Origin: Deltaproteobacteria bacterium
GTDB taxonomy: Bacteria > Desulfobacterota > Desulfobulbia > Desulfobulbales > Desulfurivibrionaceae
DNA: 41,850 nt
NCBI GenBank assembly: GCA_021802645.1
Contig: JAJZRO010000015.1
Location: forward strand, 14,846-56,695
Direction: 5' to 3'
Shown: positions 1-41,850 of the stretch, one piece after another
Numbering within the stretch: the first letter of the stretch is position 1
How the letters are laid out: each line of letters opens with the position of its first letter
Program-made: the position numbers and the translations under genes
The notes under the pieces: generated by a model
What the model saw: only the letters and a program-made list of their open reading frames with translations
Database searches by the model: none
What the model was told of the DNA's origin: nothing

Positions 1-432
1 GGCCATCCCGAGTGCCGCCATTCCGAATCGTACGCCAAGGAGAGCGAGCCGGCCATGCGCTGCCCGCTTTGCCAGATCGGCACCATCGTGAGCAAACACA
101 CTCCCACCGGCAAGCCCTTTTACGTCTGCCCCGAACCGGATTGCGAGTTCATGGCGTGGTCCCGACCCCATGCCATCTCCTGTCCGGTATGCGGTTCACC
201 CTTTCTGGTGGAGAAGAAGAATCTGGCCGGCAAGACTTCTTTGCGTTGTCCGCGTGCCGGTTGCCATCATGTGCAACCGTTGCCGGGTGCGGCCGACCTC
301 GCTGGCGAGGCGGCGGCCCCCGGTGATGCCGGTCAGCCGCCGGTGAAGAAGAAGGTGCTGGTTCGCCGGGTCAAGGGCGGCGGCACCACTGGCGGAGTGC
401 GCAAGGTGCGGCTGGTGCGCAGGAAAAAATAG
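1..432 (+). CDS. C4 zinc-finger protein, topoisomerase I C-terminal type (5' partial)
   Basis: The reading frame is open from the first base, so the gene starts upstream of the window. The visible 143 residues begin with the end of one zinc finger (HPEC), followed by two further C4 fingers: CPLC with a downstream CPEPDC, and CPVC with a downstream CPRAGC. The FYVC and W-x-x-P signatures are those of the DNA-binding zinc ribbons at the C-terminus of bacterial topoisomerase I. The last 30 or so residues are very basic (KKKVLVRRVK, ending VRRKK), which suits nucleic-acid binding. It could be the tail of topA or a free-standing zinc-finger protein; the catalytic part would lie to the left. An internal ATG at 55 exists, but the finger upstream of it argues against that start. 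Confidence 0.75.
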   Translation, partial: GHPECRHSESYAKESEPAMRCPLCQIGTIVSKHTPTGKPFYVCPEPDCEFMAWSRPHAISCPVCGSPFLVEKKNLAGKTSLRCPRAGCHHVQPLPGAADLAGEAAAPGDAGQPPVKKKVLVRRVKGGGTTGGVRKVRLVRRKK

Positions 433-530
433 GCGGCAGTTTCTCCGTTTTTGTGTCACTGTTGCAGGGTGCTCGACAGACTCTCGCTGCATGAACAGCA
501 GACGGTCATCACCGATCAGGGCAGACCCTT

Positions 531-1583
531 ATGGAACAAAGACGAATCCCTCGAGTGGTTTTGCTTGTCCTGGCAACCCTCCTGATCGTGGGGCTTGCGT
601 CTTGGTTTTGGGGCCTCATGCGGTCGCACAAGGCCCCGACGGAACTGGTGCTTTACGGTAATGTCGATATCCGGCAGGTCGAACTGGCCTTTAACGGTCA
701 GGAGCGGATTGCCACCATGTCGGCCCGGGAAGGAGAACGGGTCCACAAGGGGCAGTTGCTGGCAACATTGGATCGGCAACGCCTGGAATATACCGTTGCC
801 CAGGCCAAGGCGCAGGCGGCGGCCCAGCAGGAAATAGTTGCGCGTCTGGAAGCCGGTTCCCGGCCGGAGGAGATCCGACAGGCAAAATCCGCGGTCCAGG
901 CAGCGGAAGCGGACGCCAACATCGCCGAGCGAACGGCCCGGCGTTTGGCCTCGTTGGTGGCCTCCAGCGCTGTCTCCCGGCAACAGGCCGATGAGGCTGC
1001 GGCCAGTGCCAAATTGACCAAGGCGCGATTGCAGGAGGCCCGGGAAGCCTTGAAATTGGCGCTTGCCGGGCCGCGGCAGGAAGATATTGCGGCGGCCAAG
1101 GCAACCTTGCAGGCATATGAGGCCGCGCTGGGTCTGGCAGAAAAGCAACTGACCGATGCCAACCTGTATGCCCCGGTGGACGGGATTATTCAGGACCGGT
1201 TGCTGGAGCCTGGCGACATGGCTTCGCCCAGCCGACCGGTCTATACGGTGGCGCTTGATGAGTCTCTTTGGGTCCGGACCTATGTCTCGGTGCCGGATCT
1301 CGGTAAGGTGCGGCTCGGCATGGCGGCTCTGGTGAGTACCGACAGTTACCCTGCGAAACGCTATCGGGGTTGGGTCGGCTATATTTCGCCCACCTCGGAA
1401 TTTACGCCCAAAGCGGTGGAAACCACCGAAGTCCGCACCAGTCTTGTGCATCAACTCCGCGTCTATATCTGTGACGGCCAGGGAGACGAGTTGCGTCTCG
1501 GCATGCCGGCTACCGTCTCCATTCCCCTTACGCAAGCTGATTCGTCCAGGCCCCTGGGGGCCAATCCCTGCGGGAAGCAGTAA
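531..1583 (+). CDS. ybhG: HlyD-family periplasmic adaptor of ABC exporter
   Basis: A membrane-fusion (adaptor) protein of 350 residues that would link an inner-membrane ABC transporter to the periplasm or an outer-membrane channel. An uncleaved N-terminal membrane anchor spans about residues 9-30. It is followed by a barrel-sandwich half (GNVDIRQVELAF), a long Ala/Gln/Glu-rich alpha-helical hairpin (about 95-215), then the second lipoyl half (ANLYAPVDGII) and a beta-barrel (MPATVSI near the end). Length and order match E. coli YbhG. The stop codon overlaps the next start (TAATG), so it is translationally coupled to the ATP-binding subunit. The substrate is unknown; YbhGFSR relatives are linked to drug and cation efflux. 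A weak purine run precedes the ATG. Confidence 0.88.
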   Translation: MEQRRIPRVVLLVLATLLIVGLASWFWGLMRSHKAPTELVLYGNVDIRQVELAFNGQERIATMSAREGERVHKGQLLATLDRQRLEYTVAQAKAQAAAQQEIVARLEAGSRPEEIRQAKSAVQAAEADANIAERTARRLASLVASSAVSRQQADEAAASAKLTKARLQEAREALKLALAGPRQEDIAAAKATLQAYEAALGLAEKQLTDANLYAPVDGIIQDRLLEPGDMASPSRPVYTVALDESLWVRTYVSVPDLGKVRLGMAALVSTDSYPAKRYRGWVGYISPTSEFTPKAVETTEVRTSLVHQLRVYICDGQGDELRLGMPATVSIPLTQADSSRPLGANPCGKQ

Positions 1584-3388
1584 TGCCCCCGGCTTTGCCG
1601 ACACCGTCCGCGGCCGGAGAGGCTGGCCGCGACCAGCACGTCCTGACCTTTGCCGCGGTCAACAAGACCTTTCCCGCCATGCCTCGTCCCATTTCGGCCC
1701 TGACCGACATTTCCATCACGGTGCGTGCCGGGGAAGTCACCGGTCTCATCGGGCCTGACGGTGCAGGGAAAACCACGTTGATGCGCCTTGCCGCCGGTCT
1801 GCTTATCCCGGATTCCGGGCACATCACGGTATTGGGGATGGACGTGGTGCAGAACCAACAGACGGTCCAGGCGTCCATCGGCTATATGCCCCAGCGTTTT
1901 GGTCTGTACGAAGATCTGACCGTGCAGGAAAATCTGGATCTCTATGCGGATTTGCAGGGCGCGCCGGTGGCGGAACGACCGGCGCATTATGAGGAACTGT
2001 TGCGGATGACGGGCCTTGGCCCCTTTCTCGATCGGTTGGCAGGCCGCCTTTCCGGGGGGATGAAGCAGAAGCTTGGCCTGGCCTGTACCCTGGTGCGTCC
2101 CCCCCGTCTTTTGCTGCTCGATGAGCCGACGGTGGGAGTGGACCCGGTCTCGCGTCGGGAACTGTGGGCCATTGTCTACCGACTTACCCAGGAACAGGGA
2201 ATGAGCGTCTTGCTTAGCACCGCCTATCTGGACGAGGCGGAGCGATGCCACCAGGTCTTGCTCCTCAACGAGGGGCGTTTGCTTGGTTCCGGGCCACCGG
2301 GAAGCTTCAGTCGCCCGCTGTCGGGACGGACCTTTGTGTTGACCGTTCCAGCCGGGGAAAGAAGGCGGGTGCTGGAAACGGTGAGCGGGCAGACCGGGAT
2401 CACTGATGCGATAATCGCCCGACAGGGGGTGCGCGTGGTGACCGAGACTCCGGAGATGCCACCGCTTGCGCAATTGTTTCCCTCCCTGCCGGCGGTAGGA
2501 GTGGAGGCGGTGCCCCCCTCGCTGGAGGATGGTTTTGTCGCTTTGCTCCACGAAGACAAGGCCAGGCCGCGGCAAACCAAGACACTTCAGGTGGCCTCTG
2601 CCGGTGGGGCCCTCCCGCCGGGAGGGGGCGATGGGCCGGTGATCGCGGTGCATGATGTGCAACGTCGTTTCGGAGATTTTTATGCCGTGAAAGGGGTGAG
2701 CTTTGAGGTGCGCCGGGGCGAGGTCTTTGGCTTGCTGGGGGCCAATGGCGCGGGAAAATCGACGACCTTTCGCATGCTGTGCGGACTGCTGCCCGCTTCC
2801 GCCGGCGATCTCCGCGTGGCCGGTGTGGACCTGCGGCAGGCATCGGCCACGGCCCGAGCGCGAATCGGGTACATGTCCCAGAAATTTTCTCTCTATGGCA
2901 ATCTGAGCGTCCGGCAGAATCTGGATTTCTTCAGCAGCGCCTATAATCTCGCTGGCAACCATCGGCGTCAGCGGCTCGATTGGGCGCTTGAGACCTTCGA
3001 TCTCGCGCCGCTCGCCGAGACCATCAGCGGCGGGTTGCCGCTGGGCTACAAACAACGGCTTGCCCTGGCCTGTGCCCTCATGCATGAGCCGGATATTCTC
3101 TTCCTGGACGAGCCCACCTCCGGGGTCGATCCCCTGGCGCGCCGCGAATTTTGGCATCACATCAATATGCTGGCCGCCCAGCAGGTGACCGTGCTGGTCA
3201 CCACCCATTTTATGGAGGAAGCGGAATACTGTGATCGGTTGGCAATCATGGCGGAAGGGAGCCTACTGGCTCTCGGCACTCCGGAGGAGATCAAGAACCG
3301 GGCCCGGTCGGCGGATCGACCCGATCCGGACATGGAGGATGCCTTCATTCACCTGATTACCGTCCGGGAGCAAGAGGTGGCGGCATGA
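1583..3388 (+). CDS. ybhF: ABC transporter ATP-binding protein with two fused nucleotide-binding domains (YbhF type)
   Basis: A 601-residue cytoplasmic ATPase carrying two ABC domains. Domain 1 (about 20-250) has Walker A GPDGAGKTT, signature LSGGMKQK and Walker B LLLLDEPTVGVDP. Domain 2 (about 350-590) has Walker A GANGAGKST, a degenerate signature SGGLPLGYKQR and Walker B ILFLDEPTSGVDP. The fused dimer and the relaxed second signature are typical of YbhF. It starts on the ATG that overlaps the adaptor's stop, and its end overlaps the next gene (ATGA), so the operon is tightly coupled. It should power the heterodimeric permease encoded by the next two genes. Confidence 0.92.
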   Translation: MPPALPTPSAAGEAGRDQHVLTFAAVNKTFPAMPRPISALTDISITVRAGEVTGLIGPDGAGKTTLMRLAAGLLIPDSGHITVLGMDVVQNQQTVQASIGYMPQRFGLYEDLTVQENLDLYADLQGAPVAERPAHYEELLRMTGLGPFLDRLAGRLSGGMKQKLGLACTLVRPPRLLLLDEPTVGVDPVSRRELWAIVYRLTQEQGMSVLLSTAYLDEAERCHQVLLLNEGRLLGSGPPGSFSRPLSGRTFVLTVPAGERRRVLETVSGQTGITDAIIARQGVRVVTETPEMPPLAQLFPSLPAVGVEAVPPSLEDGFVALLHEDKARPRQTKTLQVASAGGALPPGGGDGPVIAVHDVQRRFGDFYAVKGVSFEVRRGEVFGLLGANGAGKSTTFRMLCGLLPASAGDLRVAGVDLRQASATARARIGYMSQKFSLYGNLSVRQNLDFFSSAYNLAGNHRRQRLDWALETFDLAPLAETISGGLPLGYKQRLALACALMHEPDILFLDEPTSGVDPLARREFWHHINMLAAQQVTVLVTTHFMEEAEYCDRLAIMAEGSLLALGTPEEIKNRARSADRPDPDMEDAFIHLITVREQEVAA

Positions 3389-4530
3389 ACGAGCGGGCGA
3401 CAGCCGGCCGGATGGGCAGTGCCATGCGTCTGCGCGGCCTGATGCGCAAGGAATTTCTCCAAATCATCCGCGACCCGAGCAGTGTGGCTATCGCCTTTCT
3501 GCTGCCCGTGGTGCTGCTCTTTCTCTTCGGCTACGGGGTATCCCTTGATGCCGAGCACGTTCCCCTCGCGCTCGTGGTGGAGCAGCCAAGTGCGGATACG
3601 GCGACGCTGACCGGCGCGTTTCACGGTTCACGCTATTTTGCCCCGGTCCATTTTTCCACCATGCAGGAGGCGGAAGCAGCCCTTATGGCGAACCAGGTCC
3701 AGGCCATTGTCCGACTGCGGGGAGATTTTGCCCGAGAGTTGCGCAGCCCGGCCGGTGCCCCCATTCAGGTTATCGTCAACGGCGTGGACGCCAACAACGG
3801 ACGGTTGATTTCCGGCTACGTGGAGGGGGTGTGGAGCGGCTGGCTCCAGGAGTGGGCAACCCAGCAGGGCATGACGTCCCTCTTTCCGGTGGAGGTCGAA
3901 CAGCGGGTCTGGTTCAATGCGGAATTGCGGAGCCGAAATTTTTTGGTGCCGGGGTTGATCGCCGTGATCATGACCCTGATCGGCGCCCTGCTGACGGCCC
4001 TGGTCATGGCGCGCGAGTGGGAGCGCGGGACCATGGAGAGCCTGCTGGTGACGCCGGTGGCCATGCGGGAGGTGCTGTTGGGTAAGTTGGTGCCTTATTT
4101 CCTGCTGGGCATGGGCGGCATGTCGCTTTCGGTGGCCATGGCGGTATGGCTTTTTGCCGTGCCGCTCCGGGGCTCGCTTTTCGTCTTGTTCGCCGCGGCC
4201 GCGCTTTTTCTCCTGGTTGCTCTCGGCATGGGCCTCTTGATTTCCATCCTCACCAAGGACCAGTTTGTGGCCGGCCAGGTCGCCATTGTCGTCACCTTCC
4301 TGCCCGCCTTCATCCTTTCCGGTTTCATCTTCGATGTGGGCAGCATGCCTTTCCCCGTCCAGGTGATCACCCACCTTATTCCTGCCCGCTATTTTGTGGC
4401 GATCCTGCAATCTGTTTTTCTGGCCGGCAACATCTGGTCGGTGCTCTGGCCCAACGCCCTGGCGCTTGCGGTTATGGCCTTCTTTTTTCTCGGTATGAGC
4501 AGGCGGAAAACCAGGAAAAGTTTGGAGTAG
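3385..4530 (+). CDS. ybhS: ABC-2 type permease (YbhS type)
   Basis: A 381-residue inner-membrane permease of the ABC-2 family. One membrane helix lies near the N-terminus (SVAIAFLLPVVLLFLFGYGV, about 32-52). A large extracytoplasmic domain follows, then a bundle of five hydrophobic helices from about residue 190 onward. The amphipathic segment EWERGTMESLLVTPV before the helix bundle is the ABC-2 hallmark (E-x-GT-x-E-x-L-x-V-T-P). Its start overlaps the stop of the ATP-binding gene by 4 bases. It is presumed to form a heterodimer with the following paralogue. Confidence 0.9.
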   Translation: MNERATAGRMGSAMRLRGLMRKEFLQIIRDPSSVAIAFLLPVVLLFLFGYGVSLDAEHVPLALVVEQPSADTATLTGAFHGSRYFAPVHFSTMQEAEAALMANQVQAIVRLRGDFARELRSPAGAPIQVIVNGVDANNGRLISGYVEGVWSGWLQEWATQQGMTSLFPVEVEQRVWFNAELRSRNFLVPGLIAVIMTLIGALLTALVMAREWERGTMESLLVTPVAMREVLLGKLVPYFLLGMGGMSLSVAMAVWLFAVPLRGSLFVLFAAAALFLLVALGMGLLISILTKDQFVAGQVAIVVTFLPAFILSGFIFDVGSMPFPVQVITHLIPARYFVAILQSVFLAGNIWSVLWPNALALAVMAFFFLGMSRRKTRKSLE

Positions 4531-4536
4531 GCGGCC

Positions 4537-5646
4537 ATGTGGAAACGGATCGCCGCGTTGGTGCGTAAGGAATTCCTGGCCCTGCTCAAGGACAAGAAGA
4601 GTCGGCTGGTGCTTATCGTGCCGCCCTTTCTCCAGCTCCTGGTCTTTGGCTATGCGGCGACCTATGACCTGAAAAACGTCCCCTATGCCGTGTATAACGA
4701 AGACCGGGGGGCGGCGTCCCGCCAGCTGTTGGCAGGTTTTTCCGGCTCCCCCAATTTTTCCCTTAAGGCCACGGTCGACCATGACGGCCAGATCGCACCC
4801 CTGATCGAGGGCAAAAAGGTGCTGCTCGTCCTCCACATCGGGCCGCAGTTCAGCCGCGATCTGGCGCTTGGCAATACCGCCTCGTTACAGGCCGTTGTCG
4901 ATGGGCGGGACTCCAACACCGCCATGATCCTGCTGAATTATGTGCGGCAGATTGTTTTTTCCTTCAACCGGCAGCAAATGGTTGCACAGGGCCGGGCGTC
5001 ACTGCCGGCGCGACTGGTGACCCGTGCCTGGTTCAACCCCAACCTGGAGAGCCGCTGGTTCATCGTGCCGGGTATCGTGGGCTTGCTGACCTTGGTGGTT
5101 ACCCTGTTGGTGACCGCCCTGTCCGTGGCCAGAGAGAGGGAGCAAGGCACCTTTGACCAACTGCTGGTCACGCCGCTCACCCCCTTTGAAATCCTGATGG
5201 GCAAGACGCTGCCCGGTTTCTGTATCGGCAGCCTCGAGGCCACCTTGGTCACCCTGGTCGCGGTTTTCTGGTTCAAGGTGCCGCTTCTTGGCAGTTTGCT
5301 GACCTTGTATGTCGGCATCCTGCTTTTCCTTCTTTCCGCCATCGGCGTCGGCCTGATGATCTCCTCCCTGGCCGTCACTCAACAGCAAGGTCTGCTCGGC
5401 GCCTTTCTCTTTTTGGTGCCGGCCATCATCCTCTCGGGGTTTTCGACCCCGATCGCCAACATGCCCCCCCTGGTACAGCAGATAACCTTGCTGAACCCCA
5501 TGCGCTATTTCCTCGTTATCCTGCGCGGGGTCTTCCTGGAGGGCACCCCGTTTGCGTTGCTCATTCCCCAGTTCTGGCCGCTGGCCGTTATTGGGATTGC
5601 GAACATGTTGGCGGCGGCCTGGCTGTTCCGCCACCGCATGTATTGA
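4537..5646 (+). CDS. ybhR: ABC-2 type permease (YbhR type)
   Basis: A second ABC-2 permease of 369 residues, paralogous to the preceding gene and starting 6 bases after it. It has an N-terminal helix (LIVPPFLQLLVFGYAATYDL, about 25-45), an extracytoplasmic domain, the signature EREQGTFDQLLVTPL, and a C-terminal helical bundle. Two permeases plus a double ATPase and an HlyD adaptor give a complete YbhGFSR-like exporter. It is the last gene of this operon: the next gene lies on the opposite strand and converges 22 bases away. I see no strong terminator between them. Confidence 0.9.
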   Translation: MWKRIAALVRKEFLALLKDKKSRLVLIVPPFLQLLVFGYAATYDLKNVPYAVYNEDRGAASRQLLAGFSGSPNFSLKATVDHDGQIAPLIEGKKVLLVLHIGPQFSRDLALGNTASLQAVVDGRDSNTAMILLNYVRQIVFSFNRQQMVAQGRASLPARLVTRAWFNPNLESRWFIVPGIVGLLTLVVTLLVTALSVAREREQGTFDQLLVTPLTPFEILMGKTLPGFCIGSLEATLVTLVAVFWFKVPLLGSLLTLYVGILLFLLSAIGVGLMISSLAVTQQQGLLGAFLFLVPAIILSGFSTPIANMPPLVQQITLLNPMRYFLVILRGVFLEGTPFALLIPQFWPLAVIGIANMLAAAWLFRHRMY

Positions 5647-5668
5647 AGGGGCAAGGGCAGGAGGGCGT

Positions 5669-6511
5669 TCAGTGGATGGTGGCCAGGTAATCCATGGTTT
5701 CGCGGGCCAGGGCGATATCGTCGATGAGCAGGGAGACTTCGTGGTTGTGGGTGAGGGCTGCCTGGGTCAGGTTGTGGCTGCCGACAAAGACGAGATGGCC
5801 GTCGATCACCACCACTTTGGCGTGGGTGGTGGTCTCCGGCGAGTCGAAGCGGACATCGATCCGGTTGTTGCGCAGCAGTTGCGCCGTCTTTTCGTTTTCC
5901 CGGTTCACCTCCTCGTCATAGCCTGATTTCTCCAGCAGCACCTCGATCCGCACCCCCCGGCGGCGGGCGTCGATGAGCGCCCGGGCCAGTTGGACCGGCC
6001 GGTTGTCCGGCGTATCCCCGGTCTTGAAGAGGAACATGGCGATCGCGATGTGTTGCCGGGCTTCGCCGATGCCCTGGAGCAGGGCAGGGAAGTAGTTGCC
6101 ATCCGCCAGCACCTGCATCTCGCCCGGCCGCAGGCTGAGGTGGCGGGAAGGGGGGAGATCTTGGAAGGGGATGCGATTGCGGGCTGCGCTGCCCTTGGAG
6201 GGCGAACCGTCATGAAGGGTGGTGGTCCCGCTGAGGATAAGGTAGGGACGGACTGCGGCCAGGGCGCTTTCGCCGATGAGTTTGCCGGACAGGAGTTGGT
6301 CGACCGACCGGAATGGCCCGTGCTGGCGTCGGTAGTCGCTGATGGCCTTGGCGCGGACCTGGCCGATGGCGGGCAGCATCTCCAACTGCTCCACCGTGGC
6401 CGTGTTGAGGTTGAGCTGGCCGTCAAGGGCGAAGGTGGCTGGCGGCGCGCTGAGGCACAGGAGCGCGACAAGCAGTGCCATAGCCGGATATCGGATTGCC
6501 TGGCGGCTCAT
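5669..6511 (-). CDS. Secreted ComEA-type helix-hairpin-helix / phospholipase D-like nuclease fusion
   Basis: A 280-residue protein with a clear signal peptide (hydrophobic 9-22, likely cleavage after about residue 28). A ComEA-like helix-hairpin-helix DNA-binding domain covers about 32-90 (LNLNTATVEQLEMLPAIG). A phospholipase D-fold domain covers about 130-275 and carries one HKD motif (H230, K232, D237, followed by GSHNLT). A single HKD motif is the arrangement of Nuc-type endonucleases, which dimerise to build one active site. The start at 6511 is chosen because AAGGAG lies just upstream and it gives a proper signal peptide; longer readings of the frame are spurious. An extracytoplasmic DNA-binding nuclease is the likely role. 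A phosphatidyl-transfer role is possible but the DNA-binding domain argues against it. Confidence 0.85.
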   Translation of the reverse strand: MSRQAIRYPAMALLVALLCLSAPPATFALDGQLNLNTATVEQLEMLPAIGQVRAKAISDYRRQHGPFRSVDQLLSGKLIGESALAAVRPYLILSGTTTLHDGSPSKGSAARNRIPFQDLPPSRHLSLRPGEMQVLADGNYFPALLQGIGEARQHIAIAMFLFKTGDTPDNRPVQLARALIDARRRGVRIEVLLEKSGYDEEVNRENEKTAQLLRNNRIDVRFDSPETTTHAKVVVIDGHLVFVGSHNLTQAALTHNHEVSLLIDDIALARETMDYLATIH

Positions 6512-6545
6512 CGGCGCTCCTTTTGGGGGTGGAATGGGGCTGGGC

Positions 6546-8273
6546 TCAGCCTTGCGGCCACCAAGCCACGCCCAGCCGGCGGATGAGGTTGAAGCCGCCG
6601 CCCAGCACCAGGTTGTTGGTGAGCCCCACGCTGTCGAGGAAGATCTGGATCTCCGACGAGCGGGTGCCGGCATCGCAGATGATGCACATGGTCTTGTCCT
6701 TGGGCAGCTCCTGGCGGCGGGCCCGGATGTCGACATAGGGCACCGAGATCCATTTGTCTGCGCCGAAGCGCTCGACAAAGACCTTGGCCTCGTTGGGATG
6801 GCGGATGTCCAGGGCCACCCAGTCGGGCTGGCTGGCGAAATCATCCATCCAGTCGAGGAATTCCTTGACCGAAACATAGCGGAGGCGGCCGGCCATGAGG
6901 TTGTCCGCCACGTTGGCGGTGGCGTTCAGGGCGTCGAGGGCGGTGGCAAAGGGCGGGGCATAGGCCATTTCGAGTTGGCTCATGTCGTCGATGGTGGCGC
7001 CCTGCATGATCATCGCCGCCGCGGCGTCGAGCCGGGTCAGGACCGCATCGCCCATGGGGCCGAAACCCTGCATGCCGAGCACCTTGCGGGTGCGCTTGTC
7101 GAAGACGAGGCGCAGCGGGATCACCGCCTGGGTCGGGAAGAAGTGGGCGCGGTCCGACTGGGCGGTGGTCACTGCCGCGGCGTCGAAGCCCTCGGCCAGG
7201 GCGGCGTCGAGCGCCAGGCCGGTGGCGCCGATGGCGCGTTCGAAGGCCTTCATGGTGAAGGTGCCGATCCACCCCTTGTAGACGGTGGGGATGCCGGCCA
7301 GGTTGTCGCCGACGATGCGGCCTTCCTTGTTGGCGAGCGAGCCCATGGGCGCGATCCCCTTCTTGCCGGTGAGGATGTTCTTCACCTCGATGCAGTCGCC
7401 GGCCGCGTAGATGTTGGGGTCCGAGGTCTGCAACCGGTCGTTCACCACGATGTTGCCCTGGGGCGAGACCAGGAGCCCGGCCGCTTGGGCGAGTTCGCTC
7501 CGGGCCCGCACGCCCACCGCCATGATGACCAGATCCGCGTCCAGCGTCCGCTGGGCAGTGACCACCCTTTTTACCTTGCCGTTTTCACCCTCGATGGCGG
7601 TGGCCGATTCCTTGGTGAAGACCGCCACCCCTTTCTCCTTCAGGTGGGTTTCGAGCATGCGGGCAAAGTCCCAGTCCACCAGGCGGGGCAGGAGCTGCGG
7701 CATGAATTCGAGGATGGTGGTTTCGAGACCCCAGAGGTCGGCAAAGGATTCGGCCATCTCGATGCCGATGGCGCCACCGCCGATCACCACCACCTTGCCC
7801 ACCTCTCCCTTGGCGACCCGCTCCTTGATGGCCACGGCCTTGTGGAGATCGCTGACCGTGAAGACGCCGTCGAGGTCCGCCCCCGGAATCGGCAGGACAT
7901 TGGGCTTGCTGCCGGTGGTGAGCACCAGCTTATCGTAGGGCACCGACTCCTTGGCGCCGGTGGCGACGTTTTCCACCGCCACGCTCTTGGCTTTGCGGTC
8001 GATGGCCAATGCCCGGGTGCTGGTCATGGTCTTGACCCCCTTGGCCTTGAGGAAGAAGGCCTCGTCGCGGGTCATGTGGAAGCTGGTGTTGCGGAGTTCC
8101 TTTTCGTCCGAGACGTCGCCGGAGACGAAATAGGGGATGCCGCAGCCACCGTAGGAGATGAGGTTGTCTTGGTCGATGATGGTGACCTCGGCCTCGGGCA
8201 TGAGGCGCTTGACGCGGCAGGCGGTTTTGGGGCCGGCGGCGACCCCGCCGATGATGACGATTTTCTGGGCCAT
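6546..8273 (-). CDS. CoA-disulfide reductase-like FAD/NAD(P) oxidoreductase with C-terminal rhodanese domain
   Basis: A 575-residue cytoplasmic flavoprotein. The N-terminal FAD fold (IIGGVAAG), the redox Cys of this family (C44 in SYGGCGIPY), a second nucleotide fold (VVIGGGAIGIEMAE) and the FAD-contacting IYAAGDC are all present. The last 110 or so residues are a rhodanese domain with an intact active loop CDAGTRS (C533). This architecture matches polysulfide/CoA-persulfide reductases such as the Npsr-type enzyme of Shewanella. It would reduce CoA persulfide or polysulfide with NAD(P)H and release sulfide, which suits a neighbourhood with dissimilatory sulfite reductase. The start at 8273 is preferred over an upstream ATG at 8318 because GAGGT lies 7 bases before it and the FAD motif then starts at residue 5. 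Confidence 0.88.
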   Translation of the reverse strand: MAQKIVIIGGVAAGPKTACRVKRLMPEAEVTIIDQDNLISYGGCGIPYFVSGDVSDEKELRNTSFHMTRDEAFFLKAKGVKTMTSTRALAIDRKAKSVAVENVATGAKESVPYDKLVLTTGSKPNVLPIPGADLDGVFTVSDLHKAVAIKERVAKGEVGKVVVIGGGAIGIEMAESFADLWGLETTILEFMPQLLPRLVDWDFARMLETHLKEKGVAVFTKESATAIEGENGKVKRVVTAQRTLDADLVIMAVGVRARSELAQAAGLLVSPQGNIVVNDRLQTSDPNIYAAGDCIEVKNILTGKKGIAPMGSLANKEGRIVGDNLAGIPTVYKGWIGTFTMKAFERAIGATGLALDAALAEGFDAAAVTTAQSDRAHFFPTQAVIPLRLVFDKRTRKVLGMQGFGPMGDAVLTRLDAAAAMIMQGATIDDMSQLEMAYAPPFATALDALNATANVADNLMAGRLRYVSVKEFLDWMDDFASQPDWVALDIRHPNEAKVFVERFGADKWISVPYVDIRARRQELPKDKTMCIICDAGTRSSEIQIFLDSVGLTNNLVLGGGFNLIRRLGVAWWPQG

Positions 8274-8333
8274 GGCGATTACCTCGTATGTCAATGGATC
8301 AAATGGGGTTTCTTGCACCGGAGATACCCGGTC

Positions 8334-8362
8334 AACCTATCGCGGGTCACGGTTCCTGTCAA
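8334..8362 (-). promoter_or_regulatory. Candidate sigma70-type promoter for the rhodanese flavoprotein
   Basis: Read on the minus strand, TTGACA is followed 17 bases later by TAGGTT (3 of 6 matches to the -10 consensus). It lies about 60 bases upstream of the start at 8273. It is divergent from the candidate promoter at 8411. Confidence 0.45.
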
Positions 8363-8376
8363 ACCTTTCAGGGCGT

Positions 8377-8386
8377 ATGTTAACAT
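8377..8386. promoter_or_regulatory. Perfect palindrome ATGTTAACAT between divergent promoters
   Basis: A 10-base perfect palindrome between the two divergent -35 elements, 15 bases from the minus-strand one and 24 bases from the plus-strand one. The position suits an operator shared by both transcription units. The binding protein is unknown; the DUF134 regulator encoded at 8978-9307 is a candidate only by proximity. Confidence 0.35.
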
Positions 8387-8410
8387 TTTATTATTTTCTT
8401 AAATTCTCGC

Positions 8411-8439
8411 TTGACAGGAAGGGCTATTTTCCCTACATA
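8411..8439 (+). promoter_or_regulatory. Candidate promoter for the NifX-like gene
   Basis: TTGACA at 8411-8416, a 17-base spacer, then TACATA at 8434-8439. It would start transcription about 125 bases before the ATG at 8571. The initially transcribed region holds TGCA-N5-TGCA, a possible operator half-site pair. Confidence 0.5.
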
Positions 8440-8570
8440 CTGAACATATGCACAGAATGCACCCTTTTTTTCGTTCCGGCTGAGGGGTCACGGGAGGTTG
8501 AGGCATGGGCCCGAGTTTGCGCCTTGCCGCCGAGGGCAGATGTATAAATATGATGAAGAGGAGATGGACC

Positions 8571-8972
8571 ATGGCAACACTACGGATTGCAGTACCATCC
8601 AACGCACCGGGCGGACTTGAGGCCGCTCGATCGGACCATTTCGGTCATTGCGACCTGTTCACGCTGGTGGCCATCGAAAACGGGCAGGTGGCGGGAGTCG
8701 AGACCGTGAACAACATCGCCCACGAGGCAGGTGGCTGCATGGCGCCGGTGGGCCTGTTGAAGGACAAGGGAATTGACGCCATCGTGGTCGGCGGCATGGG
8801 GGCGCGACCCCTGGCGGGTTTTGCCAGCGTCGGCATCACGGTCTATTTCGCGGCCCAGCCGGTGTTTGGCAGCGTCAGGGCGGTGGTGGATGGTTTTCTG
8901 GGGAATCAGCTGGTGGTCATGCAGCCGACCCAGGCCTGCCAGGGCCATGGCAACTGCCACGGCCAGGGGTAG
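8571..8972 (+). CDS. NifX/NifB-domain (dinitrogenase iron-molybdenum cofactor biosynthesis) family protein
   Basis: A 133-residue single-domain protein of the NifX/NifB-C/MTH1175 fold. It begins TLRIAVPS, has the conserved RSDHFGHCDLF segment, and the core GIDAIVVGGMGARPL. The C-terminus is Cys/His rich (CQGHGNCHGQG), a possible metal or cluster site. Family members bind metal clusters; many anaerobes carry stand-alone copies outside nitrogenase clusters, of unknown function. No nif gene is visible here. The ATG at 8571 is chosen because GAGGAG sits 7 bases upstream. The gene converges with the DUF134 gene, leaving 5 bases between stops. That pairing is common in anaerobes and suggests a regulator-target relationship. 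Confidence 0.85.
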   Translation: MATLRIAVPSNAPGGLEAARSDHFGHCDLFTLVAIENGQVAGVETVNNIAHEAGGCMAPVGLLKDKGIDAIVVGGMGARPLAGFASVGITVYFAAQPVFGSVRAVVDGFLGNQLVVMQPTQACQGHGNCHGQG

Positions 8973-8977
8973 ACTTT

Positions 8978-9307
8978 CTATTTGCTCACCGGAGGCGGAG
9001 GCTCTGATGCGGCAATGGCCGCATGGCCCTCCTCCTCGTCGATGACGAGTGCGGCGCCTTGGGTGAGGGCGGTGGCCACCTTGCGGCGGGCGGCGGCAAG
9101 CAGCCGCTGCACGGTGCCGCGGGAAACCCCCATCCGTTCCCCGGCCTCCTCCTGAATCAGACCTTCCATGTCGCAGAGGCGCAACGCCTCCAGTTCGTCG
9201 CGATGCAGCACGATGCGTTCCAGTTCTGAAAGTGGGGTGCCGGTCGGCTTGAAGGCCCTGCCGCAGAAGGGGCCTTGGCAGCGGCGGCGTTTTTTTGGGC
9301 GTGGCAC
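8978..9307 (-). CDS. DUF134-family helix-turn-helix regulator
   Basis: A 109-residue protein starting with the family-typical MPRPKK. It has a short Cys segment (CQGPFCGRAF), then a sigma-70 region-4-like helix-turn-helix (about 43-80: LHRDELEALRLCDMEGL, then QEEAGERMGVSRGTVQRLL), and an acidic tail. The only start that fits the family is a GTG at 9307; an in-frame stop occurs shortly upstream. No strong ribosome binding site is visible. DUF134 proteins are usually encoded beside NifX-like cluster-binding proteins, as here, so local control of the NifX-like gene and perhaps the rhodanese flavoprotein is a reasonable inference. Confidence 0.85.
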   Translation of the reverse strand: MPRPKKRRRCQGPFCGRAFKPTGTPLSELERIVLHRDELEALRLCDMEGLIQEEAGERMGVSRGTVQRLLAAARRKVATALTQGAALVIDEEEGHAAIAASEPPPPVSK

Positions 9308-9514
9308 GGGCGGCTCGCTTGGTGGTAAGGGCTTTTGATTCTCTCTTTTCGTCCATCATACCTCGTATTGGCGCCACCGTAAATCAGGGAAGCGAGAAGT
9401 TTGTCAGCAAAAGAATGGCGTCGTGAAAACGGACAGGGTCCGAAGGCCGCTATCGCCTGTCAGGACCGGGAAAAACCGGGAATATCCGGCCGCGGTTTTT
9501 CGTTGTGTTTTTTG

Positions 9515-9543
9515 TTGACAAAGGGGGGAGGGCCGTATATTGT
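9515..9543 (+). promoter_or_regulatory. dsrABD promoter
   Basis: TTGACA at 9515-9520, a 17-base spacer, then TATTGT at 9538-9543; an overlapping alternative -10 is TATATT at 9536. The predicted start near 9550 leaves about 147 bases of 5' UTR. The rest of the gap from 9308 to 9514 shows no gene I can support. Confidence 0.65.
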
Positions 9544-9550
9544 CCTCGAA

Positions 9551-9568
9551 TCTGAATTCCCATTCAGA
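9551..9568 (+). promoter_or_regulatory. Stem-loop at the 5' end of the dsrA leader
   Basis: TCTGAAT (9551-9557) and ATTCAGA (9562-9568) form a perfect 7-bp stem with a 4-base loop at or within a few bases of the predicted transcript start. A 5'-terminal hairpin like this can protect an mRNA from decay; a regulatory protein site is the alternative. Confidence 0.4.
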
Positions 9569-9696
9569 AAAATTCGGTTTCTTTTCTCACTCTGCAGCAA
9601 CCGGCTGGTGGCTGGAGTACTTCTCGCATCCAGCACGGTTTTCTGCGGCGTGAATGAGGGTATTTTTCAAATAACTTTTCCAAGGAGGATTTGACG

Positions 9697-10971
9697 ATGT
9701 CGAAGCACGATACGCCAATGATGGACGATCTTGAGAAGGGTCCATGGCCGAGCTTTGTCTCCGACCTTAAGCGGCAGGCTGCAAAGAGCCCGCAGTGTTG
9801 GGACATCCTGGGTCAGATGGAGCAGTCCTACAAGGACAAAATCACCCACTGGAAGCACGGCGGTATCGTCGGCGTCTTCGGGTACGGCGGCGGTATCGTT
9901 GGCCGTTACTCCGACCTGCCGGACAAGTTCCCCGGCGTTGCCCACTTCCACACCGTTCGTCTGAACCAGCCGTCCAGCAAGTTCTACACCACCGAGATCC
10001 TCCGCAAGCTGTGTGATCTGTGGGAGAAGCGCGGTTCCGGTATGACCAACTTCCACGGTTCCACCGGCGACCTCGTTCTGCTCGGCACCAAGACCGACGA
10101 ACTGGAGCCCCTGTTCTACGACCTGACCCACGACCTGAACTGGGACTTGGGTGGTTCCGGCTCCAACCTGCGTACCCCGGCGAACTGCATCGGCAAGTCC
10201 CGCTGCGAGTGGGCCTGCTACGACACCGACGCCGTCTGCTACGCCATGACCATGAAGTACCAGGACGAAATTCATCGTCCGGCCTTCCCCTACAAGTTCA
10301 AGTTCAAGTTCTCCGGTTGCCCGAACGACTGCGTTGCGGCCATCGCCCGTTCCGACCTGGCGGTTATCGGTACCTGGCGTGATGCCATCCGCATCAACCA
10401 GGCCGAGGTGAAGAACTACATCAGCGGCGCCAACAAGCCGAATGGCGGTGCGCACTCCAAGGGTAGCAAGTTCGACATCCAGAAGGAGGTCATCAGCCTC
10501 TGCCCCACCGGTTGCATGTGGATGGAAGGCGACACCCTGAAGATCGATGACGCCGAGTGCACCCGCTGCATGCACTGCCTGAACGTCATGCCGAAGGCGC
10601 TGCGCCCCGGTACCGATCAGGGCGCGACCATCATGATGGGCGCCAAGGCCCCGATCCTCGACGGTGCCCAGCTCGCCACCATGATCTACCCCTTCATCAA
10701 GCTGGATGCCGAGAACGAGTTCGAAGGCCTGGTCGAGATCATCGAGAAGGTTTGGGACTGGTGGATGGAGAACGGCAAGAACCGCGAGCGTCTTGGTGAG
10801 ACCATGCAGCGCATCAGCCTGCCGGTCTTCCTCCGCGTTCTCGAGGTCGAGCCGATTCCGCAGCACGTGAAGGAGCCCCGCTCCAACCCCTACGTCTTCT
10901 GGCGTGAGGAGGAGGTTGAGGGTGGCTGGGAGCGCGACGTGAAGGAGTTCCGCAAGCGCAATGCGATGTAA
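9697..10971 (+). CDS. dsrA: Dissimilatory sulfite reductase alpha subunit
   Basis: A 424-residue catalytic-complex subunit of DsrAB, the siroheme enzyme that reduces sulfite in the cytoplasm. Siroheme/[4Fe-4S] ligation motifs are complete: C164 and C170 (CIGKSRC), C208 and C212 (CPNDC). An inserted ferredoxin domain has C269, C288, C291 and C294. The start is the ATG at 9697, 8 bases after AGGAGG; the TTG at 9691 is too close to that site. Codon choice is strongly biased, as in highly expressed genes. dsrB follows after 53 bases with its own strong ribosome binding site. The sequence looks like the reductive bacterial type, not the oxidative type of sulfur oxidisers, judged from the neighbouring dsrD. 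Confidence 0.98.
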
Positions 10972-11024
10972 TCTGGGAACGTACTAAGTATCTAAGGACT
11001 CATTACCATATAAGGAGGTTAGTC

Positions 11025-12155
11025 ATGGGTTACGATCCACAAAATCCGATGAAGGACAGGATTACCGATATTGGTCCTCCACATTACGAAGGCATGATGC
11101 CCAAGGTTATCAATGAGAACCGCGGCAAGTGGCTCTATCATGAGATTGTTCAGCCTGGCGTGCTGAAGCACGTGAGCGAGACTGGCGCCGAGTGCTACAC
11201 CGTACGCGTGGGTTCTGCCCGTCTGCTCTCCGTCGAGTTCCTCCGCGAGACCTGCGACATTGCCGACAAGTTCTGCGACGGCCATGTCCGCTGGACCACC
11301 CGCAACAACATCGAGTTCATCACGGACTCCGAGGCCAAGATGAAGGCGATGGTGGAGGATCTGAAGGGCCGTGGCAACCGCTTCCCGGTTGGCGGCACCG
11401 GCGCCTCTGTTTCCAACGTGGTACATACCCAGGGCTGGATTCACTGCCATACCCCGGCGACCGACGCCTCCGGCGTGGTCAAGGCCGTTATGGACGCCCT
11501 GTTCGATCATTTCGTCAGCATGGACCTGCCGGCCAAGTGCAAGGTTGCTCTGGCCTGCTGCCTCAACATGTGCGGTGCGGTACACTGTTCCGACATCGCC
11601 ATCCTCGGCATCCATCGTAAGCCGCCGATGGTCGACCACGACGCCATCACCGGCGTCTGCGAGCTGCCGCTGGCTATCGCCGCGTGTCCGCTCGGTGCCG
11701 TAAAGCCCCACACCGCGAAGAACTCCGCTGGTGAGGAAGTCAAGACCGTGAAGGTTAACGCCGAGCGTTGTATGTTCTGCGGTAACTGCTACACCATGTG
11801 CCCGGCGATGCCGCTGGCCGATCCGGAGGGTGACGGTATCGCCATCCTGGTGGGCGGCAAGGTATCCAACAGCCGCAAGGGTACGGCCTTCTCCAAGTTG
11901 GTCATCCCCTTCCTGCCGAACAATCCGCCGCGCTGGCCCGAGGTTGTTGATACCGTCAAGGGTATCCTCGAGACCTGGGCGAAGAACGCCAACAAGTACG
12001 AGCGTATTGGCGAGTGGGCCGAGCGGATTGGCTGGGAGAAGTTCTTCGAGCTGACCAAGATTCCGTTCACCGAGAAGAGCGTCGATGACTACCGTCTGGC
12101 CTATGATACCTGGCGGACGACCACCCAGTTCAAGTTCACCAGCCATACCAAGTAA
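11025..12155 (+). CDS. dsrB: Dissimilatory sulfite reductase beta subunit
   Basis: A 376-residue partner of DsrA. The catalytic siroheme/[4Fe-4S] ligands are in place: C141, then C178, C179 and C183 (ACCLNMC). The spacing matches the D. vulgaris DsrB set. The ferredoxin domain ligands are C221 (ACPLGAV) and C249, C252, C255 (CMFCGNC). TAAGGAGG precedes the ATG by a good distance. Together with DsrA it forms an alpha2beta2 enzyme that delivers sulfur to DsrC, which is not encoded in this window. Codon bias is as strong as in dsrA. Confidence 0.98.
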
Positions 12156-12182
12156 CAACAACCTGATTAAAGGAGTTTCGTT

Positions 12183-12422
12183 ATGGCAATGAGCAAGGAA
12201 GAACTGAAGGCAGCGATCCTGGACAAGGCGATGAAATCCCCGAAGCCCCAGCTGTATGTAAAGGATTTCTACGCCTGCGATCCGGACGCCAAGCCGCGCG
12301 ACGTGAAGAACGCCGCCAACGATCTGGTGAAGGAAGGTAAGATGACTTTCTGGTCTTCCGGCAGCACCACGATGTACGCTGCCAAGGGTCGTGCCAAGGA
12401 CGAAGAGAGCCGCGGTACCTGA
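12183..12422 (+). CDS. dsrD: DsrD, winged-helix activator of sulfite reductase
   Basis: A 79-residue protein with a winged-helix fold in known homologues. The sequence has the usual SKEELKAAILDKA start, the KPQLYVKDFY segment and the wing KMTFWSSGSTTMY. DsrD occurs only in sulfite/sulfate-reducing and disproportionating organisms and has been shown to stimulate DsrAB activity. It lies 27 bases after dsrB with AAGGAG upstream and ahead of a strong terminator, so it closes the operon. Its presence is the best sign that this DsrAB works in the reductive direction. Confidence 0.97.
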   Translation: MAMSKEELKAAILDKAMKSPKPQLYVKDFYACDPDAKPRDVKNAANDLVKEGKMTFWSSGSTTMYAAKGRAKDEESRGT

Positions 12423-12453
12423 TTCACGGCGTTATTGCAGTCTGTATGCAAAA

Positions 12454-12486
12454 GGGGCGGAAGGTAAAACCTTCCGCCCCTTTTTT
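12454..12486 (+). terminator. Intrinsic terminator of dsrABD
   Basis: A perfect 11-bp stem, GGGGCGGAAGG (12454-12464) with CCTTCCGCCCC (12470-12480), a TAAAA loop and six T residues. A run of A upstream makes it potentially useful for the convergent minus-strand TPR operon as well. Confidence 0.95.
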
Positions 12487-12532
12487 ATTGCCGAGACAAT
12501 AACCGCTGGGAACCAGCCTGGAGGTGGTCGGA

Positions 12533-13105
12533 TTAGATAGATCCCTTCTCTGCGGCCGCGGCCTTCTGGAGGAGGGTCTCGGCGTGGCGGCTGTGTTTGA
12601 AGCTCTGGTGGATGTTGGCGGCGGTGCGGTAGGCGTCGGCCGCCTTGGACCGCTCGCCCATGTCGAGGTACATCTCGGCCATCTCCTCGAAGACCTGGAC
12701 CGCGCCGCCGGGGTTGTTGAAGTCGCGGTAGACATCGAGCAGGTCGGCATAGATAGCCATGGCCTCGGTGTATTGCTTGAGACCTCGGTGGGTGCGGGCG
12801 AGTTTCCGCTTCATGTAGGTCATGCTCAACTCGTCGCCAGGGGTGGCGGCGATGGCAAAGGCGCGTTGGAAGTGGGTAAGGGCGGCGGCGAAGTCGCCCC
12901 GCTCGCAGCAGATATCGCCGAGCCGGTCCGCGGCATTGGCAATGCCCTTGTCGTTCTTCTCCTCTTCGAATCCGCGCAGGGCATTGTGGAAGGCGTTGGC
13001 CGCCTGGGGCATATCCTTTTCCTTGAAAAAGCGGAGGCCCTCTTCAAGGTCGAGCTGGGCCTGGGTCTTGGGTTCGTTTTTCGTGGTCTCGTTTTCCGTG
13101 TTCAC
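12533..13105 (-). CDS. TPR-repeat protein
   Basis: A 190-residue, probably cytoplasmic protein with no signal peptide, made almost wholly of tetratricopeptide-like helices. Typical positions are visible at LEEGLRFFKEKDMPQAANAFHNAL, GDICCERGDFAAALTHFQRAF, YTEAMAIYADLLDVY and AEMYLDMGERSKAADAYRTAA in order, giving about four repeats from residue 18 to 185. Such repeats bind other proteins. It is the last gene of a three-gene operon; its ATG overlaps the stop of the upstream gene. Its specific partner is unknown. Confidence 0.8.
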   Translation of the reverse strand: MNTENETTKNEPKTQAQLDLEEGLRFFKEKDMPQAANAFHNALRGFEEEKNDKGIANAADRLGDICCERGDFAAALTHFQRAFAIAATPGDELSMTYMKRKLARTHRGLKQYTEAMAIYADLLDVYRDFNNPGGAVQVFEEMAEMYLDMGERSKAADAYRTAANIHQSFKHSRHAETLLQKAAAAEKGSI

Positions 13106-14235
13106 GCGGTTTCTCCTTTACTGCGGATGAGGGCGAGGGCCTGGCGGCAGAGCTCACCAATGGTGGTTGTTACTGGCTGGCCCTTTTCGTAGATGGTGAC
13201 CGGGATATCGAGGTCGGTCAGAGGGACGATCCGCAGTTCCACTTCCGTGGCCCGGATGCGTCCCATGAGCCGGATTGCCAGAGCCTTGGCCACCGGATCC
13301 GGCGAATCGAGAAAGGAAAAGAGCTGGTAGAAGGGGAGGTTGCGGACGAGATCCGGCCGTTTCTCGGCAATGGTCCCCAACGCCCACAGTACCTGATTGC
13401 GGTTGGTGGGGTGACTGAGGTAGCGCAGGAGGTGGCGGGTAAAGGCGCCGAAGATGTCGGGCCGGCCTGCGATAATGGAGCCGATGGTCTCCACCAGCCC
13501 CCAGTGGGTGGCGGCGGAGTCGGAACTCGCCTCAAAGAGGCGGTGCAGCAGATCGCTCACCGGCCCTGGCTGGCGGGTGGAAAAACGGGAGCAGACCTGG
13601 CCAATCAGATACGCCACCTGCCACCGCTTGGCCTCGTCCGGGTCGTAGAGCAACCGCTGCATGAACCAGAGGGTCTTGACGTCGTCGAAGACGAGGTCGA
13701 CGAGGCCGTCGATATTCCCGGTCTCCACCAGCTGGCGTACGGTGGTCTTGCTCGCCTTTTGCCGCACCCGTTTGGGATCGCGGTCCGGCTCCATGGCCGG
13801 CATATCGGTTGCGGCAACGGCAACGGGCGGCGTTGTGTCCGCCTTTTTCGCGGCCACGCGCTGGGCAATCTCGCTGATGTCCTTGTGCAGCCGGACAAAG
13901 TAGATCACCCCCCGCACATAGCGGCCGTCGATGTGTTTCTGCTCCAGCACTTGGTGGGAGAGTTCGTCATAGTTTTCGATGCGGCCGGTGAGGTAATCTT
14001 TTTCCGGCTCCAGTTCCCAGGCCAGATCCCAGTCGTCGTTGCAGGCATAGACCAGGGCCTCGACCATGGCGGCGCCGACGTTATGGCCGGTGGGGTCGCA
14101 GGTATAGACCGCGCCGCATTGGCAGGAGCCGACATTGAACTCGCCGAGCTTGCGCTGCACCGGCGGCTGCGGTTTGCCGATATTCTGCCCGCAGAAAGGG
14201 CACCACGGCGGCATCTTGAGTTCGGCTTTCTTCAT
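13102..14235 (-). CDS. Zinc-ribbon / helical-repeat protein (DVU0298-like)
   Basis: A 377-residue cytoplasmic protein. The N-terminus has two Cys pairs (CPFCGQNI at about 12-19, then CQCGAVYTC at about 39-47), likely a zinc ribbon. A middle region with EPEKDYLTGRIENYDEL and a charged linker (150-175) leads to a C-terminal array of HEAT-like helices (about 180-330: WQVAYLIGQVC, THWGLVETIGSII, QVLWALGTIAEKRPDL, KALAIRLMGRI). It resembles proteins annotated as DVU0298 family in sulfate reducers; I recall that name without having been able to check it. It overlaps both neighbouring TPR genes by 4 bases, so the three are translated together. Position between dsrD and the CbiA/DsrN gene hints at a link with sulfite reduction, but function is unknown. 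Confidence 0.75.
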   Translation of the reverse strand: MKKAELKMPPWCPFCGQNIGKPQPPVQRKLGEFNVGSCQCGAVYTCDPTGHNVGAAMVEALVYACNDDWDLAWELEPEKDYLTGRIENYDELSHQVLEQKHIDGRYVRGVIYFVRLHKDISEIAQRVAAKKADTTPPVAVAATDMPAMEPDRDPKRVRQKASKTTVRQLVETGNIDGLVDLVFDDVKTLWFMQRLLYDPDEAKRWQVAYLIGQVCSRFSTRQPGPVSDLLHRLFEASSDSAATHWGLVETIGSIIAGRPDIFGAFTRHLLRYLSHPTNRNQVLWALGTIAEKRPDLVRNLPFYQLFSFLDSPDPVAKALAIRLMGRIRATEVELRIVPLTDLDIPVTIYEKGQPVTTTIGELCRQALALIRSKGETA

Positions 14236-14867
14236 GCCAGCTCTTGCCGGATGGCGGTAAGGAAGCGCGGATCCACCGGATACCCCAGGGCCTGGGCCTT
14301 TTCCGCCGCCGCCAGCGCCTTTTCGGGCTGTTTCTGGTAGAAGAGGGCCACGGCCAGATTGTTATGGGCCATGGCGAAATCGGGGTTGAGTTTGATCCCC
14401 TCCCTGGCTGCCTTTTCCGCCAGGTCGAACTCGCCGGCCATGATGTGGGCGGTGGCCATGTTGACCCAGGCGGTGATCATCTTGGGATCGTGCTGGACCG
14501 CCTCCTGATAGGCGGCAATGGCCTTCTCGGCCTCGCCCTTCTGCTGCCAGATCAAACCGAGGTTGGCGTGGGCCTGGGCCAGGGTGGGCAGCACCGCGAT
14601 GGCCTTCTGATTGACCGCCAGGGCCTTGTCGAGTTCGCCCTGCTCGAAATAGAAGGCGCCCAGATTGATATAGGCCTCAATGGAATGGTCGTCGAGTTCC
14701 AGGCATTTGTGGAGTTCGCGCAGGGCATCCGCGGTACGACCGGCCTTGCGGTAGACCAGGGCCAGGTGGTGATGGGCGATGACGTTATTGGGTAACTCCG
14801 CGCACTTCGCTTCCAGTTCCGCGATGACGGCAGAGAGATCTTCCTGTTTCTTGTTCTGTTCGGTCAT
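14232..14867 (-). CDS. TPR-repeat protein
   Basis: A 211-residue protein with about five canonical 34-residue tetratricopeptide repeats between residues 27 and 195. Examples are AHHHLALVYRKAGRTADALR, AYINLGAFYFEQGELDKALA, AHANLGLIWQQKGEAEKAIA, AWVNMATAHIMAGEFDLAEK and AHNNLAVALFYQKQPEKALA. There is no signal peptide or membrane segment. It is the first gene of the minus-strand operon and its stop overlaps the next ATG. A TTGCCA/TATGTA promoter lies about 85 bases upstream. It is a scaffold-type protein with an unknown partner. Confidence 0.85.
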   Translation of the reverse strand: MTEQNKKQEDLSAVIAELEAKCAELPNNVIAHHHLALVYRKAGRTADALRELHKCLELDDHSIEAYINLGAFYFEQGELDKALAVNQKAIAVLPTLAQAHANLGLIWQQKGEAEKAIAAYQEAVQHDPKMITAWVNMATAHIMAGEFDLAEKAAREGIKLNPDFAMAHNNLAVALFYQKQPEKALAAAEKAQALGYPVDPRFLTAIRQELA

Positions 14868-14953
14868 GGTGGGTTTTCCTCAACTCAGATGATGATGCAG
14901 CCGGCAGGCAAAGGCCAGGGGGACCGCATGCGATTTCACAAACGCCAGCCCTA

Positions 14954-14982
14954 TACATAAGCACCGGTGGCGTGGTTGGCAA
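14954..14982 (-). promoter_or_regulatory. Candidate promoter of the TPR operon
   Basis: On the minus strand, TTGCCA (14982-14977), a 17-base spacer, then TATGTA (14959-14954). Predicted start is about 80 bases before the ATG at 14867. Confidence 0.5.
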
Positions 14983-15045
14983 GCGTGGCCCGCAATCCTA
15001 CCACACGGGAGTCCTGGCGTCAAAGTCTTTGAAATAGTGTGCAAA

Positions 15046-15086
15046 ATAAAATTTCACCTTTTGCTAAAAAAGCATGGAAATTTTAT
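15046..15086. promoter_or_regulatory. Nested inverted repeat upstream of the CbiA/DsrN gene
   Basis: ATAAAATTTC (15046-15055) is perfectly complementary to GAAATTTTAT (15077-15086). Inside it, TGCT (15062-15065) pairs with AGCA (15071-15074). The element lies about 70 bases before the start codon at 15154. It could be an mRNA hairpin or an AT-rich operator in a GC-rich region. A short CTCC/GGAG inverted repeat follows at about 15104-15115. Confidence 0.4.
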
Positions 15087-15153
15087 GGGCGGTCGTGTAC
15101 CTCCCTAGCAGGAGCACGGCCACACAGGCCAGAACCACGGAAATCCGGAGAAA

Positions 15154-16548
15154 ATGGCGGTGACACAGGAAAAAAGAGCCAGAGGACTGGTAGTGGCCGG
15201 CATGGGCGGCGGCACCGGTAAGAGCGTGGTGGCGGTGGGACTGGCCGCCGCCCTGGCGCGCCAAGGGTTGCGGGTCGCCCCCTTCAAGAAGGGACCGGAT
15301 TACATCGATGCCGGCTGGCTCTCCCTGGCGGCTGGCCGCCCCTGCTACAACCTCGATCCCTATCTGATGTCGGCCGAAGCAATGCTTGCCTCCTTCGGCC
15401 AGCACGCGCCGGGCGCCGATGTGGTCCTGGTGGAGGGCAACCGGGGGCTCTACGACGGCGTGGATGTGGAGGGGCGCTTCAGCACCGCCGAGCTGGCCAA
15501 ACTGCTGCGGCTGCCGGTGCTGCTGGTGGTGGACTGCACCAAGACCACCCGGACGGTGGCGGCCCTGGTGCTGGGCTGCCGGGAGATGGATCGCGAGGTG
15601 CATATCGCCGGGGTGGTGCTGAACCGCATCGGCAGCAGCCGCCATGAGGCGCTAGTGCGCGAGGCGGTGGAGCGTTATACCGGCATCCCGGTGGTGGGGG
15701 CCATCCCCCGTTCGCGGCACGATGTCTTTCCCCAGCGTCATCTCGGCGTCACCCCGACTCCGGAGCACGGCGCCGCCGATGCGGCCATCGGTGCCCTGGC
15801 GGAGCGGACCGCCCAATATCTCGATCTGGCGAAGATTGGCGACCTGTTGGGCGAGGTGGAGCCGGTGGCCATGCCTGCCGCCGCCCCGATCCCGGCCGGC
15901 ACCAAGGTCCGCATCGGCTATCTCAAGGACGCCGCCTTTCAGTTTTACTATACCGAGAACCTGGAGGCGCTGGCCGCGGCCGGCGCCGAACTGGTGGCGA
16001 TCAATGCCCTTACGGCCGAGACCCTGCCCGCCATCGACGGTCTCTATATCGGCGGCGGCTTCCCCGAGACCTCGGCCCGTGAACTGGCTGCCAACGCCGG
16101 CTTCCGTGCCTCAATCAAGGAGGCGGCTGCAAAAGGGCTGCCGATCTATGCCGAATGCGGCGGCCTCATTTACCTGGGCGAGCGGTTGACCCTCGACGGT
16201 GTCGATTACCCGCTGGTCGGCCTCTTTCCGATCCATTTTTCCCTGCAGCGCAAACCCCAGGCCCACGGCTACACGGTGCTGATGGCCGAGGCGGCCAATC
16301 CCTTCTATGCCCAGGGCGAGACCATCAAGGGCCACGAGTTCCGCTACAGTCGGGTGGAGCATTACGGCGGCGATCCGGCCAGGCTCGCCTTCCGCATGGA
16401 GCGGGGGGTGGGATTCATGGCCGGCCGCGACGGCCTGGTCATGCAGAATGTCCTGGCTCTCTACACCCACATCCACGCCCTCGGCACCCCGCAATGGGCG
16501 CCGGCCCTGGTCAAGGCGGCGCAAACCTTCCGCTTGGCGCGCGGCTGA
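15154..16548 (+). CDS. cbiA: Cobyrinic acid a,c-diamide synthase family protein (CbiA / DsrN-like)
   Basis: A 464-residue ATP- and glutamine-dependent amidotransferase. The N-terminal P-loop is GMGGGTGKS (about 16-24). The C-terminal glutamine amidotransferase domain has the nucleophile C335 in IYAECGGL and the histidine pair in YTHIH (about 439-441). In cobalamin synthesis the enzyme amidates carboxylates a and c. In dsr loci the homologue DsrN is thought to amidate siroheme for DsrAB. Its position downstream of dsrABD, with no other cob/cbi gene in sight, favours DsrN, but sequence inspection alone cannot separate the two. The ATG has GGAG only 5 bases upstream. Confidence 0.88.
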   Translation: MAVTQEKRARGLVVAGMGGGTGKSVVAVGLAAALARQGLRVAPFKKGPDYIDAGWLSLAAGRPCYNLDPYLMSAEAMLASFGQHAPGADVVLVEGNRGLYDGVDVEGRFSTAELAKLLRLPVLLVVDCTKTTRTVAALVLGCREMDREVHIAGVVLNRIGSSRHEALVREAVERYTGIPVVGAIPRSRHDVFPQRHLGVTPTPEHGAADAAIGALAERTAQYLDLAKIGDLLGEVEPVAMPAAAPIPAGTKVRIGYLKDAAFQFYYTENLEALAAAGAELVAINALTAETLPAIDGLYIGGGFPETSARELAANAGFRASIKEAAAKGLPIYAECGGLIYLGERLTLDGVDYPLVGLFPIHFSLQRKPQAHGYTVLMAEAANPFYAQGETIKGHEFRYSRVEHYGGDPARLAFRMERGVGFMAGRDGLVMQNVLALYTHIHALGTPQWAPALVKAAQTFRLARG

Positions 16549-16667
16549 TCGGTCTGGGCGCCGGGGCGTCATCTGCTTGACAAATCTTTTCCCCCTTGCC
16601 AAGCTGGTTCATCTGGTCGGCAACTCTGTCGGCCACCAACCAAAAAAACAAACGCGAGGAGGGGCTG

Positions 16668-17153
16668 ATGCAACGGGTAGGCGTCTGGTGTAGTCTGGGA
16701 GTGGTCGGTGTGCTGTGTCTTGCTGGAACGGCGAAGGCGGATGATTCCATCAAGGAGGGCCGGTGGGAGTTCACCACCGAGGTGCAGATGGAGGGCATGC
16801 CCCAGATGCCTGAGCTGCCGCCGGGAGTGAAGTTGCCGCCGGGCATGTCCATGTCCGCCAAGGGCAACACCATGCGGACGACCATGAACAAGTGTGTCAC
16901 CAAACAGGACATGGTGCCGTCCGACGAGGGTAAGAAAAACTGCAAGGTGACCAAGATGGACCGCCGCGGCAACACGGTTACCTGGAGAGTGGAGTGCCAA
17001 GAGGGCGGGACCCGGACAACCGGCGACGGTACCGCGACCTACACGGGCAACACGATGCAGAGCCGGATGACCATGACCACCCAGAGCGGCGGACACTCCA
17101 CCAGGCAGGAGATGAAAACCACCGGCAGGTATCTGGGCGCCTGCGTGAAATAG
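16668..17153 (+). CDS. Periplasmic DUF3617-family protein
   Basis: A 161-residue secreted protein of unknown function. A signal peptide covers residues 1-24 (cleavage after AKA likely). The mature part starts with the family pattern IKEGRWEFT, contains a Met/Pro-rich stretch (about 42-62, four MP or PPG units), and conserved Cys positions in NKCVTKQD, KKNCKVTK and WRVECQEGG, then the terminal YLGACVK. These Cys probably form two disulfides. The start at 16668 is chosen because GAGGAGGGG lies just upstream and the signal peptide then begins properly. TTGACA at 16577 may be part of its promoter, though no clear -10 follows. Confidence 0.8.
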   Translation: MQRVGVWCSLGVVGVLCLAGTAKADDSIKEGRWEFTTEVQMEGMPQMPELPPGVKLPPGMSMSAKGNTMRTTMNKCVTKQDMVPSDEGKKNCKVTKMDRRGNTVTWRVECQEGGTRTTGDGTATYTGNTMQSRMTMTTQSGGHSTRQEMKTTGRYLGACVK

Positions 17154-17193
17154 CGCGGCACGCGGCCCAAGGCGAGGGGGGGGTGGCGCTCTC

Positions 17194-17556
17194 TCAGTGA
17201 GAGGCGGTGGAGCCGAGGACCTTGGCGATGATCTTGGCCTTGGCGGCCTCGTCGAGATCGGCCTTATGCCAGTGGATGAACTGCTCGGTCACGCGGGTGT
17301 AAGCGCCGTTGTCCGCCTTGCACTGGTCGCAGACGGAAAGGGCCTCGTCGCGGTAGGTGATGACCTTGCTGGCCGGTTCACCGTCCCGGTTCACCGCCGC
17401 CATCTTCCGGCAGCCGCAATCCAGGCGGATGACCGCGACGCCCACCGCGTCGGGGCTGCCTTCGATGATGCCGCCGATCATCGCCTCTTCGGATTTCGCC
17501 GCCGCCTGTTGCGGGGTGAGTTGCTTGGTGCCGCCTTTCTTGATTTTGTGCGCCAT
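17194..17556 (-). CDS. Small hypothetical protein with four Cys
   Basis: I do not recognise this 120-residue protein. It starts with a basic segment (MAHKIKKGG), then a Gln/Ala-rich helix, then a compact region with DCGCRKMAA and CDQCKADNG, which could bind zinc as a four-Cys knuckle. The C-terminus is helical and charged. The ATG at 17556 is preferred over 17562 because GGAG sits 6 bases upstream of it. The gene converges with the DUF3617 gene and is divergent from the ferredoxin gene. Confidence 0.6.
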   Translation of the reverse strand: MAHKIKKGGTKQLTPQQAAAKSEEAMIGGIIEGSPDAVGVAVIRLDCGCRKMAAVNRDGEPASKVITYRDEALSVCDQCKADNGAYTRVTEQFIHWHKADLDEAAKAKIIAKVLGSTASH

Positions 17557-17824
17557 CGTCATCTCCGCCAGCTTGGGGGTCGTTTGGGAAAGCGTCATGG
17601 TAAATGATCGCCCAAGGCTGGTCAACCATATTTCGGCCGGGGGCCTTGCAATGGCCTATCCTTTGAGATGACTGGGCATTCCGCTGGGTTAAGGCTTTTT
17701 CTGTTGACAAAAAAATGGCGGTGAATTAGAGGGAGTTGGGTACGGTATTCATACGGAGAGAGCGGGCCAGGGAGCCTTTGCTGCTCCGGGCCTATAACAA
17801 TTTTATGTCAACGGAGGTAGTATC

Positions 17825-18010
17825 ATGTGGCAGATCGAGGTAGACAAGGACAAGTGCGTCGGTGATGAGGAGTGCGTCAATGCTTGCCCGGCGCAGGTAT
17901 ACGAGATGGTTGATGGCAAGGCCGAACCGGTGAACTCCGATGAGTGCCTGGGTTGCGAGACCTGCGTTGAGGTCTGCCCCCAGAGCGCCATCACCGTTAC
18001 CGAGGTGTAA
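17825..18010 (+). CDS. Ferredoxin with Asp in place of one cluster ligand
   Basis: A 61-residue bicluster ferredoxin, a soluble low-potential electron carrier. The second motif is complete (C41, C44, C47, C51). In the first, the second Cys is Asp (C11, D14, C17, C21). D14 occupies the place known from D. africanus ferredoxin III, where the cluster is [3Fe-4S] and converts to a [4Fe-4S] or mixed-metal form. GGAGG precedes the ATG, and a terminator follows, so it is a single-gene unit. A TTGACA at 17704-17709 may be its -35, but no good -10 is visible at the right distance. A role in feeding electrons to sulfite reduction or related enzymes is possible. Confidence 0.93.
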   Translation: MWQIEVDKDKCVGDEECVNACPAQVYEMVDGKAEPVNSDECLGCETCVEVCPQSAITVTEV

Positions 18011-18046
18011 CGTCTCACCGTTGCGTACGAAGTCCACGCGACTGAG

Positions 18047-18080
18047 AGGCATATCTCCTTTGCGGGAGATATGCCTTTCT
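18047..18080 (+). terminator. Terminator after the ferredoxin gene
   Basis: AGGCATATCTCC (18047-18058) pairs perfectly with GGAGATATGCCT (18065-18076), a 12-bp stem with a 6-base loop followed by a short T-rich run. Confidence 0.8.
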
Positions 18081-18167
18081 TATTTGTACCGTTCCCCTTT
18101 ATTGTGACGAACGCCACCCCTGGCCCCCCTCGGTGTCAGGTGGCGGCGGTTGCAGCGGAGGAAGGGC

Positions 18168-18596
18168 GTGAAAGGATTGAGCAGGCTCAAGCCGGCCGCG
18201 GCGATCAAGACCCAGTTGGTGGTTGCCGCCCTGTTGTGGAGTGCCATTGGCATCTTTCTGGTGGTTCGCGGTCTGCTGCTTTTTGAGGTGGTGACACCGT
18301 GGCCGTTGGTGGTGGCGGTGGCGGTGGGGCTGGTGAAGTCCCGTTTGGTGCTGGACCGCACCGCGCAAAAGAATCTCGCCCGCATCCTGGCGCGGGAGGA
18401 AGGAAGCTGCATCGGCGGCGTTTATTCCTGGCGCATGTGGGGGTTCATCGTGCTGATGATGCTCCTGGGGCGGCTGTTGCGGGCCTCCGGCCTGGCGGGC
18501 TGGATCGTCGGCATGGTCTATGTCGCGGTGGGTTCGGCCCTTTTTCGGTCGAGCCGTCTACTGTGGCGGCAATGGCGGTTGACGGCGACGAGTTGA
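18168..18596 (+). CDS. Small integral membrane protein, unknown function
   Basis: A 142-residue protein with about four hydrophobic helices: near 16-34 (QLVVAALLWSAIGIFLVVRG), 40-56 (WPLVVAVAVGLVK), 90-106 (FIVLMMLLGRLL) and 110-126 (GWIVGMVYVAVGSALF). The N-terminus is basic. I place the start at the GTG at 18168 because GGAGGA lies 5 bases upstream; an in-frame TTG at 18150 is less likely. It ends 9 bases before alr and may be the first gene of that operon. No known family comes to mind. Confidence 0.65.
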   Translation: MKGLSRLKPAAAIKTQLVVAALLWSAIGIFLVVRGLLLFEVVTPWPLVVAVAVGLVKSRLVLDRTAQKNLARILAREEGSCIGGVYSWRMWGFIVLMMLLGRLLRASGLAGWIVGMVYVAVGSALFRSSRLLWRQWRLTATS

Positions 18597-18605
18597 GAGA
18601 CGAGC

Positions 18606-19760
18606 ATGGCAACGCCTTCCTATAACTGGGTTTCCGTCGATCTGGCGGCCCTGCGCCACAATTTTTCGGCACTCAAGGCGTGGGTGGGCCACACGGTGCA
18701 GGTGATGGCGGTAGTGAAGGCTGACGCTTACGGTCACGGCTTGGTGCCGGCGGCACAGGCCTTTGCCGCGGCCGGCGCCGAGACCTTTGGCGTGGCCGAG
18801 ATGGAAGAGGCGGTGACGTTGCGGGAGGCCGGCCTTGGTGGTGAGATCGTGGTGCTGTTCGGCGCCCCGAGTATGGCGGCGGCCGAGGTGGTCCGCTACA
18901 ACCTCAGCCCGGTGGTCTTCGGCCCCGAATCGTTGACTGCTTTGTCGCAGGCCGCGGTGGCCGCGCAGCAAGAGATCGGCGTCCACCTCAAGATCGATGT
19001 GGGCATGGGCCGGCTGGGGGTGTTGCCGGCCGAGGCCACGGCCATGGCTGCCGCCATTCAGGCCACGCCCGGGCTCTATGTCGCCGGGCTGCTCTCCCAT
19101 TTCCCGCAGGCGGACCTGGCGCAGGGCGGTACCGAGGAACAGTACCACGCCTTCGCAAAGGTGCGCGACGCCGTTGCCGCCCTGGCCCCTCGCGCGTCGT
19201 TGGCCCACATTGCCAATTCCGCCGCGGTGCTGCGTTTCCTCAACACCCATGCCACCATGGTGCGACCGGGGATCAGTCTCTACGGGTATTATCCCTCGGC
19301 GGTCAGCATCCGGCCTGAGGTGACGTTCAAGCCGGCCATGGGTTTCCATACCCAGGTGTTGCAGGTCAAGGAGGTGCCGGTTGGCTATGGCGTCAGCTAC
19401 GGCCACCGTTTCGTCACCCAGCGGCCGAGCCGTCTGGCCGTGTTGCCGGTAGGCTACGACGACGGCTATCTGCGCAGTCTTACCAACCGGGCCCAGGTGA
19501 TTGTCCGCGGCCAGCGGGCGCCGGTGGTGGGCACCATCTGCATGAACGCCTGCATGGTCGATGTGACCGACGTTGCCGGGGTGACCCCTGGCGATGCCGT
19601 GGTCCTCATGGGTGAGAGCGGCGGCGAGACCATCGATGCCGACGAGATTGCCGGCTGGATGGGCACCATTTCCTATGAGGTGCTCTGTTTGTTTGGCTCG
19701 CGCAATCGACGGGTGTATAGTGGGGCGGCTGATGCCACACCGGGGAAGAGTGATTGCTAA
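18606..19760 (+). CDS. alr: Alanine racemase
   Basis: A 384-residue PLP enzyme that makes D-alanine for peptidoglycan. The N-terminal TIM barrel has the PLP lysine K38 in VVKADAYGHG. The C-terminal beta domain supplies the opposite-face catalytic tyrosine in GYGVSYGHRF (about 265). The motifs HFPQAD, RPGISLYGYYP and VGRICM-like VGTICMNACMVDVT are all present. Length is normal for the family. It begins the run alr, argS, SPOR, argA, secA, argJ, with spacings of 8 to 30 bases up to secA. Confidence 0.96.
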   Translation: MATPSYNWVSVDLAALRHNFSALKAWVGHTVQVMAVVKADAYGHGLVPAAQAFAAAGAETFGVAEMEEAVTLREAGLGGEIVVLFGAPSMAAAEVVRYNLSPVVFGPESLTALSQAAVAAQQEIGVHLKIDVGMGRLGVLPAEATAMAAAIQATPGLYVAGLLSHFPQADLAQGGTEEQYHAFAKVRDAVAALAPRASLAHIANSAAVLRFLNTHATMVRPGISLYGYYPSAVSIRPEVTFKPAMGFHTQVLQVKEVPVGYGVSYGHRFVTQRPSRLAVLPVGYDDGYLRSLTNRAQVIVRGQRAPVVGTICMNACMVDVTDVAGVTPGDAVVLMGESGGETIDADEIAGWMGTISYEVLCLFGSRNRRVYSGAADATPGKSDC

Positions 19761-19790
19761 CGGCGTTGCGCCGGGTTTTTCGAGGGAATC

Positions 19791-21449
19791 ATGATCAGAG
19801 CGCGTTTGAAGAAGAGGATTGACCACTGTTTTGCCCAAGGCACCGAGCTGGGTTACTGGACCGAGGCCGCGGCCGGGCTCTATGCGGTGGAGGAGCCCAA
19901 GCACGCGGGCCAGGGCGACTATGCCACCAACTTCGCCATGGTGGTGGCGGGCAAGGAAAAGAAAAAGCCCCGCGAGGTGGCGGCCCAGCTCGTGGAACTG
20001 CTCGCGGCCCATACCGACCTGCTCGCCAGAGTGGAGGTGGCGGGCCCCGGTTTCGTCAACTGCTTCCTGCAGGAGGGGGTCTGGCAGTCGGTGCTGCCGG
20101 AGATCTGCACCGCGGGCGACGCCTTTGGCAAGAGCGACATCGGCCGGGAGAAAAAGGTGCTGGTGGAATTTGTCAGCGCCAACCCCACCGGCCCCCTTTC
20201 CGTGGGCCACGGCCGGCAGGCGGTGCTGGGCGACGCCATCGCCCGGCTGCTTGAGGCCACTGGTCACCTGGTGACCCGGGAATATTACTACAACGACGCC
20301 GGCCGTCAGATGCGGGTCTTAGGCGAATCGACCCGGGCGCGGTACCTGGAGCAACTGGGACTGCCGTTTACCTTCCCGGAAGACGGCTACCAGGGCCAGT
20401 ACATCCGCGACATCGCCCAGGAACTGATCAGCGAGCAGGGCGACCGTCTGAAGGAGGTGGCCGAGGTCGCGCCCTTCAAGGAGAAGGCCGAACAGGTCAT
20501 CTTCGCCGACATCAACAACACCCTCGCCCGGCTCGGGATTCGCTTCGACAACTACTACAACGAGCACTCCCTTTACGAGAACGGCCTGGTGGACGATGTC
20601 ATCGCCACCCTGCGGGCCAAGGGGCTCGTCTACGACAAGGACGGCGCGGTCTGGTTCAAGACCACCGAGTTCGGCATGGAGCAGGACCGGGTCATCGTGA
20701 AATCGACCGGCGAACCCACCTACCGGCTGCCGGACATCGCCTACCATCGCGAGAAGTTCCGCCGCGGCTACGACTGGATGGTGAACATCTTCGGCTCCGA
20801 CCACATCGCCACTGTGCCGGACGTGCTGGCCGGGGTCAAGGCCCTGGGTTACGATCCGGCCAAGGTGACGGTGGTCATCCACCAGTTCGTGACGTTGCTG
20901 CGCGACGGCCAGCAGGTGAAGATGTCCACCCGCAAGGCCAACTTCGTCACCGTGGATGAGCTGCTCGACGAGGTCGGCCCCGACGTGGCGCGCTTCTTCT
21001 TCCTGATGCGCAAGGCGGACAGCCAGCTCGAATTCGACCTGGCCTTGGCCACCCAGCAGAGCCAGGAGAATCCGGTCTTTTACGTCCAGTACGGCAACGC
21101 CCGGCTGGCGAGCATTGCCAAGCAGGCGGCGGCCAAGGGTATAACGCGTGGCGAGCTGGCAGAAGCCTTGCTGGCGCGGCTGACCACCGAGGAAGAGCTC
21201 CATCTGCTCAAGGCGATGGCGGTCTTTCCGGCCCTGGTGGAGAGCGCCGCCGTGGCCCTGGAGCCCCACCGCATTGTTTTCTTCCTCCAGGAGCTTGCTG
21301 CGCACTTCCACAGTTACTACAATAAGCACCGGGTGATTTCCGAGGATGTCGACCTGAGCCGGGCGCGGCTCTGGCTCTGTGAAGCGTTGCGGATCGTTAT
21401 CCGGAATGGGTTGACCTTGATCGGGGTGTCGGCCCCGGAAACCATGTAG
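19791..21449 (+). CDS. argS: Arginyl-tRNA synthetase
   Basis: A 552-residue class I aminoacyl-tRNA synthetase that charges tRNA-Arg. The HIGH-like signature is ANPTGPLSVGHG (about 129-140) and the KMSKS-like loop is VKMSTRKAN (about 378-386). An N-terminal Add1-type domain precedes the catalytic core, and the DALR anticodon-binding C-terminal domain has the typical FHSYYNKHRV near 503-512. It starts 30 bases after alr and ends 8 bases before the SPOR gene, consistent with one operon. Nothing unusual is seen. Confidence 0.97.
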   Translation: MIRARLKKRIDHCFAQGTELGYWTEAAAGLYAVEEPKHAGQGDYATNFAMVVAGKEKKKPREVAAQLVELLAAHTDLLARVEVAGPGFVNCFLQEGVWQSVLPEICTAGDAFGKSDIGREKKVLVEFVSANPTGPLSVGHGRQAVLGDAIARLLEATGHLVTREYYYNDAGRQMRVLGESTRARYLEQLGLPFTFPEDGYQGQYIRDIAQELISEQGDRLKEVAEVAPFKEKAEQVIFADINNTLARLGIRFDNYYNEHSLYENGLVDDVIATLRAKGLVYDKDGAVWFKTTEFGMEQDRVIVKSTGEPTYRLPDIAYHREKFRRGYDWMVNIFGSDHIATVPDVLAGVKALGYDPAKVTVVIHQFVTLLRDGQQVKMSTRKANFVTVDELLDEVGPDVARFFFLMRKADSQLEFDLALATQQSQENPVFYVQYGNARLASIAKQAAAKGITRGELAEALLARLTTEEELHLLKAMAVFPALVESAAVALEPHRIVFFLQELAAHFHSYYNKHRVISEDVDLSRARLWLCEALRIVIRNGLTLIGVSAPETM

Positions 21450-21457
21450 GCGAAGCT

Positions 21458-22006
21458 ATGGGCAACGGCGCTAAGAAAATCGCGTTTCGTTTCGAATTGA
21501 GCTGGGGCGGGATGTTCGGCCTGGTCGCGGTCTGCGGTGGCATCTTTGTGTGGCTCTTTTTCCTCGGGGTCTGGGCTGGGCAGACGGTCCTGCTGCCGCC
21601 CGCGGGAACGCAGTCGATCTCCTTCGCGCGGCTGACCGGCAAACCGGACACCAAGAACGATAAAAAGGCAAAGGCCGCGGCCATGGCCCCGGTCGCCAAG
21701 TCCGAACCGGCGGCGCCGCCGGTGGCGGCCAAGCCGGAAACGGCAGAACCTTCGTTTTTTTGCCTGCAGGTCGGGGCGTTCCGCGAGCAGGATTCGGCCA
21801 ATCACGCCAAGGAAGAATGGGAGGCTCGAGGCCACAAAGCCTTTATCCAACCGGCCAGCGAAAACAGCGATGGCCTGATCCGGGTCTTTGTCGGCAAGTT
21901 TGAAAAGCTTTCCGAGGCCAATGCCCTCGCTGCCAAAATCGACCAGGAGGAGGGGGTGCAGACGTATGTCGCCCTGCTACCCGCCTCCAAGATCCATCTG
22001 CCGTAA
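21458..22006 (+). CDS. SPOR-domain membrane protein
   Basis: A 182-residue, single-pass inner-membrane protein. A short cytoplasmic N-terminus is followed by a membrane helix at about 19-40. Next comes a Lys/Ala/Pro-rich periplasmic linker (about 60-97), and then a SPOR domain (about 99-178: FFCLQVGAFREQDSANHAK and RVFVGKFEKLSEANALAAKI). SPOR domains bind denuded glycan strands at division septa, so a cell-envelope or division role is likely. The gene directly follows argS, a common arrangement in deltaproteobacteria. Confidence 0.88.
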   Translation: MGNGAKKIAFRFELSWGGMFGLVAVCGGIFVWLFFLGVWAGQTVLLPPAGTQSISFARLTGKPDTKNDKKAKAAAMAPVAKSEPAAPPVAAKPETAEPSFFCLQVGAFREQDSANHAKEEWEARGHKAFIQPASENSDGLIRVFVGKFEKLSEANALAAKIDQEEGVQTYVALLPASKIHLP

Positions 22007-22023
22007 GGGAAAGGGGAGGCGCC

Positions 22024-22497
22024 ATGATCCGCAGCGCCCGTATGGCCGACGTGAAGGCCATCTACAATCTGCTGCACCATTTTGCCGCTAAGGGGTTGCT
22101 GCTCGGCCGGTCGCTCAGTTCGCTCTACGACCAGTTGCGGGATTTCAAGGTCTGTGCCGATACCGCCACCCTCGGCGACGACGCCCCGGTCATCGGGGTG
22201 TGCGCCCTCCACATCTGCTGGGAGAACCTGGCCGAGATCCGCTCGCTGGCCATCGCCGAAGAGGAACAGGGCAAGGGGTTGGGATCGCAACTGGTACGCG
22301 CCTGTCTTGATGAGGCCGAGAAGTTTGGCATCGGCCGTGTCTTTACCTTGACCTACCAGCCGGAGTTCTTTAAAAAATTGGGATTCCGGCCCATCGACAA
22401 GAACGAGTTGCCCCACAAGGTGTGGAGCGACTGTATCCAATGCCCCAAGTTTCCGGACTGCAACGAAGAGGCGCTGGTCTGGGAGCGGGGTGCCTAA
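22024..22497 (+). CDS. argA: GNAT acetyltransferase, short-form N-acetylglutamate synthase
   Basis: A 157-residue GNAT-fold enzyme. The acetyl-CoA loop is EEEQGKGLGSQLV (about 79-91), and LTYQPEFFKKLGF marks the C-terminal half. The terminal CIQCPKFPDCNEEAL Cys cluster is characteristic of the short ArgA type found in deltaproteobacteria. It would acetylate glutamate in the first step of arginine synthesis. argJ lies two genes downstream; if ArgJ recycles acetyl groups, this enzyme would be needed only for priming. GGGGAGG precedes the ATG. An alternative is a general N-acetyltransferase, but the Cys cluster favours ArgA. Confidence 0.85.
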   Translation: MIRSARMADVKAIYNLLHHFAAKGLLLGRSLSSLYDQLRDFKVCADTATLGDDAPVIGVCALHICWENLAEIRSLAIAEEEQGKGLGSQLVRACLDEAEKFGIGRVFTLTYQPEFFKKLGFRPIDKNELPHKVWSDCIQCPKFPDCNEEALVWERGA

Positions 22498-22512
22498 AGG
22501 AGTACGACACGG

Positions 22513-25065
22513 ATGTTTGGCAAGGTGTTGCAGAGCATATTCGGCAGCAAGAATGAGCGGGTGTTGAAGGCATTGCAGCCGATCGTGGCGCGGATCAATG
22601 GTCTGGAGCCAGAAATACAGCGGCTTGACGATGGCCAGCTGGCCGCCAAGACCGTGGAGTTCAAGGGGCGGGTTGCCCAAGGAGAGACCCTCGACAGCCT
22701 ACTGCCCGAGGCCTTTGCCGTGGTCCGCGAAGCAGGGCGAAGAGTCTTGGGCATGCGCCATTTCGACGTGCAGCTCATCGGCGGCATCATCCTCCATCAG
22801 GGCAAGATTGCCGAGATGCGCACCGGCGAGGGTAAGACCCTGGTGGCCACCCTGCCGGTCTATCTTAACGCCCTCACCGGCCGCGGGGTGCACGTGGTGA
22901 CGGTGAACGATTACCTTGCCCGGCGCGACGCCGAGTGGATGGGGCAGCTCTATACTTTCCTCGGCCTTTCGGTGGGGATCATCGTCCATGGCCTGGACGA
23001 CGAGGAACGGAAGGAGGCGTACAACGCCGACATCACCTACGGTACCAACAACGAGTTCGGCTTCGACTATCTGCGCGACAACATGAAGTTCGACATCGAG
23101 AGCTTCTGCCAGCGGCCGTTTTATTACGCCATCGTCGACGAGGTGGACTCCATCTTGATCGACGAGGCACGCACCCCGCTCATCATCTCGGGACCGGCGG
23201 AGATGTCCACCGACCTCTACGTCAAGGTGAACCGGATCATCCCCAAATTCAAGAAGGAAGAGCACTATACCATCGACGAAAAGGCCCGCACCGTGGCGCT
23301 TACCGAGGAGGGCGTCGCCTTGGGCGAGAAGCTCTTGAACGTCGATAACCTCTACGACCCGCGCAACATCGAGTGGCTGCACCACCTGAATCAGGCGATG
23401 AAGGCGCATCTGCTCTTCAAGCGCGATGTCGACTACCTGGTGCGCGAGGGGCAGGTGATCATCGTCGATGAGTTCACCGGCCGCGCCATGCCGGGCCGTC
23501 GCTTCAGCGACGGTCTGCATCAGGCATTGGAGGCCAAGGAAGGGGTCAAGGTGGAAAACGAGAACCAGACGCTCGCCTCCATCACCTTCCAGAACTACTT
23601 CCGCATGTACGAGAAGCTTTCCGGCATGACCGGCACCGCCGACACCGAGGCGGCGGAGTTCAAGAAGATCTACAATCTCGACGTTAACGTCATCCCGACC
23701 CACAACCCCATGATCCGGGCTGATTACGCGGATGCGGTTTACAAGAATGTCAATGCCAAGTATCGCGCCATCGTGCGCGAGATCAAGGAACTGCACGCCA
23801 AGGGCCAGCCGGTGCTGGTGGGCACCATCAGCATCGATGTTTCGGAGAAGATCTCGAACTTCCTGAAGAAAGAAGGCATCCCCCATGCGGTGCTCAATGC
23901 CAAGCACCACGAGAAGGAAGCGGAGATCGTCGCCGAGGCCGGGCAGCAGGGCAAGGTGACCATCGCCACCAACATGGCGGGTCGCGGCACCGACATCAAG
24001 CTCGGCGAAGGGGTGGCGGAGTTGGGTGGGCTGCACATCCTCGGCACCAGCCGTCACGAGAGTCGCCGCATCGACAATCAGCTTCGCGGCCGTTCGGGCC
24101 GCCAGGGCGATCCGGGTTCCTCCCGCTTCTTCCTTTCGCTGGAGGATGACCTGCTGCGCATTTTCGGCTCGGACCGCATCTCCGGCATGATGGACCGCCT
24201 CGGCATGGAGGAGGACGAGCCCATCGAACACGCCATGATCAGCCGGGCCATCGAGAACGCCCAGCGCAAGGTCGAGGGTCACAACTTCGAGATCCGCAAG
24301 CACCTGCTCGAATACGACGACGTGATGAACAAGCAGCGCGAGGTGATCTACCGCCAACGTCGCGAGGTGCTGGCCAGCGACGATGTCAGTGGAATCATCC
24401 GCGACATGCTGGCTGATCTGGTGGAAGGAGTGGCGGCGGAATTTGCCGAGGAACGGCTCGATGCCGCGGATTGGGATTGGGCCGCCATCGAGGAGCGTTT
24501 TCTCGCCGTCTTTGGTTTCCCCCTGCCTTGGAGCGCGGAGGAGCGCGCGGAGATCACCGACGAGAACGTGGCCGAGCGGCTGCTTGCTACCCTTACCGCC
24601 TGTTACCAGGAGCGGGAACAGGCACTCGGTACCGAGAACCTGCGTCACCTCGAACGGGTCATCCTGCTCCAGATGGTGGATACGCACTGGAAGGAGCACC
24701 TCCTCAACATGGACCATCTGAAGGAGGGCATCGGCCTGCGCGGCTATGGCCAGCAGAATCCGCTCAACGAGTACAAGAAGGAAGGATTCGCCATGTTCAT
24801 GGCCATGATCGAAACGGTGAAGCAGCAGACCGTGAGCATCCTGTTCCGGCTGCAACTGGCCGAGGCGGACGAGGTCGATGAACTGGAGGAGGAGCAGCGT
24901 CAGCGCCAGCCGCCCATCCAGTTGCACCATGGCGACGAGGAAGAAGCGGCGGCGCGGAAATCCAAGCCCCAGACCCGCGAGAGCGACAAGATCGGCCGCA
25001 ACGAGCCGTGTCCCTGCGGCAGCGGCAAGAAGTACAAGCGGTGCTGCGGCCAGCATAATACCTGA
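22513..25065 (+). CDS. secA: Preprotein translocase ATPase SecA
   Basis: An 850-residue motor ATPase that drives proteins through SecYEG. The N-terminus ([18 protein letters not shown]) is typical. Walker A is MRTGEGKTL (about 101-109), the DEAD-type box is [14 protein letters not shown] (about 209-222), and the second RecA-like domain has [16 protein letters not shown] and [12 protein letters not shown]. The helical-scaffold region follows, and the extreme C-terminus is the zinc-binding SEC-C tail ([14 protein letters not shown]), used for SecB and lipid contacts. It starts 15 bases after argA. Length is slightly below that of E. coli SecA. Confidence 0.98.
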
Positions 25066-25186
25066 TCAGGCGCCGTTGCGCCGCGGCCCTGCAGGTTGTG
25101 CCGGCGGTTTGGGGCTTTTTCGGGAGGTTGTTGTTCCGGGGGTTGACGCGTAACGGGCGTTTGCCCCCTGCGGGATGGAGACGACC

Positions 25187-26392
25187 ATGACAGAGTATTC
25201 CTTCGGCAATTTTACGGTCCAGGGCTTTCGTGGCGGGGCGATCAAGTCCGGTATCCGCGGCAAGGACCGCCTTGACTTGGCGCTTATTGTCAGCGACAAG
25301 CCGGCCGTGGCGGCCGGGGTCTTCACCACCAGTCAGGTCAAGGCGGCGCCGGTGGTGCTGGGATACGAGCGACTGAAAAAGGGCAAGGCCCAGGCCATTC
25401 TGGTCAACTCCGGCATTGCCAATGCCTGCACCGGCGAGGAGGGCATGCGCAACGCGAAGCTCACCGCGGCCATGGCGGCGGACGCCCTTGGTATCGCCGA
25501 AGAGCTGGTCCAGGTTTCTTCCACCGGCGTGATCGGCATGCAGCTTGAGGTCGAGTGTTTCCGGTTCGGCATTCCGAAACTGGCCGGGCGGCTCAGCCCG
25601 GACGCGCTCGGCGAAGTGGCCCTGGCCATGATGACCACCGATACGGTGCCCAAGACCGCGGTGCGCGAATTTATCGTGGCCGGCCGGCCGGTGAAGCTCG
25701 TCGGCATGGCCAAGGGCGCCGGCATGATCATGCCCAACATGGCCACCATGCTCTGCTATCTGCTCACCGACGCGGCGGTGGAGCAGGAGACCCTGCAGGC
25801 CATGCTCAGACAAAGCGTGGCCCAATCCTTCAACATTATCACCGTGGACGGCGACACCAGCACCAACGACACCGTGCTCATTCTGGCCAACGGCAAGGCC
25901 GGCAACGCCATGATCGATACCGCCTCGCCGGAATGCGCACTTTTTCAGCAGCAACTCGATGAGATCTGCCGCGAGCTTGCCTTGAAGATCGTGCGGGACG
26001 GCGAAGGCGCCACCAAACTGGTGACCGTGCGGGTCAATGGGGCGCCATCCAAGGCCGCGGCCGAGCAGGCCGCGCGCACCATCGCCAACTCCAATCTGGT
26101 CAAGACCGCCTTCTTCGGCGAAGACGCCAACTGGGGCCGGATTATCGCCGCCCTGGGCCGCTCCGGCGTGATCTTCGATGCCGAAAAGGTCTCCATTGCC
26201 TTCGACGCTGTGGTCATGGTGGAGAACGGGATCGGCCGGGGCAGGGAAGTGGAGGCGGCGGCCACCAAGGTCCTCAAGCAGAAGGACTTCACCGTTACGG
26301 TCGATCTGCATGGGGGCGACGGCTGGGCGGAAATCTTTACCTGCGACTTCTCCCTGGAGTACGTCACCATCAACGCCGATTACCGGACCTGA
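25187..26392 (+). CDS. argJ: Glutamate N-acetyltransferase / amino-acid N-acetyltransferase
   Basis: A 401-residue enzyme that moves acetyl groups from N-acetylornithine to glutamate, closing the cyclic arginine pathway. The autocleavage site is the conserved KGAGMIMPNMATMLCYLLTD segment (about 182-201), where the Thr of MATML becomes the N-terminal nucleophile of the beta chain. The C-terminal motif AFFGEDANWGRI is also present. The ATG at 25187 is favoured over 25175 because GGAG lies 6 bases upstream. It follows secA after about 120 bases, which hold a GC-rich repeat but no clear terminator. Whether it is mono- or bifunctional cannot be told by eye. Confidence 0.96.
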   Translation: MTEYSFGNFTVQGFRGGAIKSGIRGKDRLDLALIVSDKPAVAAGVFTTSQVKAAPVVLGYERLKKGKAQAILVNSGIANACTGEEGMRNAKLTAAMAADALGIAEELVQVSSTGVIGMQLEVECFRFGIPKLAGRLSPDALGEVALAMMTTDTVPKTAVREFIVAGRPVKLVGMAKGAGMIMPNMATMLCYLLTDAAVEQETLQAMLRQSVAQSFNIITVDGDTSTNDTVLILANGKAGNAMIDTASPECALFQQQLDEICRELALKIVRDGEGATKLVTVRVNGAPSKAAAEQAARTIANSNLVKTAFFGEDANWGRIIAALGRSGVIFDAEKVSIAFDAVVMVENGIGRGREVEAAATKVLKQKDFTVTVDLHGGDGWAEIFTCDFSLEYVTINADYRT

Positions 26393-26463
26393 TTCCGCTG
26401 GCCGGCGGCCTTGCCGGCCCTGGTCTTTCTGCCGGCCAATTTCGTTCCCCTCTTCGTTGGTTG

Positions 26464-26482
26464 ACTCCTACTCAGTAGGAGT
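26464..26482. promoter_or_regulatory. 19-base palindrome, probable operator
   Basis: ACTCCTACT (26464-26472) and AGTAGGAGT (26474-26482) form a perfect 9+9 inverted repeat around a single C. It is centred about 78 bases upstream of the predicted transcription start of the PhnD-like gene, a place suited to an activator. The binding protein is not known; a dimeric helix-turn-helix regulator is likely. Confidence 0.5.
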
Positions 26483-26516
26483 GCCGTCCGTCGTGGTGGT
26501 TCCGCAACGAATTCAT

Positions 26517-26544
26517 TTGACAGCGGTTTTAGGGAAATTATACG
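26517..26544 (+). promoter_or_regulatory. Promoter of the PhnD-like gene
   Basis: TTGACA (26517-26522), a 16-base spacer and TATACG (26539-26544). The predicted start near 26551 leaves a 120-base 5' UTR. Confidence 0.65.
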
Positions 26545-26670
26545 ATTGAACGGCGAGTGCGATCTGGGGGCGGAAGGCGGCTTTCCGCCGCGGTTGCCTA
26601 AGGCGAGCGGGGAAGGGGAGAGTATGGCCGGATGGCTCGATGTGACCAGCAATCGGCAAGGAGAACGAGG

Positions 26671-27567
26671 ATGATTCGGTGGAGGCGGAAGTCCAGTTGC
26701 CTGGCTATGGTTGCGTTCCTTGCGGTGTTATGCATGGCGACGAAGGCCCGGTCGGAAATCAGGCTGGGAGTGCTCGCCAAGCGAGGCGCCCCCCAAACCA
26801 TGATTGAATGGGGGCCGACTGGTGAGTATCTCACCAGTAAAATGGGCGAACCGGTGACCATCATCCCCCTCAAGTTCGAGGCCATTGCCCCCATGGTCAA
26901 GGAGGGCAAGATCGATTTCATCCTGGCCAATTCCGCCTTTTACGTGCACCTGGAGGACAAGTACAAGGTCAAGGCCGTTGCCACCATGATCAACTCCCGC
27001 CAGGGCAAGGCGTTGGACAAGTTCGGCGGCGTGATTTTCGTCAAGGCCGGCAGCCCCATCAATACCCTGGCCGACCTCAAGGGCAGGAAGTTCATGATCG
27101 TCGACCGGGAATCCCTGGGCGGCGCCCTCATGGCCTGGCAGGTTCTGGAGGATCATCACATCAATCCCGAAAAGGACTTTGCCGCTTTTGTCGAGGGCGG
27201 CAAGCATGACAACGTGGTGCTGGCGGTACTGAACGGCGCCATGGACGCCGGCACGGTCCGCACCGACACCCTGGAACGGATGCAGGCCGAAGGCAAGATC
27301 AGGTTGAGCGATTTCAAGATCATCAATCAGGTGAAGGACGACTTCCCCTTTGTCCATAGCACCCCGCTCTATCCGGAGTGGCCCCTTGCCGCGACCGCGC
27401 ACGTGAAACCGGCGGTGGCGGCCAAGCTGGCCGCGGCCTTGAAGGCGCTGCCCAAAGACGCGCAAGCGGCCAAGGCGGCCAATATCGTGGGTTGGTCGTC
27501 TCCGGCCAACTACGCGAGTGTGCGCGATCTGCTCAAAAAGCTTGGCGTCAACGCGAGGGGAGAGTAA
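26671..27567 (+). CDS. PhnD-family periplasmic substrate-binding protein (solitary)
   Basis: A 298-residue secreted binding protein of the phosphate/phosphite/phosphonate PhnD family. A signal peptide spans about residues 1-28, with cleavage near ARS. The mature part starts EIRLGVLAKRG and has family features: GPTGEYLTSKMGEPVTIIPLKF, LADLKGRKFMIVDRESLGG and a bilobed layout. No ABC permease or ATPase gene lies nearby on either side, so it either serves a distant transporter or acts as a sensor input, as other orphan PhnD-like proteins do. The ATG at 26671 is chosen because AAGGAG lies 7 bases upstream and the signal peptide fits; an earlier ATG at 26632 does not. Confidence 0.83.
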   Translation: MIRWRRKSSCLAMVAFLAVLCMATKARSEIRLGVLAKRGAPQTMIEWGPTGEYLTSKMGEPVTIIPLKFEAIAPMVKEGKIDFILANSAFYVHLEDKYKVKAVATMINSRQGKALDKFGGVIFVKAGSPINTLADLKGRKFMIVDRESLGGALMAWQVLEDHHINPEKDFAAFVEGGKHDNVVLAVLNGAMDAGTVRTDTLERMQAEGKIRLSDFKIINQVKDDFPFVHSTPLYPEWPLAATAHVKPAVAAKLAAALKALPKDAQAAKAANIVGWSSPANYASVRDLLKKLGVNARGE

Positions 27568-27622
27568 TCGTTCAGGCGCGCCAGGGCGGCAAGGTAAGGT
27601 TGGACTGGACGGTTTTGGCGGC

Positions 27623-28597
27623 TCAGTGGTTGTAGCGCTCTTCGCAGGTAAGCACCAGTTCCTGTTGGGCCTCGGCCAGTACCTGTTTCGCCTCTTCCAC
27701 ATCCCGGCCGATCTGGGCGGCCAGCTCGGTCGGGCCGGCGAATTTGCGCTCCTCGCGCAAAAAGCGGAGCAAATTGACCTTGATCGGCTGGCCGTAGATA
27801 TCCTTGTTGAAATCGAAGATATGGGTCTCGGCCGAGACCCGCTCGCCGGCAAAGGTGGGGTTGCGGCCGATGTTGAGGACGCCGCCGTAGCATCTGCCGC
27901 CATAAACCACCTGGCAGACGTAGACGCCGTGCCGGGGGCAGAGGTCGTCGCTGTCGAAATAGAGATTGGCGGTGGGAAAGCCTAAGGTCTTGCCTCCCCG
28001 TTTCTCCCCCACCTTGACCTCACCCCGGATCTGATAGGGGCGGCCGAGCAACTTTTTGACCTCCCGCATGCGGCCCGCCTGCACCAGTTCCCGGATTTTG
28101 GTGCTGCTCGCCAGCATGCCATCCACGTAGTAGGCCTCCACCACCGTGACGTTGAAGCCTTTCTCGCGGCCTTGCTCCTCCAGGAAGGGGATGTTGCCCT
28201 GGCGGCCCTTGCCGAAGGCATAATCGTACCCCACCACCAATTCCTGCACGCCCATGGTGCGAATGAGTACCTCGTCCACGAAGCGCTCCGCCGGCATGGC
28301 CGCGAAATCCCTGGTGAAGGGGAGGACCACCAGCGCATCGAGGTGGGCCATGCCGATCAGTTCGATTTTCTGCTGCCGGCTGGAGATCAGCTTCAGCCCC
28401 AGTTCCGGCCGCACCACCTGGAGGGGGTGGGGATCGAAGGTGATGGCGACGCTGGCGCCGTGATGGTGATAGGCCAACCGCGTCACCTCGCTGAACAACA
28501 TCTGGTGTCCGAGATGGACGCCGTCGAAGTTGCCGATGGTGATGCAGGCGTGGGGGAAGGGTTGGGCGATGTCCTTGAGATCGGTATAGAGCTTCAT
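27623..28597 (-). CDS. ribF: Bifunctional riboflavin kinase / FAD synthetase
   Basis: A 324-residue enzyme making FMN and FAD from riboflavin. The N-terminal adenylyltransferase domain has the HxGH signature in GNFDGVHLGH (about 22-31) and the later SSTKIRELVQAG. The C-terminal riboflavin kinase domain has GKTLGFPTANL (about 199-209) and the NIGRNPTF segment. The start at 28597 matches the family N-terminus; no strong ribosome binding site is visible. It converges with the PhnD-like gene, 55 bases apart. Confidence 0.96.
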   Translation of the reverse strand: MKLYTDLKDIAQPFPHACITIGNFDGVHLGHQMLFSEVTRLAYHHHGASVAITFDPHPLQVVRPELGLKLISSRQQKIELIGMAHLDALVVLPFTRDFAAMPAERFVDEVLIRTMGVQELVVGYDYAFGKGRQGNIPFLEEQGREKGFNVTVVEAYYVDGMLASSTKIRELVQAGRMREVKKLLGRPYQIRGEVKVGEKRGGKTLGFPTANLYFDSDDLCPRHGVYVCQVVYGGRCYGGVLNIGRNPTFAGERVSAETHIFDFNKDIYGQPIKVNLLRFLREERKFAGPTELAAQIGRDVEEAKQVLAEAQQELVLTCEERYNH

Positions 28598-28761
28598 GCG
28601 GTCGGTTGCTCGGCGCTCGGGCGAAGAAGAATTGCCTCGACAATATACAGCCGTCCGCAAGAACGCAAGCAAATCTTGGTGGTTGCGTGGTCGGGCCTGG
28701 GCTGGTGAAGGGCTGTGGAGAGGGGACGCCTGGCGATGGGCGAAAATCTCTGGAAATTGTC

Positions 28762-28791
28762 TTGACAAACCGCCCGGCAGGCAAGTAATAT
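28762..28791 (+). promoter_or_regulatory. Promoter of tRNA-Leu
   Basis: TTGACA (28762-28767), an 18-base spacer and TAATAT (28786-28791), with the mature tRNA starting about 7 bases after the predicted transcription start. Confidence 0.8.
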
Positions 28792-28804
28792 CGCGGTCTC
28801 GTGT

Positions 28805-28891
28805 GCCGAAGTGGCGGAACTGGTAGACGCGCTAGGTTCAGGGTCTAGTGGGGGTTCCCTCGTGCGAGTTCGACTCTCGCCTTCGGCACCA
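28805..28891 (+). tRNA. tRNA-Leu (anticodon CAG)
   Basis: An 87-base tRNA with encoded CCA. The acceptor stem is GCCGAAG/CTTCGGC with discriminator A. The D arm contains GGTAG, the anticodon loop is TTCAGGG (anticodon CAG), a long variable arm gives the class II shape expected for Leu, and the T arm is GTTCGAC. It has its own promoter and terminator, so it is an independent single-tRNA unit between divergent ribF and dedA-type genes on the other strand. Confidence 0.96.
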
Positions 28892-28903
28892 TTCGGCAAC
28901 TCA

Positions 28904-28937
28904 AACCCGTAATCGTAACAGATTACGGGTTTTTTTT
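28904..28937 (+). terminator. Terminator of tRNA-Leu
   Basis: AACCCGTAATC (28904-28914) pairs with GATTACGGGTT (28921-28931) around a GTAACA loop, followed by a T run. Confidence 0.92.
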
Positions 28938-28978
28938 GTTTCTGGCGGGTTGGCAACACCTTGGCCTGGTGTCGGCGG

Positions 28979-29641
28979 TCAGCATCCTTCGGTTTTTTCG
29001 GCGGCAGGAACCCTGCGATGGCGGAGGTATTCGATGAACGCCGGCATGACCGACAGTACGATGATCGCCATGATCACCAGCGAGAAGTGACGCTGCACCA
29101 GGGGCAGGTTGCCGAAGAGGTAGCCGCTGCCGGCGACCAGAAAGACCCAGAGCACGCCGCCGCTGATGTTGTAAAGGAAGAAGCGGCTGGCGGCCATGTC
29201 GCCCACCCCCGCGACAAAAGGGGCGAAGGTGCGGATAAAGGGCATGAAGCGGGCGAGAATGATGGTCTTGCCGCCATGCCTTTCGTAAAAGCGGTGGGTT
29301 TTTTCCAGGTGCTCACGTTTGATGAGGCGGCCGCCGCCAGCGGCGAGCAGTCGGTGCCCGATGGCGGCGCCGACGGCGAAGTTGATCGCGTCACCAAGGA
29401 TGCCGGCTGCGGATAAGGTGAGGAGCAGCAGGGGGAGGTCGAGAAGTTCCAAGCCGGCGAAGGCGCCGGCGGCAAAGAGCAGGGAATCGCCGGGCAGGAA
29501 TGGCGTCACGATCAGGCCGGTTTCGCAGAAGATGATGGCAAAAAGGATGAGGTAGGTCCAGGGGCCCATGGTGGCGATGAGAGCGCCTAGGTGCACATCC
29601 ATATGGAGTACGAGGTCGATGAATTGCGTGATCAGGCCCAT
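28979..29641 (-). CDS. DedA/VTT-family membrane protein
   Basis: A 220-residue inner-membrane protein of the DedA family, now linked to undecaprenyl-phosphate or phospholipid flipping. Visible hallmarks are FCETGLIVTPFLPGDSLLFAAG (in two parts, near 43-64), GDAINFAVGAAIG, and RFMPFIRTFAPFVAGVGDM (about 136-154). Hydrophobic helices flank them. The start at 29641 (MGLITQFIDLVLHMD) is the usual family N-terminus. Longer readings add a non-homologous extension. A TATAGT hexamer on the minus strand at 29711-29706 may be its -10. Confidence 0.9.
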   Translation of the reverse strand: MGLITQFIDLVLHMDVHLGALIATMGPWTYLILFAIIFCETGLIVTPFLPGDSLLFAAGAFAGLELLDLPLLLLTLSAAGILGDAINFAVGAAIGHRLLAAGGGRLIKREHLEKTHRFYERHGGKTIILARFMPFIRTFAPFVAGVGDMAASRFFLYNISGGVLWVFLVAGSGYLFGNLPLVQRHFSLVIMAIIVLSVMPAFIEYLRHRRVPAAEKTEGC

Positions 29642-29802
29642 AAATCCGGTGGTATCCGAGCGTTGGTGAACGACGATGAGCGGCCCTGCCGCTGGCGGCA
29701 GGGTCACTATACCTCGGAACGCGACGGAAGGGAACAGCGCTGTTGCGCGTGGCGGTTCTGCTTTGGCGTCGGGGCCATTTTGTGACATCGCGTAGTTTGT
29801 GA

Positions 29803-29831
29803 TTGAAAAAAAGCAGAGAAGAAGGTATGAG
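29803..29831 (+). promoter_or_regulatory. Candidate promoter of the mgtA leader
   Basis: TTGAAA (29803-29808), a 17-base spacer and TATGAG (29826-29831). Two direct TTTGTGA copies (29779-29785, 29796-29802) lie immediately upstream and could be a regulator site. The predicted start near 29838 leaves about 59 bases before the leader ORF. Confidence 0.45.
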
Positions 29832-29896
29832 CGACATGGGACGGAAGAAGGCGTTCACGTCTTGATGGTTGGAACCAAATTTTCCCGGAGAACGGT

Positions 29897-30025
29897 ATGG
29901 GTAACCATGATGGCTGTAGTAGTAGCCCGAATGTGACTCAAACATTGAATCAGAGCGAAGACGACGACCCTGGCGCGTGGTGTCGTCGTCGTGTGGCTGT
30001 GTTGACGAATCGTTCCTGTCTGTGA
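29897..30025 (+). CDS. Leader peptide ORF upstream of mgtA (42 residues)
   Basis: A short ORF with a well-placed ribosome binding site (GGAG, 6 bases before ATG). The 42-residue product has no membrane or signal segment. The key feature is E21-D22-D23-D24-P25 followed by R30-R31-R32. Acidic-proline stretches destabilise the translating ribosome in low Mg2+ (known for enterobacterial MgtL, which also has EPDP then an Arg triplet). The Asp codons (29960-29968) are perfectly complementary to the region of the Arg codons (29982-29990), so the coding sequence itself folds into a 9-bp hairpin. The stop lies 61 bases before mgtA. The product is probably regulatory through its translation; no homology is recognised. 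Confidence 0.6.
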   Translation: MGNHDGCSSSPNVTQTLNQSEDDDPGAWCRRRVAVLTNRSCL

Positions 30026-30044
30026 TCCCCTGAACGACGGTTCG

Positions 30045-30080
30045 CCTCCAGCCGTTTCTTTGTCGCGGCTTTTCTGGAGG
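30045..30080 (+). promoter_or_regulatory. Hairpin sequestering the mgtA ribosome binding site
   Basis: CCTCCAG (30045-30051) is perfectly complementary to CTGGAGG (30074-30080), and the latter contains the GGAGG that serves mgtA at 30087. An inner GCCG/CGGC pairing (30051-30054 with 30066-30069) can extend it. Just upstream, CGAA plus CGTTC (30007-30015) can pair with GAACG plus TTCG (30032-30044). Ribosomes leaving the leader ORF early or late could choose between these folds. Confidence 0.55.
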
Positions 30081-30086
30081 TGAATC

Positions 30087-32744
30087 ATGAAAATCCCTCC
30101 CCTTGGTTTTAGGGAAAATCGGAAACTCCTCAATCGGGAGGGGTCCCGTTTCGTTTCTCCTGGCGAACACATCCTGGTCGAGATCTGCGGCCTTGCCCGG
30201 CAGGAGGCGCTCGAACGGCTCGAGGTCACTGGCCGTGGTCTGAGTGCGGAAGAGGCGGCCCGCCGTCTCGACGAGCATGGCCCGAACGAACTGGCCCAGG
30301 CCGAGCACCTGGGATTCTGGGCCGATATCCTGCATCGCCTGCGAAACCCCCTCAACATCCAGTTGCTTTTGATTGCGGCCATCTCCGGGACGATCGGGGA
30401 GCTCAAATCGGCCTTCATCGTCGGCGCCATGGTGGTTCTGAGCATCGGACTCTCCTACATTCTGGACCGTCGCTCCGGCCGCGCCGTAGAGGCCCTGGGC
30501 AAACGGGTGCAATCCCGCAGCATCGTGCTCCGGGAGGGAAAAGAGACGGAGGTCACCATCTCCGAGATCGTGCCCGGCGACATTGTGCTGCTGCAGGCCG
30601 GCTCCATTGTGCCGGCCGATCTGCGCCTGCTCTCGGCCAAGGATTTCTTCGTGAGCGAATCGGTCCTCACCGGCGAATCCATGGCGGTGGAAAAATCTGC
30701 CCTGCCCGCGGTTTCCGCCGGCCGCAGCGTGACGGAATTGCCCAATGCCTGCTTCCTCGGCAGTACGGTCACCAGCGGGACGGCCCAGGGCCTGGTGGTG
30801 AACACCGGCATCCGCACCATCTTCGGGGCCATCTCGGAACGTCTGGTCGAACGCCGCGAGGAAACCAGCTTCGACCGCGGGGTGCGTTCCTTCACCTGGC
30901 TCATGATCCGTTTCATGGTGGTCATGGTCTGCGCCGTCTTCTTTATCGTCGGTTTCACCAAGGGGAATTGGATCGAGGCCCTGCTCTTCGGCCTTTCCGT
31001 TGCCGTGGGCCTCACCCCGGAAATGCTGCCGATGATCGTCACCGTCAACCTGGCCAAGGGCGCTCTGACCATGGCCAAGCGCAAGGTCATCGTCAAGCGG
31101 CTGCCCTCCATCCAGAACTTTGGCGCCATCGATATCCTCTGTACCGACAAGACCGGCACCCTCACCCAGGATCGGGTGGTGCTCAAGCGCTACCTGGACA
31201 TCACCGGCCGCACCAGCGAGGATGTCCTGACCTACGCCTATCTCAACAGCTATTACCAGACCGGCCTGCGGAGCCTGATCGACCATGCGGTGCTCGACCA
31301 CGGCGTCCTGGATGCCGAGGCCAACTGCCGGCTGGTGGATGAGTTGCCCTTTGATTTTCAGCGCCGCCGCATGTCGGTGGTGGTGGACTACGAAGAGGAT
31401 CACGTGCTGATCTGCAAGGGGGCGGTGGAGGAGATCTACGAATGCTGTAGCCACTACCAGATCGGCGACGAGATCTTCCCCTTGATCCCGATGATCCGGC
31501 ACAACCTTTTCGAGGAGGTCGATCATCTCAACGAGGAGGGCTTTCGGGTTCTGGGGGTTGCCTACCGGGAATTCCCCCGCCGGCAGGCGACCTTCACCGT
31601 CCAGGATGAACGCGATCTGATTCTGCTGGGGTACATCGCCTTCTTCGATCCACCCAAGGTTTCCGCCCTGGAGGCGATTGGCCAGCTGCGCAACGCCGGG
31701 GTGCGGATCAAGATTCTGACCGGCGACAATGCGTTGGTTACCCGCAAGGTCTGCCGCGACGTGGAGTTCGCCATTGACCGAATTGTCAGCGGCGCCGAAT
31801 TGGCCTCGCTGTCCGAAGCCGAGTTTCGGCGGGTGGTGGAAGAGGTGGACGCCTTTGTCAAGCTCAACCCGACGCAGAAGGAAGAGATTGTGCGGCAGTT
31901 GCGGGAAAACGGCCACGTGGTGGGCTTCTTGGGGGATGGCATCAACGATGCCCCGGCCCTCAAGGCCGCCGATGTCGGCATCTCGGTCGATTCCGCCGTC
32001 GATGTGGCCAAGGAGGCGGCGGATATCGTCCTGCTCGAGAAGAACCTGCTGGTCCTTGAAGAGGGCATCATCGAAGGACGACGGGTCTTCGCCAACATCG
32101 TCAAATACATCCGCATGGGGGCGAGTTCCAACTTCGGCAACATGTTCAGCGTGGTGGGCGCGAGCTATCTTTTCCCCTTCCTGCCCATGCAGCCGGTCCA
32201 GGTCCTGGTCAACAACCTGCTCTACGACTTTTCGCAAACCGGTATTCCCTCCGACAACGTGGACGAGGAGCTGATCGCCAAACCCCTCAAGTGGGATATC
32301 GCCAACATCAAGCGCTTCATGGTCGTTGTCGGGCCGATCAGCTCGATCTTCGACTATGCCACCTATGCCTTGATGTGGTTTTTCTTCGGCTGCCGCCTCT
32401 TCAGCGATCCCGCCACCTCAGCGGTGTCGCGCGAGGGCTTGGCCCGGCTCTTTCAGACCGGCTGGTTCGTGGAGTCCCTGCTGACCCAGACGCTGATCGT
32501 GCACATCATCAGGACGAAGCGACTCCCGTTTATCGGCAGTCACGCCTCGTTGCCCATGACCCTGACCACCCTCGCCATCATGGCGATTGCCGCTTGGCTG
32601 CCCTATTCGCCCTTTGCCGCGGGGTTGGGCATGGTGCCTTTGCCGTCGGTGTACTGGCTGTGGATCGTCGCGTTCCTGCTTTGTTACGCCATTTTGACCC
32701 ATTACGTGAAAACGTGGTTTTTTAACCGGTATGGAGGGGAATAG
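30087..32744 (+). CDS. mgtA: Magnesium-translocating P-type ATPase
   Basis: An 885-residue P3B-type ATPase that imports Mg2+ across the inner membrane. Phosphorylation site D354 lies in CTDKTGTLT; the dephosphorylation loop is LTGES; the hinge is GDGINDAPALKAADVGI. The membrane signature GLTPEMLPMIVTVNLAKGA and the C-terminal NNLLYDFSQTGIPSDNVD are MgtA/MgtB-specific. The first 35 residues or so are a polar cytoplasmic extension. GGAGG precedes the ATG, buried in a hairpin. The next gene starts 2 bases after the stop, with its binding site inside the mgtA 3' end. Confidence 0.97.
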   Translation: MKIPPLGFRENRKLLNREGSRFVSPGEHILVEICGLARQEALERLEVTGRGLSAEEAARRLDEHGPNELAQAEHLGFWADILHRLRNPLNIQLLLIAAISGTIGELKSAFIVGAMVVLSIGLSYILDRRSGRAVEALGKRVQSRSIVLREGKETEVTISEIVPGDIVLLQAGSIVPADLRLLSAKDFFVSESVLTGESMAVEKSALPAVSAGRSVTELPNACFLGSTVTSGTAQGLVVNTGIRTIFGAISERLVERREETSFDRGVRSFTWLMIRFMVVMVCAVFFIVGFTKGNWIEALLFGLSVAVGLTPEMLPMIVTVNLAKGALTMAKRKVIVKRLPSIQNFGAIDILCTDKTGTLTQDRVVLKRYLDITGRTSEDVLTYAYLNSYYQTGLRSLIDHAVLDHGVLDAEANCRLVDELPFDFQRRRMSVVVDYEEDHVLICKGAVEEIYECCSHYQIGDEIFPLIPMIRHNLFEEVDHLNEEGFRVLGVAYREFPRRQATFTVQDERDLILLGYIAFFDPPKVSALEAIGQLRNAGVRIKILTGDNALVTRKVCRDVEFAIDRIVSGAELASLSEAEFRRVVEEVDAFVKLNPTQKEEIVRQLRENGHVVGFLGDGINDAPALKAADVGISVDSAVDVAKEAADIVLLEKNLLVLEEGIIEGRRVFANIVKYIRMGASSNFGNMFSVVGASYLFPFLPMQPVQVLVNNLLYDFSQTGIPSDNVDEELIAKPLKWDIANIKRFMVVVGPISSIFDYATYALMWFFFGCRLFSDPATSAVSREGLARLFQTGWFVESLLTQTLIVHIIRTKRLPFIGSHASLPMTLTTLAIMAIAAWLPYSPFAAGLGMVPLPSVYWLWIVAFLLCYAILTHYVKTWFFNRYGGE

Positions 32745-32746
32745 CC

Positions 32747-33571
32747 ATGGACAGCCTGTTGGACGCCCTGCAGGAGGGCCGGTTGATCGAGTTGCCGGAC
32801 AACGACAAGGTCGATGCCCTGCAGTTTCTCGCCCATATCATCGAGGCGATTCCGTCGCTGCCGGCCGGCACCGACGTGGCCGGGCTGATCCTGGCCAGGG
32901 ATCAGACCACGCAGACCGCGCTGGGCAAGGGGTGGGCCTGCCCCGATGCCCGGGTCCCCTTCGACGAAGACTTGATCTGCGTCGTCGGTTGGAGCCCGCA
33001 GGGCATCGACTACGGTGCCGCGGACGGCATTCCGGTCTCCATCATCGCCATGTATCTGGTGCCGGAGAACCAGCGCAACCATTACCTGCGCGAGGTCTCC
33101 CTGCTGGCCAAGGCCCTGGCCGTCTATCCGGGCATGGACGGGCTGCGGGCGGCCAAGGAACTCAACCAGGTCCGCGACCATCTGCTCGACCTCATCAGTT
33201 CCACCAAGGAAACGGTGGGGCCCGACAGCCGCGCCCGCATGATCCGGTTGCAGGCGAGGCCAACCCTGGAGGCCCTGCCGGCCGGCGACCTTTCGAACCT
33301 GATCATCGAGCCGGTGACGCTCATCGCCACGCCGGGCGCCAAGCCTATTATCCTCACCCAACATGCGGGATTGGCGCAACATCTAGACACCGCCGCCGCC
33401 CTGATCGAGAAGATCGAGAGCGAGGGCGTTTTCCAGATCGGCGGCTGGCGCATCGCCAAGCGCAGCAAAACCGCCTACCAGAATGGCCGCTTCGCCTACG
33501 ATTGCCTGGCCATCAGGCGGGCCGATCAGCGGGAGGGCGCCGCCGGACCCGCCGGCCATCGCATTCCCTGA
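32747..33571 (+). CDS. PTS EIIA-like protein with substituted active-site His
   Basis: A 274-residue cytoplasmic protein. Residues about 30-150 resemble the EIIA (nitrogen/fructose type) fold: AGLILARDQTTQTALGKG, then ACPDARV, then VSIIAMYLVPENQRNHYLRE and VSLLAKAL. In EIIA-Ntr the phosphorylated His lies in the AIPH segment; here that position is Asp (D67), so it cannot be phosphorylated in the usual way. The C-terminal 100 or so residues (about 165-262) are unassigned and may be a ligand-binding extension. It is translationally coupled to mgtA. A sensor or allosteric partner of the Mg2+ transporter is a reasonable inference; EIIA-Ntr proteins are known to regulate K+ transporters. Confidence 0.7.
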   Translation: MDSLLDALQEGRLIELPDNDKVDALQFLAHIIEAIPSLPAGTDVAGLILARDQTTQTALGKGWACPDARVPFDEDLICVVGWSPQGIDYGAADGIPVSIIAMYLVPENQRNHYLREVSLLAKALAVYPGMDGLRAAKELNQVRDHLLDLISSTKETVGPDSRARMIRLQARPTLEALPAGDLSNLIIEPVTLIATPGAKPIILTQHAGLAQHLDTAAALIEKIESEGVFQIGGWRIAKRSKTAYQNGRFAYDCLAIRRADQREGAAGPAGHRIP

Positions 33572-33679
33572 ACTCGGACTTTCGGATCGTGCCGCGCCAC
33601 GGAAATTTCCATAAGGATCGGGTGTTGCGCAGGAGGCCTCGTGATGCATCCCGGCGCGTCCCGGCGGTGAGGAGGTGGC

Positions 33680-34573
33680 GTGGAGCGGCGTGACGCATGG
33701 CAGGTCGTGGCGCAGGCGCCGGGTCAGCGTCAGATCCTGCTCTGGGCCCTGGTCTTGAGTGCGGCGGCGATTCGCCATCGCGTCATCTTCGCCCCTCCCC
33801 AGTGGCAGCTGCTGGTGCCCCCGGCCGACGAGACGGCGGCCCGGGAGGAATTGGCCGCCTACGAGGCGGAAAATCGCGATTGGCCACCGGTACCCGCGGC
33901 GGACCACACCTCGCTCTTCCTGGTGGAGCGGCCGGTGGTCATCCCGGTCCTCGGTGGCCTTCTGGCTCTCTATGCGGCGAGCGGCGCCTGGCAACAGGAA
34001 AGTCTCTGGTTCGCCAAGGGCGCTGTGGATACCACCAGCATTCTGGTGCAGCACCAGTGGTGGCGGGTAATCACCGCCCTGACCCTCCACGCCGACCTCC
34101 TCCATCTGCTGGGCAACGTCACCATCGGCGGGGTGCTCGCCTATTTCCTCTGCCGTCTCACCGGCAGCGGCTTCGGCTGGTTGCTCATCCTCCTGGCCGG
34201 CGGCCTCGGCAATGCCATCAATGTGCTGTTGCGCGGCAGCGGCGATTTTGAGTCGGTGGGCTTTTCCACCGCGGTCTTCGGCACGGTCGGCATTCTCACC
34301 GGCTTGCGAACCGCGCGGCTGACCAGCGCCCAGGATGTGGTGGTGGGGGCCGGCGGCGCCCTTTCCCTGCTGGCGGTGCTGGGCAGCGAGGGGAAGCGGA
34401 CCGACCTGGGCGCCCATCTTTGGGGGCTGGCAGCCGGCGTACTGCTCGGTCTCGTGGTGGCCCGCACCGGCATGCTGCGCTGGGCCGTGCTGCCGCGCTG
34501 GCAACTGGTCGCGGCGCTAGTCGGCTTGGGGGTGGTGGCCGGCTCGTGGTGGCTGGCCCTGATTTCGGGTTAG
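33680..34573 (+). CDS. Rhomboid-family intramembrane serine protease
   Basis: A 297-residue polytopic membrane protein. The catalytic Ser is S196 in GFSTAVFG and the catalytic His is H246 in GAHLWGLAAG. The oxyanion-side motif HADLLHLLGNV (H142 and N146) is intact, so the protein should be active. The N-terminal 85 residues are unusual: one hydrophobic segment, then a polar stretch (about 45-85) before the rhomboid core. It starts at a GTG at 33680 after GGAGG. It lies 108 bases after the EIIA-like gene. Its stop overlaps, by 3 bases, the stop of the convergent zinc-ribbon gene. The substrate is unknown. Confidence 0.85.
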   Translation: MERRDAWQVVAQAPGQRQILLWALVLSAAAIRHRVIFAPPQWQLLVPPADETAAREELAAYEAENRDWPPVPAADHTSLFLVERPVVIPVLGGLLALYAASGAWQQESLWFAKGAVDTTSILVQHQWWRVITALTLHADLLHLLGNVTIGGVLAYFLCRLTGSGFGWLLILLAGGLGNAINVLLRGSGDFESVGFSTAVFGTVGILTGLRTARLTSAQDVVVGAGGALSLLAVLGSEGKRTDLGAHLWGLAAGVLLGLVVARTGMLRWAVLPRWQLVAALVGLGVVAGSWWLALISG

Positions 34574-35241
34574 GGCTGGTCGAGGTCGACCGGCGAAGTC
34601 GGATAGGCCGGCGCCTGCTCTTCCGCGTTAAAGGGGATGCGGCCCTTGGCGTACAAGAGTTCGAGCAGGTCGTCGATCTGGGTCTCCTTGTCCATCTCGT
34701 GGATGCCGAGCTGATTGAAGCGGCACGGGCAGCTGGTGAGCTGGCCCCCGCACCAGGGGCAGATCTCCACCGGGCAGCCGAGGGTGTGGAATTCGCCTTC
34801 GGCGGCGTGGCAGACCGGGCAGAGGGTGCGGTCGAGATGGGGCGGCAGGTGAACCGGCATGCGGTCGAGGTCCTGCTGCGTTTTGTGAAAGGCCGCCGGG
34901 CTGGCAAAGCCGAAGAAGGCGAGCACCTCCGCCGGTACCCCTTCCGAGAGCGGCCCCAGGAAGACAGCGGCCTCGCTGTCGGCCACGTACAGATAGTCAT
35001 TGAGAGTGGTGGTGGCGCAGAGCAGGAACTTGCTCTCCCGCCGGCCGAACCGGCGCAGGACGGTGATGGCGTCGTCGAGCCCTTCCGGCAGGAAGCTGTA
35101 GAAGTGGTGGAACACGCTGAGCGCCACCGCATCGTTTCCGTATTGGTCGAGCAGCGTGGCGGCCTGCGCCCGCGCCGCCTCCGGCACGGCATACTGCATC
35201 AGCAGCGCAATCTCCTGGCTCCGTTCCTTGAGGCTTTTCAT
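34570..35241 (-). CDS. Hypothetical protein with C-terminal zinc ribbon
   Basis: A 223-residue cytoplasmic protein I do not recognise by name. The N-terminal half is helical (LKERSQEIALLMQYAVPEAARA and following). The second half holds three Cys groups: CPVCH (about 143-147), CPVEICPWCGGQ (about 156-167) and CPCRF (about 171-175), which look like a double zinc ribbon. The ending DKETQIDDLLELLYAKGRIPFNAEEQ is acidic. AAGGAG precedes the ATG. The ATG overlaps the thiE stop (ATGA), so the two are translationally coupled. The link to thiamine synthesis is otherwise unclear. Confidence 0.7.
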   Translation of the reverse strand: MKSLKERSQEIALLMQYAVPEAARAQAATLLDQYGNDAVALSVFHHFYSFLPEGLDDAITVLRRFGRRESKFLLCATTTLNDYLYVADSEAAVFLGPLSEGVPAEVLAFFGFASPAAFHKTQQDLDRMPVHLPPHLDRTLCPVCHAAEGEFHTLGCPVEICPWCGGQLTSCPCRFNQLGIHEMDKETQIDDLLELLYAKGRIPFNAEEQAPAYPTSPVDLDQP

Positions 35242-35918
35242 CGCGTCTCCTTGTTGGCGATGCCGTCCCGGATGGCCGCAATCCATTGTCGGGTGGCGGC
35301 GGCGATGTCCGGCGCCTGGCTCAGTGCCGTCACCACCGCGATGCGGCGGGCGCCGGCCGCGATGAGCTGTGGGACATGGTCGAGATTGATGCCGCCCATC
35401 ACGGTAAAGGGCAGGGGAGAGCGGGCCGAGAAACGCTGGATCGCCTCGATGCCGACATACTCTCGCGCCTCTTCCTTGGTCTGGGTGGGAAAGAGCGGGC
35501 CGATGTTGAAATAGGAGGCGCCGCGCGCCTCGGCGGTGGCGGCCTGTTCCTCGGTGTTGCAGGAGACGCCGATGATGAGGTTGGGCGCATACCGGCGCAC
35601 CGCCTCGGCCGGCAGGTCGTCGTTGCCGAGGTGGACCCCGTCCGCCTCGCTTAAGAGGGCGATGTCGAGACGGTCGTTGACGATGAACAGCGCCCCGGCC
35701 GCCCGGGTCTTTTCGCGGAAGGCCAGCGCCTTGGCGTAGAGGGTGCGCGCGTCGGCGACCTTGTCGCGCAGTTGCACGATGCGGGCGCCACCGGCCAGCA
35801 CCGCGTCGAGCCACTCCATGTCGCTGCGGCCGGCGGCGAGCTTCTCGCAAGAAACCGGGTAGACCGTTACCTCGTTGGTGAACCGGCGGAAGCGTTCGTG
35901 ATACAGGGTCGCATGCAT
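35238..35918 (-). CDS. thiE: Thiamine phosphate synthase
   Basis: A 226-residue TIM-barrel enzyme that joins the thiazole and pyrimidine halves of thiamine. Motifs in order are GARIVQLRDK (about 56-65), LFIVNDRLDIALLSEADGVHLGNDDL, YFNIGPLFPTQTKEE and GGINLDHVPQLIAAGARRIAVV (phosphate binding). The first 25 residues (MHATLYHERF onward) are an extra N-terminal stretch. The start at 35918 is the best available; its ribosome binding site is weak. No other thi gene or TPP riboswitch is visible here. Confidence 0.9.
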   Translation of the reverse strand: MHATLYHERFRRFTNEVTVYPVSCEKLAAGRSDMEWLDAVLAGGARIVQLRDKVADARTLYAKALAFREKTRAAGALFIVNDRLDIALLSEADGVHLGNDDLPAEAVRRYAPNLIIGVSCNTEEQAATAEARGASYFNIGPLFPTQTKEEAREYVGIEAIQRFSARSPLPFTVMGGINLDHVPQLIAAGARRIAVVTALSQAPDIAAATRQWIAAIRDGIANKETR

Positions 35919-35943
35919 GGGTTGGGCCTTTGCCGCTTTGGGC

Positions 35944-35971
35944 TTGAAAAAGCGCGGAGATGCGGTATAGT
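35944..35971 (+). promoter_or_regulatory. Promoter of gltA
   Basis: TTGAAA (35944-35949), a 16-base spacer and TATAGT (35966-35971), with a predicted start near 35978 and a 5' UTR of about 119 bases. Confidence 0.65.
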
Positions 35972-36096
35972 ACCCGATCCGGAAGGGAATTGCACGGCTT
36001 TGCTCATAACGCTGCGGCCGTTCGGGCGCGGGCAACGGGTTCTGGCTATGCTGGTCGCCTGGGCGGCGCACATGGCGCGGAGAAGGAAGGTTTATC

Positions 36097-37404
36097 ATGC
36101 CGTATAACTATACCAGTGGCGGAACAGCGGAGTTGAAACTCGGCGACGCGACGTATCAACTGCCGATCCTCGTTGGCACCGAAGGGGAGAAGGCCGTCGA
36201 TATCCGCAAGCTCCGGGCGCAAACCGGCTATATCACGCTGGACAGCGGCTTTGCCAATACCGGTTCCTGCGCGAGCAGCATCACTTTTCTCGACGGCGAA
36301 CACGGTATCCTGAGTTATCGCGGCTACGCCATCGAGGATCTGGCCGAGCACTGCAGCTTCGTCGAGGTGGCGTACCTGCTCGCCCACGGCAGCCTGCCCA
36401 CCCGCCAGGAACTTACCTGTTTCAGCCACATGCTGGGCAAGTACGCCCTGATTCATGAGGACATGATCCGCTTCTTCGACGGCTTCCCGGCCAACAGCCC
36501 GCCCATGGCCATCCTTTCCTCGATGGTCAATTCGCTGTGCAGCTTCTACCCGGAGATGCTCGACAATCCGCTGGAGAATATCGACAAGATGGCGGCCCGC
36601 CTCATCTCCAAGGTGCGGACCATCGCCGCCTTCTCCTACAAGAAATCCATGGGCCAGCCGCTGGTTTACCCGCGGCACGATCTCTCCTATTGCGCCAACT
36701 TCCTGAACATGATGTTCGATTCGCCGGTGCAGCCCTATGTGATCAACGACACCGTGGTGGCGGCCTTGAACAAGCTCCTGATCCTCCACGGCGATCATGA
36801 ACAGAACTGCTCCACCGCCACGGTGCGGGTGGCGGGCAGCGCCCGGGTCAATTTGTATGCCTCGATCTCGGCGGGGATCAACGCCCTGTGGGGGCCGCTG
36901 CACGGCGGCGCCAATCAGGCGGTGATGGAGATGCTGCAACTCATCCACAACGAGGGCGGCAACTACAAGAAATACATCGAGCGGGCCAAGGACCCCAACG
37001 ATCCCTTCCGGCTGGTGGGCTTCGGTCACCGGGTCTACAAGACCCACGACCCCAGGAGCCGGATCATCAAGAAGGCGTGCGACGACGTGCTCGCCGCCCT
37101 TAACATCGCCGATCCCTTGCTCGACATCGCCAAGGAGTTGGAGGAAGTGGCGCTCAAGGACAGCTACTTTGTCGAGCGTCATCTCTATCCCAACGTGGAC
37201 TTTTACAGCGGCATCATCTACCGCGCCATCGGCATTCCCACCAATATGTTCACGGTGATGTTCGCCCTCGGCCGCCTGCCGGGTTGGATCGCCCATTGGA
37301 AGGAGATGTGGGACGATCCGGACTGGCGCATCAGCCGGCCGCGTCAGGTCTATGTCGGCCCACGGCGACGGCCGTTCGTGCCGCTTGACCAGCGAGCCGG
37401 TTGA
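36097..37404 (+). CDS. gltA: Citrate synthase
   Basis: A 435-residue enzyme condensing acetyl-CoA and oxaloacetate. It is the long, gram-negative (type II) form. Catalytic residues are visible: His in LHGDHEQNCSTATVR (about 231-234), His in GPLHGGANQAV (about 270), and Asp in NVDFYSG (about 368). The small N-terminal domain begins AELKLGDATYQLPI. AAGGAAGG precedes the ATG. It could serve an oxidative TCA cycle or supply glutamate. The frame stays open for about 60 codons after the TGA stop (see findings). Confidence 0.96.
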   Translation: MPYNYTSGGTAELKLGDATYQLPILVGTEGEKAVDIRKLRAQTGYITLDSGFANTGSCASSITFLDGEHGILSYRGYAIEDLAEHCSFVEVAYLLAHGSLPTRQELTCFSHMLGKYALIHEDMIRFFDGFPANSPPMAILSSMVNSLCSFYPEMLDNPLENIDKMAARLISKVRTIAAFSYKKSMGQPLVYPRHDLSYCANFLNMMFDSPVQPYVINDTVVAALNKLLILHGDHEQNCSTATVRVAGSARVNLYASISAGINALWGPLHGGANQAVMEMLQLIHNEGGNYKKYIERAKDPNDPFRLVGFGHRVYKTHDPRSRIIKKACDDVLAALNIADPLLDIAKELEEVALKDSYFVERHLYPNVDFYSGIIYRAIGIPTNMFTVMFALGRLPGWIAHWKEMWDDPDWRISRPRQVYVGPRRRPFVPLDQRAG

Positions 37405-37416
37405 GGAAGAGTCGGG

Positions 37417-37584
37417 TTGGGATCTGTAAAGACCAATGGTAAGACAGGGAGCGCGGTCGGCGCTTCCAAGGCGGGGGGCGCTCCGGTGGGCGCCACCAGG
37501 ACACCGAGCGCCGCCCAGCAGGCTGCCTCGGCTACGGTGGCGGGCCTCCTGCGGCCGGATTCGCAACTGCACATCGCGGTCTGA
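37417..37584 (+). CDS. Possible Ala/Gly-rich small ORF after gltA
   Basis: A 55-codon frame with a TTG start, GAGGAAGAG upstream, in the same frame as gltA and beginning 12 bases past its stop. The product would be Ala/Gly/Thr rich and end LLRPDSQLHIAV. I do not recognise it. It could be a real small gene, a lost C-terminal extension of gltA or chance in GC-rich DNA. Confidence 0.2.
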   Translation: MGSVKTNGKTGSAVGASKAGGAPVGATRTPSAAQQAASATVAGLLRPDSQLHIAV

Positions 37585-37677
37585 TTCGTCCCGCAGGCCT
37601 ATCCCTGGCGCGCCGTCCGTTACCGCTGTTCCGGCGGCGCCATTGCGTTCAAGCAGGCGCACGCGGGGGAAAGGCCG

Positions 37678-37881
37678 TCACACCGAACCGCACATGGTCT
37701 CGAAGTTGTCGCACTCCGTGGGGCTGGCAAACGGACAGGCCTCCCGCTGGAACCACTGCCGTTTGGGACACCAGTAGCGGTCCTTGAACGGTTCGTTGCA
37801 GCCGGTGGCCGTGATCTTTTGCCGCTCGCGGTTGCCGATGATCACCCTGTTGTCCTGGATTTCAAAGCGCCACAGTGCCAT
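37678..37881 (-). CDS. Small Cys-rich hypothetical protein
   Basis: A 67-residue protein, unknown to me by name. It starts with a strand-like MALWRFEIQDNRVIIGN, then has five Cys (C28, C38, C49, C57, C64) spaced with aromatic residues, which could bind zinc or an iron-sulfur cluster. An excellent ribosome binding site (AAGGAGG, 6 bases upstream of the ATG) supports it as a real gene. It sits alone between gltA and the aminotransferase on the opposite strand, about 210 bases from the latter. Confidence 0.7.
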   Translation of the reverse strand: MALWRFEIQDNRVIIGNRERQKITATGCNEPFKDRYWCPKRQWFQREACPFASPTECDNFETMCGSV

Positions 37882-37973
37882 TCCGCCCTCCTTGGCCGCT
37901 CGAGCCGAGGCCGGTGATGTTGCCCTCTTACTGAATCGTATCGGCCGGAACGGCAGCGGTGATAAAGCACTTG

Positions 37974-38002
37974 TTGACGAACCGGCCCGGCTGTGCTAGT
38001 AG
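37974..38002 (+). promoter_or_regulatory. Promoter of the aminotransferase gene
   Basis: TTGACG (37974-37979), a 17-base spacer and TAGTAG (37997-38002) preceded by TG one base earlier (extended -10 type). Confidence 0.5.
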
Positions 38003-38092
38003 TTACTGCTTTACCGACAAAAATGTCATTTGGCCGCGCCGTCCCGGGGTTCCGGGCGGGCGGCGATCGCTTTTTACGACAGGAGTAACGGG

Positions 38093-39397
38093 ATGCGTAC
38101 CGATATCGTGCATATTGGTGCAGGTGAACTGACCTACGAAATCCGCAACATCGTCAATGTGGGCGAGAAGCTCCAGAAGCTCGGCATCAAGACCTACTGG
38201 GAGAACATCGGCGATCCGGTGGCCAAGGGCGAGGAGATCCCTCAGTGGATGAAGCAGGTGGTGGCGGACTTTGTCATGCAGGATGCCACCTACGGCTACT
38301 GCCCCACCCGTGGTATCCTCTCCACCCGTGAGTTTCTGGCCGAGCGGGTCAACAAGCGCGGCGGCGTGCAGATCGGCGCCGACGACATCATCTTTTTCAA
38401 CGGCCTGGGCGACGCGATCAGCAAGGTCTTCGGCTTTCTGCGCCGCACCGCCCGCGTGGTGGTACCCTCGCCGAGCTACACCACCCATTCCTCCGCCGAG
38501 GCCGCCCACGCCGCCGACCGGCCGGTCTGCTACCGGCTGGACCCGGCCAACCACTGGTATCCGGACCTCGACGACCTGGAAAAGCGCATCAAGTACAATC
38601 CGGCGGTGGCGGGCATCCTGATCATCAACCCGGACAATCCCACCGGCGCGGTCTACCCCGAGGAGATCCTGCGCGGCATGGTGGCCCTGGCCAAGAAGTA
38701 CGACCTCTTCATCATCTGCGACGAGGTCTACCAGAACATCATCTACAACGGCCAGAAGACGCTGCCGCTTTCCGACCTGATCGGCGACGTGCCGGCCATC
38801 AACATGCGCGGCATCTCGAAGGAGATGCCGTGGCCGGGTTCGCGCTGCGGCTGGATCGAGGTCTACAACGGCCACCACGACCCGATGTTCGAGAAATACG
38901 TCAACTCGATCCTCAACGCCAAGATGGTGGAGGTCTGCTCCACCACCCTGCCGCAGAGGGCGCTGCCAGCACTGGTCACCCACCCGGAATACCCGAACTA
39001 TCTGGCCGAGCGGGTGGCGCGTTACGAGAAGTGCTCCAACATCGCCTACGACATCCTCAAGGATATCGACGGCCTTATCGTCAACCGTACCAACGGCGCC
39101 TTTTACATGAGCGTGGCCTTTGCGGAAGGGGTGCTCACTGACCGCCAGACCTTGGCCATCGAGAGCAAGGAGGTGCGGGCGCAGGTGGAACAGCTGGTGA
39201 ACAAGCCGGGTACCTCGCTCGATAAACGGTTTGTGTATTATCTCTTGGGCGCCACCGGGGTTTGCGTGGTGCCGCTCTCGTCGTTCGCCACCGATCTGCA
39301 GGGTTTCCGGGTGACGCTGTTGGAGCGCGACGAGACAAAGTTCCGCATGATCTTCGGCATGATCGCCGACGGCATCAGGCGTTACATCAGCTCCTGA
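38093..39397 (+). CDS. PLP-dependent class I/II aminotransferase
   Basis: A 434-residue fold-type I aminotransferase. The PLP lysine is K243 in RGISKEMPWPGSRCGW, with the upstream motifs NPDNPTGAVY (about 183-192) and ICDEVYQNIIY (about 207-217). The SRCGW form after the lysine and the length suggest the alanine/aspartate-type subgroup (AlaA-like), but the exact substrate cannot be told. The ATG at 38093 is chosen over an upstream TTG frame because AGGAG lies 7 bases before it. It is a single-gene unit with its own promoter and terminator. Confidence 0.92.
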   Translation: MRTDIVHIGAGELTYEIRNIVNVGEKLQKLGIKTYWENIGDPVAKGEEIPQWMKQVVADFVMQDATYGYCPTRGILSTREFLAERVNKRGGVQIGADDIIFFNGLGDAISKVFGFLRRTARVVVPSPSYTTHSSAEAAHAADRPVCYRLDPANHWYPDLDDLEKRIKYNPAVAGILIINPDNPTGAVYPEEILRGMVALAKKYDLFIICDEVYQNIIYNGQKTLPLSDLIGDVPAINMRGISKEMPWPGSRCGWIEVYNGHHDPMFEKYVNSILNAKMVEVCSTTLPQRALPALVTHPEYPNYLAERVARYEKCSNIAYDILKDIDGLIVNRTNGAFYMSVAFAEGVLTDRQTLAIESKEVRAQVEQLVNKPGTSLDKRFVYYLLGATGVCVVPLSSFATDLQGFRVTLLERDETKFRMIFGMIADGIRRYISS

Positions 39398-39423
39398 GTT
39401 CGATTTTTTTTAGAGGGAAAGCA

Positions 39424-39459
39424 AAGGCCCCCCGTCCGTTCGGGCGGGGGGCCTTTTTT
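39424..39459 (+). terminator. Terminator after the aminotransferase gene
   Basis: A very GC-rich hairpin, GGCCCCCCG with CGGGGGGCC around a short inner stem, followed by six T residues. Confidence 0.9.
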
Positions 39460-39557
39460 GTGGCTTTTTCTGTTCCTTTCTTTGCGTGCCTTTATGCCCG
39501 CAGGGTGCAAAAGAAGGGGGGAGAAAAGAGCTGTATATCTTCCCGGCGTTAGGGGAG

Positions 39558-40409
39558 TTAAGGATTGATTGACGGCACCGCCGGCGGCGAGCGGCGGCCG
39601 AGCAGTTTGAGCTGGTTCGGGTCGAGCCGCACCACATGCGGCGACCGCCGCAGTTTGGCCGGATCGGTCTCGCCGTTGATGTTGATGAGGAAGAGGCGGT
39701 CCTTGCCCTCGCCGTACTGGTTGGCGAGATCGATTATCCCGCCGACCACCACCAGGCGGCCATCGGCAACCCGATCCTGATAGCGGCGCAGGGCCTGCGC
39801 CACCTGATAATCCACATTCCGCTCCACCAGCATCCCTGGCAGTCCCGGTGATTTGGCCGGTGCCGTCTTCGCCACTGCGGTTGCCTTCGCCTTGCGACCC
39901 TTTCCCCGTTTGCTTTTGGCCTTTTGCGGCGCCTTGGCCTTGGGCGGCGGCAGATTCAGTGAGGCGAGATCGTGCCGGATCTCCTCGTTCACGCCATCGG
40001 GCCGCGTTTCAAAGAGGCGGATCGCCTCGCTGTCGGTCTGGCCGGTGATGAGCAATACCGGGCTGTGGAGGACGCGCACCCCGAAATCGATGGCGCCGGT
40101 GGCCAGCCGGAGTTGGTTGCCCAGGGTGCAGACCGCGTAGACCCTGCCGTCGGGATCATTCTGGACCAGGCCGGGATAGAGGCGGTGGTCGCAGTCGGCG
40201 AGCCAGGTGAGGGCGGGCGCGGTGTCCGGCGGAGGCGGCTGTTGAACCGCTCTCTCGACGCCCTGGGCATTGCCACGCATCATGGCCTCGATCACGCTAA
40301 AGGGCGGCGTCCCGACGCGGTGTTTGAGGACCGGCCGCATTTCGGCCGCGGCGGTCAGCGGCACGGCGAGCATCAGGACCCAACAGAGCAGCGCGACATG
40401 TCGTTTCAT
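39558..40409 (-). CDS. Exported beta-carbonic-anhydrase-like protein lacking zinc ligands
   Basis: A 283-residue secreted protein; signal peptide about residues 1-22. Residues 65-135 and 195-245 resemble the two halves of a beta-carbonic anhydrase: DCDHR (72-76) aligns with the C-x-D-S-R motif, VYAVCTLGNQL with the VVRNAGN region, GQTDSEA (123-129) with GHTxCGA, and GRLVVVGGIIDLANQ with the G-x-L-x-V-x-G-x-x-YD end motif. All three zinc ligands are altered (Cys to Asp72, His to Gln124, Cys to Ser127), so it should not bind catalytic zinc. A Lys/Ala/Pro-rich insert (about 152-188) splits the fold. This assignment is by eye. The gene stands alone on the minus strand. Confidence 0.65.
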   Translation of the reverse strand: MKRHVALLCWVLMLAVPLTAAAEMRPVLKHRVGTPPFSVIEAMMRGNAQGVERAVQQPPPPDTAPALTWLADCDHRLYPGLVQNDPDGRVYAVCTLGNQLRLATGAIDFGVRVLHSPVLLITGQTDSEAIRLFETRPDGVNEEIRHDLASLNLPPPKAKAPQKAKSKRGKGRKAKATAVAKTAPAKSPGLPGMLVERNVDYQVAQALRRYQDRVADGRLVVVGGIIDLANQYGEGKDRLFLININGETDPAKLRRSPHVVRLDPNQLKLLGRRSPPAVPSINP

Positions 40410-40599
40410 ACCCTATCCTGTCGGTTGGCTTTTGTCTCCAGCGGTTCCGCCTGCCTCGGGGGGCAGCCCTCGAACCGTGGCCTGCTCCATCGTATCGGTA
40501 AATCGGCTGCCGGCTCAAGTGGTTATTCGGGTGGCCGGCGCAAAAGAGGGGGGCGCCCACTGAGGGCGGCGCGGCGTACGGCAAATCGCTTTTGTTGCC

Positions 40600-40628
40600 T
40601 TGACAACCCTGGAGGGCAGACTTATTGT
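40600..40628 (+). promoter_or_regulatory. Promoter of grpE-dnaK
   Basis: TTGACA (40600-40605), a 17-base spacer and TATTGT (40623-40628), the same pair as at dsrA. No CIRCE (HrcA) or sigma32-type element is visible. The rest of the gap 40410-40716 holds no gene I can support. Confidence 0.55.
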
Positions 40629-40716
40629 TGCACCACCGAGACAGTTTCCCGAGGAAAATCACGCTATTGCTGGCGATCCGGCGGTCAGGATCGCAGCGGC
40701 ATCAAGGAGAGAGCGA

Positions 40717-41262
40717 GTGACTGATTTTGTCGACAAAGAAGGCGAACAGCCGGCTGCCGGGTCGGAAGCAGCAGCGGAGGGCGCGGAGCAGCAGGCGAAT
40801 CTCGCCGTTGACCTCGAGAAGGCACGGGAAGAGGCCAAGGACTTGCAGGACCGACTGCTGCGGCTGGCGGCCGAATTCGAGAATTTCAAGAAACGCATGC
40901 AGCGCGAGCGGGAAACCGCGATGAAATATGCCGAAGAGGGGCTGTTGCGGGAGTTGCTGCCCACCATTGACAACCTGGAGCGCGCCATCGAACAGGGCCG
41001 CAATGCCGGCGAGGTGGCGGGGTTGCTCGAAGGGGTGGAGATGACCATAACCGGCCTGCGCAACACCCTGGAAAAATTCGGCCTGAAACCGGTGGATGGC
41101 GTGGGCCAGCCCTTTGACCCCAACCTCCACGAGGCGCTGGTCATGGAGGCGAGCCAGACGGTGCCCCCCAACACCATCCTCCAGGAATACCAGAAGGGCT
41201 ACATGTTCAAGGACCGGCTGCTGCGCGCCGCCAAGGTGGTTGTCTCCAAGGGCAGCGAGTAA
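40717..41262 (+). CDS. grpE: Nucleotide exchange factor GrpE
   Basis: A 181-residue DnaK cochaperone. It has an acidic, disordered N-terminus (1-35), a long coiled-coil helix (about 38-80, LEKAREEAKDLQDRLLRLAA with EFENFKKR), and the C-terminal beta-domain with PFDPNLHEALVM and the typical ending GYMFKDRLLRAAKVVVSKG. The start is the GTG at 40717, 7 bases after AAGGAG; longer frames have no support. dnaK follows after 61 bases. Confidence 0.95.
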   Translation: MTDFVDKEGEQPAAGSEAAAEGAEQQANLAVDLEKAREEAKDLQDRLLRLAAEFENFKKRMQRERETAMKYAEEGLLRELLPTIDNLERAIEQGRNAGEVAGLLEGVEMTITGLRNTLEKFGLKPVDGVGQPFDPNLHEALVMEASQTVPPNTILQEYQKGYMFKDRLLRAAKVVVSKGSE

Positions 41263-41311
41263 GGGGAAGGGAACACGGATTGTATTCATACCGACCTGTT
41301 GAGGTCATTAA

Positions 41312-41850
<539 letters not shown>

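Follow-up and report, generated by a model that had tools for sequence, protein, structure and literature searches.

The leader peptide MgtL of the enterobacteria carries acidic and proline codons (EPDP) ahead of mgtA, and mgtA is switched on via an alternative RNA fold when ribosomes drop off prematurely at low Mg2+ (PMC11282234, PMC11552253), in Salmonella by way of Rho-dependent transcription termination. In the mgtCBRU operon of Salmonella (PMC8092293), the 8-codon ORF mgtQ lies between mgtC and mgtB, also contains ribosome-destabilizing acidic codons, which the control requires, and acts at the level of translation through a pair of mutually exclusive stem-loops. One stem-loop hides the ribosome binding site (RBS) of the Mg2+ P-type ATPase, and 2:3 forms when a ribosome occupies region 1. 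In both E. coli and Salmonella, ribosomes abort more readily on acidic/Pro chains when Mg2+ is low (PMC11282234, PMC11552253, PMC8092293), and EttA counters drop-off at acidic residues (PMC11282234). The M-box (ykoK/Magnesium, RF00380), which precedes mgtE, mgtA and NRAMP-type (NrmT) genes (PMC4072509), is by comparison a pure RNA aptamer. The Thioalkalivibrio mgtE motif (candidate SRC-65-1, PMC11109978) lies upstream of mgtE with the Shine-Dalgarno sequence (SD) and AUG in its last stem; in the portion of that source used here, and by description only, it is reported solely from Thioalkalivibrio and with no mention of an ORF. In the trp/ilv-type attenuators a ribosome on a leader ORF likewise decides the alternative pairing of one strand, but the signal is charged tRNA and the target a terminator rather than an RBS.

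Here we describe a leader upstream of mgtA in a 41,850-nucleotide stretch of DNA from the Desulfobacterota, referred to as a whole as the window, together with its relatives across the phylum. The closest known mechanisms appear to be those of mgtQ-mgtB and MgtL, to neither of which did we find a sequence relationship. On the comparative evidence the leader has the mgtQ-type layout of an acidic-codon ORF with two exclusive helices, but the ORF is longer (35-46 codons among members) and itself supplies the strand that frees the RBS, and the leader comes from another phylum, has no visible sequence similarity to mgtQ-mgtB, and stands before mgtE and NRMT genes as well. Homology with mgtQ is not indicated by the ORF length, by the downstream genes or by the upstream gene, which in the window is divergent and of the DedA family, not mgtC. 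MgtL has its motif at codons 2-5, differs in peptide and RNA, and works through termination where the present leader is predicted to act on the RBS; by inspection, the present peptides are not of the MgtL type, with an acidic/Pro motif at the very N-terminus and then an Arg run. The M-box serves the same set of transporter genes, yet its RF00380 model found none in 28 genomes (that of the window and 27 relatives) while finding the B. subtilis and L. lactis controls. Unlike the trp/ilv-type attenuators, the leader is not followed by an amino-acid biosynthesis gene, and no run of codons for one residue is conserved across its members. A search of the open-access literature, with subscription papers and preprints outside its scope, returned no earlier description of such leaders in Desulfobacterota.

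The mgtA leader in the window

The regulated gene encodes a product that matches TIGR01524 at 1063.8 bits (cut-off 610.75), and the leader ORF ahead of it runs on the + strand from an ATG at 29897 to a TGA at 30025, encoding the 42-residue peptide MGNHDGCSSSPNVTQTLNQSEDDDPGAWCRRRVAVLTNRSCL. The features of the locus are as follows.

29803-29831, + strand: putative promoter-like block read from the sequence, TTGAAA (29803-29808), 17 nt, TATGAG (29826-29831)
29887-29890, + strand: GGAG, SD of the leader ORF, from the sequence; in relatives most leader ORFs likewise follow an SD-like sequence
29897-30025, + strand: leader ORF (uORF), 42 codons, of which codons ~1-26 appear to be kept as an acidic peptide and the rest as RNA
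29957-29971, + strand: acidic-Pro codons E21 D22 D23 D24 P25; EDEDP, PEDP, HDDP or KEEP in aligned relatives
29960-29990, + strand: Asp/Arg-codon 9-bp hairpin, 29960-29968 with 29982-29990
29993-30012, + strand: uORF arm of the anti-sequestor (29993-29999 and 30006-30012), within codons 33-39
30038-30055, + strand: shared central strand, pairing partner of either the uORF arm or the RBS arm
30065-30085, + strand: RBS arm of the sequestor (30065-30069 and 30077-30085), holding the mgtA SD GGAGG at 30076-30080
30087-32744, + strand: mgtA, Mg2+-transporting P-type ATPase (TIGR01524)
32747-33571, + strand: EIIA/PtsN-like ORF, a weak match to PTS IIA models, below cut-off

All the elements that a preliminary description had read from this sequence are present, namely the 42-codon ORF with its GGAG, the E21-D24-P25 motif, an Arg triplet at R30-R32, a 9-bp complement in which GACGACGAC (29960-29968) is fully complementary to GTCGTCGTC (29982-29990), and a 7-bp hairpin of CCTCCAG (30045-30051) with CTGGAGG (30074-30080) that conceals the mgtA SD. 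The fold of the window leader alone is only mildly better than that of shuffled sequences (z -1.66), and the proof therefore rests on relatives. Its N-terminal motif, NHDG, is weak. A small hairpin lies near the ORF start (29912-29930, codons 6-11), formed by GGCU/AGCC in the window and by GGCAG/CUGCC or GGUCC/GGACC in relatives, and may be a third conserved RNA element. The leader had no Rfam match at either gathering or permissive thresholds, and a known riboswitch was accordingly discarded as a candidate.

The TTGAAA-N17-TATGAG block lies ~66 nt upstream of the leader ORF and is among the conserved upstream stretches in the eight closest loci; it is a weak candidate because a strict scan for a consensus sigma-70 promoter found none, and its conservation is only suggestive of a promoter. 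The EIIA/PtsN-like ORF begins 2 nt after mgtA and possibly belongs to the mgtA operon, outside the switch; a link between Mg2+ uptake and PTS-type regulation is possible. The window genome has no mgtE above cut-off and encodes an EttA relative (971.6 bits, above cut-off).

Leaders of mgtA in related genomes

We sampled mgtA orthologues from the family of the window organism and from a single genome of each species. Both the ORF and the RBS hairpin are kept in the seven closest loci (L031-L035, L037 and L068, from Desulfobulbaceae and Deltaproteobacteria MAGs), with the peptide consensus MSSPDGSSSPTVTQ-VAQNEDEDPG(S/A)(C/W)CCSCVAVLTNRSLL, and farther mgtA loci have homologous leaders with very different peptides, such as MGDSDGSRSCNDMSQEHPSEEHDDPG..., MSDSDGSYSCQCKTRELTQEEPEDPG... 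and the GTG-started SSPDGSSSSSSTQTLNQNEKEEPD.... In place of the CRRR of the window the relatives have CCCSC or other residues; the runs of Cys and of Arg are each private to a clade, and only acidic and Pro residues recur across clades. A cysteine attenuator, suggested by CCCSC, was rejected since the run is confined to one clade.

The preliminary description had proposed that translation of the leader decides whether the RBS hairpin forms, and it had stressed the complementarity between the Asp and Arg codons. The translated leader, the RBS hairpin and an acidic-Pro peptide unlike MgtL are borne out by the relatives, but the Asp/Arg pairing is not: the 9-bp hairpin, considered as the core of the switch, is not retained in 17 aligned relatives and the Arg triplet is missing from them, so that both were dropped as functional parts. 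Judged from the alignments, the 9-bp hairpin is private to the window sequence and probably non-functional.

Two helices that compete for one strand

RNAalifold applied to an alignment of 18 leaders returned the sequestor (columns 150-158/194-202 and 161-165/181-185), which in window coordinates pairs 30040-30048 with 30085-30077 and 30051-30055 with 30069-30065. When the RBS arm was left out, it found unprompted a second helix between the ORF end and the same central strand. This anti-sequestor, which pairs 29993-29999 with 30055-30049 and 30006-30012 with 30044-30038, is the alternative structure that the preliminary description had missed, in which codons 33-39 take up the 5' strand of the hairpin over the RBS. 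The uORF arm (GYGGCY..TGAAYC) copies in kind the RBS arm (GCGGCC..GAGGTGAACC).

In the 18 leaders, 99.2% of cells are paired in the sequestor and 90.5% in the anti-sequestor. A 39-leader alignment was used for wider pairing counts, in which the hairpin over the RBS was retained as had been anticipated (98.0% of cells paired, with both-side changes in 8 of 14 pairs), and the anti-sequestor was 86.4% paired, with both-side changes in 8 of 13 pairs (28 cells), as against 27-45% in controls in which the strands were slid; the sequestor likewise lies far above its slid controls. The covariation score was matched by none of 500 shuffles for each helix, a figure to be read with the relatedness of the sequences in mind. 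A coding leader with two alternative helices is well supported by these alignments. No conserved multi-stem aptamer between the ORF start and the arm was seen in the fold of the 18-leader alignment.

For transcripts that stop before the RBS arm, the anti-sequestor is predicted with a median probability of 0.97-0.98. In the full leader at equilibrium the sequestor wins whether or not the arm is masked, and the median SD accessibility is 0.02; the choice between the helices must therefore occur during transcription, and an ON state would require kinetic control. In nearly all members the SD/start region lies within the conserved downstream helix, which has no conserved U tract at its end; the window itself has a terminator-like site at 30036-30056.

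A peptide half and an RNA half of the leader ORF

The ORF frame is kept among relatives, as the preliminary description had required of a translated leader: frame 0 has no stop in any of 34 leader ORFs, while stops occur in frame +1 in 34/34 and in frame +2 in 33/34. Within codons 2-26, conservative amino-acid change exceeds that of all 200 column shuffles (z 3.1) and dN/dS within groups is 0.29-0.48, whereas the distal part retains a residual codon signal (z 2.3, equalled in 3 of 200 shuffles) with dN/dS of ~0.6-1.2 in most groups and 0.32 in one two-sequence group. The proximal half is acidic (21.5% D/E vs 5.8% K/R) and the distal half is not (3.9% vs 15.1%). The peptides share the start M-x-[SDNGE]-[SPH]-D-G and a second motif near codons 21-25; codon 5 is acidic (M-x-x-x-[DE] start) in 32/34, and the acidic-Pro motif predicted to be conserved is present in its strict form in 26 of the 34.

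In each of the 34 leaders the distance from the start codon to the beginning of the uORF arm is 87-102 nt, in spite of varying ORF length and stop position, and from this geometry a ribosome held or lost at codons 21-26 would leave the arm just free. One group (L045, L053 and L060) reads the arm in a different frame, with a gap at column 112 of alignment A1, and the distal half is therefore kept mainly as RNA. The shared strand begins 7-15 nt past the stop codon in most members, so near that a terminating ribosome may cover it, and the geometry of the off-switch varies among members.

Several leaders depart from this pattern. Three mgtE leaders (L122, L125 and L127) have no acidic-Pro motif near codon 25, which leaves only N-terminal residues of the SDSDG type as the candidate sensor there. 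Genome G118 carries two leader copies, L122 before mgtE and L134 before mgtA; the mgtE leader is without the EDPG motif, and in the mgtA leader a stop cuts the ORF to ~10 codons and the RNA helices are kept. At L062 (~2639-2740) a natural deletion fuses the ORF start (MSDPDVSHSCSKLIQK) directly with the RBS arm, so that both the acidic motif and the central strand are lost; constitutive expression is predicted for this locus. At L126 (near 1560-1640, minus strand) the ORF runs past an A7 only in another frame (EKKRTW or KKREPGPLRLW...); this frame change just before the acidic-Pro codons is possibly a sequencing error or a frameshift site.

Distribution in the phylum and downstream genes

The covariance model R1 was built from 18 mgtA leaders and fitted to the sequestor region, not to the anti-sequestor. 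Of 395 genomes of the phylum, 23 contained the element by this model; two class-level searches gave further members, and a third gave just the copies already known from G118. Applied regardless of gene, R1 found 25 leaders, and every one of them precedes a Mg2+ transporter gene, 11 of these being mgtA (TIGR01524), 12 mgtE (TIGR00400 or PF01769/PF03448) and 2 NRMT-type NRAMP genes, for a total of 43 leaders with the 18 seed loci included. A weak extra match inside the L127 mgtE gene (19.4 bits) was discarded as chance. The two NRAMP cases, L132 and L135, are copies in one genome (G363), and the NRAMP gene is interrupted at L132 and intact at L135. The L135 protein matches the Mg2+ transporter EleNRMT (PDB 7QIA), which has been structurally characterized (PMC8806188), at E 9.7e-61, as against about 1e-10 or weaker for other NRAMP/MntH chains. 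The leader family is real and widespread. Its position before three unrelated families of Mg2+ transporter is a strong hint of Mg2+ sensing, and from these gene associations the leader likely senses Mg2+.

At many mgtA loci a small ORF is initiated from the hidden RBS and extends close to, or past, the start of mgtA. A new regulatory peptide was considered for this ORF and rejected when protein comparison showed it to be a decayed MgtE start: at L055 (2654-2923) it shares 66% identity with the MgtE N-terminus over its first 44 residues (E 4e-17), L048 (2666-2926) is similar in the same way, and L069 (929-1186) was called a decayed MgtE N-terminus by eye only. Hence the leader plausibly served mgtE before it served mgtA, which would have inherited it by replacing or following mgtE, and the small ORF would be the fossil of that transporter swap. 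In the clade of the window we infer that the hidden RBS serves mgtA directly.

A second class of leader

A second class of leader precedes mgtA at L036 (2603-2762), L039, L049 (from Desulforhabdus sp. TSK) and L050, with further members at L136-L142; a model, R2, built from four class 2 sequences, gave hits of the same kind. Its short ORF is unrelated to that of class 1 and carries acidic-PP motifs (KEDQPP, DDDQPP, ENDDKPP or similar). A downstream strand (UAUCG..UCAC..CCGC..CUUCCAC) can pair either with the end of this ORF (GUGGAAGUUGCG..GUGA..CGAUA) or with the purine-rich, GGAGG-like AAGCGGAAGG/CAGCGGAGG; covariation evidence is weak because there are only four seed sequences. The genes that follow are mgtA or NRAMP. 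Genus g215 includes a genome with class 1 (L121) and one with class 2 (L136), and in each the leader stands ahead of mgtA.

Discussion

Based on the alignments and on the known enterobacterial leaders, we propose that a translation-dependent RNA switch controls the Mg2+ transporter, in which the ribosome at the acidic/Pro codons sets the alternative helices, and we regard this mechanism as moderately probable. Specifically, a ribosome would translate the leader ORF of ~42 codons, which encodes an acidic N-terminal half with prolines (EDDDP in the window). The central strand (30038-30055) could then pair upstream with the ORF end, as the anti-sequestor, to leave the RBS free, or downstream with the mgtA RBS, as the sequestor, to hide it. 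Low Mg2+ would weaken ribosomes on acidic/Pro nascent chains so that translation breaks off or pauses near codon 25; the arm in the uORF would then remain free and capture the newly transcribed central strand, and mgtA would be translated. With enough Mg2+, the ribosome would cross the arm to the stop codon and disrupt the anti-sequestor, allowing the RBS hairpin to form. At the level of sequence comparison, the coding leader ORF, both helices, their fixed spacing and the association with Mg2+ transporters are established; we infer that Mg2+ is the signal, that ribosome abortion or pausing is the sensor, that regulation runs in this direction and that the choice of fold is co-transcriptional.

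The same RBS switch could be controlled by the leader ORF in response to the supply of charged tRNA or amino acids, read at Cys, Pro or Arg codons. Such a layout is common in attenuators of amino-acid operons, CCCSC follows the acidic motif in the closest relatives, and Salmonella mgtP responds to charged tRNA-Pro (PMC8092293); the Cys and Arg runs are, however, missing from other clades, where only the acidic/Pro residues recur, and with downstream genes that are all Mg2+ transporters we consider this signal unlikely. If instead the RNA itself bound Mg2+, as a riboswitch in which the ORF is a passenger that keeps the arm single-stranded, then the two well-conserved alternative helices and the mgtE leaders without an acidic-Pro motif would be readily explained, and purely RNA-based control by Mg2+ is known from the M-box. 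Such a sensor would have no need of the conservation of codons 2-26 as a peptide, and given also the lack of an Rfam match and of a conserved multi-stem aptamer between the ORF start and the arm, we think it quite unlikely.

Control might also be exerted on transcription, with leader translation deciding Rho access or termination as in Salmonella mgtL, which acts via Rho (PMC11552253), and with the RBS hairpin secondary. The terminator-like site at 30036-30056 would fit this, but a conserved downstream helix that covers the SD/start in nearly all members without a conserved U tract makes it improbable. Least of all do we favor a leader that senses nothing and whose translation merely keeps or opens the RBS hairpin by translational coupling, giving constant expression: many relatives do have a hidden RBS that starts a remnant ORF overlapping the mgtA start, but a covarying, exclusive second helix inside the ORF is not needed for constitutive coupling, and we judge this highly improbable.

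Returning to the ribosome-sensing switch, the wider proposal is of a phylum-wide, aptamer-free Mg2+ regulon that works by nascent-peptide sensing, in which the leader moved among mgtE, mgtA and NRMT genes and class 2 evolved the same switch and replaces class 1 in one genus; we give this broader picture an even chance. In the literature cited here, nascent-peptide sensing of Mg2+ is represented by E. coli and Salmonella leaders only (PMC11282234, PMC11552253, PMC8092293), and an independent, covarying family in another phylum makes ribosome stability as a general Mg2+ meter directly testable and offers natural peptide variants, with the motif in place, displaced or missing, on an RNA switch that stays the same. 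The leader also marks NRAMP-family genes that are likely to carry Mg2+. If the proposal is true, the destabilization of ribosomes by acidic/Pro chains would be a repeatedly invented Mg2+ sensor of bacteria and not an enterobacterial peculiarity.
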